Source: an uncultured cyanobacterium
Lineage (GTDB): Bacteria; Cyanobacteriota; Cyanobacteriia; CACIAM-69d
Length of the DNA: 64,000 nucleotides
Reading direction: 5' to 3'
NCBI GenBank assembly: GCA_937883785.1
Contig: CALGDE010000143.1
Span: 1-64,000, forward strand
Each line of letters opens with the position of its first letter. Position 1 is the stretch's first letter. The notes under the pieces are model-generated. The model was given only the letters and a program-made list of their open reading frames with translations, did not search any database and had not been told where the DNA came from. The position numbers were made by a program, and so were the translations under genes. This document shows positions 1 through 64,000 of this stretch, one piece after another.

Positions 1-188
1 AGGGCTAAGAGGAAGATACAGGAAGCCTTTTAGCCTTCTTGTCACCCCGTCAGCATGTTAGAACTAACCCAGTGCAGCAGATAAGCTAGCGCTAGCGCGA
101 CAAAGCTTTGGCGCCAGGGCAAGTTAACTATGCCGAAGACGCAAACTTTGGGTGAAGATTTTTAAACGTCAAATTTTGGGGAGGGGCT

Positions 189-644
189 ATGGATATTGAT
201 TCGTTAACCGGTGGAGAGGTTGAATCCACTGCTGGCGAGGATTTGGTCAACACCATTGAAACCGTGATCTCCAGCCTGGCAGAGGAAGGTAGCCCCTTAG
301 TTAGCCGCCAAGGCTCCTGCACCCTGTGGAAGTTCAAGTACGGCACCATTGAGGTGCTGGTGCAGCTAACGGGGGCATCGGACGAAGATACGTTGACCGT
401 GTGGTCGGCGGTGTTGGATTTGCCCGCCAAGAACGAAGATCAAATGATGGCGGAGCTAATGGCAGCAAACTGGGTCAGCACCCTGGAAGCACGCTTTGCC
501 ATCACCAGCAATCAGGTGGTGGTGGTCACCAGCCGCACCGTGGAGGATTTATCGGCGACGGAACTGTCTCGCGCCATTACGCTGGTGGCGTCGATCGCCG
601 ATGAAAGCGACGAGCCTTTAATTGAAAAATACGGCCAAGGCTAA
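189..644 (+). CDS. YbjN-domain protein
   Basis: A 151-residue soluble protein resembling the cyanobacterial YbjN-domain family, which has a type III secretion chaperone-like alpha/beta fold. There is no signal peptide or membrane segment. The core (about residues 20-135) alternates hydrophobic strands such as TIEVLVQLTG and NQVVVVTSRT with acidic helices, as expected for the fold. The start is supported by GGGGAGGGG just upstream of the ATG. The 3' end overlaps the next gene by 23 bases in another frame, so the two are probably co-transcribed. No enzymatic role is assigned; YbjN-type domains usually act as small regulators or chaperones. The family call rests on recognition of sequence character, not an alignment. 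Confidence 0.75.
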   Translation: MDIDSLTGGEVESTAGEDLVNTIETVISSLAEEGSPLVSRQGSCTLWKFKYGTIEVLVQLTGASDEDTLTVWSAVLDLPAKNEDQMMAELMAANWVSTLEARFAITSNQVVVVTSRTVEDLSATELSRAITLVASIADESDEPLIEKYGQG

Positions 645-1431
645 GGTGTCCGCAGCTCCAGCGGCTCCATTGTCTTCTCCCCCGTTGGCGCTCCCGTCCC
701 AGTGGCGCTATCTGCCCTACACGGTGGCGGCGGGGACCGAGCAAATGGAGCGCGATCGCCAGCTTTTGCTAAATCATGTCGCAGGGTTGATACCGTCTAC
801 CCTGCGATTTTATGGCTGGTCAACGCCCACCATTTCCTTGGGCTATCACCAACATCACTATCCAGATCACTGGAACACCCTTATTTGGAACGGTGAACCG
901 GTGCCCTTAGTGCGGCGGCCGACGGGCGGGCGGGCGGTGCTACACCAAGGCGGGTTAACCTACGCCGTGGTCACGTCCACCGTGGGAACAAATCGGGAAG
1001 TGGCTTACCAAAAGTTGTGTCAGTGGTTGATCGATGGCTTTAACGACCTCGGCATTCCACTGAATTTTGGTACCAATAAAATTTTGCGCAGCAATAAAAA
1101 TAACCCCAACTGTTTTGGGCTGGCGACGGGGGCGGATCTTTGCCTGCTCGACGGGACCAAGGTGATCGGTAGCGCTCAGGTGTGGCGCGATTCCACGGTG
1201 CTACAACATGGCACCATTTTGCTCAATCCCGACCCGGCTCTCTTTGAAACGGTGTTTAGTACTTCGCTCCCTCGTACCACCTTTACTCCTTGGCTGGATA
1301 TGACCCAAACATTAGCCCACGATGCGAAGATGCTGCGGCAGGTTTTACAGAGGGCAGCTCAACAAAAATGGGGCGGTGAGTGGCAAGAGGTTGGCATGGA
1401 AGAGGCGATCGCCGCTGAAAAATCAGAATAA
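622..1431 (+). CDS. Lipoate--protein ligase family protein (LplA/LipB fold)
   Basis: A 269-residue member of the biotin/lipoate A/B protein ligase family, which attaches lipoyl or octanoyl groups to the lysine of E2 and H-protein domains. Visible family hallmarks are the substrate-pocket motif RRPTGGRAVLHQGGLTYAVV (about residues 93-112) and GTKVIGSAQ, which carries the catalytic lysine, followed by a hydrophobic HGTILLN strand. The annotated start is TTG inside the end of the upstream YbjN gene. The first ~25 residues are Ala/Pro-rich, so translation could begin slightly downstream. The overlap suggests translational coupling. Whether it is a ligase using free lipoate or an octanoyl transfer enzyme cannot be told from the sequence. 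Confidence 0.85.
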   Translation: MKNTAKAKVSAAPAAPLSSPPLALPSQWRYLPYTVAAGTEQMERDRQLLLNHVAGLIPSTLRFYGWSTPTISLGYHQHHYPDHWNTLIWNGEPVPLVRRPTGGRAVLHQGGLTYAVVTSTVGTNREVAYQKLCQWLIDGFNDLGIPLNFGTNKILRSNKNNPNCFGLATGADLCLLDGTKVIGSAQVWRDSTVLQHGTILLNPDPALFETVFSTSLPRTTFTPWLDMTQTLAHDAKMLRQVLQRAAQQKWGGEWQEVGMEEAIAAEKSE

Positions 1432-1629
1432 AAGCCGGAATAGAAGTTTCTAGACCCAGCCTTTACCGAATCCAGCGTTGATTCGATGCAACATCGGAGA
1501 GAGAGCCGAACCGAAGTTTAAACAAATTAAACGTTAACTTCAGACTCAGGTCGTTTTATGCTGTTGGATGTGCCTTTCGTGCAGTGGTCCAAAGGGTCAA
1601 CGACGAACAGTCAATAAGGAGAGTTAACC

Positions 1630-2295
1630 GTGCGCGATATTTTTATTAGTCTCGGGGTAATGGCTGCCTGCCTGGTCATCCTGGTGGCATTGCAATTTAC
1701 CTCCGGCGCCCAACCGGCCCAGGCGGATAATGCACCGGAACCGGCCCCTGTGGAAGAAGTGGCAGAGGCGCAGCCAGCAAAACCAGCGGGCTTGGCAAAT
1801 CGTTTAATGGCCGATGCGGCGGACCTATCCAATGTGCCCCAGTTTGGGCAGGCGATCGCCAGTGCCGCAGACTTAACCTTGGATGACACAGAGGACATTC
1901 AAACTACAGAGGAAGATACCGATATGACCGAATCCAACGCCAACCCTAATGAGGTGATTACCGCCACGGGATTGCGCTATGAAGACGAGGTGGTGGGCAC
2001 GGGTGCATCGCCGAAAGAAGGACAAATGGTGACGGTGCACTATACGGGCTACCTAACGGACGGCAGCAAATTTGACAGCTCTCGCGATCGCAACCGCCCA
2101 TTCCAGTTCACCATCGGTCGCCGTCAGGTAATCGCGGGCTGGGACGAAGGAGTGATGAGCATGCGCGTAGGCGGCAAGCGTAAGCTAACTATCCCCCCCG
2201 AGCTAGGTTATGGCGATCGCGGTGCCGGCGGCGTCATCCCCCCCAAAGCCACGTTGATCTTCGACGTAGAACTCCTTAGCATCGGCGGCATGTAA
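1630..2295 (+). CDS. FKBP-type peptidyl-prolyl cis-trans isomerase, membrane-anchored
   Basis: A 221-residue PPIase. Residues 5-22 form an N-terminal hydrophobic segment (signal peptide or anchor), followed by an Ala/Pro/Glu-rich linker of about 90 residues. The FKBP domain spans about 117-221, with the hallmarks [28 protein letters not shown] and GYGDRGAGG. The active-site Tyr, Asp and Trp positions are present, so it should be catalytically competent. It is probably exported to the periplasm or thylakoid lumen, where FKBPs assist folding. The start is GTG, with AAGGAGAG eight bases upstream supporting it. A clear hairpin terminator lies 60 bases downstream, so the gene looks monocistronic. 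Confidence 0.9.
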
Positions 2296-2357
2296 AGGAA
2301 AGCAGCTAGGATGCGTGACATCCAACGCTCCGATTTAACTAGCTTTAATACCGAACC

Positions 2358-2395
2358 AGGCGGGACAGTTTTTCCACTTGTCCCGCCTGTGTTAT
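2358..2395 (+). terminator. Rho-independent-like terminator after the FKBP gene
   Basis: Perfect 10-bp inverted repeat AGGCGGGACA / TGTCCCGCCT around an 11-base loop (GTTTTTCCACT), followed by the T-rich GTGTTATTTGTC. It lies about 60 bases after the FKBP stop codon. Confidence 0.75.
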
Positions 2396-2516
2396 TTGTC
2401 ATTTGCGAACTAACACGCGGTCAACTATCAATTTCAAGCATTCTTAAGCACCAGGACTGACGTAAGACATGCTGTTTGAGACCCAAAACATTTGAGACCC
2501 AAAGCACACCTTGTAT

Positions 2517-2645
2517 CGGCTTCCCCCCTTACCAAGGGGGGACTGAGGGGGGATCCCTACCATTGAGCATTTTGTTTGAAATTGGGGTGACGGGGTAAAG
2601 GGTATGGGATCCCCCCAAACTCCCTTGCTAAGGGGAGCTTTGCGT
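2517..2645. repeat. GC-rich palindromic interspersed repeat (family C, copy 1)
   Basis: Two inverted arms, CCCCTTACCAAGGGGGGACT and CCCAAACTCCCTTGCTAAGG, each with a GGATCC-type junction on its inner side. They flank a centre containing TTGGGGTGACGGGG. The same arms and centre recur at 8450-8573, with the two arm types swapped. There is no credible gene inside, and the short open frames here are by-products of the repeat. Confidence 0.75.
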
Positions 2646-2829
2646 AAGTCCTGAACCCATTCGCTCAATAAAAAGTCCCCCTGTCTCAGAGGGATTCCTC
2701 AAAATTTAAGACTCCAGTCAAAAACATGGGTGAGGGAAGAGCCTTTGTTTTTGCTGTTGAGCTGACATTTCAAACTTTTCCAATTTCCCCAAGGGCCCAA
2801 CGCCAAAAATCGCATCGAGAAATCGTATT

Positions 2830-4146
2830 ATGTTTCGACTATTGGGAGCGCTACCCGCCGCCGCCCGCCGTAATCTACTGCTGCTCTTTTGCACCTCCCT
2901 CCTCTTCTGGTGCAGCATGGCATCCCTACTGCCCACCCTGTCCCTATATGCTCAAGACTTGGGAGGCACAGATCAACAGGTGGGATTTGTGATGGGAGCC
3001 TTCGCAGTGGGACTGCTGCTGGCCAGGACCCGGTTTGGTCGCTTGGCGGATCGCCAAGGTCGCAAAATCGTTTTGATGATTGGCACCAGTGTTGCCATGC
3101 TGGCTCCTGTGGGCTATGTTTTCGCTCACTCCATTCCGGTGCTGATTGGGTTGCGCATGTTCCACGGTCTTAGCATCGCCGCTTTTACCACCGCCTACGC
3201 TGCCTTTGTGGTGGACGTATCCCCTGTCAAAAATCGTGGAGAAATTATCGGCTATATGACCCTGACTCAGCCAGTGGGCGTGGCTGTAGGTCCGGCGTTG
3301 GGTAGCTTTGTGCAAAGCGAGTTTGGGCATATGCCCACCTTCACCATTGCCGCTAGCTTTGGGCTGCTGGCCACGTTGGGCATGACCTTGATTCAAAATC
3401 CCCAGCGTTACGACGAAGCTGGCGGTCAAGACACGTCTGAGGCGATCGCCCCCCAAAATAACGGTCAAAACAGCCCCTCTCCCCCCCAAGAAACTTCCAT
3501 TTGGCAGCGGCTTTTGTCCCCGGAAATCACCACTCCTGCCCTGGTAATGTTGGCGATCGGCTTGGTTTTTGGCATCCTCAGCACCTTTATTCCCCTGTTT
3601 ATCAAGTCCACTGGACTTAACCTCATCCCCGGCTTGTTTTATACCGCCGCCGCGATCGCCAGTTTCTGCGCCCGATTCTGGGTGGGCAAACGCTCGGACC
3701 GTTACGGACGGGGCATTTTCATCTCCATCAGCCTCGTGTGCTATCTGGTATCCATGGTGATGCTTACCACCGTCAATACCATTCCCCTTATTTTGCTGGC
3801 GGGTTTTGTGGAGGGACTTGCCGCTGGGTTGCTATTCCCCGGCGTCATCGCCCTAATGTCGGATCGCATTGCTGCCCACGAACGAGGACAAATGTTCGCT
3901 TTAACGTTGATGGGATTTGACTGCGGTATTGCTCTGGCGGGACCAGTACTGGGGGGCATTGCCGATGAAATGGGTTACCGCGTGCTGTTTGGAATCGCCG
4001 CCGGGCTTGTGGTAATTGCCATGGCAATTTTCGCCAGCCGATCCAATCCCACTTTGCGCCAGTCTTTTGATTTTGCCCTGGGGCGATCGCCTGACCTTTA
4101 CGCCCAGCCCCTGCCCAAGCCAGTGGTCACCAAAACCGCCGTGTAG
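2830..4146 (+). CDS. MFS transporter (drug/sugar efflux type)
   Basis: A 438-residue major facilitator superfamily permease. About twelve hydrophobic segments are visible in two halves, joined by a polar loop near residues 195-225 that is rich in Gln, Ser and Pro. The loop 2-3 signature is present as RFGRLADRQGRK (about residues 67-80), and the symmetric GKRSDRYGRG is in the second half; both are typical of proton-coupled exporters. Substrate is not predictable. The preceding 120 bases show no strong ribosome-binding site. The gene stands alone, between the palindromic repeat and a degraded family A repeat. Confidence 0.88.
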   Translation: MFRLLGALPAAARRNLLLLFCTSLLFWCSMASLLPTLSLYAQDLGGTDQQVGFVMGAFAVGLLLARTRFGRLADRQGRKIVLMIGTSVAMLAPVGYVFAHSIPVLIGLRMFHGLSIAAFTTAYAAFVVDVSPVKNRGEIIGYMTLTQPVGVAVGPALGSFVQSEFGHMPTFTIAASFGLLATLGMTLIQNPQRYDEAGGQDTSEAIAPQNNGQNSPSPPQETSIWQRLLSPEITTPALVMLAIGLVFGILSTFIPLFIKSTGLNLIPGLFYTAAAIASFCARFWVGKRSDRYGRGIFISISLVCYLVSMVMLTTVNTIPLILLAGFVEGLAAGLLFPGVIALMSDRIAAHERGQMFALTLMGFDCGIALAGPVLGGIADEMGYRVLFGIAAGLVVIAMAIFASRSNPTLRQSFDFALGRSPDLYAQPLPKPVVTKTAV

Positions 4147-4186
4147 AACCTGGTCCACCCAGCTTTTTCCAACCAGCAGCTTTAGA

Positions 4187-4292
4187 GACCGTCGCCCATT
4201 AAGTCCCAAAATCAACAGCCGCGGAAGTGCCCCTAGCTTCACCGAAAGGGGCGTGTACTTCCGCTAGAGCTTGGCGGCAACACGCCCCCAAT
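4187..4292 (-). repeat. Degraded copy of interspersed repeat family A
   Basis: CGCCCATTAAGTCCCAAAATCAACAG, then GCCCCTAGCTTCACCGAAAGGGGCGTGTACT and a terminal ACACGCCCC follow the order of blocks in the better copy at 16474-16606, but with many differences and a shorter body. Assignment is by eye. Confidence 0.4.
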
Positions 4293-4590
4293 TTCCAGAA
4301 ATTTCAAACCGTGCAAAATTTTCTGAAATACACCTGACAGGCGTAAGCCCTTTGAAATCAACGCTTTTAAGACATAACGCACTGCCGTAGCCATCAAAAA
4401 AGGCAATGCTGCTACACAAAACTGTACATATCGGGGCCGATTCAGTTAGTATTGCTTAGCCGTACTATTGAGATTAATTAGCAATTAAGCATCGTCACGT
4501 TAAGTCCATAGTGTTGTAATTGCTAAGGGCAATTGGAATATTTCAGCTTGGAGCGATTAGCTAGAAATCACCTTTGCATCACCTGGTTTA

Positions 4591-4618
4591 TTGCTAACCT
4601 CTACCATTTCTGTATAAA
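4591..4618 (+). promoter_or_regulatory. Possible sigma-70 promoter of the lipoprotein-kinase operon
   Basis: TTGCTA and TATAAA are separated by 16 bases, about 95 bases before the lipoprotein gene. The -10 match is good and the -35 moderate. The transcript would include the tandem repeat that follows. Confidence 0.35.
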
Positions 4619-4631
4619 AAGGGTCTTTTCT

Positions 4632-4679
4632 GGGCTCTACCGCCCTAGGCTTTACCGCTCTGGGGTCTACCGATCATAG
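4632..4679 (+). repeat. Three 16-bp tandem units in the leader of the lipoprotein gene
   Basis: GGGCTCTACCGCCCTA, GGCTTTACCGCTCTGG and GGTCTACCGATCATAG share a TCTACCG/TTTACCG core at 16-base spacing. They end about 38 bases before the ATG. They could be a slippage product or a repeated binding site. Confidence 0.6.
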
Positions 4680-4716
4680 ATATCTCATTTTCTCCACACA
4701 TTTTGTGTCGTCAGAC

Positions 4717-5736
4717 ATGAAGAAACTCCTCCCTTGGCTGTGTATCATTCCATTCGGCTGTGCAGCCCTTGCAGGCTGTAAAGGCGGTCTTTTCTCCAGT
4801 GGTCCTAACCAAGACCCTATCAGTATTGCCTACAGTTCCACCCCAGGGCATTACCCCTTAATTCTTGGCAAGGAAAAGGGATTTTTCAAGGAACAGGGAA
4901 TCACCGTTGAAGCCGAATTCAACAAAGATTACATCAATCAAATTAACGAATTTCGCAGCGGTAAATACGACGGCATTGTGGTGGCCCTGGGCAGCGTACT
5001 CAGTATTTTGACCACCACTCCCGACGTACAAATTATCCTTGTAATCAATATTTCCCAGGGGCGAGATGCCATTTTGGCTCGCCACAATATCCAAGAGGTG
5101 GAAGATCTCAAGGGGAAAGTCTTGGGTACGCGTTTGGGAGACTTTGGTGAGCTGCTGGTGCAAGAGATGCTGAAAAAGCACAATGTGCCCTTGGACTCAG
5201 TAAAAATTATCAATATCAATGCCGAGGATCTTGTTGAGAAACTCAATAAGGGCGTAATTGATGCGGGGCAAACGTGGCATCCCTACACGGTGCAGGCGGC
5301 CAATTATGGGTACCACGTTTTGTTCGACAGCACCGAAACCCCAGGGCTAATTACTGAGGTGCTAGTCATGCGGCGATCAGTAATTCGAGAGCGTCCGGAA
5401 GAGCTTAAGGCTTTACTCAGGGGTTGGCTTAAGTCTCGGGAGTACTCGTTAGAAAACTCCGACGAAGTGCGCAACATCATTGCCACGTCCTTGGGCATTG
5501 ACGAGGAATATTTATTCGATGAAGACGCGGTGACCTTTGAGGGCATTGAGTTGCCCACTTTAGAACGGAATTTGGAAATTATGAGTCCGGGGAAAACGAC
5601 AGATTCCCTGCATTTCACCACCCAGCTCTATACCGAATTCTTTGCCATTAACGGCACGATTAATGCGCCGCCGGATTTGGACACGTTAATTAACCCTCAC
5701 CTCTTAAAGTCCTTGCAAGAGGATGAAAACTTATGA
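4717..5736 (+). CDS. SsuA/THI5-like ABC-type substrate-binding lipoprotein
   Basis: A 339-residue periplasmic binding lipoprotein of the NMT1/THI5/SsuA superfamily. The signal peptide runs MKKLLPWLCI to the lipobox LAGC, with lipidated Cys21. Early in the mature part, SIAYSSTPGHYPLILGKEKG is the usual opening of taurine, nitrate or HMP-precursor binding proteins, followed by EDLKGKVLGT and DAGQTWHPY. An in-frame GTG lies 12 bases upstream, but the ATG gives a textbook signal peptide. No ABC permease or ATPase gene is adjacent. Instead the stop overlaps the start of a histidine kinase (ATGA), so this protein probably presents a ligand to the kinase rather than feeding a transporter. That role is inferred from the arrangement. 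Confidence 0.85.
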   Translation: MKKLLPWLCIIPFGCAALAGCKGGLFSSGPNQDPISIAYSSTPGHYPLILGKEKGFFKEQGITVEAEFNKDYINQINEFRSGKYDGIVVALGSVLSILTTTPDVQIILVINISQGRDAILARHNIQEVEDLKGKVLGTRLGDFGELLVQEMLKKHNVPLDSVKIININAEDLVEKLNKGVIDAGQTWHPYTVQAANYGYHVLFDSTETPGLITEVLVMRRSVIRERPEELKALLRGWLKSREYSLENSDEVRNIIATSLGIDEEYLFDEDAVTFEGIELPTLERNLEIMSPGKTTDSLHFTTQLYTEFFAINGTINAPPDLDTLINPHLLKSLQEDENL

Positions 5737-8378
5737 AACAGCTTATTCACGCCACGTTAAGGGTTAAGTTAATCGCCTCTTTCTTAGCTGTTTCTTTGGT
5801 GCCGATTACCCTTTTAACCATTTGGAATCGTCAACAAAACAGCGAGATTCTTCTGGAACGTAGCCAGCAAAATTTGCTGCACAATACCCAGCAAACTGCG
5901 AATACGTTGACCCAGTTTTTGACGCGCAATTTGGCAATGCTGAATACTCAGGCACGGCTGCCAACGCTAGGACGGTATTTGGGTGAGTCTGATGCGGCGA
6001 GGCGATCGCAGTACGGCAAGGAAGTGGAAGATATTTTCCTAACCTTGACGAAGGGGGACGTGTTCAATATTTCGTCCTATGCCCTAATTGATGCCGATGG
6101 TGTGGGGGTTATTGATACCCGTTTTGAAAAAACCGGCAATTCTTATAAAAACGAGCTGTTTTTCACCCAGGCCATAAAAACGGGATTTCCCTTTATTTCT
6201 GATGTGATTTACTCCGAAGAAGCATCAGCGCCGATTATTTTCTTTAGCAGCCCCGTGCGGGATGACGCGGACAAGGTGGTGGGGGTGCTGCTGATTCGAT
6301 ACAACGCTTCAACGATTCAGGATATTGTTAGCCGATCACACCCGAGCAATCTGGCGATTCTGGTGGACCAGGACAATTTAAGGCTGGCGCAAAACGATGA
6401 TTCTGGGCTGATTATGAATCCGGTGTCCACGCTGTCGGACGCTCAAATTCAAATTCTTCAGGAGCGAGGTCGATTGGAGCCCGACTTTACTGAGGAGGAT
6501 AAGCAACCCATTCCGGGTCTGAAAAAGGAACTGGAATTGGAGACGGAAGGGGAACGGTTTTTCGAATTTAACTACAAGGATGAGCTGCACCAGGCGGTGG
6601 TGGTGCCCCTCAGTCGCAACCCCAACAATCGCAAGCAGCAGTGGTCTTTGGTGGTGGCTCAGCCCCAAAGTGCGTTTTTGGCCCCCATTGAAGCCCAACT
6701 GCGAGACATTATTGTGTTTTGGCTGGTGTGTGCGGTGGTGGTCAGCTTGGCGGCGATCGCCCTGGGCTACACCTTGACCAAGCCCATTGCCAAATTAATG
6801 GGGGCGGTAAGGCGATTAGCCAATGGCGATTTGACGGCTCGCAGTCCCGTTAGACGTCATGATGAGCTGGGTAAGCTGTCCGTTAGCTTCAATGATATGG
6901 CGGAGCGCATTGGGCAATTGCTCAACAGCTTGGAAAATCGCTCCCAGGAACTAGAAATGAGCCAGTCCACCACCATGGCGATTGGGGAATTGGCGGAGGC
7001 GATCTTTGAGCGGGATCACTTGTTGCAGGGGGCGGTGCAGCTGCTGCTAGAGCGGTTTAGGCTTGAGGCGGCTTATGTGTACTTGTGGGACTCTGAGAAA
7101 GAGCGATTAATTTTTGCCCAGGCGGCGGTGATGTCTTCCCAGGTGCCCACGATGAAAGATCGGGTTACTTCCTGGATTACAGAGGGAGCTCGCACCCAAG
7201 AAACACAGGTTTTTCAGGGTGAATTTGCGGCGGTGGCGGTGCCCATGGTTGCCGGTAGTCAGCTGCTGGGGGTGTTGGAAATCCAAGACCACCGCCGACC
7301 ACGGTTTACGGAGGCGGAGCAGGAAACCTTTAAAACGTTGACCAACCAAATTGCGATCGCCTGGAATAATGCCAAATTAATTGAAGATATTAGGGTGGCA
7401 CGGGAAAAATCAAAGCGTCAGGCAATGTCCTTAGAAAGGACTCTACAGAAGCTACAAAGCACCCAAAGCCAGTTAATTCAAACGGAAAAGATGTCCGGTT
7501 TAGGGCAGCTTGTGGCAGGTATTGCCCATGAAATTAATAACCCGATGAACTACATTCATGGCAATTTGCGGTACATGGAAGAGTACCTTGAAAGCCTGAT
7601 TGAAATTGTTGGAGCCTACAAGAAAGCTCACCCTAATTCTGATGTAATTAATGATCTAATGGATGAGGATGAGTTTGAGTTTCTACTGGAGGATTCGCCC
7701 AATATTATTAAGTCCATGAAAATGGGCACGGACCGCATTAAAGGCATTGTTTATTCACTGCGCAATTTCTCTCGCCTGGACGAAGCAGAGTTTAAAACGG
7801 CCGATATCCATGAAGGCATTGATAGCACCCTATTAATTCTCCAGCACCGATTAAAGGCTGGTCCTAGTCGTGGGGCCATCAAGGTTACTAAACACTACGA
7901 AGAGTTACCCCATGTGGACTGTTTCCCGGGGCAGCTTAACCAGGTATTTATGAATATTTTGGCTAACGCCATTGATGCCCTGGATGAGGCCTATGAAGGG
8001 GCTGAAGGAGCTGCAATTGACATTTCATCGCAAGCAGTGCCCAATAAAAATCGCGTCAAAGTGATTATTGAAGACAATGGTCCAGGGATTCCAGAGTCAG
8101 TGAAACAGCGTATTTTCGATCCGTTTTTCACCACCAAACCCGTTGGGAAAGGCACCGGTTTGGGAATGTCCATTAGCTATCAAATTGTGATTGAAAAACA
8201 CCGGGGAGAACTGGATTGTCAGTCGGTTTCTGGGGAAGGTACTCGCTTTGAAATTTCGATTCCTATCCACCAGGAAAAATCTCAGGATAAAAGCGACGAC
8301 GATGAGGAAGGGGACCGAGCGGAGGTCAATGCAGTCGCCGCTAAAAATGAGTCCAAGGCGATCGTCCGGACTGTTTAA
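5733..8378 (+). CDS. Membrane sensor histidine kinase (Cache-like / HAMP / GAF / HATPase)
   Basis: An 881-residue kinase. TM1 is near residues 12-30 and TM2 near 326-348. They enclose a ~295-residue extracytoplasmic sensor resembling a double Cache domain. Then follow HAMP (about 350-402), GAF (about 415-555), a coiled coil, and a kinase core with the H-box [11 protein letters not shown] (His599). The ATPase has an N-box ([15 protein letters not shown], about 735), G1 DNGPGIP (about 781) and G2 GKGTGLGMS. The H-box places it with the HWE-less, complex-sensor kinases common in cyanobacteria. All catalytic motifs are intact. It starts in the ATGA overlap with the lipoprotein gene, so the two are made together. 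No receiver domain is present in the protein and no response regulator follows, so its partner must be encoded elsewhere. Confidence 0.9.
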
Positions 8379-8449
8379 TACTAATTCACCAAAGTAGAGC
8401 CGTTATTACGGTCAACTCTTGAACCAATAGAACGTCGGTTCGACGAAAA

Positions 8450-8573
8450 GCTCCTCTTGCTAAGGGGGGTTGGGGGGATCCTCTGGTGCTTAAGCCGGTA
8501 GCGGAAAATCTTGGTGACGGGGCGTAAGGTAAGGATCCCCCCTCAGTCCTCCCCTTTATCAGGGAGAAGCAAA
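8450..8573. repeat. GC-rich palindromic interspersed repeat (family C, copy 2)
   Basis: Left arm CTCTTGCTAAGGGGGGTTGG, right arm GGATCCCCCCTCAGTCCTCC, and the shared centre CTTGGTGACGGGG. The arms match those of the copy at 2517-2645 but in exchanged positions. It separates a truncated family B fragment (8403-8450) from a longer family B copy just downstream. Confidence 0.75.
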
Positions 8574-8587
8574 TTTGAACTGATCTT

Positions 8588-8725
8588 GTGCCATCGAACT
8601 GACGTAATAGAACAGTCAGCGATCGCTAAGAGTCGTCGTTCGCGAAGCATGGATAGCGTCAATAGTGCAGACTCAGCTCGAATTGTGCAGCTCAAAACCC
8701 TACTTTTTATTGAACTGATTATGAG
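8588..8725 (+). repeat. Interspersed repeat family B, copy 1
   Basis: Contains the family core GTCAGCGATCGCTAAGAG, then CGTTCGCGAAGCAT, GTCAATAGTGC and the terminal TTTATTGAACTGATTATG. A shorter fragment with the family start (ACGGTCAACTCTTGAACCAA) lies at 8403-8450, on the other side of the family C repeat. Confidence 0.7.
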
Positions 8726-8769
8726 CCCCCCCTAGCGAGGATATTGATGCCTGGAAGGGGCTCATAATC
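8717..8769 (-). terminator. Hairpin downstream of the mannosyltransferase gene
   Basis: Perfect 13-bp inverted repeat GATTATGAGCCCC / GGGGCTCATAATC with a ~27-base loop, ending 23 bases before the stop of the minus-strand glycosyltransferase gene. No strong T-run follows, so it may act as a transcript end or simply be the end of the family B repeat. Confidence 0.45.
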
Positions 8770-8791
8770 GGCAATCCTATGGCGTTTGTCC

Positions 8792-10360
8792 CTAAATCCA
8801 GTTGGGCAGCCAGGGGTGGCCAAAATTCCAAATGCGCAGGGTCCAACCTGTCTGGGATAGGGGTAGCCCCAAATACACTGGTAGCCAGAACACAAAGCCT
8901 ATGGCGATCGCCCCCAATCCCACAATGCCCCACCAGCGCCAGTAAGTTTCGCGGGGCTCAAAGCAGCGATTGAGCATCCAAGCGAGGGTGAGGATGGCGA
9001 AAGTTAGGGCGCCCATGTAGTGGTACAAAAACGTGCAGCGGGTCACCCGAAGCCACAGCAATAGATTGCCGCCATAGTTACCCAGGGTGAACAGTAAAAA
9101 CCAGCTTGAATTGGATAGGCGTACCTGTCCCAGGGGGCGGCGCTGCCATAGGTATTGGGCTAGCCCCAAAATAGCTAGCCCCAAAGCCACCACCGATAGC
9201 CACCATAAAATTGGATTGCCCATGGCGTGCACATCGAAAAGGGTGATGGCGGTACCTTCGGGATATTCTGGCTTCAGGTTGCTGTAATCAAAAGGAGCGC
9301 TGGGGTCGTTGGTGCGGGCATAAAAATAGGCCAGGGGTCGCAGCAGCAGGGGCCAACTATACCAAGGGGAACAGTAAGGGTGAATATCGTTGCCGCCCAC
9401 GTTTTGATGGACGTTGAGGATGGCTAGATTTACTTCCCATAGGTTGCGATCCGGGTTTAGTAGCAAGTGGGGAATCCATAGCCAGCAATATAAGACGGCG
9501 GGGATCAGGGTTAGATACAACCCCATTTGCACCACGGAAATTTGGGCAAGGAAGTTAAGGGGCGATCGCCAGTCTTCCGTTCTGGGCAATGGCTTAGGCG
9601 AAGATTTGCGGTGAGTCCACCAATGGTGCAGTTTGGCGATAATCCAGAAACCCCAGGGCACAAACCAAAATCCCGCGCCGTTCCATTTAATGGACACCGT
9701 TGCTCCCAGAAATAAACCGGTGAGGATAAACCAAGCTCGGCGCTTTTTTCCGCGTGATCGCCCCAGATCCCGCTGGGGATCAAAGGTGCCCAGCACTTTT
9801 AAAAAGCAATATTGCCCTAGCAACCCAAAAATTACCAGGTAGATATTATTCAAGCCATAGCGAGACTCCACCAGAAAAAGCCCGTCCATGGCCAGCAGCG
9901 CCGCAGCAATGGTGGCCAGTCGCCAACTGCGAGATAATTCCCAGGCGATCGCCCCCATCACCAGGGGAATAAACGAACCCACAAAGCCATTGAGCCAGCG
10001 ATAGCTAAAGGTGGTGCGCAAGGTGCCCACGGCATCGTTCATGGTGTCCCACCCAATGGGCAGGTGGGAGCCAATCCAAATGCCCACCGCAATCAGGTAC
10101 TTGCTGAGGGGCGGGTGAGCGTCGAAAAATGGGGTTTGGGTCAGGTAGTTATTGGCAAATTTGGCAAAGTACACCTCGTCAAAGACTAAGGTGTTGAACT
10201 GACCAATCTTCCAAAAGCGCACCAGCAGGGACAGGGCAAAAATCAATCCCAGGGCAACTTTCCAGCGTCGAGGTGATCGCCCCAGCGTTTCCCGAAAAAT
10301 CCCCTGTTCTTCCGTATTCAAATCGTCCCTACTTAAACGCGTGTCCATAATTCGACCCAA
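8792..10360 (-). CDS. PMT-type dolichyl-/polyprenyl-phosphate-mannose--protein mannosyltransferase
   Basis: A 522-residue polytopic GT39-family glycosyltransferase, which transfers mannose from a polyprenyl phosphate donor to Ser/Thr of secreted proteins. The first extracytoplasmic loop has the diagnostic acidic pair in LVFDEVYFAKF (about residues 53-63) and the following HPPLSKYLI, both characteristic of PMT enzymes. About ten membrane spans follow, ending in the four-helix PMT C-terminal region. MGRIMDTRL offers two possible start codons a few residues apart. It is 183 bases downstream of the LCP-family gene on the same strand, so both may serve envelope glycosylation or glycopolymer attachment; that link is inference. 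Confidence 0.88.
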   Translation of the reverse strand: MGRIMDTRLSRDDLNTEEQGIFRETLGRSPRRWKVALGLIFALSLLVRFWKIGQFNTLVFDEVYFAKFANNYLTQTPFFDAHPPLSKYLIAVGIWIGSHLPIGWDTMNDAVGTLRTTFSYRWLNGFVGSFIPLVMGAIAWELSRSWRLATIAAALLAMDGLFLVESRYGLNNIYLVIFGLLGQYCFLKVLGTFDPQRDLGRSRGKKRRAWFILTGLFLGATVSIKWNGAGFWFVPWGFWIIAKLHHWWTHRKSSPKPLPRTEDWRSPLNFLAQISVVQMGLYLTLIPAVLYCWLWIPHLLLNPDRNLWEVNLAILNVHQNVGGNDIHPYCSPWYSWPLLLRPLAYFYARTNDPSAPFDYSNLKPEYPEGTAITLFDVHAMGNPILWWLSVVALGLAILGLAQYLWQRRPLGQVRLSNSSWFLLFTLGNYGGNLLLWLRVTRCTFLYHYMGALTFAILTLAWMLNRCFEPRETYWRWWGIVGLGAIAIGFVFWLPVYLGLPLSQTGWTLRIWNFGHPWLPNWI

Positions 10361-10543
10361 TTTAGCTCCCGTCGGGACCTATTAGGGCACAGTTACCTTG
10401 CGCCCATAAGGTTTAGCACGGGAGGAAAATCGCCGCCAGATCCCCCAGGGGCGTAAGCTCGCTCAACCGGTTCGAAACGCATTAAGCATTCAGATCAAAT
10501 ATTCGGATTGAAGCTCACTATCAGCGCCTCGCTGTTCGCTCCG

Positions 10544-12007
10544 TTAAAAGTCCACCGTATCCGCTGGGGGCTCATCATCAGCGCCTTCGAGGGCGGGAGC
10601 TTGCTGTTGCTCCAACCAATCTCGCCCAAGCTGAATCGTAATATCTGACTCCAAATATCCCGTGCTATCCACCCGCACTTCGCCCACGCCCATGGCAGCC
10701 TGTACGGCTTTGGCCGCGATCACATCCCCATTCTGGGCCACAATACGACTGGTGGTTAGGGGCTCAGACCACTCCCGAGGGCGCTGGACTCGGCGGAAAC
10801 CAGCGGACTGAAGCTGTTCAATCAACCGTTGCACCGCCTCGCGATCGCCCGTGCTGTCCTGGATAACAATGCGCGATCGAAACGCCGCCTTACGCCCTTC
10901 AATATCCAATTCGCCAAAGTCAAAATGCTCAGCCATCACCTGGGAAATGCGCCGGGTATAGGGCAACCAATAACTCACGCCGCCGTATTGGGCAGTATCG
11001 CCAAATTCCCCAGGCAGCATCAGCATTTGCACGCGATCGCGCCCCACCTGGGAACTAAAACCCGCCAACGCCGCAATTTCTTCCACGCTCAAATTGGTGT
11101 CAATATGCTCGCGAATGGTGGACAAAATCTGTGGCAGCTTTAGCAACGTCCCCGGATTTAGCGCCTGTTCCTTCACCGCCCGAATGGCCATTTGCTGGCG
11201 CTGCACCCGCCCAATATCTCCATAGGCGTCGTAGCGGAACCGCAAAAATTGCAGGGTCTGCTCACCGTTTAAATGCTGCCGCCCCTGCTTCAAGTTGATA
11301 TACAAATGCTGACTGTCGTCCTGGTACTTCATATCCTGGGGCACGTGCACCGTAATGCCCCCCAGCACATCAATCAGCTTTTCCACCCCCTGCACGTTAA
11401 TGCGAATGTAGCGATCAATGGGGATACCGCCCAGAAGTTCGCTAGTGGCACGGGCGCTAAGAGCAGGACCACCATAGCTGTTAGCGGCGTTAATTTTGGT
11501 GGTGCCCAATCCCTCCACCCAGGTGCGGGTGTCCCGGGGAATAGACAACACACTCATACGCTTAGAGGTGGGATCAAAGCGCAGCAGCAACATGGTGTCC
11601 GATAGCCCTTCGAAGGAATTCACCAGGGCATGGTAGCCATATTTTTCCGTCAGCTCATCGTCCACATCGGAGGTGACCACCTTGATCCCCAGCAATAAAA
11701 TATTGACGGGACGGGTTAGGCGAGGAAACTGTAGTCCTCCCTCCACCACCGGTTCTTCACCATTGCCGCTAAATTGGGACGCTTCCTCAGGACTCAGCTC
11801 CCGTTGGGACAGGGACACGTTGGACATAGACAGAGCCAATAGGGCTCCAGTGGTGGCCGAAACGGTGGCCACGCTAATAAGCCCAAAGGTGATGAGCAAC
11901 CAGCGCAGGGGGCGAAAACGGGGCTTCGGCTTTTTGAGGCGGGCGCTGACAATTTTTGTGGGCTGGCTTTTGGAGCGATTTTGAGGGGGGCGAGATTGTC
12001 GTGGCAC
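10544..12007 (-). CDS. LytR-CpsA-Psr (LCP) family glycopolymer transferase
   Basis: A 487-residue protein with one N-terminal membrane anchor (about residues 34-57, preceded by a basic Arg/Lys/Pro-rich tail), an extracytoplasmic LCP domain (about 95-290) and a C-terminal LytR_C domain (about 385-470). LCP hallmarks are VLSIPRDTRTWV, TKINAANSYGG, DVLGGITVHVPQDM and LQFLRFRYDAYGDIGRVQRQ, which carry the Arg/Asp residues that bind the polyprenyl pyrophosphate. LCP enzymes attach polysaccharides to peptidoglycan or other acceptors. The tail beyond LytR_C is acidic. The gene has its own intergenic region upstream and is followed by the PMT gene. Confidence 0.88.
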   Translation of the reverse strand: MPRQSRPPQNRSKSQPTKIVSARLKKPKPRFRPLRWLLITFGLISVATVSATTGALLALSMSNVSLSQRELSPEEASQFSGNGEEPVVEGGLQFPRLTRPVNILLLGIKVVTSDVDDELTEKYGYHALVNSFEGLSDTMLLLRFDPTSKRMSVLSIPRDTRTWVEGLGTTKINAANSYGGPALSARATSELLGGIPIDRYIRINVQGVEKLIDVLGGITVHVPQDMKYQDDSQHLYINLKQGRQHLNGEQTLQFLRFRYDAYGDIGRVQRQQMAIRAVKEQALNPGTLLKLPQILSTIREHIDTNLSVEEIAALAGFSSQVGRDRVQMLMLPGEFGDTAQYGGVSYWLPYTRRISQVMAEHFDFGELDIEGRKAAFRSRIVIQDSTGDREAVQRLIEQLQSAGFRRVQRPREWSEPLTTSRIVAQNGDVIAAKAVQAAMGVGEVRVDSTGYLESDITIQLGRDWLEQQQAPALEGADDEPPADTVDF

Positions 12008-12391
12008 TGGAGTTCTCAGACGCGATTTAGAAAAAATTTAGACGTTAAAGGGACGCAAAAGGCTGAACTTTAGGGATAAATTTCAAAGCTGAAATGGCGG
12101 TAGTGATGCTGGCGAATGATGAGGACAAAATAGTCCCCCATTGGGGGATCGCCCAAACCGAATAGTTGTATTTTTAGTACAACGTTCTAAAGCTCAGAAG
12201 CCTAGCCCTGACTGATCTACCTTTAACGGCTACAGATTGTTTTCAGACCGAGGAAATATTTATTTCCTATGCTGTGCTGATTGTAGGCCATGAATAGGAG
12301 CACTGTAGTGTTCGGGAACCGTTTCTGGCTCCCTCTGTTCCAAAGGATGCCGCCCCATTCCTCTGTTATCCTTTCCACCTTAGGGGCAACT
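12008..12391. other. 384-bp intergenic region with two small palindromes
   Basis: This lies upstream of the LCP gene and downstream of the GIY-YIG gene, both minus strand. CCCCCATTGGGGG at about 12135-12147 and GTTGTA-N7-TACAAC at 12165-12183 are perfect small inverted repeats that could be operators or RNA hairpins in the LCP leader. No gene is seen. Confidence 0.4.
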
Positions 12392-12979
12392 TTAACGCCC
12401 TTCTGTAAACGGCGTTGCCCAATGGTGCCAATTTTCTTTATTGAAAGGCGATCGCCACCGCTGAATCAGGGTTTGCTCCTGATCTTGGCGGCGGTGGGCA
12501 TCGGGAAAGGCATCCAGCCAAAATCCAATATCAATACGGCAGGACGACTGACATTCAAAATGCTGGGTGCGGTAGTTAGTGACGTAGCGCTTGCAGTCGT
12601 GGACGCCTTTCCAGCGATCACGGGCATTTTTCGCCTCGCCAATATACAAAATGATGTGGGCCTGAGTATCGCGCACAAAGTAAATGGCGGGCTGTTGAGG
12701 TCCCTGGGCGCTTTCGTAAAAATTAAACGGGTAGGAGTCCAGTGCGAAGGGATCCACCTGATAGGGATCGCCGGGGTGAATTTCAACACCCCCAAAGAGA
12801 TCGGGCTGGCGGGGAAGGGGGGCATGCCGAGCACGGTGCTGAAACTGGTGAACCTTGGCAATCCAGTCCTCCAGGGCTTCGGCATTTAAAGTGGGCAGCC
12901 CTTGCACCTGGGTTGGGGTGGCGATCGCTGCCGGATCCAGCAGCCACAGCTCTTCGTAAACGGGATCGGTCATAGGCAA
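12392..12979 (-). CDS. GIY-YIG nuclease-domain protein
   Basis: A 195-residue protein. The GIY-YIG element appears as IYFVRDTQAHIILYIGEAKN (about residues 99-118) followed by ARDRW, carrying the catalytic-type Tyr pair and Arg, with a downstream acidic residue region near LIQRWRSPFNKENWHH. The first ~90 residues are specific to this cyanobacterial type and have no domain I recognise. GIY-YIG domains cut DNA in repair, mobile and restriction enzymes. The DNA target here is unknown. The gene starts 12 bases after the stop of the M48 protease gene on the same strand, so the two are probably co-transcribed. Confidence 0.8.
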   Translation of the reverse strand: MPMTDPVYEELWLLDPAAIATPTQVQGLPTLNAEALEDWIAKVHQFQHRARHAPLPRQPDLFGGVEIHPGDPYQVDPFALDSYPFNFYESAQGPQQPAIYFVRDTQAHIILYIGEAKNARDRWKGVHDCKRYVTNYRTQHFECQSSCRIDIGFWLDAFPDAHRRQDQEQTLIQRWRSPFNKENWHHWATPFTEGR

Positions 12980-12991
12980 TGGGGGGCAAAT

Positions 12992-13954
12992 CTATTGGCG
13001 GCGGCGCTGGCTATTGGCGGGAGAAATCTTAAACCAGCTATCAATGCGTTTACGGTATTCCAGCTCATCTAAACCATCTTGTCCCCGCTGGCTGTTAGGA
13101 ATTTGGGCAATTTTTGCTTCCAGTATGGCAATGCGATCGCCTGTGTCGGGGTGGGTACTGAGTATGGTGGGTGGAGACGACGCCCGCAGCAGTTTACGAA
13201 GGAAATTGGGAAGGGCTTGGGGAGCGTAGCCGGTTCTGTTTAGATAGGTCAAACCCAAATCATCCGCCTCTAGCTCATCACGGCGACTTTTGGGGCGATT
13301 AAGGGCGAGCTCCACGCCAATTTGCACCGCCCGACTTCGGTCCAACCCCGCCGCCGATGCCACCCCCTGGGCGATCGCCCTCTGACGCATTTGGTTCACC
13401 GCATGGCGTTCGGTAATATGTCCAATTTCGTGGGCAATCACTCCAGCAAGCTGGGCTTCATTGTCCGCCGCCACCATTAATCCGGCGTTGACGTAGACAA
13501 ACCCGCCCATGGTGGCAAAGGCGTTTATTTTGGCGTCCCGCACCACCTGGAACCGGTAAGGAATATCGGGTCGATTACTGTTCTGCGCCAGCCGCTGACC
13601 AATGTCGTCCACGTAGGACACAATTTCCGGGCTGGTAATGACTCGAATTTGGGACTGTTTGAGCTGGCGATCAATTTGCTTACCCAGCTCCACTTCTTGC
13701 TGATCTGATAAATTGCTGAGCTGAAAGACTCGAACGCCGTTGCGCAGAATATTAAAAATATCTCCGAAGTCCAACGCCTGGGAGGCAGTGGGGGTGCTCA
13801 CCACGATGGTGCTGGCCAGCAGAAGGGCGATCGCCCCATAGCCCCAGCGTTTTACCACCCGTCGCAGGGGAAAAAGCCCTTGCAGGAACCATGCCATAAC
13901 GGGCCTCCTGTGGAAGTTAAAAGGTCTGGGGGACAGGTGCGGCTGATTCATCAA
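12992..13954 (-). CDS. M48-family zinc metalloprotease
   Basis: A 320-residue secreted or membrane-attached protease of the BepA/HtpX-related M48 family. A basic N-terminus and hydrophobic segment (about residues 39-58, ending ASQA) act as signal peptide. The catalytic motif AHEIGHITERH has the zinc-binding HEIGH at 175-179, and the third ligand Glu lies in ELEADDLGLTYL about 50 residues later. No TPR domain follows, unlike E. coli BepA. Probable role is quality control of envelope proteins. ATG-ATG at the start leaves a one-codon ambiguity. Confidence 0.88.
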   Translation of the reverse strand: MMNQPHLSPRPFNFHRRPVMAWFLQGLFPLRRVVKRWGYGAIALLLASTIVVSTPTASQALDFGDIFNILRNGVRVFQLSNLSDQQEVELGKQIDRQLKQSQIRVITSPEIVSYVDDIGQRLAQNSNRPDIPYRFQVVRDAKINAFATMGGFVYVNAGLMVAADNEAQLAGVIAHEIGHITERHAVNQMRQRAIAQGVASAAGLDRSRAVQIGVELALNRPKSRRDELEADDLGLTYLNRTGYAPQALPNFLRKLLRASSPPTILSTHPDTGDRIAILEAKIAQIPNSQRGQDGLDELEYRKRIDSWFKISPANSQRRRQ

Positions 13955-14045
13955 TAACGCCCTTGCTAACGACGGTTCTTTCAGAGTTTGCTGAAGCTAC
14001 TCTGGATTTTCTATGGATCGACGAGATGGATCTATTAATCCGATT

Positions 14046-14104
14046 GACTAACCTGGCTAACTAACCTGGCTGACTAACCTGATTAACTGGTTTACCAACC
14101 TGGA
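14046..14104. repeat. Short tandem repeat, ~13-bp units
   Basis: Four or five degenerate units of ACTAACCTGGCTA, the later ones as ACTAACCTGATTA and CCAACCTGG, in the promoter side of the M48 gene. No coding potential is seen. Confidence 0.65.
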
Positions 14105-14237
14105 TCCATCCATCCATGTAAGCGGAGACGGAGAGATAAGGAGTCAGTTAAAAGGGTAGTGACAGTGTTAAATGTGACCCACCTGGTGTTTTGGATAGAA
14201 CGGGCAAATTAAAAGCTCACCTCTTGAGTATTGCCTT

Positions 14238-15449
14238 TTAAATCCATTTCAGCCCAGTGTCACCTTTGCGTCCGAAAAGAAATTTAAAGCCCTGGCGAAT
14301 GCGGGTTTGTTCCACAAACCAAGTCATAACCTTGGGGTAGCTTGCCATTCGTTTAAACCAAATGCCGCTCTGAATGCTGGTTTGGATACTGCTTCGTAGC
14401 GCCTCGTTGTAGCGATCTAAGAACTCTGCATCATAGCGGTTGACCGCGATCGCCGCCGAGATAGTTTCCGCCGCCAACTTGCCCGACAGCACTGCATTGC
14501 CCGTGCCAAAGCCAATTTGGGGCACCAGCAGGGAACCGGCATCCCCCAGCAGCAGGAAGCGATCGCCGGACACATTATCTAAAGCCGGTCGGTTATGGGA
14601 TGCGGGCCAAATGCCCACGTCGCCGATGCGTTGGGCATTGGCAAATCGCTTTGATAGGGCGGGATGGCTGCTTAAAGCATCGTCCAGTAATGTCTCTAGG
14701 GCAGTGCCTTTATTGTCGGGGGTGCTGATAAATCCCACCTTGTGGGTGCCGTCGGCGAGGGGAACCACGTAAACAAAGCTACGCTTTTGATTAGAAATAA
14801 GATACGCGGCGCTGTAAGGGTGATCGCGATCCTCCAAAACGCCAGAGTAGTAGGCATGTAAGGTATTTGCCTGATCATCCATGGGGCGACTTGGCTGGGA
14901 CGATAAGGCACGACGAACGATGGATTTTTCCCCATCCGCGCCCAGGATGTACTGCGATCGCCACCGTTGGGGTCCCTCGGCAGTGTCTACAGTCAGCTCA
15001 ATACCCTGCTCGTTCTGCTGCAACTGGGTCACAGCGCTACCCAGATGTACCGTGGCGTAAGGCGACTCTAAGTTGTCCACCAGCACCTGATCGAAGTGAA
15101 GTCGCGCCATCGTAAATACTTCAGAGCCCAACCCCGTGTTGCCACCCGCCCAGCTCAGCCCAAAACTGCTGCCTTTGGGGCTGACCATTCGTAAGCCGCC
15201 GCCGCACCGTAAAAAGTGGGGGCTGGCTTCAAGCTGCTGACGCACCGCTCCCTGGCGCACTTCTCCTAAGGTATCCAGCACCTTGTTACCGAAAAGATTG
15301 CCGTCCACTTTGTCCCGAGGGAACTGCGCCTTATCAACGATGGCGTGGGAAATGCCCTGATCTGACAGGAACAAAGATGCCGTTGCACCCGCAGGTCCCG
15401 CGCCCACAATAACAACCTGGAAATCTTGGATGGAGGATGGGGTAGTCAT
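14238..15449 (-). CDS. Geranylgeranyl-reductase family FAD-dependent oxidoreductase
   Basis: A 403-residue flavoprotein. The N-terminal dinucleotide fold is VIVGAGPAGATASLFL (about residues 13-28). The second FAD motif is LLLGDAGSLLVPQIGFGTGN (about residues 300-320), with the expected PxxGxG loop. These features fit the geranylgeranyl reductase/halogenase-like flavin group. The KPCGG-type motif of authentic chlorophyll GG reductase (ChlP) is replaced here by DKVDGNLFG, so this is not ChlP. It may act on other isoprenoids, quinones or lipids; the substrate is unknown. It lies about 100 bases downstream of surE on the same strand. Confidence 0.8.
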   Translation of the reverse strand: MTTPSSIQDFQVVIVGAGPAGATASLFLSDQGISHAIVDKAQFPRDKVDGNLFGNKVLDTLGEVRQGAVRQQLEASPHFLRCGGGLRMVSPKGSSFGLSWAGGNTGLGSEVFTMARLHFDQVLVDNLESPYATVHLGSAVTQLQQNEQGIELTVDTAEGPQRWRSQYILGADGEKSIVRRALSSQPSRPMDDQANTLHAYYSGVLEDRDHPYSAAYLISNQKRSFVYVVPLADGTHKVGFISTPDNKGTALETLLDDALSSHPALSKRFANAQRIGDVGIWPASHNRPALDNVSGDRFLLLGDAGSLLVPQIGFGTGNAVLSGKLAAETISAAIAVNRYDAEFLDRYNEALRSSIQTSIQSGIWFKRMASYPKVMTWFVEQTRIRQGFKFLFGRKGDTGLKWI

Positions 15450-15553
15450 GGGGATCGGCGGTTAACGTTTCACAGTCACTCTTGGCTCCGCATTCTATAG
15501 CCTTTTTCTGGCGATCGCCCCCAATTGAAATCTGATGTAAAAAGTAGAATTCG

Positions 15554-16369
15554 CTACGACAGTTTGAAATCTTTAAACTCACCGTGCCAGGCGTTAAGCT
15601 CCCGGTGGGCGGTCAAGTTAAAGTGCAGCGGCGTTACGGAAATATAGTTTTTGCCCACTGCCGTTACGTCCGTGGGGTATTGATCGGCGATCGCCTGTCC
15701 CGCATCCAGGTCCACCTCCGTCAGCGCTTCTCCCGCCAGCCAATAGTAATGACGCCCTCGGGGATCGGTGCGCTGATCGAAGGAATCAAAATATTGGCGA
15801 AACGTCAGCCGCGCCATGGTCACCCCAGCGATTTGGTCCGCTGGAATGGCAGGGATATTGACATTGAGCAGCATAGGCGGGCGCGCTTCGGGGGTGCCGT
15901 GGGTTTTGCCGTAGTGGTCCAAAAAGTTCCGGGCAAAAGCTGCGCCGGTTTCAAAATTTCGATTCGTAAAATCCGCCAGACTTAATGCCATGCTGGGGAT
16001 TTTTTCCAGCAGCCCTTCCATGGCCGCCGACACAGTGCCGGAACACAGCACATCGGTGCCCAGGTTAGGACCGTGGTTAATACCCGCCAGCACAAAATCC
16101 GGCTTGTGCTCCACTAGCGCCCCCAGCGCCAATTTCACGCAATCAGCAGGGGTACCGGAGCACGCCCACACCTTAATGGCGTCGTTAAAAATTCCGGTAA
16201 CGGGCTCGGCGCGGATGGGGTCGTGGAGGGTCAAGCCGTGCCCTGTGGCAGATCGCTCCCGGTCAGGGCATACCACCGTTACCTGGTGACCGGCGATCGC
16301 CAGCGTATTGGCTAAACATTGAATCCCCTCTGCGAACACACCGTCATCATTACTAATCAGCAGCCGCAT
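15554..16369 (-). CDS. surE: 5'/3'-nucleotidase SurE
   Basis: A 271-residue SurE. This metal-dependent phosphatase removes phosphate from nucleoside 5'- and 3'-monophosphates and short polyphosphates. Metal-binding NDDG is at residues 7-10 ([10 protein letters not shown]). [20 protein letters not shown] supplies the conserved Asn and Ser/Thr ligands, followed by AAMEG. Length and architecture are typical. A second SurE-like gene of different sequence lies at 40455-41162, so this species carries two. The upstream 270 bases hold a family A repeat. Confidence 0.92.
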
Positions 16370-16473
16370 ATATAATTCCAGTTCGCTAAATTCTTGGCTC
16401 GGAAGTTCCTTACATCAACCAAGCTTGTTCTTTTAACCTTACCGGGGATCGAGAATAAAACAGGTTAAAACTG

Positions 16474-16606
16474 GGGGGCGCCATGAATTAAGTCTCAGAA
16501 TTCTTAGCCATGAGGGTGCCGGCCCCTCGCGCTTTTTGCTTTGAAAGGGCGCGTACTGCCAAAGGCACAAGGCTTCTGGCATTTGATTGTTAATGACACG
16601 CCCTAA
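16474..16606 (-). repeat. Interspersed repeat family A, copy
   Basis: Begins GGGGGGCGCCATGAATTAAG and ends GTTAATGACACGCCCTAA, which are imperfect terminal inverted repeats. Internal blocks GCCCCTCGCGCTTTTTGCTT and AGGCTTCTGGCA match the copy at 63250-63379 in the same orientation. Confidence 0.75.
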
Positions 16607-16640
16607 CCGTTAGAACATGAATTGGCGCTGTGGAGAGTAG

Positions 16641-17108
16641 TTACTGGCTTCTGGCGTCGGCGATCGCCGATAAATGGCGACGTACCAAAGCACTGCCCGT
16701 TGTTTGTCCTGCATCAAGATAAGCTGTTCCCGCTTCGGCCAATCGTTCGGCGGCGATTCCCATTTGACGCTGGTTGGCCGCCACCAGCCCCTGATTATGG
16801 ATCATCACTGCCCAGCCCGGACGCATACGCAAAATGGCATTTACGGCCAGAGACGCAGCCTCATGGTCTTCCGATTTAAACCCATCCACCATGCGCTCAA
16901 TATTGGACGCAATCACCGCGTCGGAGACGGAAATTTCGTCGGGATGACCGGTCCAGGGGCATTGCACTAACTCAGGCAGCACCGGTTCGGCGAAAAGCGA
17001 TCGCCCCTTTCCCGGCAGCCCGTAGGCACGCACCATGGTGCCAATGCCCACCCCTAAAATCCCCAGCAATACCGCCGCCGCGATTAGCCCCTTTACCCCT
17101 TCCCCCAT
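16641..17108 (-). CDS. Conserved cyanobacterial-type hypothetical membrane-anchored protein
   Basis: A 155-residue protein. One N-terminal membrane segment (about residues 7-26) is followed by a soluble part. It has two helical hairpins rich in Ala, Glu and Arg (ASNIERMVDGFKSEDHEAAS, then AAERLAEAGTAYLD) that look like degenerate TPR-like or all-helical packing. I do not recognise the family. It starts six bases after the stop of the ABA4-like gene on the same strand, so the two almost certainly form an operon and the protein probably sits in the same membrane. Confidence 0.7.
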   Translation of the reverse strand: MGEGVKGLIAAAVLLGILGVGIGTMVRAYGLPGKGRSLFAEPVLPELVQCPWTGHPDEISVSDAVIASNIERMVDGFKSEDHEAASLAVNAILRMRPGWAVMIHNQGLVAANQRQMGIAAERLAEAGTAYLDAGQTTGSALVRRHLSAIADARSQ

Positions 17109-17114
17109 GGGTGT

Positions 17115-17576
17115 CTAGCCCTCTGCTGCGGTAGCTTCCAAGGACTTATTGCGCACCAGCCCCGTAATCCAAGCCGTGGTGATGTGGGACAACAGCCCCA
17201 GGGGTCCAGCAAATAGGCACAGCACCAGGGAGTGGCGCACCCACAGGTTATTTTCCTGGGCATCTTGATGAATCCACCGTCCCACGAATAAATCCATCAC
17301 CAGGTAATGTACCCAACCCGTTGCCATCACCTTTTCGTCGGAAAACAGCGCCGCCAAGTTGCTCAAACTGGTATCGGCAAACCCCTCGGCGTTTTCTGGG
17401 GTGACGCTGCCTACAAAAAAGGCCAGATACACCAGCGCCAAAGCGGCAAAGGGAAGGGGCGATCGCATTATCTTGCCGGTCCACTGCCATCCCGGCACCA
17501 CAATCATCAACAGCCAGAAGGGCAGCACAAACACATTGGCCCCATTAAACAAAATCTCAACCCAATCGCTCACCAT
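17115..17576 (-). CDS. ABA4-like (DUF4281) integral membrane protein
   Basis: A 153-residue protein with four hydrophobic segments. It has the DUF4281/ABA4 features NGANVFVLPFWLLMI near the N-terminus, LSNLAALFSDEKVMATGWVH in the middle, MDLFVGRWIHQDA, and LFAGPLGLLSH near the C-terminus. The plant homologue ABA4 is required for neoxanthin formation in plastids. Cyanobacterial members are thought to affect carotenoids or related isoprenoids, but their reaction is not settled. It is first in a two-gene minus-strand unit and is divergent from the vWA protein gene. Confidence 0.85.
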   Translation of the reverse strand: MVSDWVEILFNGANVFVLPFWLLMIVVPGWQWTGKIMRSPLPFAALALVYLAFFVGSVTPENAEGFADTSLSNLAALFSDEKVMATGWVHYLVMDLFVGRWIHQDAQENNLWVRHSLVLCLFAGPLGLLSHITTAWITGLVRNKSLEATAAEG

Positions 17577-17813
17577 CGTTAACCCCCTATTTCGCCCGGC
17601 TTTAGCCGAATATTACGGACGAATAATTTGTTTAATAGTCTAGCGCTGGATCCGATGGCTAGCGGATCCTCAGGATTGTCAGAAGCGCTACAAAGCCAGT
17701 TAGGAGGTTTACAATCAAGTCAACAACTCACTCAGGGACATCTGCACCTTACCCATGTTGCTGGGGTTAAATTCCTCAAGGCGACGGTTTGCTCCCTTCA
17801 TTCCCCTTCCATT

Positions 17814-19175
17814 ATGAATATCCACTCTTCTTGCGATCGCGTTCGTTTAGGACTTACCCTACTTGGCTCCGTTGCGTCCGCTGCGCTGGCACAAGGGCTG
17901 GTGGCGCCTGGAGCGATCGCCGGCAGCATGATCACCTCCACCACCCCCGGCACGGTGGTTACCCCTTCCGTGGTGGATATTTACCTGGAGCCCGACGATA
18001 GCGTTACCTTTCAAGTGGAAGTGGACCCCTACAACACCACGTCCCTAGATGTTTTTCTCCTAAACGACGTTTCGGGATCTTTCTACGACGACCTGCCCAA
18101 CGTCAGCGCCGCCGTCCCTAGCTTGGTGGATGGGCTGTCCAACATTGTCAGCGATGTGCAATTTGGCTTGGGATCTTTCTCCGATAAGCCGATTTTTCCC
18201 TTTGGAGGCTGGACTGACACCAACGGCGATGGTTATTTGGACACCACGGTGCCTGATTATCCCTACCAAACGGAATTGGGGCTAACAAACAATGTAAATG
18301 CCCTTCAAGGGGCCGTGGATGGACTAGACATTCGCTGGGGATTAGATTTGCCGGAGTCCCAGTTGGAGGCACTGATGCAGGTAGCCCTGCGCAGTCAAAC
18401 GGAGCTGGGATTTCGCGATGACGCCTTTAAAACGGTGGTGTTGCAAACGGATGCCCCCTTTCACCACGCAGGCGATCCCTACCGCACTGATATCAACGGC
18501 GATCCCTACACTTATTACATTCGCGATGACTTTGGGAATTTAGTGGGGCGGGAAACGTTAAATCCCAATAACGGCGACACGGTGTTTGATCCATGGGAAG
18601 AATATCCGGCGATCGCCCAGGTGCGAGAGGCGTTAATTGGCGCCAGCATTGTGCCCATTTTTGCGGTTACTGAAGAAGTCCGGTCCCATTACGACAACCT
18701 GGTGGCCCAGTGGGGCTTTGGGGAAGTGGTTATCCTCAGCTCCAATAGCGACAATCTAGTCAGCGCCATCGAAGAGGGCGTTAGCAACGCCCTAAGCGAC
18801 GTCACCTTGGTGGCAGAAGGGGATGACTTTGACTATGTGCGCCAAATTGCCAGCGACGCCACGGCGACGAAAGAAGGCACCGACTTTAACGTGCCCCTGG
18901 GAGACACGGCAAAATTTGATGTGACGGTGGAGGATCGATCTGGCGATGGGCTAACGGGCAACGACACCTTGCGCCTCACAGCCCTGGGCTACGGGCACAC
19001 CACCGTCAATGTGACGGTTCCCAAGCCGTCACCAACCCCGTCCGCATCTCCCACGCCGCCCAACCCCACCTCTGATCCTAAAAAAGTGCCGGAGCCAGGT
19101 ATGGGCATGGCGTTGTTAGGACTGGGGGCTTGGGGAGTCGTCAAACGCTGGCGATCGCAGCGAACAAACCGTTAG
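17814..19175 (+). CDS. vWA/integrin-beta-like surface protein with PEP-CTERM sorting signal
   Basis: A 453-residue exported protein. The ATG at 17814 is chosen because it is directly followed by a signal peptide (MNIHSSCDRVRLGLTLL to about AIAG); a longer frame to 17628 would bury it. The body is a vWA-like domain with the metal-binding DVSGS motif at its start, resembling integrin beta I-like domains, and TDTNGDGYLDT and DINGDPYTY loops that look calcium-binding. A Pro/Ser/Thr stretch leads to a C-terminal tripartite PEP-CTERM signal: VPEPGMGMALLGLGAWG, then a basic KRWRSQRTNR tail. It should be processed by an exosortase, which is not encoded in this window. Probable role is surface adhesion or matrix binding. 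Confidence 0.82.
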   Translation: MNIHSSCDRVRLGLTLLGSVASAALAQGLVAPGAIAGSMITSTTPGTVVTPSVVDIYLEPDDSVTFQVEVDPYNTTSLDVFLLNDVSGSFYDDLPNVSAAVPSLVDGLSNIVSDVQFGLGSFSDKPIFPFGGWTDTNGDGYLDTTVPDYPYQTELGLTNNVNALQGAVDGLDIRWGLDLPESQLEALMQVALRSQTELGFRDDAFKTVVLQTDAPFHHAGDPYRTDINGDPYTYYIRDDFGNLVGRETLNPNNGDTVFDPWEEYPAIAQVREALIGASIVPIFAVTEEVRSHYDNLVAQWGFGEVVILSSNSDNLVSAIEEGVSNALSDVTLVAEGDDFDYVRQIASDATATKEGTDFNVPLGDTAKFDVTVEDRSGDGLTGNDTLRLTALGYGHTTVNVTVPKPSPTPSASPTPPNPTSDPKKVPEPGMGMALLGLGAWGVVKRWRSQRTNR

Positions 19176-19563
19176 CCAACCTTGAATTAAGGTTAAACAA
19201 TTGAGCTAGATCTGCTTCAGGATGTGACGAGAATCATCCCTCCGGAAACGTAGAGTCACGATCGCCCACGGCGTGTTCTTGTAGATTAATACCGACACAC
19301 GCCATGTGTCAGATTGACTTTTGCAACGTTCGTCCGGGGCGGGCGCTCAGTCTAAGAACATAGTGGTTATGGTTGAGGCTAATTGCCGACACTGAAATTG
19401 GGTGAGTCGCTTACCGGTTAACCATTGGTTCCACAGACGCGACGTTCTGAGTTGCAGGCTAGATATTGCCCCTTACAACCCTGCAATAGCTATTGCGGTG
19501 TAAGTATCGCCATCTAGGTCAGAGTGCACCTCGTCGTTATTAGTCCGTTTAGGGTATCGTCCC
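19176..19563. other. 388-bp intergenic region, no gene seen
   Basis: The region lies between the vWA gene and the DUF928 gene. The only structure noticed is weak local symmetry around GGGGCGGGCGC (about 19336-19348). No convincing promoter, terminator or small gene was found. Confidence 0.5.
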
Positions 19564-20352
19564 ATGTCACTTCGTAAATTCAGCTTCTCTCTTACTCTGG
19601 CTTCGGCATTGCTGGGAGCCATTGTCCTATCCCCCACCATTGCCCAAGAGGCGCCATCGGATCAGGGTCCTTTTCAATTTAATGAGCAGCCCGGTTCGTC
19701 CGTAGGGTTTATGCCCAGCGATCGCCGGATGCCCATCCGTACCGCTAGCGGTGGTCGCCGCGGTGCCTGCATTTCGCCGGATACGGTCGGTGAAGCGGTG
19801 GTGCCCCTGTTGCCCAGCAACGGTGGAGCCCTAAGCGCCACCGACAGCCCCAGCTTTTGGGTTTATGTGCCCGCAGGGACGAAAGGGACCGCCAACTTCC
19901 GCTTAACCAACGCAGCGCAGATAGATATTGACCACCAGGCGGTGGCGCTTCCTGAAGAGGGTGGGCTGGTTAAGGTGGATTTGGGCAGTGGCTCCTTAAA
20001 AGCCGGAGAAACCTACCAGTGGTTTTTCTCGGTAAACTGCGCCGCCAATGAAGATGATGAGCTGTTAGAAGCCGGTCGAGCTCGCGAAACCTTCGTTACC
20101 GGCTGGGTTCGCCACGAGCCCCTCCCCGCAGATGTGGAGCTATCTCGAAAGTCACCTCTAGATCAGGCGGTTGCCTTTGCTCGTCTGGGATATTGGCATG
20201 ACAGCTTAGATCGTGTGGCGGTCCTACAGCAGTCCGGCAGCGGGGGTGCTGAGGCGATCGCCGCGTGGGAGCAGTTGCTTACCAACGCAGGGTTAGAACT
20301 CAATGCCGACGGTTCTATTACCTCTCAAATCGACCTGGTGTCCTCGCGGTAA
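19564..20352 (+). CDS. DUF928 domain-containing exported protein
   Basis: A 262-residue protein with an N-terminal signal peptide (to about residue 28, SPTIAQ) and a DUF928 domain. Family features seen are RRGACI near residue 65, SPSFWVYVP about 35 residues later, AGETYQWFFSVNC, and GWVRHEPLP. DUF928 is largely confined to cyanobacteria, often next to haemagglutinin-type exoproteins and CHAT-domain genes. Here it is 160 bases upstream of such an exoprotein, on the same strand. Function is unknown. A role in secretion or folding of the exoprotein is a guess from context. Confidence 0.85.
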   Translation: MSLRKFSFSLTLASALLGAIVLSPTIAQEAPSDQGPFQFNEQPGSSVGFMPSDRRMPIRTASGGRRGACISPDTVGEAVVPLLPSNGGALSATDSPSFWVYVPAGTKGTANFRLTNAAQIDIDHQAVALPEEGGLVKVDLGSGSLKAGETYQWFFSVNCAANEDDELLEAGRARETFVTGWVRHEPLPADVELSRKSPLDQAVAFARLGYWHDSLDRVAVLQQSGSGGAEAIAAWEQLLTNAGLELNADGSITSQIDLVSSR

Positions 20353-20513
20353 AACTGTCGAGCAATACACCTGTCGACTGACAAATTTGCCGAAATTTTG
20401 GCCAAGTATTAGCCGAAATATTAGCCGAAATCTCGGTGGCACGGCGGGGAAAGCATATTGGCTAAATCCAGTCCGCCACCTTAGGTTCAGTGACCACTAG
20501 AACCGACTTAAAA

Positions 20514-23500
20514 ATGCCCGTTCCCAATCCTGTGATTGTGTTGTCCAAATCAAGAATGGCATCCCTAGCGATGTTAATTTGGCGCGGTTGCAGGCAGGGG
20601 GCGGGTGTTTTTGATGGGCGATCGCTGGCTTTGGCGTTATTTTTGGTGGGCTCAGCTACGGGGTTAGGTGCCAAGGCGATCGCCCAAACGCCTCCATTGG
20701 AGGCACCCATTATTCCCGACAGCACCTTGCCCAATCCTTCCGTGGTGGAGGGGGGCGATCGCTCTTCGCAAATTGGCGGTGGCACTACGGCAGGGCAAAA
20801 CCTGTTTCATAGTTTCGAACGCTTTTCGGTGCCCCCTAACCACACCGTGCGCTTTGTGCCCAACGGCGATATTGCGCGGATTATCGCGCGGGTCACTGGG
20901 GGCGATGGGTCGTTAATTGACGGCATTTTGAGCAGTGACACCAGCGCAGCGCTATTTTTAATTAACCCCAACGGTATTACCTTCGGTCCCAATGCCCAGC
21001 TTCAGTTGGGAGGATCATTTATTGCGTCCACGGCAGAATCAGTGGTGTTTGCAGACGGAGCAGAGTTTCGGGCGGGGGCAAACGGTGGCGCGGCGCCCCT
21101 GCTGACGGCGACGGTGCCTTTGGGGCTGCAACTGGGCACTGGGTCGGGAAATATTGTGGGCGTTGGCCAAGGTTCTATTGCCCCAACGGAAACCCCTGGG
21201 TTATCGGTCTTGCCAGGGCAAACTTTGGGATTTTTAGGCGCGTCCCTGGAGTTTTCTGGAGTGGCGATCGCGGTGCCTTCAGGAGATTTACAGCTAGGAG
21301 CGATCACGAGCGGCACGGTGGGGCTGGGGGAAAATTTACGGTTTAGCTACGACGGAATCAGTGAATTTGGCGATTTAACATTGCAGCTCGGCAGCTCAGT
21401 GACGGGGTTAGGGGTGATTCCCCAAAATCCTGGCGCGGTAACGTTGACCGGTGATGATATAACTCTGTCGCGATCGCGGATTATTTCCCTAACCCTAGGC
21501 ACAGCGCCCGGTCCCCCCATCACCATCAACAGCGCCGGCACTTTATCCATCTTGGGCGCAGCAGGCGATCCAGTTTTATCCACCGGCGTTTTCTCAGCGG
21601 TCCCCTCAGATGTAGGGCAAAACGGCGGCGCGATTAATGCCACTGCGGAGCGATTTCTTATCAGAAGTGGCGGGCGTTTACAAAGCAGCACTGAAGGCGC
21701 GGGGGCAGCGGGGGATATTCAAGTTCGCGCCGGGGAGATAAATTCCGATGGATTCACCCCCGTGGGACCGGCGGCAGAACCCTCCTTCGATAACAGTGCC
21801 GAAAGCGCCATCAGTAGCCTGACCACGTCCCTCGGTGACTCAGGGCGGCTGAACATTAGGGCAGATCGTTTGACCCTGACCAACGGTGCGGTGATTGAAA
21901 CGGCCAGCGCCCCGGAAGCTCGTGGGCGGGCGCGAGCAGTCAACCTGGTCACTGGCGAGCTGATTATGGTGGGGGGCAACCCAGAAAATGCGGTGCAAAC
22001 CAGCCGAATCGCCACTTTAACCTTTGGAGAAGGATCGGGGGAATCCGTCACGGTTCAGGCGGGCTCCGCTCAACTTGCCGACGGCGCACAAATCGGTTCT
22101 GTCACCAGCGGGCGCCAGGGCAGCGGCGATTTAAGGGTCGTCGTTGAGGGTCTGCTGCTGATTTCAGGGGAAAATTTGACCCTGCCGGGACAGGGGGCAG
22201 GCAGTACCGTGGCCACGATCGCCTTCGGAACCGGAAAAGGCGGCGACATTGTGGTGGACGCTGATCATATTCGCATCGAAGACGGCGCCAGCTTGGGGGC
22301 TCAGGCGCTTAATAATTTCCTGGGCGTCACCACCATTCCCGAGGCGGGAGGCTCCGATTCAGGGCAGGTGATTGTACGGGCAAATTTGATTGAACTGGTG
22401 GGCACCAGTGTTTTTAATCCGGCGGTGCCTAGCAATATTGCCAGCGCCACCTTCGGTTCGGGGAATGCAGGATCGGTGGTGGTGGAGACGGGTGATTTGC
22501 GCATTCTCAATGGTGGTACCTTGGCATCATCCACGCTGATCTCCTTTATTGGCACCTTAGAGCAGCCCAACGCCGGGCGGGGGGACGGTGGGGATTTGGA
22601 GGTGCGGGTGCGCAATTCTATCGAAGTGACGGGGGCTGGCGTAGGGGGAGAATTTCCCAGCACCTTAGGCGCCAATACCGCTAGTTTTGGGGACGCTGGA
22701 CGGACGCGAATTCAGGCGCGGGAGCTAATTATTCGCGATGGCGGGTTAGTGAATTCGGCGGCGTTTGCCCTGGGGAATGCGGGAAGTTTAACCGTTGAGG
22801 CAGATTACATTTTGATTGAGGGGCGAAACGCCACCAATGGGCTGGAGTCCCAAATTGCCGCCAGTGCCCTGACTCCGCCGCTGGATCTCCAGGATCGCTT
22901 TGGAATTCCGGCGGGAAGCAGTGGTGATACGGGACAGGTAACGGTAATTGCGGACCGTATTGATATTCGCGATCGCGGTCAAATTTCAGTGCAGCACGAC
23001 GGCACGGGCAATGCGGGCGCTTTGACCATTGACGCTGGAATTTTAACCCTGGGCAGCGGGGGACAAATTCGCGCCAATACGGTGGCAGGTACGGGCGGTA
23101 ATGCGGTGGTGCGATCAGGCTCGCTGCAGCTGCGGGACGATTCCCAGGTAAGCGTGGAGGCGGGGCGCATTGGCAACGGCGGCAATTTAACCCTGGAAAC
23201 GGACACCCTGGCTCTGTTGGAGGACAGCACCATTCGCGCCAACGCGGTTCGGGGACAAGGGGGAAATATCGCGATTATTAGTCAGGGACTATTTTTGGGC
23301 ACCGATAGTCAAGTTACCGCCAGCTCCCAACTGGGTATCGACGGCACCGTACAGGTGGAGCGCCCGGAATTGGATCCAGGCAGTGAGTTAATTCAGCTTC
23401 CCGCCACCGTGGTGGATCCTAGCGATTCCATCGCCACCGGGTGCGCCGCCGATGGAGACAACCGCTTTGTGGTGCAGGGACAGGGCAGCAGCCTGTTAAT

Positions 23501-23765
23501 GAACAGCGCGCTGACGGTGCTGTGGGAAGATTTGCGCCTTGGCACCGCTGAAGAAAACCTTCGGTTGGGCGTGGAGCAAGACGCCGACACCAATGGAAGT
23601 AGCGAACCTCAGGTCACTATTCAGCCCACCTCAATGTCCATTGTGGAAGCCCAGGGATGGCAGCTCCACGCCGATGGAGCAGTGGCGTTAACTAGCCCTG
23701 GTCAAGCCCCCCTTCCCTCCGCCCACTGCCAGTCAATTTCCACCGCTAGCACCCTTGCTCCATAG
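20514..23765 (+). CDS. Filamentous haemagglutinin N-terminal (TpsA-type) exoprotein
   Basis: A 1083-residue secreted protein of the two-partner secretion type. An extended signal region (about residues 1-55) ends near AIAQ. The TPS domain has NLFHSFERFSVPPNHTVRF and the conserved ALFLINPNGITFGPNAQL, the anchor motifs of haemagglutinin activity domains. The rest is a long right-handed beta-helix with repeats of the type GGNLTLETDTL, GNAGSLTVEADYI and GDGGDLEVRV. There is no membrane segment or autotransporter barrel at the C-terminus, so it needs a TpsB outer-membrane partner, which is absent from the window. GTG at 20490 and ATG at 20556 are alternative starts. Likely an adhesin. Confidence 0.85.
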   Translation: MPVPNPVIVLSKSRMASLAMLIWRGCRQGAGVFDGRSLALALFLVGSATGLGAKAIAQTPPLEAPIIPDSTLPNPSVVEGGDRSSQIGGGTTAGQNLFHSFERFSVPPNHTVRFVPNGDIARIIARVTGGDGSLIDGILSSDTSAALFLINPNGITFGPNAQLQLGGSFIASTAESVVFADGAEFRAGANGGAAPLLTATVPLGLQLGTGSGNIVGVGQGSIAPTETPGLSVLPGQTLGFLGASLEFSGVAIAVPSGDLQLGAITSGTVGLGENLRFSYDGISEFGDLTLQLGSSVTGLGVIPQNPGAVTLTGDDITLSRSRIISLTLGTAPGPPITINSAGTLSILGAAGDPVLSTGVFSAVPSDVGQNGGAINATAERFLIRSGGRLQSSTEGAGAAGDIQVRAGEINSDGFTPVGPAAEPSFDNSAESAISSLTTSLGDSGRLNIRADRLTLTNGAVIETASAPEARGRARAVNLVTGELIMVGGNPENAVQTSRIATLTFGEGSGESVTVQAGSAQLADGAQIGSVTSGRQGSGDLRVVVEGLLLISGENLTLPGQGAGSTVATIAFGTGKGGDIVVDADHIRIEDGASLGAQALNNFLGVTTIPEAGGSDSGQVIVRANLIELVGTSVFNPAVPSNIASATFGSGNAGSVVVETGDLRILNGGTLASSTLISFIGTLEQPNAGRGDGGDLEVRVRNSIEVTGAGVGGEFPSTLGANTASFGDAGRTRIQARELIIRDGGLVNSAAFALGNAGSLTVEADYILIEGRNATNGLESQIAASALTPPLDLQDRFGIPAGSSGDTGQVTVIADRIDIRDRGQISVQHDGTGNAGALTIDAGILTLGSGGQIRANTVAGTGGNAVVRSGSLQLRDDSQVSVEAGRIGNGGNLTLETDTLALLEDSTIRANAVRGQGGNIAIISQGLFLGTDSQVTASSQLGIDGTVQVERPELDPGSELIQLPATVVDPSDSIATGCAADGDNRFVVQGQGSSLLMNSALTVLWEDLRLGTAEENLRLGVEQDADTNGSSEPQVTIQPTSMSIVEAQGWQLHADGAVALTSPGQAPLPSAHCQSISTASTLAP

Positions 23766-23825
23766 GTTCTCGCCCGATATCCCGGTACGATAAACCACGG
23801 GAATAACACCGCTGGGGAAACTGGT

Positions 23826-24143
23826 ATGAATCGCAAATCCATCGATCAAGAAACTTACAATCGGCTGCGGCGAGAGGCTGTGGCACCTTACCGGGGCTTG
23901 CGGAAGTTTATGTATGGTGGCTTTGCGGCATCCGGGGCGATCGGTGGATTTGTCTTCTTTTTCAAGGTGTTGGCAGGGCAGGATCTGGCAAAAAATTTGC
24001 CCAACCTGGCGCTGCAGGTGGGCGTAGTAGCGGCGATGGTATTTTTATTCCGCTGGGAAAACCGTGTTGAACAAAAAGATGAGAAAAAGCGTGAGCAAGC
24101 AGAGCAAACGACTCTGAACGAGAAAGGCAGCTCTGTAGAGTGA
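23826..24143 (+). CDS. DUF3493 (LPA1/Rep27-type) protein
   Basis: A 105-residue protein with two membrane segments (about residues 28-50 and 58-78). The DUF3493 pattern is clear: LRREAVAPYRGLRKFMYGGF, then FFKVLAGQDL and NLALQVG, with a highly charged C-terminal tail. The domain is shared with plant LPA1 and algal Rep27, which assist photosystem II assembly and repair. By analogy it should be a thylakoid membrane factor, although the bacterial form lacks the TPR part. It stands alone, convergent with the OLD-like gene whose stop lies only 31 bases away. Confidence 0.85.
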   Translation: MNRKSIDQETYNRLRREAVAPYRGLRKFMYGGFAASGAIGGFVFFFKVLAGQDLAKNLPNLALQVGVVAAMVFLFRWENRVEQKDEKKREQAEQTTLNEKGSSVE

Positions 24144-24174
24144 TTACTTTTCGAAACTTTCTGCTGGTCACCTT

Positions 24175-26205
24175 TTATGATTGCAAGCGTTTAAATAATT
24201 CAACAAACTCCAGCGGTATCATCTCTGGGTGATCATTGAATACTTTGTTGATAATTTCTGACTTGAGATCATTTTCTCTTCGACAACTGCATAAAGGCTT
24301 AAACGCATCTTTCAAGGTCTTTTCTAAAAAATGACCTTGAATTCTCAGAAACCAATTTGGAATATTTATGGAAATCCCACCGTAGTAGCTGCACTCCCGC
24401 AATGAGTCATCATCATCTATCGCTTTCCTTGCCGCAATCAAGTGGTTATCTTCTTTCGAGCTTGGTAACTGCGTTGAACTTATTGATGTCTTAACTTTCT
24501 CCACCAAGAGGTTAGCCATGTCTTGTAAACGTCCATTATCCAACCTTTTAATGTCTGAATGTATTTCGCCCTCTTTTAAGCCAAACATTCTCCCCATTGA
24601 ATGTTTCTCCCTTACTAGAAAGGTGATAATTGCTAATGGATCTAAAATAAAATTCTCAATACTGTACCTGCTGCTTTGACCTATAACTTTTATTCTTTCA
24701 CTTTCTTTTTCTCTCAAATCCCAGTCAACAACTCCGTAAATACTATCGTTTCCGAATTCATTCAGCGCCTTCACTACTTCTTTGACTTGATCACAGTTTT
24801 CTCCACTGCACTTAATGAAGTGAATTGACCTTTGAAACAAGTCTGAATCATCAGATTCAACGCGCCTCAAGATTGCATAGATTTGCTCATAATTAGTTAC
24901 ATCATATTTGCTTTCTACAAAGACCTGTCTTCGACTAACAGGATCAATACTAAGAGTTGGGATTCCCGCCGTGAGAACTGATAGAGCCTTATCTTTGGAT
25001 ACCTTTAATATCCTGTCTTCATCACTGCCTCTTCTATTCATAAGGTACAAAGACTCTTCGGAAGCCAAAGCAACTGTAGAGGGGGAATGAGTAGTCATTA
25101 TGACCTTTATTCCTTGTTCCATAACAAGGTTCCTCTCAATGATTTGCAAAAGAGATCGGGTCATTGAAGGGTGGAGGTGAGCGTCAATCTCGTCGAGCAA
25201 AAGTACATCTGGATATCTAGTTATATGTCTCTTATCCTGTGAGTGATGAAGACACAGAATAAAAGACATAATTATACGTTCACCTGACGATAGGTCTTGG
25301 AAATTAATACTCAGCTTTTCGTCTTTATGTCTTAAAGATGGCTGATAAGGAATATCATAGTTGGGCTCAGGGATACTTATTCTGAAGTCAAAATCAGCAT
25401 CACTCAGCATCTGGTTGAGAGAAGTCCAAGGTGGTGGTCCATACTCCTCGAAAAATTCAACATCGCTTAAAAAATTACTATCAGTTTCTCCTTCTGATTC
25501 AGCTAAATATTTTCTAAATTTATTTTTGTATCTCAGTTCTCGGTAGCCTACCAGTATCTCCGACAAAGAATGTTGAAATATTTCAGAAGAAGATTTTATC
25601 TCCGAAAAGTTTGTGTAGAAATCCTTTTCAGTAACTAACAGTATACTTTTCTTTGATTTTCTCAAAATACTCTTAATCACTTCCTTTCTTTCTTGAACTC
25701 CGTTTGAAAAGACTCCCAGAATGCGTTTTTCCGACTCTAATATGATTGATTGTAAGGAATCAATGGCGGCTTTTTTTACTTTCTCACTTTGGGAGTTTGA
25801 ATTTATAAAATCCAGAACTTTTTCCACACTTTCAAACTCTATATTGAACTGACGCCTTGCTGTCTCTACAAGGTAATTTCCCCTACTCTTCAACTCGACA
25901 CTTAGGCTTTGCCAAAGTCCTTCTTTGACTCTCTCTACTGAGTCTCGTTGGAAAATAGCTGGATTACCAGGAGCCAAACTGGACGACTGAAACAAGCGAA
26001 TATCCTTGAGCTGGGATTTCTGGCCAATTCCGACATTATTACGATTCTTGTCAACACCAAAAACCTGGAGATTCTGACGGCTAATTGCTTCAATAAAATG
26101 CGTCTTCCCCGCTCCGTTAATTCCCGTCAAGACTGTGAAATCGCCAAGACTAGCATTCTCTAGCTTATCGATAGATTTATATTTAGTCTTAAATCTAATC
26201 TCCAT
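24175..26205 (-). CDS. OLD-like AAA/ABC ATPase with probable TOPRIM nuclease domain
   Basis: A 676-residue protein. The ABC-class ATPase half has Walker A GINGAGKT (residues 28-35), an ABC signature LSSGERI (about 305), Walker B DVLLLDEIDAHLHPS (about 330-345), and an H-loop TTHSPS. The insert between them is long and helical. The second half opens with VFVESKYD (about 428-436) and then GVVDWDLR (about 491-498); these look like the Glu and DxD of a TOPRIM fold, as in OLD nucleases. The gene is visibly AT-richer than its neighbours and uses different codons, suggesting transfer. OLD-type proteins are often antiphage. No helicase, reverse transcriptase or other partner is adjacent. The TOPRIM call is by motif only; a DUF4435-like domain is an alternative. 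Confidence 0.75.
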   Translation of the reverse strand: MEIRFKTKYKSIDKLENASLGDFTVLTGINGAGKTHFIEAISRQNLQVFGVDKNRNNVGIGQKSQLKDIRLFQSSSLAPGNPAIFQRDSVERVKEGLWQSLSVELKSRGNYLVETARRQFNIEFESVEKVLDFINSNSQSEKVKKAAIDSLQSIILESEKRILGVFSNGVQERKEVIKSILRKSKKSILLVTEKDFYTNFSEIKSSSEIFQHSLSEILVGYRELRYKNKFRKYLAESEGETDSNFLSDVEFFEEYGPPPWTSLNQMLSDADFDFRISIPEPNYDIPYQPSLRHKDEKLSINFQDLSSGERIIMSFILCLHHSQDKRHITRYPDVLLLDEIDAHLHPSMTRSLLQIIERNLVMEQGIKVIMTTHSPSTVALASEESLYLMNRRGSDEDRILKVSKDKALSVLTAGIPTLSIDPVSRRQVFVESKYDVTNYEQIYAILRRVESDDSDLFQRSIHFIKCSGENCDQVKEVVKALNEFGNDSIYGVVDWDLREKESERIKVIGQSSRYSIENFILDPLAIITFLVREKHSMGRMFGLKEGEIHSDIKRLDNGRLQDMANLLVEKVKTSISSTQLPSSKEDNHLIAARKAIDDDDSLRECSYYGGISINIPNWFLRIQGHFLEKTLKDAFKPLCSCRRENDLKSEIINKVFNDHPEMIPLEFVELFKRLQS

Positions 26206-26420
26206 GGTTTTTATTGAAGGATGGCACCAACCTCCAAGCAGTAGTTAATCCTTAACTTTGACTGCAATGAGAGCTATCTTAGTATTCTCATTGAAACAGA
26301 TCGCATTAGAAATCACTTTAACTAAATTTAGAAGAAAAGATTCTAATTACTTATTTTTTCCAGCGTACTAGCACAAAAAACCATTCACAATCCACAAAAA
26401 ATCATGTGATGCTGCTTAAA

Positions 26421-26470
26421 AATGAAGATCGACGAAAAGTTGCCTTTATCCGTCGATCTTCATTACTTTT
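26421..26470 (-). terminator. Strong hairpin terminator after the arginine dihydrolase gene
   Basis: Perfect 14-bp inverted repeat AATGAAGATCGACG / CGTCGATCTTCATT. Read on the minus strand it is followed by TTTAAG. It lies 25-68 bases downstream of the stop of the agrE-type gene and insulates it from the OLD-like gene. Confidence 0.8.
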
Positions 26471-26488
26471 CCTATTTAAGTTCTAGTT

Positions 26489-28615
26489 TTAGGCATGAAC
26501 TAACTGGTAAGGAGCCGTGAGCTTCTCAAGCTGTTGCACCAACAGGCTGAGGAACAGACCCACGTCGGTCACCACACCCACGGACTCCAGGGAGCCCCGA
26601 TCCGCCAGCTTGGTAACCACAGCAGGATTGATATCCACACACACCAGCTTCACACCAGCGGGGGTCATATTGCCCACACCAATGGAGTGGAGCATAGACG
26701 ACAGCATTAGAATCATATCTGCCCCTTGCACCTGCTCGGCGTATTGCTCCTGGGCGATCACCATATCGGTAACCGTGTCCGGCAGGGGACCGTCGTCGCG
26801 GATGGATCCCGCCAGCACAAAGGGCACATCATTTTTAACGCACTCATACATCACCCCCTGGTCAATTGCCCCGGCTTCCACCGCTTTGGCAATATTGCCG
26901 TGGCGACGGATGGTATTAATGGTTTTTAGGTGATGTCGGTGACCGCCCCGTACGGCGACACCTTGTTTCATATCCACGCCGAGGGAGGTGCCCATGGTGG
27001 CTTGCTCAATGTCGTGGACGGCGATCGCATTGCCCCCCAACAAACTGTGAATATAGCCATCGCGAATTAGTCCAGAAAGGTGCTCCGCGCCGCCGGTATG
27101 AATGACCACCGGACCAGCAACCACTACGGTTTTGCCGCCGCGATCGCGAATTTGGCGCAGTTCCCAGGCGATTTGCTCCACCACCAGCTCCACCCGACGC
27201 TCACTGGAAACGCCGTTAGCCATAAAGGCAAATTCTTGGGAGTTGGCCGATTTACTGGTGTCGCGCCCGGTGATTTTCCGGTTGGTACGAATACCGTCCA
27301 CGCCCACCACCACCGATTCGCCGTCCACCAAATCCCGCAGCACCTTGCACTGGGCTTGGATGGGACCGGAGCCATTAAGACCAGTAATGGCGATCGCCCC
27401 GTCCATACGCTGATTTTCCACCCGGATCCACTGCCCGTTAATGCGCACTTCGGTGGGGTAAATGGTGCTCACATAGAAATCGTCGGGAGCCACGCCGGTT
27501 TTGGTCACACCCTCCAGCACCGCGTCCTTTTGATCTTCTTCGGTGGGAGCGATCGCGCCAATTTCAATGAGCTGACTTACCAGCTCTTCCATCACCGAGT
27601 GGGACGGTGCCGTCAGCTTAATGCGGGCCGAGGACTCACTATTGCGCTGTTCTCCCAGATCAAAATTCAGCACCTGGAAGCTGCCGCCCCCTTCCACAAT
27701 TAAATCCAGCGCCCGGCTAACCACCCCGGCGTCTAGCAAATGACCACGCATTTCCAACACTCGACTTTCCAAAGTCAGCGACGCATGGCGGTCCGGCATA
27801 ATCGGCTCCGTCACCCGCAAGGTGAGGCACTTGGACGCACCGCCTGCCTTAAGAAATTCCGTTAGGGGCGTTTCCACCAGCTCAAACCCAGCCTTCGTCA
27901 ACCTGGAACGTAACTCGGCGCTGGCTTTGTTCATCACCACCGTGTCGCCAATATTCACCGCGTTGCAGGCAAAATTCACCGCGTCTGCTTCGGCGATCGC
28001 AATACGCTTACTGGCAGGCACCCGTCCTTCAATCACCCGGTTGGAATACCCATCAAAGGCGGCAGGATAGTACAGCAGATAGCCCCCCTGGAGCGGGCAA
28101 AAACAGGTGTCCAAATGGTAGAAGCGATCATCCACCAAATGCAGCGACAACACCTCAATATCCAGCCACTCCGCCAAATAGCCATGGGAAGCCAGCTCAG
28201 AGCGGAACCCATAACCTGCCCACAGCCAACGCCCTTCCCGGTCAAACAGAGCATCGCCGGCACCCTCAAAGGGCAAGTCCTGCGGCAGCTCATACGCCGT
28301 AAAACCGTTTTCCTCAAACCATGCCTTAAAGTAAGGCTCCTCCCCCTGGCGCTCCGGATGGTAAAACCGGCTGACCACCGCCTTATCGCCCAACACCAGA
28401 CCGGCATTGGCGGTGAATACCATATCAGGCCAGCCCTTCGCCGGGGGCACCAAATCCACGATCACCCGGTCCTTGATAATCTGATATAGATTTTGCCACT
28501 GCTCCACGGCGCGATCTTGGGACGACTTATGAATATTGCCCTCCATCCAGGGATTAATGATGTAGTCCACGTCGTAGTGATCCGGGGCGCACATCAAAAA
28601 GCGAAGTTCAGTCAT
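26489..28615 (-). CDS. argZ: Bifunctional arginine dihydrolase / ornithine cyclodeaminase-type enzyme (AgrE/ArgZ)
   Basis: A 708-residue protein. The N-terminal ~280 residues are a guanidine-group-modifying (amidinotransferase-like) domain with the motif GGASKCLTLR carrying the catalytic Cys263. Cyanobacterial ArgZ/AgrE uses this domain to convert arginine to ornithine, two ammonia and CO2. The middle and C-terminal parts match the LOR/SDH and TIGR00300 regions, with GGKTVVVAGPVVIHTGGAEH (about residue 500) suggesting a Rossmann NAD site. In Anabaena AgrE this part converts ornithine to proline; in Synechocystis ArgZ that second activity is not established. The enzyme opens the arginine/cyanophycin nitrogen-release route. 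It is monocistronic with its own terminator. Confidence 0.9.
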   Translation of the reverse strand: MTELRFLMCAPDHYDVDYIINPWMEGNIHKSSQDRAVEQWQNLYQIIKDRVIVDLVPPAKGWPDMVFTANAGLVLGDKAVVSRFYHPERQGEEPYFKAWFEENGFTAYELPQDLPFEGAGDALFDREGRWLWAGYGFRSELASHGYLAEWLDIEVLSLHLVDDRFYHLDTCFCPLQGGYLLYYPAAFDGYSNRVIEGRVPASKRIAIAEADAVNFACNAVNIGDTVVMNKASAELRSRLTKAGFELVETPLTEFLKAGGASKCLTLRVTEPIMPDRHASLTLESRVLEMRGHLLDAGVVSRALDLIVEGGGSFQVLNFDLGEQRNSESSARIKLTAPSHSVMEELVSQLIEIGAIAPTEEDQKDAVLEGVTKTGVAPDDFYVSTIYPTEVRINGQWIRVENQRMDGAIAITGLNGSGPIQAQCKVLRDLVDGESVVVGVDGIRTNRKITGRDTSKSANSQEFAFMANGVSSERRVELVVEQIAWELRQIRDRGGKTVVVAGPVVIHTGGAEHLSGLIRDGYIHSLLGGNAIAVHDIEQATMGTSLGVDMKQGVAVRGGHRHHLKTINTIRRHGNIAKAVEAGAIDQGVMYECVKNDVPFVLAGSIRDDGPLPDTVTDMVIAQEQYAEQVQGADMILMLSSMLHSIGVGNMTPAGVKLVCVDINPAVVTKLADRGSLESVGVVTDVGLFLSLLVQQLEKLTAPYQLVHA

Positions 28616-29175
28616 AGTAAAAATATAGTGAGAATCTAAGGAACACCCAGCTCGCCTAGGACAAAAAATCAGTAAACCAGGGGAATTGGTAACAAGTAAC
28701 TGTACCTTGTTCGTTGCCTGGGATAAATGAACTTAGGTCTGAATTTATAAAGAACCTATCGCCGATCCTAGAAGCGTTTTTATCCCAGGCTTTTGCTTAG
28801 CAAGGGCGGCTGGCTTTGTAAATTGATCTGTAGGGGGCGATCGCCAAAAATAATTGTCAGAAAATTATGAAATATCGATAGTGTCCGCCAGGATTCACTG
28901 AAACTATTTACCTGAAAACCTTGCCTAAAAACTTGGACTAAACATACTGTTCAGACGGCAATCCTCAAAAGGGAAAATGTTTAAATAGCAATTCGATTTC
29001 TTAGAAGCTTGTTTCTTAAAGTGGTACTGGGAAACCCTGCGTCTTTAACAATGGTCAACTTGCCCAGTGGCAAAGTGCCACAGCCAAAGACTTAGGAATA
29101 AAGCTCTAGAAGTTCAGCTCCACCCATGAAGCTCCCCCCATAAAACTCCAGAAATAAAACTCCAGAAATAAAACA
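28616..29175. other. 560-bp divergent intergenic region with a 13-bp tandem repeat
   Basis: It separates the divergent argZ and permease genes. At 29138-29174, ATAAAACTCCAGA is repeated (two full units plus a partial third), ending at the permease start codon and leaving no good ribosome-binding site there. No small gene was found. Confidence 0.5.
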
Positions 29176-29997
29176 ATGGACATCATCAGCACTGTTTTTT
29201 CAAACTGGCTGGCAATTTACCGCCGAGAGCTACAGGGGTATTTTGCATCTCCCTTAGCTTATGGAATCGCTGGATTTTTCTGGCTCCTGGCAGGGTTCTT
29301 TTTCGTAGCAATTTTGCTCGGACCCGAAGGCATCATTGTGCAGGGAAACTTACGGGCAGCCCAAGCCCAACAGCTAGGGATTACGGTGCCTCCTTTCGAT
29401 ATGGCGGAGCAGTTTATCCAGCTTTATTTAGGCACCCTCGGCTCTCTATCCCTATTTATTTTGCCGATCCTTTCCATGGGGCTTTATGCGGAAGAACGGA
29501 AGCGAGGCACGTTGGAATTGCTAGCCACATCCCCCATGACCAACTGGGTGGTTGCGTTGGGAAAATGGGCGGGAGCGCTAACCCTTTATGTCTCTCTGGT
29601 CCTGCCGTTGTTTGTGCTGGAAGTTATCGCTTTTTCCAGGGCCAATCCTCCAGTGGCGTGGAGCGTTCCCATTGCGGCTCACTTCGGGTTGATTTTGCTG
29701 GCGGCGGCGGTGCTATCCCTAGGAATGTTTATTTCGTCGTTAACGGATAGCACGGTGATGGCGGCGATTTTGACCTTTTCCCTGGTGCTGCTGCTGTGGG
29801 TAATGGACTTAATTGCTGCCAGCGTGGGGGGGGCAATCGGCGATGGCTTAACCCAGCTTTCCTTGCTCAATCACTTTAATGGCTGGATATCGGGGGCCAT
29901 TGAAACCCGTAGCTTTTTCCTCTTTGGCAGCTACATCTTCCTCGGCATCTTTCTTACGGCCCAGGCGATCGAAACGCTACGGTTCCAGCGCACCTAA
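29176..29997 (+). CDS. GldF-like ABC-2 permease
   Basis: A 273-residue membrane protein of the ABC-2 permease family, with six hydrophobic segments. The cytoplasmic opening IYRRELQGYFASPLAYGIAG and the signature MGLYAEERKRGTLELLATSP (about residues 101-120) are typical of GldF/NosY-type permeases. An ATP-binding subunit would be expected next to it, but none is in this window. The GldG-like and DUF4340 genes that normally accompany this permease follow 1.1 kb later, after an opposite-strand PycTM-like gene. The trio occurs in many non-gliding bacteria. Its substrate is unknown. The 13-bp tandem repeat abuts its start codon. Confidence 0.85.
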   Translation: MDIISTVFSNWLAIYRRELQGYFASPLAYGIAGFFWLLAGFFFVAILLGPEGIIVQGNLRAAQAQQLGITVPPFDMAEQFIQLYLGTLGSLSLFILPILSMGLYAEERKRGTLELLATSPMTNWVVALGKWAGALTLYVSLVLPLFVLEVIAFSRANPPVAWSVPIAAHFGLILLAAAVLSLGMFISSLTDSTVMAAILTFSLVLLLWVMDLIAASVGGAIGDGLTQLSLLNHFNGWISGAIETRSFFLFGSYIFLGIFLTAQAIETLRFQRT

Positions 29998-30041
29998 GTT
30001 GCCAACTTTCTGTAGGGTCAATGGTTTTGGTCGCAGCCCGG

Positions 30042-30611
30042 CTAAAAACCAGAGAACAGCGCCCCGAGGATTAAACAGGCGAGGCAACTTAGTCCAAAAA
30101 TCATTGAGCCGTAGGCATATTGCAGTAGTGTGTATTTCTTCTGTAGAACCAGTCCGGTCTTATAAATATCTAAAAGAAACAGTCGTCGCACTTTATTGAT
30201 GTCGTTGATGTTGTTGAACATCGTTTCAACGAATTTCTCCTCTGAAAGCTGTAAGTATGTGCCAAAGAAGATTGGATTGGGTTTAACTGGTTTGACCTTT
30301 TTTTTCTGCTTCTTGAAGGGAGAGGTGACATTCTTAGGGAAAATCACCAAAAGCCCTAAACCAATGGTTACAAACTCGGCAATTAAAAACATAAAAAACA
30401 ACGCCAGCAGTGGAGGACTAAAGTTTTTTATGGAGTCGAGATTGGTGGACAGGATCGTAATGACAACGGCGACGATGCTGATCAGGATATTGGCTTTCTG
30501 ATCGGCGAGGGTAATCAGCTGAGTTTGATTTTGATGAATACCGCGCAGCAAGTAGATGGTCTCGCGACCAGGAAAGCTTTCTTTGGGTCTGGGAACGAGA
30601 TGAAGAGCCAT
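30042..30611 (-). CDS. PycTM/DUF5706-type membrane protein (Pycsar effector family)
   Basis: A 189-residue protein with three to four hydrophobic segments (about 40-58, 66-90, 165-187). The N-terminal pattern LLRGIHQNQTQLITLADQKA followed by NILISIVAVV matches the DUF5706/PycTM signature, where a conserved Asp and Lys (ADxKAN) precede TM1. The C-terminal block NPIFFGTYLQLSEEKF, then LDIYKTGLVLQKKYTLLQYA, is equally characteristic. In Pycsar defence, such proteins disrupt the inner membrane when a cCMP/cUMP cyclase (PycC) is activated. Here no cyclase is adjacent. A Lys-rich loop (FKKQKKKVKP) lies between the halves. It sits between, and opposite to, the GldF- and GldG-like genes, as an insertion would. 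Function in this host is inferred only from family. Confidence 0.8.
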   Translation of the reverse strand: MALHLVPRPKESFPGRETIYLLRGIHQNQTQLITLADQKANILISIVAVVITILSTNLDSIKNFSPPLLALFFMFLIAEFVTIGLGLLVIFPKNVTSPFKKQKKKVKPVKPNPIFFGTYLQLSEEKFVETMFNNINDINKVRRLFLLDIYKTGLVLQKKYTLLQYAYGSMIFGLSCLACLILGALFSGF

Positions 30612-31072
30612 TGAGTGATCTAATTTTGACCGAATTAGTGTAAGGGAATTGTACCTGGGCGTATTCTTTACGCGTTTTTTCCAAGCAGTTTTGAGGGACG
30701 GTGTGGGAGAGTCTTCGTTTCGTAAACAGGTTAGGAAAGGCGGGATTAAGTTCGTTTGGGGAACTTTGGGGCTAGGATATTTTCACTTAGGGGCTGTTTA
30801 GGAGCCGTCTTCATTAAGCTCCCAAGGTCCTAAGCGGTGGGGAGTACAAAGCCCCCAGAAAACTGGAGGTGCAACCTTGATGGTCACTGATTCCGAGACG
30901 TATGGTTTTACCCCATTGATGTTCACACTCAACTGACGCTCATACGGAGGATTGTTGCTTTTTATGCATCAATGCCCTGGAACTGAGTATTCTCAAGAGC
31001 CTGGGGGTTGAGGCGGCGCCGACTCCGCTCCTTTTATCTACAATTTGGATCGTTTAACAATCACTTTGCATT
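30612..31072. other. 461-bp intergenic region with a possible family A remnant
   Basis: It lies between the divergent PycTM-like and GldG-like genes. TTAGGGGCTGTTTAGG and GTCTTCATTAAGCTCCCAA at 30787-30830 recall a family A end, but the rest does not align well. No gene or clear promoter is seen. Confidence 0.35.
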
Positions 31073-32707
31073 ATGCTTCACCCTCGGTTGCGTCAGTTTT
31101 GCTTCCTTGCCAGTTTATTTTGGGCGGCGGCAGGGCTGTCGGTAGGCTACGTTACCGGTGAATGGGATATATTCCCGACGCTCGCCCTGGTGGTGGCTGG
31201 GCTGCTGTTGTTTCTGTGGTTAATTACCCAGCCGAATTTGGTGGGACTTTGGGGGCAGCGTTCCACCCAAACCAGCACCAATGCGATCGCCACTACGGTA
31301 GCGGTGATTGCCATTTTAGGGATCTTAAATTTCGTCGGAGTGCGCTATTCCACCACCTTGGACGTGACTGAAACCCAGCAGTTCACCTTGGCACCCCAAA
31401 GTCAAAGCCTGCTGGAAAATCTGGAGGAGCCGGTGCGGGTATTGATTTTTGACCAGGCGATCGCCCCCGCCGACCGCGATTTACTACAGCGCTACCAAAA
31501 TCAATCTGACAAATTTAAGTTTGAGCTGGTGAATCCTCGGGAGCAGTTTGGTCTGGCCCAGGAGTTTCAGGTGAGCACCATCGGCGAGGTGTACTTGGAA
31601 CAGGGCGATCGCAAAACCCTGGTAACCACCTTGGGCCAGGATCAAGGGGGGCTAACGGAATCGACCCTGACTAACGCCCTACAGCAATTTTTGGTGACCA
31701 CCCAAGAGCCTATTTATTTTGTGCAGGGGCATGGGGAGCGCCCGCTGGAGGTGGGTGAAGGGGGAATGTTTGATGCGGTGTCGGCGTTGAGCGATCGCAA
31801 TTTTGAAGCACGTCCGTTGATTTTGGCCCAGGAAAAGGCGGTGCCCGATGATGCCCTGGCGGTGGCGGTGGTGGGTCCCCAGCGATCATTCCTACCGGGG
31901 GAAGTACAACTGCTGGAAAATTACCTTGATGGTGGCGGGCGGCTGCTGCTGTTTTTGGACCCCACCATCGAAACGGGCTTCGATTCCCTGTTAGACAACT
32001 GGGGCGTCGCGTTGGACGGGCGTATTGTAATCGATGCTTCCATTGCCTCCCAGCTAGTGGGTCTCCAGCCGGATATGCCCGTAGCTACCCAGTACGGCAA
32101 CCATCCCATTACCAGCACTTTTCAAGAGGGCATCTCCTTTTATCCGTCGGTGCAGGCGGTGACCACAACGGAGCAAACAGGGATAACCGTCGCCAACCTG
32201 GTGGAAACTAGCGACCAAAGCTGGTCTGAAACCAACCCCACCGAAGACCCGCTGCAATTTAATCCAGAGGTGGATGCCCGAGGTCCCCTGGCGTTAGGGG
32301 TGGTAGCCACAAAGGAGGTTACGGGAGAGGTAAACGCCGCCGAATCAGAAGCTGGGGAAGACAGCGCCGGAGAACCCCCTGAAGAAGCTGAAGGGAATGA
32401 GCCAGAAAATGCCGATAACACCGGCGCCAATGAGATGAAGGAAGGGCGGTTAGTTGTGTTTGGCACCTCAACGTTTATTGCTGACGGATTATTTACCCAG
32501 CAGTTGAACGGCGATGTATTTTTAAATTCTGTGAGTTGGCTTAGCGATCGCGATGAAAGTTCCCTCGCGTTACGCCCGCGAGAAAGCAATGATCGTCAGC
32601 TATTAATTACTGAATTTGAAAGTAATATATTGCGGCTGTTAGCTCTAGCAATCTTGCCCCTGGGAGCCTTAGGCACTGCGGGGTGGCTTTGGTGGCGATC
32701 GCGATAG
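31073..32707 (+). CDS. GldG-like (ABC-associated substrate-binding) membrane protein
   Basis: A 544-residue protein with three N-terminal hydrophobic segments (about 10-28, 36-54, 72-94) and one C-terminal segment (LLALAILPLGALGTAGWLWW). Between them is a large extracytoplasmic domain of the GldG/IFT52-like type, with EPVRVLIFDQAIA, FELVNPREQFGL and EPIYFVQGHGERPLEVGEGG. An acidic, low-complexity insert (about residues 425-462, rich in Glu/Ala/Asn) precedes the last part. GldG partners GldF in an ABC system first known from gliding Bacteroidetes but widespread. It is followed after 71 bases by the DUF4340 gene. Confidence 0.85.
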   Translation: MLHPRLRQFCFLASLFWAAAGLSVGYVTGEWDIFPTLALVVAGLLLFLWLITQPNLVGLWGQRSTQTSTNAIATTVAVIAILGILNFVGVRYSTTLDVTETQQFTLAPQSQSLLENLEEPVRVLIFDQAIAPADRDLLQRYQNQSDKFKFELVNPREQFGLAQEFQVSTIGEVYLEQGDRKTLVTTLGQDQGGLTESTLTNALQQFLVTTQEPIYFVQGHGERPLEVGEGGMFDAVSALSDRNFEARPLILAQEKAVPDDALAVAVVGPQRSFLPGEVQLLENYLDGGGRLLLFLDPTIETGFDSLLDNWGVALDGRIVIDASIASQLVGLQPDMPVATQYGNHPITSTFQEGISFYPSVQAVTTTEQTGITVANLVETSDQSWSETNPTEDPLQFNPEVDARGPLALGVVATKEVTGEVNAAESEAGEDSAGEPPEEAEGNEPENADNTGANEMKEGRLVVFGTSTFIADGLFTQQLNGDVFLNSVSWLSDRDESSLALRPRESNDRQLLITEFESNILRLLALAILPLGALGTAGWLWWRSR

Positions 32708-32778
32708 AAGAAAAAGAATAACAGACGGTAAAAAGTAACCGTTAAAGGTGAAGTCTAGACTCCCCAGCAATAAACACC

Positions 32779-33564
32779 ATGTTGAAACGTAGCACTTGGA
32801 TTTGGTTGGCGATCGCCCTGGGATTAGGGGGCGGCATGGTTGCCTACGATCAAGTTTCCCAACAGCAAGAAGAACAGCAAAATCAGGAAAACTTGGTGTT
32901 GGGAATAGAGGAGGAGGACATTGAATCTTTCACCATCAAGGCCACCACCAAAACTCCTGACGGGGAGGCAGAACAGCAATTATTTTTTACTCGTCCCAAT
33001 GGGGAAGAAACGCCTACCCAATGGCAGGTCAAAATTAACGATCAGGATCCGGTTCAAGCTAGCGATGGGGCGATCGCTTTCCTAACAAACTTAATTGCTA
33101 CGGGACAGTCAGACGGTAAATTAATCGCCACCCAAAAGCAGCTTGCCGAGTACGGGTTGGACTCCCCTCGCGCCCAGCTCAGTATCACGTTAAAAAACGG
33201 AGAAGGGCAGGAATTAAAAATAGGTTCAGCGGGCTTTAACGATGAATTTGTTTATGCCCAGCGGGATCCAGATTTAAGGGCGGAGACCGAAAACGATACG
33301 TCTCAGACAGAAAAAGATGCAGCGGGCGAAGGGCGCGGCAATGGTGCAAATTCAACCGAAAATCCATCAGCAGGATCAGCCAGCGCCCCAGAGGAAGGGA
33401 AGTCCATCTACACCATTCCGAGGGACTTTGAATATGCTTTAATTCGCGAGTTAGATGAGTGGAAATATGTTCCGCCTTCTGCGTCTACTCCGACGCCTGA
33501 CTCTACACCCACCTCTGATCCTAATGAGTCACCTAGCCCAGAAGCTCCTGTCCCCGGTCCTTAA
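32779..33564 (+). CDS. DUF4340 domain-containing protein
   Basis: A 261-residue protein with an N-terminal signal anchor (RSTWIWLAIALGLGGGMVAY) and a DUF4340 domain. Visible features are the strand-rich TQWQVKINDQDPVQASDGAI, LAEYGLDSPRAQLSITLKNG, FVYAQRDPD, and SIYTIPRDFEYALIRELDEW. DUF4340 genes almost always follow GldF/GldG-type genes, and this one does. A Ser/Asn/Glu-rich insert lies near residues 175-210 and the C-terminal tail is Pro/Ser/Thr-rich. It is slightly short for the family. It is separated from purU by only 16 bases, so readthrough into that gene is likely. Confidence 0.85.
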   Translation: MLKRSTWIWLAIALGLGGGMVAYDQVSQQQEEQQNQENLVLGIEEEDIESFTIKATTKTPDGEAEQQLFFTRPNGEETPTQWQVKINDQDPVQASDGAIAFLTNLIATGQSDGKLIATQKQLAEYGLDSPRAQLSITLKNGEGQELKIGSAGFNDEFVYAQRDPDLRAETENDTSQTEKDAAGEGRGNGANSTENPSAGSASAPEEGKSIYTIPRDFEYALIRELDEWKYVPPSASTPTPDSTPTSDPNESPSPEAPVPGP

Positions 33565-33580
33565 ATAATTAATCTTTTCC

Positions 33581-34447
33581 ATGCCCAGTCCTGCTTCCGA
33601 CTCCACCGCCACATTGCTAGTGTCCTGCCCTGATCAGCGGGGAATTGTGGCTAGAATTGCCAATTTTATTGACTCTAACGGCGGCAATATTATCCATACG
33701 GATCAGCACGTTGATTCGGAAGAGGGGTTATTTTTAACGCGGGTAGAATGGCAGCTTGATAAATTCAATTTGCCCCAGGAATTAATCGATCCCGCTTTTG
33801 GTGCGATCGCCCGTCCTTTAAACGCCAGGTGGCAGCTACATTTCTCTGATATTCGCCCCAGAATTGCCATTTGGGTCAGCAAGCAAAACCATTGTTTACT
33901 GGATTTACTGTGGCGACATCAGTCAGGGGAACTGCCGGGAGATATTAAACTAATTATCAGTAACCACCCCGATTTACAGGGTATTGCCCAACAATTTAAT
34001 GTCGACTATCACCATATTCCTATTACGAAAGAGACAAAAATATCCCAGGAATTAAAGCAGATTTCCTTATTGGAAGAATACGAAATTGACCTGGTTATAC
34101 TGGCAAAATATATGCAGGTTTTAAGTGCCGATAATTTGCCAAAATTTCCCGCAGTAATCAACATTCACCACTCATTTCTACCCGCTTTTCCCGGGGCGAA
34201 GCCCTACCATCGTGCCCACGCTCGAGGAGTAAAAGTTATCGGCGCAACGGCCCACTATGTGACCGAAAACTTAGACGAAGGGCCAATTATTGAGCAAGAT
34301 GTATCCCGCGTTAGTCATCGTGACACAGTGCCCGATTTAATTCGTAAAGGGAAAGATTTAGAGCGAGTGGTTTTGGCACGGGCGGTGCGATCGCACCTGC
34401 AAAATCGAGTGATTAGCTACGGTAACCGTACCGTTGTTTTCGATTGA
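33581..34447 (+). CDS. purU: Formyltetrahydrofolate deformylase PurU
   Basis: A 288-residue enzyme that hydrolyses 10-formyltetrahydrofolate to formate and tetrahydrofolate, supplying formate for purine synthesis and balancing folate pools. The N-terminal ACT domain (about residues 9-85) begins LLVSCPDQRGIVARIANFI. The catalytic formyltransferase fold has INIHHSFLPAFPGAKPYHRA with its essential His, followed by KVIGATAHYVTENLDEGPII carrying the conserved His and Asp. Length is typical. It is downstream of the DUF4340 gene and convergent with the DAO-family oxidase. Confidence 0.95.
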   Translation: MPSPASDSTATLLVSCPDQRGIVARIANFIDSNGGNIIHTDQHVDSEEGLFLTRVEWQLDKFNLPQELIDPAFGAIARPLNARWQLHFSDIRPRIAIWVSKQNHCLLDLLWRHQSGELPGDIKLIISNHPDLQGIAQQFNVDYHHIPITKETKISQELKQISLLEEYEIDLVILAKYMQVLSADNLPKFPAVINIHHSFLPAFPGAKPYHRAHARGVKVIGATAHYVTENLDEGPIIEQDVSRVSHRDTVPDLIRKGKDLERVVLARAVRSHLQNRVISYGNRTVVFD

Positions 34448-34509
34448 TTTTTTGGGCATGAAAACTACTGTTTGGCGATGCTTTTCGGCAGGACCTTTGC
34501 CGTACTTTT

Positions 34510-35751
34510 CTATGAGGCGATCGCCAAATCCCTAACCATTTCGTACACCAGTTCAGCCGTTGCCGGAGCCAGTAAAACTCCATTGCGATAGTGAGCCGTC
34601 GCCAAAATCGCGTTGTCGTAATTCGCCAAAGATTCGATGACCGGTGCTGGGCGATTTTGCGGTCGCGGTCGCAGCCCAGACCATGTGCGCAATATATCCG
34701 CGTCTCGCAAACGGGGGCACAGGTCAAACACCGTTTGCAGCATATGCTCCAGATTTTCCTTGCAACATTCTGGGTAGTCGTTGCCGTCACCAAACTCCAC
34801 TGTGGCGCCGACCCAGTAATGTCCCTTTTCCAGCGGAATAATATTGACGTCCTGCCCAATAATGACCGGCTCAGTGATAGACAAAGATTTAGGCAGTTTG
34901 AGATGCACCGCTTGCCCCAATACTGGGCGCTGGGGCAAATCGTAATTTAAGTTTGCCGCTAGCTCTGACGATCCCAGTCCCGCCGTAATAATCACCCCAT
35001 CACAGTCGATAGCACCGCGAGTGGTTTCAATACGGTGTACATGGTGGCGATCGCCTCGCTTTTTGCTCTTTAGCTCCGTAACCCGCCAGCCCCAATAAAA
35101 CGTCGCCCCTTGCTGAACCGCCCCTTCAATGAGCGCCATCGCCATTGAAACCGGATTAACCTGCAAATCCTGCGGCGAATAAACGGCTCCGATAATTTTG
35201 CGAGAAGGAGACTGTATCTCACCCTCGTCCTTAGTGATACTGATGCGATTGCCGGCACGCCGTAGGCGATGGCGATTGGTGATCCGCAACTGGGGATAGG
35301 TGCGCATTAAAGTATCTCGCCCCAGCACCTGCAAGCGAAATCCCTGCCGATGGCGCTGAGCAACCAGCTTTTCCCACTTCTCCATCGGCTCATTTTCAAA
35401 GCAAATTCGCAGCAGTCCGTGACGATTGTGCCCAATCCGCATTCCCGTCGCCGCTTCCAACTCAGGAATTAACGTTTCATACCGTCGAATGCTGGTACGG
35501 CGCATTTCCCAAGCTCGCCCCTTAAGCTTTCGACTAATAACCCCCATCAACACCCCCAACGCGCCCCCGGTGCTGCTAGAGAATTTCTGGGCAAAAATAG
35601 GACCCGCCGGTACAAACTGCTGCCCATGTTCGTCAAGAACGGTAACTTTAAACTGCTGAGTTCGACTGAGTTCATAAGCTAACGTTGCCCCAATAATTCC
35701 GCAGCCCACGATGACTAAATGGGGACGGGAAGAAAGTGCGGAAGCAGCCAT
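34510..35751 (-). CDS. DAO-family FAD-dependent oxidoreductase
   Basis: A 413-residue flavoenzyme of the D-amino-acid oxidase / glycine oxidase superfamily. The N-terminal FAD motif is VIVGCGIIGATLAYELSRTQ (residues 13-32), followed by the Glu/Asp that binds the ribose in VTVLDEH. A middle substrate domain leads to LRPRPQNRPAPVIESLANYD near residue 365 and YRNGVLLAPATAELVYEMVR at the C-terminus, the usual end of the fold. Known relatives oxidise glycine, sarcosine or D-amino acids. In thiamine synthesis ThiO makes the same kind of reaction, but I see no thiG fusion or thiamine gene nearby, so the substrate is left open. Confidence 0.82.
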   Translation of the reverse strand: MAASALSSRPHLVIVGCGIIGATLAYELSRTQQFKVTVLDEHGQQFVPAGPIFAQKFSSSTGGALGVLMGVISRKLKGRAWEMRRTSIRRYETLIPELEAATGMRIGHNRHGLLRICFENEPMEKWEKLVAQRHRQGFRLQVLGRDTLMRTYPQLRITNRHRLRRAGNRISITKDEGEIQSPSRKIIGAVYSPQDLQVNPVSMAMALIEGAVQQGATFYWGWRVTELKSKKRGDRHHVHRIETTRGAIDCDGVIITAGLGSSELAANLNYDLPQRPVLGQAVHLKLPKSLSITEPVIIGQDVNIIPLEKGHYWVGATVEFGDGNDYPECCKENLEHMLQTVFDLCPRLRDADILRTWSGLRPRPQNRPAPVIESLANYDNAILATAHYRNGVLLAPATAELVYEMVRDLAIAS

Positions 35752-35925
35752 AAGAGTAAAAGAATAAAAAGATAAATAAGAATAAGCAAAGCGGCAGAGA
35801 AGACAGTATTTGGTCGGGAATTATTATTGATTAAACCTGAAAATCAATGGACGAAGAGATTTCACCCCCGAACACCCTTTCTCAAGAAGCGTATATCCCC
35901 CTACGGCATCCGTTTCTGGGCACCA

Positions 35926-36080
35926 ACTATGGTCAACGTTTGAATGAGTAAAGTGGTCAGCGATCGCTGAGGATCATCGTTCGAAAAGCATTAGCGAAGT
36001 CAACAGTGCCGATTTGGATTAGATTGTGTGCCCCAAAATTGCACTGTTTTCTATTGAATTTCCATTGAATTGGCCGTAGT
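35926..36080 (+). repeat. Interspersed repeat family B, copy 2 (near full length)
   Basis: Starts ACTATGGTCAACGTTTGAAT and continues GGTCAGCGATCGCTGAGGAT, CATCGTTCGAAAAGCATTAG, GTCAACAGTGC. It ends CTATTGAATTTCCATTGAAT near TGGCCGTAGT. The ends are imperfect inverted repeats (TATGGTCAA at one side, TTGAATTGGCC at the other). The HIP1 octamer is in the conserved core. Confidence 0.75.
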
Positions 36081-36251
36081 GACACCTCTTCTCCCTCAAG
36101 CATGAAATTTTATCCTGAAGTTTTCAATTTATCCTGATTTTTTTGACCGCAGAAACCAGCCGATAGGGAGACGAAATAAGACTTTAGAAATTTGGAGTAA
36201 TATCCTAGAAGCCTGTATGAAAGTACCAGAATCAAGGGAATGAACAAACCT

Positions 36252-36452
36252 TCAGGCATCCCACTTCACTACTTTTTCCAAGGTTATTTTCCACAGGGAT
36301 TTATAAGATTCTTTATCGACAATGTAATCAATAATATCTGCCCTTGGCGTTGCTTTTTTATAGCGGTTGAAAGCAATTTCCCCTAGACGAGGTCGAATCT
36401 TCCCGTCTCTTTTAAGACTTGTCATCACCTCTACGGACAAGTTTATATTCAT
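36252..36452 (-). CDS. Small hypothetical protein, possibly a gene remnant
   Basis: A 66-residue, lysine/arginine-rich open frame with plausible composition (SLKRDGKIRPRLGEIAFNRY and YIVDKESYKSLWKITLEKV). It has no recognised domain, no convincing ribosome-binding site, and lies in an AT-rich patch between repeats. It may be a real orphan, or the tail of a lost gene. I cannot decide. Confidence 0.3.
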   Translation of the reverse strand: MNINLSVEVMTSLKRDGKIRPRLGEIAFNRYKKATPRADIIDYIVDKESYKSLWKITLEKVVKWDA

Positions 36453-36597
36453 TACCCAAAGAAAAACATCGCTTCATAAGTGTCTCTGCAGTATCTTAGC
36501 CATAGCCAAATGGATATGTTGTTGTCGGTCATCTCAACTCAAAGTCCACTTAAGTAGACTGCTGCTGGGCACTGATTTTGACAGCACTTACGCAAAA

Positions 36598-36775
36598 GCC
36601 CAAAGCCCCTCACCCTAAATCTCTCTTTCTGGGGAGGGGTACTTCGGACGAATGATCAAACGTTTGTCATTTTTCCTGGCTCCCCTTCTCCCTGGGGGGA
36701 GAGGAGTATGTCTTGGACGTAGTTGCAAGGGGGCTGGGGGATGAGGGCATTCGTTTTTTTCCTTAAGTCCTGTTT
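36598..36775. repeat. GC-rich palindromic interspersed repeat (CCCTCACCC type)
   Basis: Left end AAAGCCCCTCACCCTAAATC, inner arms GGGGAGGGG and TCCCCTTCTCCCTGGGGGGA, right end GGGGGCTGGGGGATGAGGGC, whose reverse complement resembles the left end. This kind of palindromic element is common between cyanobacterial genes. No gene is inside. Confidence 0.65.
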
Positions 36776-36817
36776 GAATGTTCTGAAGGGTGACGTTACA
36801 CATTGCCAATAGCAAAG

Positions 36818-36852
36818 CAGCCGTGGTCACAACGCCTTAGTGACCACGGCTG
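36818..36852 (-). terminator. Hairpin terminator after psbQ
   Basis: Perfect 13-bp inverted repeat CAGCCGTGGTCAC / GTGACCACGGCTG with a 9-base loop, 58 bases past the psbQ stop. The trailing minus-strand sequence CTTTGCTATT is only weakly T-rich. Confidence 0.65.
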
Positions 36853-36909
36853 GAAAAGCACCATGCTGCCAAGTTATTTCACTTTCAGGAAACCTTGTTC
36901 AGCCTTGAT

Positions 36910-37371
36910 TTAGGACAACTCTCCAGTGGGGCTGGAGGGAACCAAATCTAGAAACGCGTCTAGGGCAACGATCGCCTTTTCGTATTCTTTCTCTGCGTCA
37001 ACATAGTTAAAACGCCCAGCAGCTTCATCCATAGCTAACAGGCTCTCAAATAAATCGCCAGTGGCTTTGGCGGCAAGCTTTTGTTGGTCTTTCGGCAGGT
37101 TTCGGCTAACCCGTGCCATACGCTCACGCAGTTCCCCTAAGGGACCGTGGACAAAGGTTTGAATATCACGCCACTTTTTCTTGGCAAAGGCAGGTTCCAC
37201 CTCTGGGAAGCGATCGCGCAATTCCACCACCGCCGGGACGTAAATTTCTAAGTTTGCCGCTTGGGCTGCAGCCTTTGCTGCTTCGGCAGCACTATCAGCA
37301 CTGCTGCACCCGACGACGACGGTGGCGATCGCCCCAATCAAAACCATTAACCAAGCCCGCACTCGAATCAT
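36910..37371 (-). CDS. psbQ: Photosystem II extrinsic lipoprotein PsbQ (CyanoQ)
   Basis: A 153-residue lumenal lipoprotein. A signal peptide with lipobox VVVGC puts the lipidated Cys at residue 22. After an Ala-rich stretch comes the four-helix bundle typical of PsbQ, with KKWRDIQTFVHGPLGELRER (about residues 65-84) as the best family marker, then DLFESLLAMDEAAGRFNYVD. CyanoQ binds the lumenal face of photosystem II near CP47/PsbO and stabilises the water-oxidising complex. The gene is monocistronic with a hairpin at its end. The upstream gene on the same strand is the CHASE2 cyclase, 230 bases away, with no evident functional link. Confidence 0.9.
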   Translation of the reverse strand: MIRVRAWLMVLIGAIATVVVGCSSADSAAEAAKAAAQAANLEIYVPAVVELRDRFPEVEPAFAKKKWRDIQTFVHGPLGELRERMARVSRNLPKDQQKLAAKATGDLFESLLAMDEAAGRFNYVDAEKEYEKAIVALDAFLDLVPSSPTGELS

Positions 37372-37602
37372 AGCTATCCCGCTGGTCTATTGATCTGTTA
37401 ACAAAAATTATTTAATCCAGATTATCTAAAATCGGGCAAATAAAGGGCAATTAATTGGGAATTGGTGACGAAAATTGTGGGTGGTGAGCACAGCTACGGT
37501 GCTGACCGAAAAAAGTGCTGGCAAAATTCACCAGCAGTAGGGCGGGAAACACAACACAGAGGAAGGATGCAGGAAGTTCCAGCAGAGCTATCCAACGAGC
37601 GC

Positions 37603-40005
37603 CTACGAGCTGATTGTGGTGGGCATCGCGCGGTCATAGCAGGACTTTAGCCAGCGATCCAGGGCGGGGGGCTTGGCGGTGAAACGTACGGTAAATCCTA
37701 GGGTCTTGGGATCAGAGCCGTTAATGTTGCCATTAGTGCTGCCATTAGTGCTGGTATTGGGGCCGACAGTCACAGCGGTGACTTTGCCGTAAATTTCGCG
37801 ATCGCTTTCGCCCCAGTCGTCCATTATTGCGTCGCTACCGGCATCCACCACCATTTTGATATTGCTGCGATCCCCTGGCAGCCGCACCCCATTAGGGTCA
37901 CTATCGTCCACCACAGACCCAGGCACCAGCTCAATTTCTGCCCCTTTGTCGGATAGGGCCATGATTTCTGCTTCGTAATGGCGATCGCCCACATGTTTGC
38001 CATCTAAAAGCTGATAAGTAAGCAAAATCGGCAACGCCAAGGGTACAAACTCTTCGTCCTCCGACGCCAGCGATAAATTGTAGGAACCACCAACGCCGCT
38101 GATCTCGTAAATGGTCATTGGCTGTTTCACCCCCTTCGGCTGCACCTGCTGGGTGCTGCGAACCTGAGCAAAGTCCTCGCCCCCCGCCATATTCAAGGTT
38201 TCCTCGGTAATTAAAATTTGACCGCCAATGGTATATGACTCCACCCGATAGGTCAGGTTCATGGCTGAACCCACCGCGCCGTACTTGGTGCGCTTTTGGG
38301 AGCCGATATTGCCCACCACCACTTCTCCGGAGTGAACGCCGATGCCCATTTGCAAAGGCTGGTGCCCCATGGCAACCATTTTTTCGTTCACCGGCTTCAT
38401 GGCCCGCTGCATGGCGATCGCGCAGGCTAGCGCTCGTTGGGCATCATCCTCTCGGGCAATAGGAGCACCAAAGAACACCAGGATGCCATCCCCCATAAAC
38501 TCGTCAATGGTGCCGTTATGGGCGGTAATGGCATCAGCCATATGTTCCAAATACAGGTTTAGAATTTCGATTACTTCCTCGGGAGGCAGCCGCTCGGCGG
38601 TGGCGGTAAAGCCCCGCAGGTCCGAGGTCAAAATAGTAATGTTGCGGCGATCGCCCCCCAGGCTGGCTCCTTCGGGGTTTTCCAAAATGGTGGATACCAC
38701 TTCGGCGGTGAGATAGCGCCCAAAGGTTTCACGGATTTTGCCAGCGCTTCGAGCCAAATACATGCCCACCCCGGCAGCTCCCAGCACATAGCCTGCCACC
38801 GGAGCCTCCAGAGGAATCCACAGCCCGCTATTAAAGGCAATAATCGTGATGCCAAACAGGGTTCCAAGACTGCTAGCGATGCCAATGCCCCCCAACACCA
38901 AAATCATTTGCTTATTGTCCGGCAGCCGTAAAATCCAGGTCAGGGTAGAGCTCACTAAAACCCAGAAAATAACCCACAGGTGCTCTTGCCACTCCGCTAG
39001 GGAACGAATCATGGTGCGATTGTCCAAGGCGGCGCTAATGATCTGGCTGGTTAGATGGGCATGAATTTCCACCCCCGGCGTTTTTTTCGCCAGCTCTAAC
39101 CAGCCGCCGCTGTAGGGGGTAAATAGGAAGTCTCCCGCGCTTTCTGCGGTACTGCCAATCAAAATAATGCGATCGCGAGCCCAGTCATCGGGCACCGTAC
39201 CGTCCAGCACATCCGCCATGGACACCACTTCAAAGGGCTCTTCCGCATCGCGATAGTTAATCAGCACCTGGAAGCCGTCATCTTCCGCGCGAATATAGCC
39301 ACCGTCATCGCCCTGGAATGGCCAAAATTCCACCTCTCCTAAGCGCAGCCCCCAAGGGTCAGTGGTTTCAATGGTTTCTAAATTTACGCCCTCTTCTATC
39401 AAATAAGAAAACGCTAAATAAGCGGCGAAACTATATATCTGCTCGCCCTTCACATTGTTGGCGTAAATAAACCCTCGCCGCACTTTGGTATCGCCGTCTT
39501 CGAGCAAGTCGTTCATGGCCACCTGCTCCTTCTCTTGAAGGATCGGCGGCGGCGCCACCCGTTCCCGTTCATTGTCGCCAATAATTTTGACAATCCCCAC
39601 CACGTTATCTAGGCGCCTAAACACCTCATCGAGCCGCTTAGAATCTTCCCCCGTTCGCACATCGCGGGTTCTAACGTCGCGGTAAATATCCAAGCCGATC
39701 ATCCGAGGCTCCATCGCCGCCAGCTTATCCAGCAAATCCGCATACACGTCGTCAGGCACAATGCTTTGCCCAATTTGCTGAAGGGACCGGTCGTCAACGC
39801 TCACAATGGCGATGCGATCGTCCTTTTCCTCTTCGGGACGCTGGCGCATCAGCCAATCATAAGCGCTCCATTCTCCCCCCTGTAGTAAGCCAGAGTGGTG
39901 CGCCCCAAAAACCAGCCCGGAGGCAATGGGAGCAACCACCAGAATGCCTCGACAGCTCCATAGCCAACGCTGGAGGGTTTTAGTTAGGCTTTTCCGGCGG
40001 GACAT
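37603..40005 (-). CDS. CHASE2-domain class III nucleotide cyclase (possible guanylyl cyclase)
   Basis: An 800-residue membrane protein. TM1 (about 18-36) precedes an extracytoplasmic CHASE2 domain (about 40-330). Three further hydrophobic segments (about 335-420) lead to the class III cyclase domain (about 450-640). Metal-binding Asp462 (LTSDLRGF) and Asp506 (FMGDGILVFFG) are present, as are the transition-state Asn and Arg (SAMNLTYRVES). The purine-selecting position, usually Lys in adenylyl cyclases, is Glu502 (IDEFMGD). Glu is typical of guanylyl cyclases, and Synechocystis Cya2 is a precedent for a cyanobacterial one. The C-terminal ~150 residues look like a beta-barrel (LPILLTYQLLDG, then ALSDKGAEIEL), perhaps PilZ-like without the RxxxR motif. 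An Asn/Gly/Ser-rich insert follows. Confidence 0.85.
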   Translation of the reverse strand: MSRRKSLTKTLQRWLWSCRGILVVAPIASGLVFGAHHSGLLQGGEWSAYDWLMRQRPEEEKDDRIAIVSVDDRSLQQIGQSIVPDDVYADLLDKLAAMEPRMIGLDIYRDVRTRDVRTGEDSKRLDEVFRRLDNVVGIVKIIGDNERERVAPPPILQEKEQVAMNDLLEDGDTKVRRGFIYANNVKGEQIYSFAAYLAFSYLIEEGVNLETIETTDPWGLRLGEVEFWPFQGDDGGYIRAEDDGFQVLINYRDAEEPFEVVSMADVLDGTVPDDWARDRIILIGSTAESAGDFLFTPYSGGWLELAKKTPGVEIHAHLTSQIISAALDNRTMIRSLAEWQEHLWVIFWVLVSSTLTWILRLPDNKQMILVLGGIGIASSLGTLFGITIIAFNSGLWIPLEAPVAGYVLGAAGVGMYLARSAGKIRETFGRYLTAEVVSTILENPEGASLGGDRRNITILTSDLRGFTATAERLPPEEVIEILNLYLEHMADAITAHNGTIDEFMGDGILVFFGAPIAREDDAQRALACAIAMQRAMKPVNEKMVAMGHQPLQMGIGVHSGEVVVGNIGSQKRTKYGAVGSAMNLTYRVESYTIGGQILITEETLNMAGGEDFAQVRSTQQVQPKGVKQPMTIYEISGVGGSYNLSLASEDEEFVPLALPILLTYQLLDGKHVGDRHYEAEIMALSDKGAEIELVPGSVVDDSDPNGVRLPGDRSNIKMVVDAGSDAIMDDWGESDREIYGKVTAVTVGPNTSTNGSTNGNINGSDPKTLGFTVRFTAKPPALDRWLKSCYDRAMPTTISS

Positions 40006-40454
40006 AGACAGTTCCTGGTGGCTTGGGGACGACTAATCTGCGCTGATCGTAACTGTTGGGTTATGGCGATCGCCAATCCTTACGCCTAACTAGCCCCTAG
40101 ATCAGTAATGGTGTAACAAATCCACGTTTGCCGACCCCCAAAGCCAGCCCGTTGGGCAGTTCGTTAAAAAGCCCCCTTGATAACGCTAATCTTGCAAGGG
40201 TTTTGGAGAGCAACGAAATCAATAGGGTTTCAGCGATCACTTTTAGATTCTGTACAATCCTTGAATCCCTGAAAGTCCCATGCTGTTGTTGGCACCTCCA
40301 GAGTGCTTCCACCCCCTCTACAGGATTAGCGTGTTGAGAAGGGAGGTGAATTTAGTCCACATTGTCGCTGTGCATGATGTGGGCGATGCCCTTCCAAGCC
40401 CTTCCATGCCCTTCCAAAGCCTTTCTGAAAGGATCAACTCAAGACTTAAATCAA
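40006..40454. other. 449-bp intergenic region with a ~10-bp tandem repeat
   Basis: It lies upstream of the cyclase gene and downstream of the second surE. TGCCCTTCCAAGCCCTTCCA is followed by further TGCCCTTCCAA units at 40387-40420. No gene is supported. Confidence 0.5.
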
Positions 40455-41162
40455 CTAAATACTTAATTGCGTAATGGCAATTTTGCCGCCAAAGCACGCG
40501 CCCACATCGGTGCCAGGGGTGACTAGGCGATCGCGATAAACGCTCGTTGCCACATAATCCCCCGCCGAATTTTGGCAGTAGTCCAGAGGCATGATGTCCT
40601 TAGACGGCTCGCAAAAAAACAGCTCCGGCAGCGGGCTATCGGGATCCAGGTGAGGATAATTTACGTTCCAAAAATGGTATTTCGGTAGCGATCGCCCCAT
40701 CAGTTCTTTCACCACCGCCGTGGTCCACCGTTCCACCGTGGGCCAATGGATAGGGCGACCGTGAATATATTGGGACAGGGCGATCGCGGGCTTTCCATCA
40801 ATTACCCCCTGACGCGCCCCGGCAACAGTGCCCGACACAAACTGGTCCACCCCCATATTGCCACCGGCATTGATCCCAGAAATCACCCAGTCGGTGTCCG
40901 GCGCAAAGCTGCGTAATCCAATGCGGGTACAGCTGGCGGGGGAACTAAATACAGCGTGGGCACTGGTGGCAGGCTCATGGTTGCGCGCTTCCACCCGAAT
41001 CGGTTCCTCACTAATAGCCCGGTGTCCACAGCCAGAATATTGTTCATTGGGAGCAGCCCAGTGTAGCTCGTGGTCTCCTTCCAAAGCCTGGAGCGATCGC
41101 GCCAAAGCCCGAATACCGGGCGCATCAATGCCGTCATCGTTAGTCAATAAAAATCGAGTCAT
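40455..41162 (-). CDS. SurE-like 5'/3'-nucleotidase (second paralogue)
   Basis: A 235-residue SurE family protein. Metal-binding NDDG is at residues 8-11 (FLLTNDDGIDAPGI), and SGINAGGNMGVDQFVSGTVA with the following GARQG supplies the other conserved active-site residues. It should therefore be an active nucleotidase/phosphatase, but it is shorter and clearly different in sequence from the SurE at 15554-16369. The C-terminal third carries a short Cys- and Tyr-containing stretch (FCEPSKDIMPLDYCQN) not seen in the first copy. Having two SurE proteins is known in some cyanobacteria and plants. Their division of labour is unknown. Confidence 0.88.
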   Translation of the reverse strand: MTRFLLTNDDGIDAPGIRALARSLQALEGDHELHWAAPNEQYSGCGHRAISEEPIRVEARNHEPATSAHAVFSSPASCTRIGLRSFAPDTDWVISGINAGGNMGVDQFVSGTVAGARQGVIDGKPAIALSQYIHGRPIHWPTVERWTTAVVKELMGRSLPKYHFWNVNYPHLDPDSPLPELFFCEPSKDIMPLDYCQNSAGDYVATSVYRDRLVTPGTDVGACFGGKIAITQLSI

Positions 41163-41367
41163 AGCTGGGGAAGATACACCAACACAAGTACGCAGAAAAA
41201 CTGAACCGCTCTACCAGCTAGTTCTACCAGCTCAGACCGCTAATTTTCCTTAAGTCCTTGTTAACGCCCAACGTGAAAGATAGTTTGCAGGCTCTAAGGC
41301 TCGTCAGTCAACGGGCTAACGTTAACTGCACATCTGCTATTACACCTGCTGCCAAATGAAGAACTCG

Positions 41368-42111
41368 CTAGCTGGCTACGCTGAGCGATCGCACCGGCAC
41401 CCCTTCATCCAGGGCATCCACATTTAAGCGATATCCCACATTGCGCACCGTTTGGATGGTGTTGGGCTGCCGTGGCTCGGTCTCAATTTTTTTCCGCAGA
41501 GACAAAATATGAGTGTCCACCGTGCGGGGATTATCAATACTATCTGGCCAAGCACGATTTAAAATCTCTGACCGACTCAAAGGCATTCCCCCCGACTGGG
41601 CCAAAGCATAAAGCAAGCTGAACTCCTGAGGCGTCAGTTCAATGGACTCACTGCGTAACCACACCCGCCGCTGAATTAGATCAATGCGTAAAATTCCATA
41701 ATCCAAATACGCCGGTGCCGTTTGACTCTTACAGCGCCGAATCAAGGCTCGCAGCCGCGCAAACAACACCCGCTCCCCGAAGGGTTTCGTCAGGTAATCG
41801 TCAGCCCCCGCCTCTAAGCCGCGCACCACATCGGGCTCTTCCGTGCGAGCGGACAACATTAGTACCAACGCCGACTGAGTTTGTTGAATCCACTGACAAA
41901 ACTCAAAAGCGTTACCTTCAGCGATATCCGCGTCTAAAATCACAACGCTTGGTCGCATCTGCATCAACATATCCCGAGCGTGCTGCAACGTTGACGCGGA
42001 ACACACGTCGTAATTGAGCTGCTGCAGACGCCAACTCAGATGCGATCGCAAATGGGGATTGCCTTCAACAATTTGAATGCTTACGGGTGCCACGATATTC
42101 TCCACCACCAA
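41368..42111 (-). CDS. OmpR/PhoB-family response regulator
   Basis: A 247-residue regulator. The receiver domain (about residues 9-125) has the phosphoacceptor Asp in VVILDAD, the switch Ser in VLMLSART and the Lys in DDYLTKPF. The acidic pocket is odd: IVEGN has Glu followed by Gly, where two acidic residues are usual. The C-terminal winged helix (about 138-235) reads IELTPQEFSLLYALAQSGG, ILNRAWP and VDTHILSLRKKIE, typical of PhoB-type DNA-binding domains. No kinase gene is adjacent. It may pair with the orphan kinase at 5.7 kb, but nothing in the sequence shows this. Confidence 0.88.
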   Translation of the reverse strand: MVVENIVAPVSIQIVEGNPHLRSHLSWRLQQLNYDVCSASTLQHARDMLMQMRPSVVILDADIAEGNAFEFCQWIQQTQSALVLMLSARTEEPDVVRGLEAGADDYLTKPFGERVLFARLRALIRRCKSQTAPAYLDYGILRIDLIQRRVWLRSESIELTPQEFSLLYALAQSGGMPLSRSEILNRAWPDSIDNPRTVDTHILSLRKKIETEPRQPNTIQTVRNVGYRLNVDALDEGVPVRSLSVAS

Positions 42112-42485
42112 GTGGGACCAGCCAGGGGAAACGGTTCAACGAAATACCAAACCAAAACGACGAAGCCAGAGCCTTGCAAAATCAGATGTGCCCAACACAG
42201 TGATTAAGTTTGGGCAAGTTGCCCCACAGAAGCAGCGCAGCTTACACAACAACCAAGCAATGTGTGTGTTCAATTCATGGCAGTAACTTTCGATGATCCC
42301 CCTTGCCAATGGCTAACGGGGTGGACCTAATTAAGGTGCTGCTGAGTTAAACAAAACAGGTTTGGAGCTAGGCATAAGCTACCAAGGGGCTTGTCAAGAT
42401 TTTGTAACTCAAGTTACGCAACCTGATTTGATTACCCAATTCGATTGGATTTTCTTAATGTTTTCTACGGTATTGAAGAATAATT

Positions 42486-42537
42486 TTTGCCTGATTTATT
42501 TGCCTGATTTATTTGCTTAATTTATTTGCTTGACTGA
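42486..42537. repeat. Four 13-bp tandem units
   Basis: TTTGCCTGATTTA, TTTGCCTGATTTA, TTTGCTTAATTTA and TTTGCTTGACTGA, in the 809-bp gap between the response regulator and the SLH gene. A similar duplication (AAATTCTTTGGAAT, twice) is at about 42778-42807. The gap holds no credible gene. Confidence 0.75.
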
Positions 42538-42652
42538 CCCACTTCATTCACATGCACTGCTTCTGGAGATAACAGCCTGGTCATCTTTAGTAACAACCAG
42601 TGGATAGGGCAAAGAAGCAGCGGCTATAGTTGGCAAAGCCTGACAATAGTAA

Positions 42653-42790
42653 CTAGGGGCACGTCATTAACTGGTTCCAGAAGCTTAGTGCAGCGGGGAA
42701 CAGCGCCTTTTTAAGGTCTTTTTAAAGCCTTTTTAAAAATAAGTTAGGGGCTGAAAATCCTGTGGCACAAGACCTTAAATTCTTTGGAAT
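42653..42790 (+). repeat. Interspersed repeat family A, diverged copy
   Basis: Starts ACTAGGGGCACGTCATTAAC, has the AGAAGCTTAGTGCAGCGGGG and TTAGGGGCTGAAAATCC blocks in family order, and then loses similarity. The interior is expanded by a CTTTTTAAGG-type stutter. Confidence 0.5.
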
Positions 42791-42920
42791 GAAAATTCTT
42801 TGGAATAGAGACTATTGAACATTAATGGCAACAGCGCCAAAAACCACAGATAGAGCTGGCAAAGAAGCCTGATAGAACGGGCGTCTAAAGGATCTTGATT
42901 TAAAGGATATCTACACCCCC

Positions 42921-45038
42921 ATGGCAACTTATTTTGTTAATTCCGCCACCGGTAGTGATGGGGCGGCGGGCAATCAGAGTGCGCCCTTAAAAACCATTGC
43001 CGCAGCTTTGGGAAAGTCCCAATCTGGCGATACGGTACAGCTGGCGGCGGGTCAATATACGGCGGAAAGTGGCGAAGCATTTCCCCTGACGGTGCCCGGT
43101 GGGGTGGCGATCATTGGCAACGAAGGCGGTCGCGGGCAAGGGGTGTTGGTGCAGGGCAGCGGACGATTCTTAAGTCCCACCTTTGCCGGACAAAATGTCA
43201 CTTTTGCCTTCACCAGTAATGATGCCCAGCTTCGGGGGGTGACGGTAACAAACCTTGCCAGTCGAGGCACGGGCGTTTGGGTGGAATCAGCGAGCCCGAC
43301 CATTGCTGCCAGCACATTTATCAGCTCCAAGCGGGAAGGGGTATTTATTACCGGCAGTTCCGCGCCGGTGGTGGATGGCAATTTATTTGAGAAGAACGAC
43401 GGCAACGGCATTTCCATTGCTAAAACCAGCCAGGGGGTCATTCGAAATAATATTTGTCGCAATACAGGCTTTGGTATCGCCGTTAGTGGATCGGCAAAAC
43501 CCCGCATTGAGGGAAACACGCTGGTTAGCAACCGCAGCGGCATTGTGGTTTCAGATATGTCTCAGCCGATGCTCCGCAGCAATACCTTTGACGGCAATAG
43601 CGACGATGGCTTAACGATTATTTTGCAGGCAAATCCCGACGTGGGCTCTGCCCAGGATCCTGGGAAAAACGTCTTTCGCAATAACGGCAAGTTCGATATT
43701 CAGAACGCCACTGCCAACACCATTAAGGCGGTGGGCAACCAAATTACCGTCAGCAAAACCAAGGGGCTGGTGGACACCTCGGGAGCTTCAGCGCCGACGC
43801 CGGGACCCACTCCAACGCCTACACCGACCCCCACGCCAACCCCCACGCCGACTCCAGGACCTAGCCCCACCCCCGTGGATGATGTAAAAGGCACCTGGGC
43901 AGAGGCATTTATTACGCCGTTGCGCGATCGCAATGTTATTGCGGGCTATCCTGACGGTTCATTCCGCCCCAATGAAATTCTGAACCGGGCCCAATATGCG
44001 GCGTTGGTAGCCCAAGCTTTTGATCGCCCGTTGACGAAACCGGCGCGTAATTTTGTGGATGTGCCCGCGTCCTTTTGGGGTGCTGGGGCGATCGCCAAAG
44101 CCAGCCTTATGGGCTTTATTGCGGGCTTCCCCGATGGAACTTTCCGCCCTGGTCAAAACCTAACCCGGGTGCAGGCGCTGATTTCCTTAGCCAATGGTTT
44201 GGGGTTGAGCACCGGTGATCCTCGGTTACTGATGCTGTTCCGTGATCGCGCCCAGGTCCCCAGTTACGCCGTCAACCCTATTGCCACGGCAACGGCAAAC
44301 CGGCTGGTGGTGAATTATCCTCGCACCAGCGACTTACGCCCCCTTTCCCCCATGAACCGTGGGGAAGTGGCGGCAGCAATTTATCAGGCGCTGGTGGCCC
44401 TGGGCGATGCGGCGGCGGTATCGTCCCAGTACATTGTGGAGCCCGACGGCACGTTACCCGCCTTTAGCGATATTTCGGGACATTGGGGCGCGGAGTTTAT
44501 TTCTGCCCTGAAGGAACAGGGGTTGATTAACGGCTTTCCCGATGGCTCCTTCCGCCCCAACGACTCCATCACTCGCGCCCAGTATGCAGCCATGTTGGCT
44601 CAGGTGTTGCAGCCGGGACCAGAGCGATCGCCCCGCACCTTTACCGATGTGGCGGCGGGGTTCTGGGCCGCCAGCTCCATTCAAACGGCGTACCGAGCAG
44701 GCTTTATGTCTGGGGTCTCCGCCACCCAGTTTGGTCCCAATCAGCCGTTGCAAAAGACCCAGCTTTTGGTGTCCCTGGCCAGTGGCTTAGATTGGCCTGA
44801 CGGTACCGCATCAGACCTGGCGTTTCTAAGCGATGCAGCGGAAATTCCCAAGTGGGCGGTGCCAAAAATTGCGGCGGCAGTGAATAAGCAAACGATGGTT
44901 AACGCCCCCAACGTCAAGGTGTTTGACCCGGACCGTCCCGCAACGCGGGCAGAAGTGGCAGCGTCCCTGTATCAAACGCTGTTAAGTTATGACAGCTCCC
45001 TGGCATCCATTAATTCTGGAGCGATCGCCACCGCCTAG
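42921..45038 (+). CDS. DUF1565/beta-helix protein with six SLH repeats
   Basis: A 705-residue protein. Residues 1-45 match the DUF1565 opening (MATYFVNSATGSDGAAGNQS and following TIAAAL), and up to about 285 is a right-handed beta-helix with NosD-like rungs (VIRNNICRNTGFGIAVSG). A Pro/Thr linker (about 290-320) follows. After it come six S-layer homology repeats in two triads, each with a core such as VIAGYPDGSFRPNEILNRAQ or LINGFPDGSFRPNDSITRAQ; the third and sixth are more diverged. SLH domains bind secondary wall polymers or S-layers. There is no recognisable signal peptide at the chosen start, and no in-frame alternative upstream supplies one. Likely a surface-associated carbohydrate-binding protein. 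Confidence 0.85.
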   Translation: MATYFVNSATGSDGAAGNQSAPLKTIAAALGKSQSGDTVQLAAGQYTAESGEAFPLTVPGGVAIIGNEGGRGQGVLVQGSGRFLSPTFAGQNVTFAFTSNDAQLRGVTVTNLASRGTGVWVESASPTIAASTFISSKREGVFITGSSAPVVDGNLFEKNDGNGISIAKTSQGVIRNNICRNTGFGIAVSGSAKPRIEGNTLVSNRSGIVVSDMSQPMLRSNTFDGNSDDGLTIILQANPDVGSAQDPGKNVFRNNGKFDIQNATANTIKAVGNQITVSKTKGLVDTSGASAPTPGPTPTPTPTPTPTPTPTPGPSPTPVDDVKGTWAEAFITPLRDRNVIAGYPDGSFRPNEILNRAQYAALVAQAFDRPLTKPARNFVDVPASFWGAGAIAKASLMGFIAGFPDGTFRPGQNLTRVQALISLANGLGLSTGDPRLLMLFRDRAQVPSYAVNPIATATANRLVVNYPRTSDLRPLSPMNRGEVAAAIYQALVALGDAAAVSSQYIVEPDGTLPAFSDISGHWGAEFISALKEQGLINGFPDGSFRPNDSITRAQYAAMLAQVLQPGPERSPRTFTDVAAGFWAASSIQTAYRAGFMSGVSATQFGPNQPLQKTQLLVSLASGLDWPDGTASDLAFLSDAAEIPKWAVPKIAAAVNKQTMVNAPNVKVFDPDRPATRAEVAASLYQTLLSYDSSLASINSGAIATA

Positions 45039-45132
45039 TGCACAAGTTCATCTCCCTCATTTTTAAGGAAGGAGTAGGGGGAGATTCCCGATCTTTCCCT
45101 TTCACCAACGTTTTTGGTTAGAGACTTGATCC

Positions 45133-45240
45133 TCTATGGTCGACGCTTGAATGATCAAAACCGTCAGCGATCGCTGAGGGACATCGTTCGCGAAACGTTG
45201 ACGAAGCAAATAGTGCGGATTCATTGCGTGACTCAAACAG
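45133..45240 (+). repeat. Interspersed repeat family B, truncated copy
   Basis: CTATGGTCGACGCTTGAATG, then CCGTCAGCGATCGCTGAGGG, CATCGTTCGCGAAACGTTGA, and AATAGTGCGGATTCATTGCG. It lacks the downstream terminal block. It lies between the convergent SLH and CHAT genes. Confidence 0.7.
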
Positions 45241-45301
45241 GACTCACCGCAAAGCCACCTTTGGTAAGGGTGGCTTTGCGGTAAGCTGGCGTCTTTTAGG
45301 G

Positions 45302-47638
45302 TTATTGCAGAGTGTTGATTTCTTTCCAGTCGGACAGGGTCTTTTGGGACCACATCCAGTCATTTCCCAGGAAAGCGTCGTCAGCATAGTTGCTTCCAGC
45401 GGCGCTGTTCACAATATTGAGATGGTATTGAACCTCTGGAATATTGGCATCCCGATCACCCTTGCGCCAATTGATCAGCGCCAGCCCAGCATGGGCATTG
45501 AGGCGCGATCGCTCCTTCAATTTCTCCACCTCATTGCCTGCCTGTGTTCCCGGCACAACGGTGGTGGGAAATTCAGTGGCTCGCTGTCCCGCCAGTTTTA
45601 CGGCGTTTTCCCACTGAATTTCAGCATCTTCAAAATTTCCTGCTTGGTAGTGAGCAAATCCTAACGCCGCCTGGTAAACCACTGAGTCCTTACTTTTAGT
45701 CACCGTCTGGCTCCAGTAGCGAAGAGCATCGTCAACGCTGCCGTACTGATTTTGCTGACCGGTTTTTGCCGCCTGCCATGCCAGCCGTCCCCGCCAGAAA
45801 AACGCCTCGGCATCATCCCAATCTTTTGGAATGCCATTCACAATGGCTGCAGCCGCTCCCAAGTTATTTTGCCCAGGTCCCAACAGCGCTTCAAGCTTTT
45901 GCCAAACGCCCTGCTGATCGCCCTGGGCAAAATTCTGCGCTGGGGAATTTGGCAGGTCGGAGGAGTTTGGCGAATTGGACGTTACGGGATCAGGTCCCTC
46001 TGGATTCCACAGCAATCCCCCCACCCCAAAGGTGGCAACGACTAAACCACCCAAAACCCAAGGCACCGATCGTCGCCCTTTCGGCAGGCGATCTTGCCAG
46101 GTACTAGACGGAGCGCTTTCCTGGGACATTGACGGGGCGATCGCCGGAGTCCCTGAAACCTTGGCAGCTTTCGCAGCAGCTTTTTTTGATTGCTGGCTGG
46201 GGCGCAAGTTAAAAGGAGGCAGGTCTAAGGGGGCACCACTGGCGCTGGACTGGCTAGCCAACCCCGACGGTAAGGCATCGGTGGGGCTCCCCGCAGACTG
46301 GCCGGCCGACTGTCTCGTTGATTGGGCCGTCGGTTCCGCCGCCATATCCCAATCGGCACTCAACTGCTCATCATCGTCATCGGGAAGGGGCATGCTCCAA
46401 GCAAAATCGCCGCCGGGAGCCACCATGGGCTTAAATAAAAACCCGTCAAAATCTGGATGCAGGTACAAAATCGGCAGCGCCCAATAGAATCGGCTAGATC
46501 CATAAGCGGACACTAATCCCTGACGCACCCGACTCAGGCTTAAGTCCACTGAATAATCCGGGCGCAAATTGCGATAAAACAACTGCATCAATGTCAGCGC
46601 CACCTCATCGGGAATGTTTTCACTCATGGCTAACACCCCCGGCACCCCCCGCTCCACCAGCGCCGCTGCCAGGTTATCAATTATCGCCTTGTCTTCGGCC
46701 AGCAGAGACTTGGATGCACCTCCCGCAGCGCTATAGCTGCCCTGGCAGGAATTAAAAAACGCCAGCAGCACGCCATTATTCACCAACAGCCCTGCTAAAT
46801 CTTGACCACTCAGCATCTCCGTAAGGCCGGTGCGGCTGCTTACTAGATGCAAATTACCGCCGTCAGGACCGGAGCTGCTGTGTCCAGCGTAGTGAAAAAC
46901 CTGGTACTGCCCCTGCTCCAGAGACTGGGTTAATCGCCCCCGGTCCGGCTGCTCCAGCACATCAATGGTGATATCTAGGGGCTGATCCGAATCCTGTAGC
47001 TTTGCCAGCTCATCCTTAAGCTTTTCCACCTCCTGGGATAGCTCCAGACGATCGCGATCATCGGGCTCCGACACCGCCATTAAAATCCGCAGTCGATGAT
47101 GGAATCGCAGCTGGTCAATATTGTCTCGCGCCGCCGACTGGTGTCCAAACTTAAGGCGATATCGCGAAAAGGTAGTTTCAGTGCCCGTGGTTAAAGTGCG
47201 CCCGTCCCCCGATAGGGCCTCCCACGGTAGGCGAGCCAGGCGATCGCCTTTAAGCCCCAAACGCAGTTGCAACACCTGCCGTTGGCTTTGGGCCACCCCC
47301 TGGGATACAAGCCAGCTATCGCGAATGCTCTTCTGAAACAACTGGTCGTACAGCAAATTGCCAAACGCGGAAGGAGTTTTGGTGGCCGCGTCCTGGGGGT
47401 TCAGCATTGCCACCAGCGGATCCCCCGATAGCAACTGCGCCTGGTCAATCCAATGGTCCAGGGGCCACACCACCTCTTCCTGTCCCAGCGGCGCACCTTT
47501 CGGCACAATTTCCGTGCGAATCAAAAATTTCTCGTTCGGGCGATCACCCGACCCCATTGGCGAAATCGATAATAAAAATTGCTCAATGGAATCGCCCATG
47601 AACTTAGTCTCGAAAGTAACTAGACAAAACAGCGACAA
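45302..47638 (-). CDS. CHAT-domain caspase-like protease with membrane anchor and TPR-like tail
   Basis: A 778-residue protein. The CHAT protease domain (about residues 150-395) has the catalytic His253 in YQVFHYAGHSSSGPDGG and Cys298 in LLAFFNSCQGSYS, separated as in caspase-like enzymes. A Ser/Ala/Gln-rich linker follows. One membrane segment (VPWVLGGLVVATFGVGGLLW, about 520-540) comes next, then a helical region with a TPR-like pattern (YQAALGFAHYQAGNFEDAEI) near residues 660-680. CHAT proteins are numerous in filamentous cyanobacteria and act as regulatory proteases, some in cell death or defence. There is no adjacent target or activator gene. Cytoplasmic protease and extracytoplasmic TPR would be the expected topology; this is inferred. 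Confidence 0.85.
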   Translation of the reverse strand: MSLFCLVTFETKFMGDSIEQFLLSISPMGSGDRPNEKFLIRTEIVPKGAPLGQEEVVWPLDHWIDQAQLLSGDPLVAMLNPQDAATKTPSAFGNLLYDQLFQKSIRDSWLVSQGVAQSQRQVLQLRLGLKGDRLARLPWEALSGDGRTLTTGTETTFSRYRLKFGHQSAARDNIDQLRFHHRLRILMAVSEPDDRDRLELSQEVEKLKDELAKLQDSDQPLDITIDVLEQPDRGRLTQSLEQGQYQVFHYAGHSSSGPDGGNLHLVSSRTGLTEMLSGQDLAGLLVNNGVLLAFFNSCQGSYSAAGGASKSLLAEDKAIIDNLAAALVERGVPGVLAMSENIPDEVALTLMQLFYRNLRPDYSVDLSLSRVRQGLVSAYGSSRFYWALPILYLHPDFDGFLFKPMVAPGGDFAWSMPLPDDDDEQLSADWDMAAEPTAQSTRQSAGQSAGSPTDALPSGLASQSSASGAPLDLPPFNLRPSQQSKKAAAKAAKVSGTPAIAPSMSQESAPSSTWQDRLPKGRRSVPWVLGGLVVATFGVGGLLWNPEGPDPVTSNSPNSSDLPNSPAQNFAQGDQQGVWQKLEALLGPGQNNLGAAAAIVNGIPKDWDDAEAFFWRGRLAWQAAKTGQQNQYGSVDDALRYWSQTVTKSKDSVVYQAALGFAHYQAGNFEDAEIQWENAVKLAGQRATEFPTTVVPGTQAGNEVEKLKERSRLNAHAGLALINWRKGDRDANIPEVQYHLNIVNSAAGSNYADDAFLGNDWMWSQKTLSDWKEINTLQ

Positions 47639-47913
47639 AAAAAACCGCTACAAAGGTCAACAACCGGAGCATTTCCCCAGGAATCATCGCCCTATTGCCG
47701 CCTATCTTATTGTGCCATTTTGTTTTTGCTCTCCTTGCGGGCTGTTCCCTTTGAATTTGCCCTAGTCACAACCTGCGCTGTCAACTACGTAAAAAGGGAT
47801 TGTCCACTTCCTACATATTGCGAAATATCCACGGTTGCTCCCTAGTCATGGGCCATCCGCTAAAATTCATAGGCGCAATGACTTGTAGGCTTCTTGAGGA
47901 GAAAACCCAGACC

Positions 47914-48345
47914 ATGATCGGCCCCCTAAAAAATCTACTCGGTGGCAAAAAAGAGGACGAAAAGCAGGGTAAATACTTTGTAGAATTTGACGACGCCGAT
48001 TCCGCTAACGGCGCTGCCCCTGCCAACACCGCTGCCGATGCCACTGAGGGAGAAGCTGACGAGAAGCCTGTGCCGGAAAAAGCAGCTGAGAAAAAAGTAG
48101 CTCCCAAAAAGGCAGAAGAAAAAGGCAGCAAGAAGAAAGTAGCCAAAGGTAAAGCTGGCAAGAAGGCGAAAAAAGACGCTGAGCCCGCAGAAAACGATGT
48201 AGTTGAGCCAGCGCCCCCCGCTCCTCCTCAGCCAGCGGCACTCTTTTCTCCCTACAATCAAATCCCCCGCTCCGATGGCAAGCGTCGCGGTCCTGGTCCT
48301 AGCCTTGATATGTTTAAGGATATGGCTAAGGATATGGGTCGCTAG
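47914..48345 (+). CDS. Lys/Ala-rich cyanobacterial hypothetical protein
   Basis: A 143-residue protein. The ATG at 47914 is chosen because GAGGAG lies just upstream and the conserved-looking N-terminus MIGPLKNLLGGKKEDEKQGK begins there; a frame opening at 47800 adds 38 unlikely residues. The centre is a low-complexity Lys/Ala/Glu tract (KKVAKGKAGKKAKKD) like a histone-tail segment. A Pro/Ala stretch and a more ordered C-terminus (PSLDMFKDMAKDMGR) follow. The basic tract could bind nucleic acid or acidic partners. The family is not recognised. Confidence 0.65.
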   Translation: MIGPLKNLLGGKKEDEKQGKYFVEFDDADSANGAAPANTAADATEGEADEKPVPEKAAEKKVAPKKAEEKGSKKKVAKGKAGKKAKKDAEPAENDVVEPAPPAPPQPAALFSPYNQIPRSDGKRRGPGPSLDMFKDMAKDMGR

Positions 48346-48381
48346 TATGGGTCTTTAGAAGGCGAGACACGTCCCGGTGGG

Positions 48382-48511
48382 TTGGGCGTGTCATCAATTA
48401 AGCGCCATCAGCCTTGCGCCGTAGCGGATACACACCCTTTCAAAACAAGACGTCTGGGGCTGAAATCCTCGCCGCTAGAATTTTTGAAATTTTAAGCCAT
48501 GACAAACCCCA
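48382..48511 (+). repeat. Interspersed repeat family A, copy
   Basis: Starts TTGGGCGTGTCATCAATTAA, with CCTTTCAAAACAAGACGTCT and GGGGCTGAAATCCTC inside, and ends GCCATGACAAACCCCA, an imperfect inverted repeat of the start. It abuts the 3' end of pyrG on the other strand. Confidence 0.75.
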
Positions 48512-48518
48512 GCTCCCG

Positions 48519-50423
<1,905 letters not shown>

Positions 50424-50503
50424 TTAGGGTCGGGGGCAGAGAGCTGTGTGTAGCTTGGATAGCTTGCGCGCTACGTTTTAGCCTGCGCGTTTATCTGGTT
50501 AGC

Positions 50504-50537
50504 ACGTCATCTACTTGTTGACGTCATCTATTTATCG
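50504..50537. repeat. 17-bp direct duplication
   Basis: ACGTCATCTACTTGTTG followed at once by ACGTCATCTATTTATCG. It is in the upstream region of pyrG. A 9-bp duplication (AACGTTTGC/AACGTTTGT) is also at about 50401-50418. Confidence 0.6.
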
Positions 50538-50691
50538 AGTTTGTTGATTGATTAGGTTGATTAATTTGTTGCGATCGCCCCTGCCGCCGCCAATTGTGCC
50601 ATGGAGTTCTGTACCCTTCTAAAAGGGTTGAAGCAACAGCGGCGTCCCTCTCCTAAACTTTCAAACGGTGTCCCTTGGGGCTCAGGATTTT

Positions 50692-50802
50692 ATGAAGAAC
50701 TTGATGCAGGCAATGAACGTTTTAATCTTTATTGCTTTAAGCGCATTTATTGGCGTTAACCTGGTGCGCTTGGGATTGTTTTTCTTCCATCAATTAACTT
50801 AA
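50692..50802 (+). CDS. Possible 36-residue single-span membrane protein
   Basis: MKNLMQAMNVLIFIALSAFI continues to a HQLT terminus and contains one good transmembrane helix. AGGA lies four bases before the ATG. Size and character recall the small subunits of cyanobacterial photosynthetic or NDH-1 complexes, but it matches none that I can name (not PetN, PsbM, PsbX, PsaM or PetM). It could be a chance frame. Confidence 0.4.
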   Translation: MKNLMQAMNVLIFIALSAFIGVNLVRLGLFFFHQLT

Positions 50803-51025
50803 TGGGATTGGTTTAACGGGACAGACTCGATGGAATTGCCTCAGCGTGGGTGTTCGCACCTTACACTGACGCATTTTACGCCGCTTCAATTGATTTTGAA
50901 ATGAAAAGATTTTGAAATAACGAATCTGAGGCAGAGAAGAGATTTACAAGGTTGCGATCGCCTAAGCCTCACCGAGAAACTTCACCCTATTCAACCCCTT
51001 CCGAAGCCGTGGTAATTCAAAAAAG

Positions 51026-51099
51026 CGGGCGAGGTGGGACTCGAACCCACGACAAACGGATTAGAAGTCCGCTACTCTATCCAGCTGAGTTACACGCCC
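51026..51099 (-). tRNA. trnR-UCU: tRNA-Arg (anticodon UCU)
   Basis: On the minus strand, GGGCGTG pairs with the end CTCGCCC (one G-U-type mismatch allowed), and the D-arm AACTCAGCTGGATAGAGT is present. The anticodon stem-loop CGGAC-TTCTAAT-CCG gives TCT in the anticodon position. The T-arm GTGGGTTCGAGTCCCAC is standard. Acceptor discriminator is G; CCA is not encoded. Confidence 0.95.
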
Positions 51100-51255
51100 A
51101 AAATGCAGTACAGGAAAGATTCTACGAGTACTCGCGCCCTTTAATAATATTTCTCTAGCAATATTTCTCCAATAAAATTCTTATCCCCCGCAAATGTACT
51201 TCTCGAAGTAATAGCGTCCCCCGAGAAAATGTATCTGAGTGAGAAAGAATTTGAG

Positions 51256-51382
51256 GGGTTATGGTCAGTGCGACAGAAAACCGGACAACTTTAAGTCACG
51301 TCATCGAAGCTGAATCCCCATTAAACGGTGATCATCAGCGATCGCGGCTGTTCTACTCATTCAAGAATCGACCATATTCGGA
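51256..51382 (-). repeat. Interspersed repeat family B, full-length inverted copy
   Basis: Read on the minus strand: CCGAATATGGTCGATTCTTG, then GAATGAGTAGAACAGCC, GCGATCGCTGATGATCACCG, GGGGATTCAGCTTCGATGAC, and the end GTGCGACAG-type block CGCACTGACCATAACCCC. The two termini are inverted matches (ATATGGTC / GACCATAA). Confidence 0.7.
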
Positions 51383-51453
51383 CGTAGATCACCACTGACA
51401 AGGACTGGCAGCGTTGAACAGCAACAGCTTATAGGGAGAGCGCACACAACAAG

Positions 51454-51588
51454 CTAGGACGTGCCATCAATTAAGCACCAGGATCCTTACGTAGTGGGGA
51501 TCGCGCCCAAAAAGTGCTGAGGAGCTGAAACCCTCACAGCTAAGAGCTTTGAGACTTAGATGATGACTTAACTGATGACAGCCCCTAG
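51454..51588 (+). repeat. Interspersed repeat family A, near full-length copy
   Basis: CTAGGACGTGCCATCAATTA at the left and AACTGATGACAGCCCCTAG at the right form the terminal inverted repeats, with TA at both outer edges. GAGCTGAAACCCTCACAGCT and GAGACTTAGATGATG are the internal family blocks. Confidence 0.8.
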
Positions 51589-51805
51589 TGCGGCAAGGAT
51601 TCAGTGCAACAAATCAGTGCAACAAAAACACTACAGAAAAAACTTATGGTTTCAACCCTGCTGATGGGGCACTGGAGGGCAGGGGTAAACTAAACACAGT
51701 TATTTACGGTTTTACGGATTTTCAAATTTTCCCAAAAACCGTGGGCTAGAATGAGCCACATCGCATATCCTCTTAGCAATCGGCGCAACCTTTGCCCTGA
51801 ACTAG

Positions 51806-51905
51806 CTAGGGCGCGTCACCAAAACTCCGGAAGCTTTATTGTTGGGAGCGACGTGCCTGCCGAGATAAAAATGCTAGGGCTCAGCTCTTAATCGGTCAGC
51901 TCCCA
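51806..51905 (+). repeat. Interspersed repeat family A, degraded copy
   Basis: CTAGGGCGCGTCACCAAAAC and the following CGGAAGCTTTATTG, then CTAGGGCTCAGCTCTTAA, with an end near GGTCAGCTCCCA. Order of blocks matches the family, but similarity is weak. Confidence 0.45.
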
Positions 51906-51986
51906 ATAGAACGGAGAAACCTGGTGGGCAATAATAGTCCCCTAGCAGCGCTAACAAAGCTCTGACAAAAGTTCATCTTTTGCTTC

Positions 51987-52646
51987 ATGTTTATTCTCAA
52001 GCGGCAGGATGTAGAAATTTCAAATATTCGACATCCTGAAAAAGACCAAACCATTCCAATCTTGAGCTACCAGGGGCAGACCTTCACACTTCTCAACGTG
52101 TTTAGCGCTGCCCAAGCTGAAGAGGCTCGTAGTCTCTGGCGGGACCTGACGGACAATCGGGGTAAGGCCTGCGTGCTTCTCGAAGAACCCGAGCGCTACA
52201 GCGTTTGGGGAAAGGTTCGCCTGGACAAAGCCGGTGGCGGCATTGAAGGGGGTGACGACGGTGCTACCCCTGGGCATACCTTGGGTGCGATTTTGCTGAT
52301 GCAGGCAGTATTTTTTGATATTGAAGACTTGCTGGGAGATCGCCAGGCTGCCAAGTTTCGCCAAGACATCGGCACGGTGCTGAATAAGCTCCAGTTACCA
52401 GGGGGAGAATCAGCTGCGGCAGTGGAAAATGTCCTGACTTTTGATCCCTTTGAGGGGCAGGTGCCGGTATGGGGTGATTTAAAAATTATGTCCCTACTCC
52501 AGGAGCTCCACGGCTTAGGGAAAGTTTATTTTGGCAACGCGAATTTCACAGGGCGAGCATTGGACGCGCTCCAAGATATGGACGAGGGCGATCGCACGGA
52601 ATTTTCCAAGTGGTTGACCCAAGGGCCGCTGGCTAAGTTGTGGTGA
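51987..52646 (+). CDS. Conserved cyanobacterial protein (Npun_F0813-like)
   Basis: A 219-residue soluble protein with no signal peptide. The N-terminus MFILKRQDVEISNIRHPEKD with the following TIPILSYQGQTFTLLNVFS, and the middle GHTLGAILLMQAVFFDIEDL, are like the Npun_F0813 family found across cyanobacteria; that assignment is from memory of the family. The C-terminal half is helical with a loop of Asp/Glu (DALQDMDEGDRTEF). Function is unknown. It is alone, 133 bases before a membrane-protein gene on the same strand. Confidence 0.75.
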   Translation: MFILKRQDVEISNIRHPEKDQTIPILSYQGQTFTLLNVFSAAQAEEARSLWRDLTDNRGKACVLLEEPERYSVWGKVRLDKAGGGIEGGDDGATPGHTLGAILLMQAVFFDIEDLLGDRQAAKFRQDIGTVLNKLQLPGGESAAAVENVLTFDPFEGQVPVWGDLKIMSLLQELHGLGKVYFGNANFTGRALDALQDMDEGDRTEFSKWLTQGPLAKLW

Positions 52647-52778
52647 TTATTGCTAGTGATATGGCGTCACCTAGCTTTTCGCCCAGTGTTTCAGTTCGTA
52701 TTTGTACGGTTTTATTGCCAACGAGGATTATTTCTCGTCTTTTAGCCGAATATCATCATAGAAAGCTTTTAAAAAACT

Positions 52779-53738
52779 ATGGCTAAGTCCCCCGCTATTA
52801 AAGGTTCCGCCGCGATTTTTTCTTCGCGAAATTTGATTATTGCTGGTGCCGTTTGGGCGATCGCTGCCCTGCTGTTCTTCCTCTTTTTCAGCGTGTCCCC
52901 CACCGGCGAAACCCGTCCCTTGTGGTACAGCATCGGCACCTCAGTGTTTGAGTACGTTGCTTTTTCCGGTGCGGCCATTGTTTGCTTTCGTAACTGGCGC
53001 AGTAAGCAGATTTTGAGCGGTCGCTCCGTGTGGCTGGCGATCGGGGCAGGCATGCTGTGCTATTTCATCGGTGGGCTATTTTTTAGCTACTGGGAGTTGG
53101 GCTTGCAAAAGGAGCCGGATGTTAGCCCAGGGGATGTGTTTTATGTGGCCACCTACGTTCTGTTATCGGTAGGAATGCTGCTTGCTGTGCTGCCCCGACG
53201 ACTAAATCTGGAGATTTGGCAGTGGGCTGCCGTGGGAGTCATTGGCGTTGTAGGTGCGGTATTTTCCTTCTCACCCCTGATCACCGGGGGCGGAGGCGAA
53301 GAGGCGGCAGTGGAAGCGGCGGTGGAAGCCACTGCTGAAGTTGCTACGACGGCAGTAACCACGGCGCCGGTCTGGGCAATTCAAGCAGAGGAATTACTGA
53401 GCCCCTTTGCCGACATTATTTTGAACCTGTACACCGTTGGCGACATTGTGCTGCTGGTTCTGGCGTCGGCTTTGCTGTTGGCGTTCTGGGGTGGTCGTTC
53501 TGCCCAGTCTTGGCGGATGATTGCGGCGGCAGCGATTTCTTTGTATATCGCCGATATGTGGTTCAACTACGCCATTAACAATATCGAGAACTATGAAAGT
53601 GGTTCCCTCCTTGAAGTATTTTGGATCTTTAGCGGCGTACTGTTCGGTATCGGTGCGGTGTTAGAGTTTGATCTGTCTACGCGATCGCGCCGTAGCTCTC
53701 GCCGTCGATCCTCTTCAGCATCATCAGCGGTTTCCTAG
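52779..53738 (+). CDS. Seven-span membrane protein of unknown function
   Basis: A 319-residue protein. Seven or eight hydrophobic segments are spread over residues 18-300, with a polar Gly/Glu/Ala/Thr-rich loop near 168-200 (GGGGEEAAVEAAVEATAEVA). The C-terminus is a basic Ser/Arg tail (RSRRSSRRRSSS). The spans and the loop placement recall sensor-type membrane modules such as MASE or 7TM-type, but no signalling domain is attached. It is 59 bases before the HTH/acidic protein gene on the same strand, so the two may be one unit. Confidence 0.7.
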   Translation: MAKSPAIKGSAAIFSSRNLIIAGAVWAIAALLFFLFFSVSPTGETRPLWYSIGTSVFEYVAFSGAAIVCFRNWRSKQILSGRSVWLAIGAGMLCYFIGGLFFSYWELGLQKEPDVSPGDVFYVATYVLLSVGMLLAVLPRRLNLEIWQWAAVGVIGVVGAVFSFSPLITGGGGEEAAVEAAVEATAEVATTAVTTAPVWAIQAEELLSPFADIILNLYTVGDIVLLVLASALLLAFWGGRSAQSWRMIAAAAISLYIADMWFNYAINNIENYESGSLLEVFWIFSGVLFGIGAVLEFDLSTRSRRSSRRRSSSASSAVS

Positions 53739-53797
53739 GCGTTCCTTAAAACTGCCTTTTGGCCGCTCTAATGGATGGACCTTATTAGGCTGATTTA

Positions 53798-54874
53798 ATG
53801 ACACCTAAAAAACTCTCTGATTCTGAGAAGCAAGACATTGCCGCATCCTATGGCGAGGGGGGTGTCACCATGGCCAGTCTGGCGCGCACCTATGGCGTCA
53901 GTCCGTCCACCATTAGTCGAGTATTACGCCAGGCGGAAGCAGAGCAAGGTCCACCAAGTAAAGCGTCGAAAGGCAAGGTAGCCAAAAAGTCTGCAAAGGC
54001 AGTTACTAAGAAAACCAGTGCTAGGAACGAGACGTCTGCGCCTCCGTCTCCAGCACCGGAGCCAACGCCAGAATCTAGCCAGGTTAAAACAAAGCGCACT
54101 CGCAAACGGAGCAGCGCTAAAGCAGATAAATCTGAGGTAGACATCCCAGATGATATCTCCCCAGATAATGAGCGAAATGGTTCTGCCAGCGGAACTGACT
54201 CTTCGGATTCAGCGGCAGAAGGTGAATCCTCACGGCGTCGGGTGCGGCGGCGGAGCTCTTCACCATCATTAGCAGTGGAGGAGGATCGCGACGGTGGACA
54301 GCTCGAAATAGTCGTAGCCAATGATGTGGCCAGCGATGACGACGACGAGCCTCAGGAGTTCTCTGAGGTTGTTGAAGTGCAAGCGTCGGATAATGGTGAA
54401 GACTTGGGAAGTGACAACAGTAATTTAGAGTTGGACGACGAAGATTTAGATGACGATTTATCCCTTGATGATGACTACGGGGATGACGATGATGATGAGG
54501 AAGAGGATGACGACGACGACGATGGAATAGATGAGCGGGGATCACTGGAAGGGAATCCGGAGCAGCCTTTAGAGGTTTCCCCCTTTGTCAATGCGTCGCT
54601 GCCTAATCCCTGTTATTTAGTGGTGGATCGTTCGGCAGAGTTAATCACCCGCCCACTGAAAGATTTCCGAGACTTGGGGCAAATTCCCGAGGATGAAGCG
54701 AATCTTAAGACGCTGCCGGTGTTTGACAATCACCGCATTGCCCGACGGTTCTCGGCCCGCAACCAGCGAGTTATTAAGGTGCCCGACAGTACGGTATTTA
54801 TGAAAACAGGAGCCTATTTGCAGGCGAAGAAGATTACTCGGCTTTTGGTGGATGGTCGGGTTTATTCACTGTAA
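53798..54874 (+). CDS. HTH protein with long acidic low-complexity linker and conserved C-terminal domain
   Basis: A 358-residue protein. Residues 1-45 form a Hin-/transposase-like helix-turn-helix, with KLSDSEKQDIAASYGEGGVT and the recognition part LARTYGVSPSTISRVLRQAE. A basic Lys/Ala/Thr stretch (about 50-115), a Ser/Arg/Glu stretch, and an extremely acidic Asp/Glu tract (about 215-250) follow. The last ~110 residues are ordered (PCYLVVDRSAELITRPLKDF, ARRFSARNQRVIKVPDSTVF). The HTH suggests DNA binding; the acidic tract could mimic DNA or bind basic proteins. No catalytic residues of a recombinase are present. The stop codon falls inside a 16-bp tandem repeat. Confidence 0.75.
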   Translation: MTPKKLSDSEKQDIAASYGEGGVTMASLARTYGVSPSTISRVLRQAEAEQGPPSKASKGKVAKKSAKAVTKKTSARNETSAPPSPAPEPTPESSQVKTKRTRKRSSAKADKSEVDIPDDISPDNERNGSASGTDSSDSAAEGESSRRRVRRRSSSPSLAVEEDRDGGQLEIVVANDVASDDDDEPQEFSEVVEVQASDNGEDLGSDNSNLELDDEDLDDDLSLDDDYGDDDDDEEEDDDDDDGIDERGSLEGNPEQPLEVSPFVNASLPNPCYLVVDRSAELITRPLKDFRDLGQIPEDEANLKTLPVFDNHRIARRFSARNQRVIKVPDSTVFMKTGAYLQAKKITRLLVDGRVYSL

Positions 54875-54929
54875 ATGCACGTCATTGCAAGTTCACGTCA
54901 TCGCAAATTCACGTCACTGTAAGTGCAAA
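54866..54929 (+). repeat. Four 16-bp tandem units overlapping a stop codon
   Basis: TCACTGTAAATGCACG, TCATTGCAAGTTCACG, TCATCGCAAATTCACG and TCACTGTAAGTGCAAA, 16 bases each. The TAA of the HTH gene is inside the first unit, so the array starts with coding sequence. Spacing is exact and there are no unique spacers. Confidence 0.8.
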
Positions 54930-55073
54930 GATCTAAACCTGCGCGCTAGTGGGTTATTCGTTAGCATGACATTAGCTTGAAACAGCCTGCGGCTGGCTTC
55001 GACGCTGGCTTAGTCCAATGCTGGATTACGCTATTCGACCACAAAAATTAGCGACGAAATTCTAATTACAACA

Positions 55074-56276
55074 ATGGCTGAGGCAACGGATTCCAATCGC
55101 ATCGTGATTTTGGGGGGCGGCTTTGGGGGGCTCTATACAGCGCTGCGGCTGTCGGAGTTGCCTTGGGATCAAACGGTGCAGCCGGAAATTGTGTTGGTGG
55201 ACCGCAGCGATCGCTTTGTATTCTTGCCGCTGCTGTACGAACTGATGACAGGGGAATTGCAAACCTGGGAAGTGGCGCCGCCCTACAGTGAAATTTTAGC
55301 CAATACGCCGGTGCGCTTTGTGCAGGATTCGGTGACAGCCATTTACCCTGGGGCGAAGTCGGTAACCTTAGGCAGCGGCGAAGTTTTACCCTACAGCCGG
55401 CTAGTGCTGGGGTTGGGGGGGGAAACGCCAATTGATATTGTGCCCGGCGCCGCTGACCATGCTATTCCTTTCCGATCCCTGGAGGATGCCTACCGATTGG
55501 AGGAGCGGCTTAAGGTGCTGGAACAGTCGGACCAGGACAAAATTCGTGTGGCAGTGGTGGGGGGCGGATACAGCGGGGTGGAGTTGGCGTGTAAGTTAGC
55601 GGATCGGTTGGGGGATCGCGGGCGGCTACGGATTATTGAACAGTCGGACCAGGTGCTGCGCAATTCGCCAGAGTTTAATCGAAATGCTGCCGATGCGGCT
55701 TTGGAAAAGCGCGGCGTTTGGATTGACTGGGAAACAACGGTGGAGGAAATTACGGCGGGCACGATTTCTCTGACTTACCGTGGCGAAACAGAAGCGCTAC
55801 CGGTGGATGTGATCCTGTGGACCGTGGGGAATCGAATTCCTGAGCTGGTGCGATCGCTACCCCTAGATAAAAATGATCGGGGACAAATCCAGGCAGATGC
55901 CACTTTGAAAACCAGCGATCCAGCGATATTTGCGGTGGGTGATTTGGCAGAAAGCTGCGATAAAGATGGTGCGGTGGTGCCGTCCACAGGGCAGGTGGCA
56001 ATTCAGCAGGCGGATTATGTGGCGTGGAATGTGTGGGCGTCTTTGGGCGATCGCCCGGCGCTGGAATTCCGCTATCAAAATTTAGGAGAAATGCTAGCCC
56101 TGGGGAATACTGAGGCGACCCTATCGGGGCTGGGGCTGACCTTGGACGGACCGTTGGCCTATGCGACGCGGCGGCTGGTGTATTTGTATCGAATGCCGTC
56201 CTTTGAACATCAGGTCAAAGTGGGCTTGAATTGGTTGACCCAGCCTTTACTGAAAGGGCTTGGCATTGGAACCTAA
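55074..56276 (+). CDS. Type II NADH dehydrogenase (NDH-2) / FAD-dependent oxidoreductase
   Basis: A 400-residue pyridine-nucleotide:quinone oxidoreductase. The FAD motif is [20 protein letters not shown] (residues 9-28), followed by the ribose-binding acidic end VLVDRSDRF. The NAD(P)H-binding motif is [20 protein letters not shown] (about residues 159-178). [13 protein letters not shown] (about 284-296) is the second FAD motif. It is shorter than the usual NDH-2 at the C-terminal membrane-binding end. NDH-2 enzymes in cyanobacteria pass electrons to plastoquinone without pumping protons and can act as redox sensors. Substrate preference is not evident. It is 30 bases before purE. Confidence 0.85.
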
Positions 56277-56305
56277 ACACGAGCAGAATAAACGGGCTAA
56301 ATTCT

Positions 56306-56830
56306 ATGGCTGACGGTGGGGCGGAAATTGGCATTATTATGGGCAGCGATTCGGACCTGCCCGTGATGCAGGCGGCGATCGCCATTTGCGAAGAATTTCA
56401 GGTGGCCGCAGAAGTGGCTATTGTGTCCGCCCATCGTACCCCCGACCGCATGGTGGACTACGCCCGGTCGGCCCGCGATCGCGGCATCCAAGTAATTATC
56501 GCCGGAGCTGGGGGGGCTGCCCACTTGCCAGGCATGGTCGCGGCCCTAACCCCGCTGCCCGTAATCGGAGTTCCGGTGCCTACCCGCCACTTAGGGGGCG
56601 TTGATTCTCTCCATTCCATTGTGCAAATGCCCCGGGGAATTCCGGTGGCAACGGTGGCAATTGGTAATGCCCAAAATGCTGGGTTGTTGGCGGTGCAAAT
56701 CTTAGCGTGTCAGCGTCCTACGCTATTGGATCAGGTGCAGGACTATCGCGATCGCCTGAAAACCATGGTGATGGATAAACAGAACAAGCTCGACCAGCTA
56801 GGGTATCAGCAATACTTAGACCACATGTAG
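56306..56830 (+). CDS. purE: N5-CAIR mutase PurE
   Basis: A 174-residue enzyme of purine synthesis that converts N5-carboxyaminoimidazole ribonucleotide to 4-carboxyaminoimidazole ribonucleotide. The start at 56306 gives [20 protein letters not shown], the classic opening; a frame to 56231 would overlap the upstream gene. [20 protein letters not shown] carries the active-site His. [20 protein letters not shown] and [18 protein letters not shown] complete the class I signature. Probably co-transcribed with the NDH-2 gene. Confidence 0.93.
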
Positions 56831-57028
56831 CAGATTAGGGTCTGTGGCTTAAAAGTTAAAAGAGGGGAATGGAGAAAAGAATATTGCTGATGGGATGTCT
56901 TTACACGGCGCTCTGATAATTGCTAAATCATTGCCGCCGTAAAGGTAGGGAATAACGGTAATCTAAAGGTCGAACGCAGCTGCAAAGTTGCGCGTATACG
57001 GGTTTCGGTGCAAGTTTAGGAATCAAAT

Positions 57029-58957
57029 ATGGGTGACGGTTCGCTGCGCCTACTTTTAGTTGATACGGATCCAATTTTTCGGTTGGGTCTAAAAACTGGC
57101 GTTGATGAATTGCCTGGGGCAACGTTAATTTCCACCGGCGATCGCCCTGGAGCACTGACCATTCTGGCTAACCAGGGGCAAACTTCGGATCTACCCATTT
57201 CAGTGGTATTGATTGACGCCATCACTGACGGTTTAGATCCCAACAACTTGCTATACGCACCGTGGAGTTTGTGCGAAGAAATACACCAAACCTATCCGCG
57301 AATTCCAATCTTAGTGTTGGGTAATGGGTTATCAGAAATTGCCCTAATTCGTGCCCAGCGGGCTGGCGCCTCGGGATACTGCACTAAAAATTCCTCCGCC
57401 TCGCGTCTTGTGGCGATCGCCCGCCAAGCTCACCGAGGAGAAACGATTTGGCCCGCCTTGCCATCCCTAACGCCCAAAGATGATGCTTCCCCTGTGTCAG
57501 CGTCACAGGAGCCCTCCCTAAAATTTAAGTGGAATAATCAGGGGCTGCGAGAAATTGATCGAGCCATGGCTCAGCTAAATACAATGTTGGCTCGGGACAA
57601 TTTAGCTCAGCCGAAAAACTTGGGCGATCGCCTACAAAAGCTAATTATTGAAGGACGCCGGCGGGAATTGCGCGCTGCCCGCAGGGTGGTGATAACAGTT
57701 GGTGGCGGCTTTACCCATAAACCTGGCGCGAAAGTAAGTGGCGCCCAAAAACGAAAGTCAGAATCTTCATTGGGATCGCCAGACCCAGCATTAAGACCCA
57801 CCAATCAAGTGGTTAGCTCCGCCCCTGGACAGCCTCAGAAAGCAAATTCTTCTGTTAACGGATCGTCATTAAATCTAAGTTCTAGCTCTAGTGCCACCCC
57901 TGAATCCAATCCTAGTTCTAGTGTTGAAATAGAGCCCAATTTGGATCGCCTTACCATAGAGGACATCGCTGAAAGTAATTTAGTTCAATTACAAAGTGCC
58001 CTATTAGATCGCTGTACTAGCAAACTGATCAACGCTCAAAATAACCAAACTGGCGCACCCTTAGAAATTGACATTTTAAAACCTGAACAGCGTAAGGATC
58101 TACTGTATTTGGTGTTGAGGAAAGTTGATGATTTATTGATTCAGCTTAGAAGGCAAAAACGCAGTCAACAGACGAATATTTTGAGCATCAGTGTTTCAGA
58201 AGATGATCATCGAAGACTTTGGGAAGAGTCCTTGGAAGACTTTTTCAAAAGTTATAAAGTTTGCCAAATCAATGGTCAGTCTATTGAAATCTTCCCCATT
58301 CTTAAGAGTGATTGGGATGTTCTTCGCCAAGACATTCTAAGTCGCGCTGTAGAGTTAGATAACCTCATTAATCACATTGTTTTTGGGGAGAAAATAATCG
58401 CTGACAATGGCACTTACCCTCCTGGAAATGCGATCGCCCTAGAGCGAGCTGAAGCACTATTACAAAACTGGGTATTATGCCTTGCCAATGCGGTAGTTCA
58501 ACCATTAATCAACCGTCTTTCTGATATTGAGTCTCTCAAATACGAATTTTTTGATCGGCGATGGATGGCGACACGATATGTGGAAAAATTTCGCAATGAT
58601 TTGTCTTGGAAATATCGCCTAGCTCGCTATGTGGAAACCCCCGCCGCAATTTTTGAAAGTCGCTATTGGCTGCTCGTTAGTGATGGTCGCAGCATTGAGA
58701 AAATCCCCGTTTATGCCCCTAGAAATGAGGAGTTGCGATCGCTATCTGGCATTCCGTTAGGGGTTACGTTGCTGTTAGAAGCCCGAGACGCCGTAGCCCC
58801 CAGACTGCGTTCCGCCGTTTCATTTTTAGGGCAGGGAACCTTAATCGTATTGCAAGCCGTGGGACGGGGAATTGGGCTAGTGGGTCGAGGCATTCTCCAG
58901 GGCATTGGTGCGTCGTGGCAGGACTTTCGCAAAGGCAATAAATCAGAAGACGCTTAG
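57029..58957 (+). CDS. Receiver-like domain fused to DUF3685 (Ycf55 family)
   Basis: A 642-residue protein. Residues 1-145 have a NarL-type receiver pattern: LLLVDTDPIFRLGL, VVLIDAI with a candidate phospho-Asp, and RAGASGYCTKNSS with the conserved Lys. A Ser/Asn-rich linker (about 230-305) follows. The C-terminal half is the DUF3685/Ycf55 domain, with YLVLRKVDDLLIQLRRQ, KYEFFDRRWMATRYVEKFRN and ESRYWLLVSDGRSI as landmarks. Ycf55 is encoded in red algal plastids and is linked to cyanobacterial-type regulation, but its function is not known. It has its own 5' region. Confidence 0.83.
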   Translation: MGDGSLRLLLVDTDPIFRLGLKTGVDELPGATLISTGDRPGALTILANQGQTSDLPISVVLIDAITDGLDPNNLLYAPWSLCEEIHQTYPRIPILVLGNGLSEIALIRAQRAGASGYCTKNSSASRLVAIARQAHRGETIWPALPSLTPKDDASPVSASQEPSLKFKWNNQGLREIDRAMAQLNTMLARDNLAQPKNLGDRLQKLIIEGRRRELRAARRVVITVGGGFTHKPGAKVSGAQKRKSESSLGSPDPALRPTNQVVSSAPGQPQKANSSVNGSSLNLSSSSSATPESNPSSSVEIEPNLDRLTIEDIAESNLVQLQSALLDRCTSKLINAQNNQTGAPLEIDILKPEQRKDLLYLVLRKVDDLLIQLRRQKRSQQTNILSISVSEDDHRRLWEESLEDFFKSYKVCQINGQSIEIFPILKSDWDVLRQDILSRAVELDNLINHIVFGEKIIADNGTYPPGNAIALERAEALLQNWVLCLANAVVQPLINRLSDIESLKYEFFDRRWMATRYVEKFRNDLSWKYRLARYVETPAAIFESRYWLLVSDGRSIEKIPVYAPRNEELRSLSGIPLGVTLLLEARDAVAPRLRSAVSFLGQGTLIVLQAVGRGIGLVGRGILQGIGASWQDFRKGNKSEDA

Positions 58958-58989
58958 AAGCCGCCGCCACTTAAGTGCCAGCAGGCTGA

Positions 58990-59060
58990 CACAGCAGGGA
59001 TTCAGCTTCATTACATGGTTCAAAATTGTCTTTCTTTATTGAACTGACCATAATCGGACC
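58990..59060 (+). repeat. Interspersed repeat family B, 3' fragment
   Basis: ACAGCAGGGATTCAGCTTCA, GTTCAAAATTGTC and the family end TTTATTGAACTGACCATAAT, with CGG at the edge. The left half of the element is missing. Next to it is an 11-bp duplication of CTCTTCAACGA (59089-59111). Confidence 0.65.
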
Positions 59061-59113
59061 GACCATAGTGTTCTGCTTACTCTTCAACGACTCTCTTCAA
59101 CGACTCTATGGAA

Positions 59114-59902
59114 CTATTCCAGCGGTGAACGGGGAAACTGTCGCGATCGCACCTCAGAGATATAAGACTCCACCGACTCCACCACCCGATTCCCTAAGTC
59201 GTCGTACACCTTGGCAAAGGGCGGCGACTTCTCCGTCAGCCCCAACATATCCGCCGTCACTAAAACCTGCCCATCGCAACCATTACCCGCCCCAATGCCA
59301 ATGGTGGGAATGGAAAGTTTCTGGGTAATTGTCGTTGCTAGATCTTCAGGCATATGCTCCAGCACGATCGCAAATGCCCCCGCCTGCTCCAGGGCGATCG
59401 CCTCCTGCAAAATGCGATCACCCCCGTCCTGGGTACCCCCCTGCTGTCGATAGCCCAGCTTATGCACCGACTGGGGCGTTAACCCCACATGCCCCATCAC
59501 CGGAATCCCCACCTCCGTCAACCGAGTCACCGTCGTCGCCATCAGCCCATAGCCCCCCTCCACTTTTACCGCCTGGGCTCCCGTTTCCTTCAGTATGCGT
59601 CCCGCCGAGGCGATCGCCTGCTCAACGCTGGCTTGGTAGCTTAAAAACGGCAAATCTACCACCACCAGCGATCGCTCCACCCCCCGACACACCGCCTGGG
59701 CATGGTGTACCACCTGATCCAACGTCAGCGGCAACGTGGTTTCATGCCCCAACGCCACCATTGCCAGGGAATCCCCCACTAAAATGACATCCACCCCTGC
59801 CCGATCTAATAGCCGCGCCCACAACCAATCCCACGCCGTCAACATCGCGATCGTCCGCCCTTCCCGCTTCCAAACCTGCAATCGCTGCGGTCGAATCTTC
59901 AT
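59114..59902 (-). CDS. panB: 3-methyl-2-oxobutanoate hydroxymethyltransferase PanB
   Basis: A 262-residue enzyme making ketopantoate from 2-oxoisovalerate and methylene-tetrahydrofolate in pantothenate/CoA synthesis. The start at 59902 is chosen because AGGAG lies five bases upstream and the length is typical; a frame to 59986 adds 28 unlikely residues. [20 protein letters not shown] is the N-terminal strand/helix. [20 protein letters not shown] holds the metal-binding Asp. [30 protein letters not shown] and the [13 protein letters not shown] loop complete the family signature. Confidence 0.93.
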
Positions 59903-60486
59903 ACCCTCTCCTAAAGCCACCATCGCCAAACCTTCAAAGGTTATACAAGCGACACAAGCGCCGTAAACGAACTTTCTAGGGTGCACCCATCAGGGAACAT
60001 TAGCGTTTGTAAACTATACCCGGATTTTCATTATCAAAATTCATATCCTCCTAAAGTATTTGAAAAGTATTGGCTATACCTTTCCTGATATATTTCTTGG
60101 GGAGCGAATTGGGTCAAAACAGCAAACGACAAGGCTTAGCGAGCATTGACACTCCTTGTTAGTTCTTGATAAAGCCATTGGGCTTGATTGCTGTGTCTTT
60201 AGGCGGCTAAGGCGTGCCACATACTGTCGGTTTTGGTCGCCAGCCAAATTTTTTGAGATCGTTTTTGAAGGGCGGAAGAAGTACTTCACCCACGTTTCAA
60301 AACATAGTCCAAAACACTTCGCTTAAAGCGCTTTGGTTGCTTGCGGTAGGTCAATGTGTCGATTGTGCCCAAGGGCACTGCTAGTGAGAGTGAGCTTGAG
60401 ACAGCCTGTTTTTACGACTGCATTACGACGCCGCGACTCGAGAGTTCTAATACCCGTTCGACAAACAGTTCTTAGGAAGGGAAGCT
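59903..60486. promoter_or_regulatory. rbcL upstream region with small palindromes
   Basis: A 584-bp region between divergent panB and rbcL. CGCTTAAAGCGCTTT at 60320-60334 contains two overlapping palindromes (CGCTTAAAGCG and AAAGCGCTTT). The perfect GTGCCCAAGGGCAC is at 60365-60378. These are candidate operators or leader hairpins for rbcL. I cannot point to a certain -10/-35 pair, nor to a clear LysR-type (RbcR) box. Confidence 0.35.
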
Positions 60487-61911
60487 ATGGCTTACGCACA
60501 AACGCAGTCCAAGGCGGGCTATGAAGCCGGCGTAAAGGACTATAAATTAACGTATTACACGCCGGACTATACGCCCAAGGATACGGATATCCTGGCTGCA
60601 TTCCGCATGACCCCCCAGCCTGGTGTTCCTCCCGAGGAAGCCGGTGCGGCGGTTGCGGCTGAATCCTCCACCGGTACCTGGACCACCGTGTGGACTGACC
60701 TGTTGACCGACTTGGATCGTTACAAGGGTCGTTGCTACGACATTGAAACGGTTCCCAACGAGGACAACCAGTACATCGCTTACATTGCCTATCCCCTCGA
60801 TTTGTTCGAGGAAGGTTCTGTAACCAACATGCTGACCTCCATCGTCGGTAACGTATTCGGCTTTAAGGCGCTGCGTGCCCTGCGTTTGGAAGACCTACGC
60901 ATTCCCGTTGCTTACCTGAAAACGTTCCAAGGACCTCCCCACGGTATCCAGGTTGAGCGCGACAAAATCAATAAGTATGGTCGCCCCCTATTGGGTTGCA
61001 CCATTAAGCCCAAGTTGGGTCTATCCGCTAAGAACTACGGTCGTGCGGTTTATGAGTGTCTGCGGGGTGGTTTGGACTTCACCAAGGACGACGAGAACAT
61101 TAACTCTCAGAGCTTCCAACGGTGGCGCGATCGCTTCCTATTCGTAGCCGACGCCATCCACAAGTCCCAGGCTGAGACCGGTGAAATCAAGGGTCACTAC
61201 CTGAACGTCACCGCCCACACCTGCGAAGAAATGCTGAAGCGGGCCGAGTACGCCAAAGAACTCGAAATGCCCATCATCATGCATGACTTCCTAACCGCCG
61301 GCTTCACCGCCAACACCACCTTGTCCCACTGGTGCCGCGACAATGGTTTGTTGCTGCACATCCACCGGGCAATGCACGCGGTAATCGACCGTCAGAAGAA
61401 CCACGGTATGCACTTCCGTGTGTTGGCTAAGTGCTTGCGGATGTCCGGTGGTGACCACATCCACACCGGTACCGTTGTAGGTAAGCTCGAAGGTGAGCGC
61501 GGCATCACCATGGGTTTTGTTGACCTATTGCGTGAAAACTACATCGAGCGCGATCCCTCTCGCGGTATTTACTTCACCCAAGACTGGGCGTCTATGCCTG
61601 GTGTGATGGCGGTGGCTTCCGGTGGTATCCACGTATGGCATATGCCTGCGCTGGTGGAAATCTTCGGCGACGACTCCGTCCTACAGTTTGGTGGTGGTAC
61701 CTTGGGTCACCCCTGGGGTAACGCTCCCGGTGCAACGGCGAACCGTGTGGCTTTGGAAGCTTGTGTTCAAGCTCGTAACGAAGGTCGCGACCTCAACCGT
61801 GAAGGCGGCGACATCATCCGCGAAGCTTGCCGCTGGAGCCCCGAGTTAGCAACCGCTTGCGAACTGTGGAAAGAAATCAAGTTCGACTTCGAGGCAATGG
61901 ATACGGTCTAA
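60487..61911 (+). CDS. rbcL: Rubisco large subunit, form IB
   Basis: A 474-residue large chain of ribulose-1,5-bisphosphate carboxylase/oxygenase, the CO2-fixing enzyme of the carboxysome. [14 protein letters not shown] has the carbamylated Lys and the metal-binding Asp/Glu. [20 protein letters not shown] is the catalytic loop with the active-site Lys. [13 protein letters not shown] is mobile loop 6, and the C-terminus ends [21 protein letters not shown] just before the ATG is a good ribosome-binding site. It is followed by rbcX and rbcS, the standard cyanobacterial order. Confidence 0.99.
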
Positions 61912-62098
61912 ATGGCAGATTTTTCTGTTTGCCCGTTGGGGCGATCGCCCAAAAGGTGATGGCATTCAACGGGTGACCTCCCGGTTTTTGACACGGTTTT
62001 CCGTCATAACTCTCCCCAGGAGTTATTTCTCTGAAGATGTTCCTGAACGTTTTTTCGGGAATCGCGATCGCCCGGGGCGACATTGCTGGAGAGCCCGT

Positions 62099-62130
62099 TT
62101 CGATGGATATCAGATTCGATGGATATCAAA
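62099..62130 (+). repeat. 16-bp tandem duplication covering the rbcX start codon
   Basis: TTCGATGGATATCAGA is directly followed by TTCGATGGATATCAAA. Each copy contains an ATG. The 16-base shift places the first ATG (62103) out of frame with rbcX; that frame ends at TAA 62139-62141, inside rbcX. Confidence 0.85.
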
Positions 62131-62529
62131 CGACTCGCTAAAGATACGGCAAGAACGCTGCAAAGCTATTTGACCTATCGAGCAATGACAACGGTGGTGG
62201 AACAACTTCGCCAAACCAACCCAGGCAAAGCAATCTGGCTACAGGGCTTTTCTCCCACGGGCAAAATCCAAAATGGAGAGACCTACCTAGAGGAACTAAT
62301 GGGTGCAGATCCAGATATGGCGCTGCGGGTTATGACGGTTCGCGAGCATTTAGCTCAAGAAATCGTGGAATTTTTACCGGAGATGGTTACAACCGGCATT
62401 CAACAGGCCAATATCAATCATCGCCGTAGTCATCTAGAGCGAATTACCCAAAACGTTTTAGAGACAGAGCCAACGTTTACCGATGCTGTTGATGATGTAA
62501 ACGAAAACTCGGCCGACAAAGACATTTAA
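62119..62529 (+). CDS. rbcX: Rubisco assembly chaperone RbcX
   Basis: A 136-residue chaperone that clamps the C-terminus of newly folded RbcL and promotes L8 assembly. [20 protein letters not shown] is the typical N-terminus, then [20 protein letters not shown] and the conserved helix [20 protein letters not shown]. The tail ([17 protein letters not shown]) is acidic. The start is set by family length. The only good ribosome-binding site, GGAGAG at 62087-62092, is spaced better for the ATG at 62103 than for this one. A TTG at 62083 is in frame, so initiation is unusual here. Confidence 0.93.
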
Positions 62530-62588
62530 CGGTTCAAGCCTTAGGCATCAGGCGCAAACCACGCAAACGAACAGGAGAAAAATTTCCC

Positions 62589-62924
62589 ATGAAGACTCTG
62601 CCAAAGGAGCGCCGCTTTGAGACATTTTCTTACTTGCCTCCCCTAAGCGACGCCCAGATTTCCCGCCAGATCCAGTACATGATCGACCAGGGCTACATCC
62701 CTGCCGTTGAATTTAACGAAACTTCTGACCCCGAGGTTTACTACTGGACCATGTGGAAGTTGCCCCTGTTTAACGCCAAGAGCGTTCAGGAAGTATTGAG
62801 CGAAGTGCAGGCTTGCCGCTCCGAGTATTCCAACTGCTACGTGCGGGTTGTGGGCTTCGACAACATCAAGCAGTGTCAAGCTGTGGGCTTTATCGTTCAC
62901 AAGCCTTCCGCTAGCCGCTACTAA
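62589..62924 (+). CDS. rbcS: Rubisco small subunit
   Basis: A 111-residue small chain. [20 protein letters not shown] and the following [16 protein letters not shown] are typical. [20 protein letters not shown], and the C-terminal [20 protein letters not shown], are the other family signatures. AGGAGAAAAA precedes the ATG. Third gene of rbcLXS, followed by a strong terminator. Confidence 0.99.
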
Positions 62925-62994
62925 ATCTAGCCGACAAAAAACAGTCTCTTAGATAAAAGTTGAGTCCCTCAGCTTAGTCTCAAGGAGATGTAAA

Positions 62995-63053
62995 CAAAGC
63001 GCAGAGTCATTCTTTGGTTTTTACCTTTTGAAGACTCTGCGCTTTGTTATGGA
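62995..63053 (+). terminator. Strong hairpin terminator of the rbcLXS operon
   Basis: CAAAGCGCAGAGTC pairs perfectly with GACTCTGCGCTTTG, with a further TTC/GAA pairing past a one-base bulge. It is followed by TTATGG. It lies 70 bases after the rbcS stop. Confidence 0.85.
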
Positions 63054-63147
63054 CTAATTTATGGACTAATTTACGGCGGGCTGATTATTGCGGGCTCGTT
63101 TCCATAGGGTCACTCAATTTAGGGATAGGACACTGCCCCCCTCAGCA

Positions 63148-63235
63148 CCGATTACGGTCAGTTTGACAAAAAACTGAGCAATTTTGAGCCATACAATCGA
63201 AGCTAAATCCGCCCTTCAACTTTGCTCAGGAATCG
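63148..63235 (-). repeat. Interspersed repeat family B, inverted partial copy
   Basis: Plus-strand CCGATTACGGTCAGTTTGAC, AAAAACTGAGCAATTTTGAG and TCGAAGCTAAATCCGC are the reverse complement of the 3' half of the family. It ends near TCGTTGACGG; the HIP1 core is lost. Confidence 0.6.
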
Positions 63236-63249
63236 TTGACGGTCCTACT

Positions 63250-63379
63250 AGGGGCTGTCATCATTTAAGTCTCAAAGCCAGTAATCACAGAGGCTTCAGC
63301 CCCTAACGCGCTTTGTTTTGCAAGGGCGTGGCCCCCCACTGTGTAAGGCTTCCGGCAATTAATTAATGGCACGCCCTAA
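63250..63379 (-). repeat. Interspersed repeat family A, best-preserved copy
   Basis: TAGGGGCTGTCATCATTTAA at one end and TTAATTAATGGCACGCCCTA at the other are imperfect inverted termini, each ending in TA. The inside has CAGCCCCTAACGCGCTTTGT and GTAAGGCTTCCGGCA. Length is 130 bp. Confidence 0.85.
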
Positions 63380-63609
63380 TTCAAGAGCCAATCATAACTG
63401 TTAAATTTTCAATTCGAATGGCTGTGATATTGCTTGGGAAACAACCTTAGAAAGCGTCGACGACGCGAAACTGTGAGAAAGTTAAAATAGCGGAAGTATA
63501 AGAAACTTAAATAGATAAATTAACTGTAGATTTTCCTGGCCTTCAAGGCATACTAAAGGGTAGGGAACCTTTAGCCCAGCGTAGCTAGCCCGACACAGAG
63601 GCGCCGTCC

Positions 63610-64000
63610 ATGATTGAAATGAAAGTTGCCGGCATTGCACTGGATGCGGTGAATCGTACTCCAATTGTTCTGTTGAAGGATACGACTGAGCGGCGGGCGC
63701 TTCCTATTTATATTGGGCAGGATCAAGCACGGGCAATTTTAAATGCACTAGATAATCAGGTAGTGCCGCGTCCATTGACCCACGATTTAATGGCAAATTT
63801 GCTGGATACCTGGGAAATGAATTTGGAGCGGGTGATTATTCATTCCCTTCAGGACAGTACGTTTTTCGCGATTTTAAGCTTGTCTATTGGTGAAACAAAA
63901 AAGGAGTTGGACGCTCGACCGAGTGATGCGATCGCCCTGGCTTTACGCACCAACAGTCCTATTTGGGTAATGGAAGAGGTTATTGCCGACGCTTCAATTC
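63610..64000 (+). CDS. Bifunctional nuclease (BFN/DUF151) family protein, cut by window end
   Basis: The first 130 residues of a BFN-family protein: MIEMKVAGIALDAVNRTPIV, then RRALPIYIGQDQARAILNAL, with PRPLTHDLMANLLDTWEMNL and LDARPSDAIALALRTNSPIW. These are the hallmarks of the domain, originally described as a bifunctional nuclease in plants and found in most cyanobacteria. No stop is reached; the frame continues past the window. Confidence 0.9.
   Translation, partial: MIEMKVAGIALDAVNRTPIVLLKDTTERRALPIYIGQDQARAILNALDNQVVPRPLTHDLMANLLDTWEMNLERVIIHSLQDSTFFAILSLSIGETKKELDARPSDAIALALRTNSPIWVMEEVIADASI

Follow-up and report, generated by a model that had tools for sequence, protein, structure and literature searches.

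The closest described counterpart of the gene considered here is PARIS, in which an ABC ATPase (AriA) is combined with a DUF4435/TOPRIM nuclease (AriB), as in E. coli B185 (8ux9, 8v45-8v49). PARIS was detected in about 5% of genomes, and ariAB may be split over two genes or fused into one, the latter being the "loner" PARIS described by Rousset et al. 2022 (PMC9122126). In E. coli, defence requires both the ATPase and the TOPRIM residues (PMC9122126), the trigger is provided by anti-restriction DNA mimics such as Ocr, and in the two-gene system AriB is released and then dimerises (PMC9122126, PMC12409363, PMC11455837). AriB itself is a two-metal TOPRIM tRNase (PMC12409363). A 2023 review left it as a question whether fused AriAB forms a class of its own or follows a Class 1 OLD-like mode (PMC10568477). 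Here we describe a gene in a 64,000-nucleotide stretch of DNA from an uncultured cyanobacterium (the window, meaning the whole stretch that was analysed) that is probably a horizontally acquired gene for an anti-phage protein of the PARIS type, with AriA and AriB fused in one polypeptide.

One intact gene carries an ATPase half and a TOPRIM half

The gene occupies positions 24175..26205 on the minus strand of the window, starts with ATG and runs for 676 codons with zero internal stops. ORF reading and domain matches identify it as an AriAB-like ATPase-TOPRIM gene, intact, with ATPase and TOPRIM on one chain and present as one copy in its own genome. The ABC/OLD-type ATPase motifs recognised in a first-pass annotation of the bare sequence are found at the positions named there, with Walker A (GINGAGKT) at aa 28–35, the signature (LSSGERI) at aa 305–311, Walker B (LLLDEIDAHLHPS) at aa 335–347 and TTHSPS at aa 371–376; the motifs of the TOPRIM half, VFVESKYD and GVVDWDLR, fall at aa 428–435 and 491–498.

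The N-terminal ABC/AAA_21-AAA_15 ATPase half (about aa 1–419; 24949..26205, minus strand) was delimited by Pfam, PADLOC, AlphaFold2 (AF2) and conservation. Its key residues are G28xNGxGK34, LSSGE 305–309, D338E339 and H373, and in the AF2 secondary structure a helical insert at about aa 87–237 separates Walker A from the signature. Pfam assigns AAA_21 (71.5 bits, cut-off 27) and AAA_15 (55 bits) to the full protein, and the PADLOC models ATPase-Toprim_I-B, mad3, AriA and fused AriAB score 71.6, 71.5, 70.4 and 63.8 bits, respectively. Because several PADLOC models score alike on the whole protein, the ATPase half alone does not settle the family. A profile of this half matches AriA chains with E of about 8e-11, retron PtuA chains fit it slightly better than AriA, and the full-length model retrieves retron I-A PtuA, cohesin heads, TsOLD, AriA, GajA and others in Foldseek, via the ATPase.

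The C-terminal half resembles AriB

Profiles, AF2, Foldseek and conservation define the C-terminal half (aa 419–676; 24178..24951, minus strand) as AriB/DUF4435-type, with a TOPRIM core (E431, D435, D494xD496, E517-N518) and, after it, a helical tail. Scanned alone, this half matches DUF4435 at 31.4–31.6 bits (Pfam cut-off 27) and the AriB model at 33.1–33.6 bits, and DUF4435 reaches 28.5 bits in a six-frame genome search; it is missing from the Pfam scan of the full-length window protein, and the DUF4435 match is thus marginal. Among 45 relatives, DUF4435 is reached by 4 full-length sequences and, at E≤0.01, by 16 isolated C-termini, and the isolated C-termini match AriAB in 26 cases, AriB in 22 and retron I-B in 1. 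Since DUF4435 is found in few relatives, and not in the full-length scan, the protein is only distantly related to AriB. The fused AriAB model (PADLOC PDLC02981), which has the domain content and order of the window protein, matches all 45 aligned relatives. In the window protein it covers aa 8–565 and ends there, leaving a conserved tail with H625 uncovered. A profile of the C-terminal half has no match among PDB sequences, AriB included, so the link to the solved AriB chains comes from fold comparison only.

For that comparison, AF2 models (monomer only) were built on the 45-sequence alignment. The full-length model has a pLDDT of 89.3 and a pTM of 0.60, which leaves the relative placement of the two halves unsure. 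The C-terminal 258 residues were modelled with a pLDDT of 95.3 and a pTM of 0.92, and form a beta-alpha-beta-alpha-beta, TOPRIM-like core, as the motifs of the second half had led the first-pass annotation to propose. A Foldseek search with the C-terminal model against 350,542 PDB chains gave just two matches at E≤0.001, each an AriB chain from a PARIS complex (8ux9_A, E=1.1e-4; 8v46_D, E=7.2e-4; probability 1.00 each), making PARIS AriB the model's best fold match among all solved chains; the third-best match has E=0.03 and a probability of 0.15. The TM-scores to the AriB chains are low (0.39–0.41), so either the likeness is local or the domain placement differs. A fold search against BFVD returned nothing significant.

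These results bear on the initial label "OLD-like", which holds for the ATPase and fails for the second half. A Class 1 OLD nuclease would be a solitary ABC ATPase-TOPRIM dimer that degrades or nicks DNA, and the window gene shares both domain order and solitary arrangement with P2 Old and TsOLD (6p74); the PADLOC Old model scores 44.4 bits across aa 270–508, and 6p74 is retrieved at E=1.7e-5 with the full-length model. That full-length match, however, is carried by the ATPase half. The isolated C-terminal half has no match at E≤0.01 to OLD (including Old and the OLD TOPRIM), GajA or retron models, whereas AriB and DUF4435 are matched, and its sole significant fold matches are AriB chains. The profile searches returned AAA_15/AAA_21 and, from the C-terminal half alone, DUF4435, but not an OLD TOPRIM, and what the gene shares with Class 1 OLD is the solitary ABC ATPase and a C-terminal TOPRIM, not the OLD-type TOPRIM, which is unlike its own by profile and by fold. 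We consider an OLD nuclease improbable. As the C-terminal half is AriB/DUF4435-type by both profile and fold, the protein is better described as a fused AriA-AriB than as an OLD protein proper, and its membership of the PARIS-type family is likely. By its predicted domains, the gene falls within the published definition of fused PARIS (AAA_15/AAA_21 plus DUF4435; thresholds of 32 bits for AAA_15 and 27 bits for AAA_21 in PMC9122126, and a DUF4435 cut-off of 27 bits), marginally so for DUF4435.

Conservation follows both putative active sites. In the 45-member alignment, G28, N30, G31, G33, K34, S306, G308, E309, D338, E339, H345 and H373 of the ATPase half are invariant, as are E431, D494, D496 and H625 of the C-terminal half, while D435, E517 and N518 exceed 90%; in a looser 60-member set the TOPRIM acids are 97–98% conserved. 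The acidic set E431/D435/D494/D496/E517 is as expected of a metal-dependent TOPRIM fold, and the ATPase (Walker A/B, signature) and TOPRIM residues are all intact in the window protein. The tail residue H625 is conserved like the putative catalytic acids across the 45 sequences.

The ATPase half also occurs with other TOPRIM types

Twelve loci match the window protein via the ATPase half only, and carry TOPRIM-like domains of other kinds at the C-terminus. One is a short WDCD type (ITEG.NT, VWDCD; loci L075, L078, L084, L085, L135 and L020), and the other a TEGITDK/FDFD type (LFTEGITDK, ALFDFD; loci L082, L092, L093, L097, L143 and L145). Retron I-C RT-TOPRIM profiles weakly matched (E about 4e-4 to 5e-3) two of the three tested loci of the TEGITDK/FDFD type or its kin, plus one of the WDCD type. 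The ATPase family (25–43% identity) is joined in different genomes to at least three TOPRIM types, namely AriB-like, WDCD and TEGITDK/FDFD, and from the sequences of this small set of 12 loci sensor and effector appear interchangeable. The further idea of the ATPase half as a sensor platform onto which different nucleases can be exchanged, within a PARIS-like system encoded by one gene, is speculative and we think it rather unlikely.

Composition and surroundings of the gene

The impression that the gene differs in composition from its neighbours is borne out by its GC (0.380) and GC3 (0.365), both the lowest among the 41 window ORFs of at least 150 aa. The remaining 40, which served as the baseline, have a GC of 0.541 ± 0.035 and a GC3 of 0.593 ± 0.059, giving z values of −4.6 and −3.9. 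Codon usage is a less striking part of this contrast: the codon-choice distance (0.142) is raised, but not extreme, and is exceeded by several ORFs, mostly short. The AT-rich block spans about 24.1 to 26.48 kb. The coordinates agree with the position first described, between a DUF3493 gene and argZ: the DUF3493 stop (24143) and that of the 676-aa gene (24175) form a convergent pair with 31 bases between, and argZ (26489–28615, minus strand) lies upstream on the same strand. The intervening 283 bases (26206..26488) are AT-rich and would be the expected promoter region of the ATPase-TOPRIM gene; a search for a sigma-70-like promoter gave no minus-strand match in this interval. A perfect 14-bp inverted repeat within it (AATGAAGATCGACG...CGTCGATCTTCATT, 26421..26464), unique in the genome, probably terminates transcription of argZ and does not belong to the candidate defence gene.

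The flanks consist of TPS-secretion and ABC-permease genes in addition to DUF3493 and argZ. Reading of the ORFs there revealed neither an integrase nor a tRNA, and a search for long direct repeats on the two sides of the 676-aa gene was negative. Elsewhere in the window, a small gene at 30042–30611 (minus strand, GC 0.43) matches PycTM (Pfam PF18967, E=1.3e-15), a family that takes its name from the Pycsar effector; a Pycsar-type cyclase was not seen beside it. A clear homologue near argZ in a same-genus contig (L046, about 341–907) indicates that this PycTM gene is resident and not recently gained.

The neighbourhood also speaks to the possibility that the protein serves a multi-gene system of the retron or Septu kind as its effector and needs a partner. 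Its ATPase half is closely similar to that of the retron type I-B ATPase-TOPRIM, whose PADLOC model scores 71.6 bits on the full protein, and is near the structures of PtuA (retron I-A/Septu). Those systems have an RT, ncRNA or HNH partner, whereas the neighbouring window ORFs include neither a reverse transcriptase nor a helicase or HNH nuclease; the UvrD-like GajB helicase of Gabija is likewise not adjacent, the neighbours being DUF3493 and argZ. Across 45 homologous neighbourhoods we found no conserved partner gene and no reverse transcriptase among the recurrent neighbours, the commonest neighbour family (a DNA adenine methylase-like prophage gene, by sequence motifs only) being present at 5 loci. 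The C-terminal half differs as well, with the single I-B match among isolated C-termini set against the far more frequent AriAB and AriB matches. A partner-dependent effector of this kind is highly improbable. As neighbours are not common to the relatives, the gene appears to act alone, in agreement with its first description as solitary.

A sporadic family on plasmids and in predicted viral contigs

Neither the searched genomes of its own genus and family nor the 59 nearest genomes yielded a true relative, and the matches there are short ATPase-signature stretches. In a class sample of 390 genomes, four (G203, G107, G251 and G202) have full-length or nearly full-length relatives (33–43%), and a fifth (G329) has only the ATPase half in common. 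Besides its intact relative, G202 carries a second copy of the ATPase half (L024, G202:C126:31717-32991) with an in-frame TGA, which is apparently decaying. Since the nearest relatives come from cyanobacteria, the gene has likely been exchanged within the phylum. Plasmid relatives occur in Planktothrix (38%), Rhizobium, Croceicoccus, where the gene adjoins the R and S subunits of type I restriction, and Caballeronia, where it is flanked by two TIR-domain genes. A scan of genome contigs with the single protein as query gave no relative, whereas profile scans gave 57 loci in genomes of many phyla, and a further 48 in predicted viral contigs (IMG/VR), the latter including some weak ATPase-only matches. 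As tblastn against 50,697 phage records gave no match and viral relatives come only from IMG/VR predicted contigs, prophage carriage rests on the IMG/VR calls.

The empty insertion site was not recovered, with no clean presence/absence pair in either G001 or G002. In G001, the one same-genus genome, argZ is 93% identical, the contig stops 44 bases past argZ, and the DUF3493 gene and upstream flank were not found. In G002, argZ and DUF3493 are on separate contigs, argZ deep within one of 803 kb, so the argZ-DUF3493 junction itself is not conserved. Judged by composition and distribution, the 676-aa gene is a horizontally acquired member of a mobile, sporadic family; rather than a locus conserved and GC-matched in its relatives, we find a gene that is missing from them and a GC outlier.

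This distribution is hard to reconcile with a non-defence, housekeeping ATPase for cellular repair or of the SMC/RecF-like type, to which the weak SMC_N and RecF-like matches of the 676-aa protein might point. The gene is missing from same-genus and same-family genomes and is an AT-rich outlier, its relatives lie on plasmids and predicted prophage contigs, and its TOPRIM is intact; we regard a housekeeping role as exceedingly improbable. The proposal of the first-pass annotation that this is a candidate defence gene is supported, as a candidate, and by analogy with PARIS the protein probably works in anti-phage defence.

Proposed mechanism and implications

If the protein works along the lines of two-gene PARIS, the ATPase halves would assemble into an oligomer, hexameric in the case of AriA, that keeps the TOPRIM inactive, and a phage protein, presumably of the anti-restriction kind, would alter this assembly. 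The TOPRIM domains would then pair and cut host RNA by a two-metal mechanism, translation would stop, and the infected cell would arrest and release no phage. That the RNA in question is tRNA, by analogy with AriB, we rate at slightly less than an even chance. The E. coli B185 system consists of two genes and releases AriB, whereas the window protein is one fused polypeptide, distant in sequence, from which release of a free AriB is impossible; with the nuclease covalently tethered, activation would occur by rearrangement.

The single-gene AriAB fusion is already described, and the window gene adds to this known kind of system a divergent new member, which by itself is of modest interest. If it works as proposed, the gene would make it possible to ask cleanly, with a single gene and also in a cyanobacterial host, how a PARIS protein whose nuclease is covalently fused gets switched on, and so address the question posed by PMC10568477. 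If the ATPase half did prove to be an exchangeable platform, swappable nucleases and activation without nuclease release would mark a distinct PARIS-like subtype.
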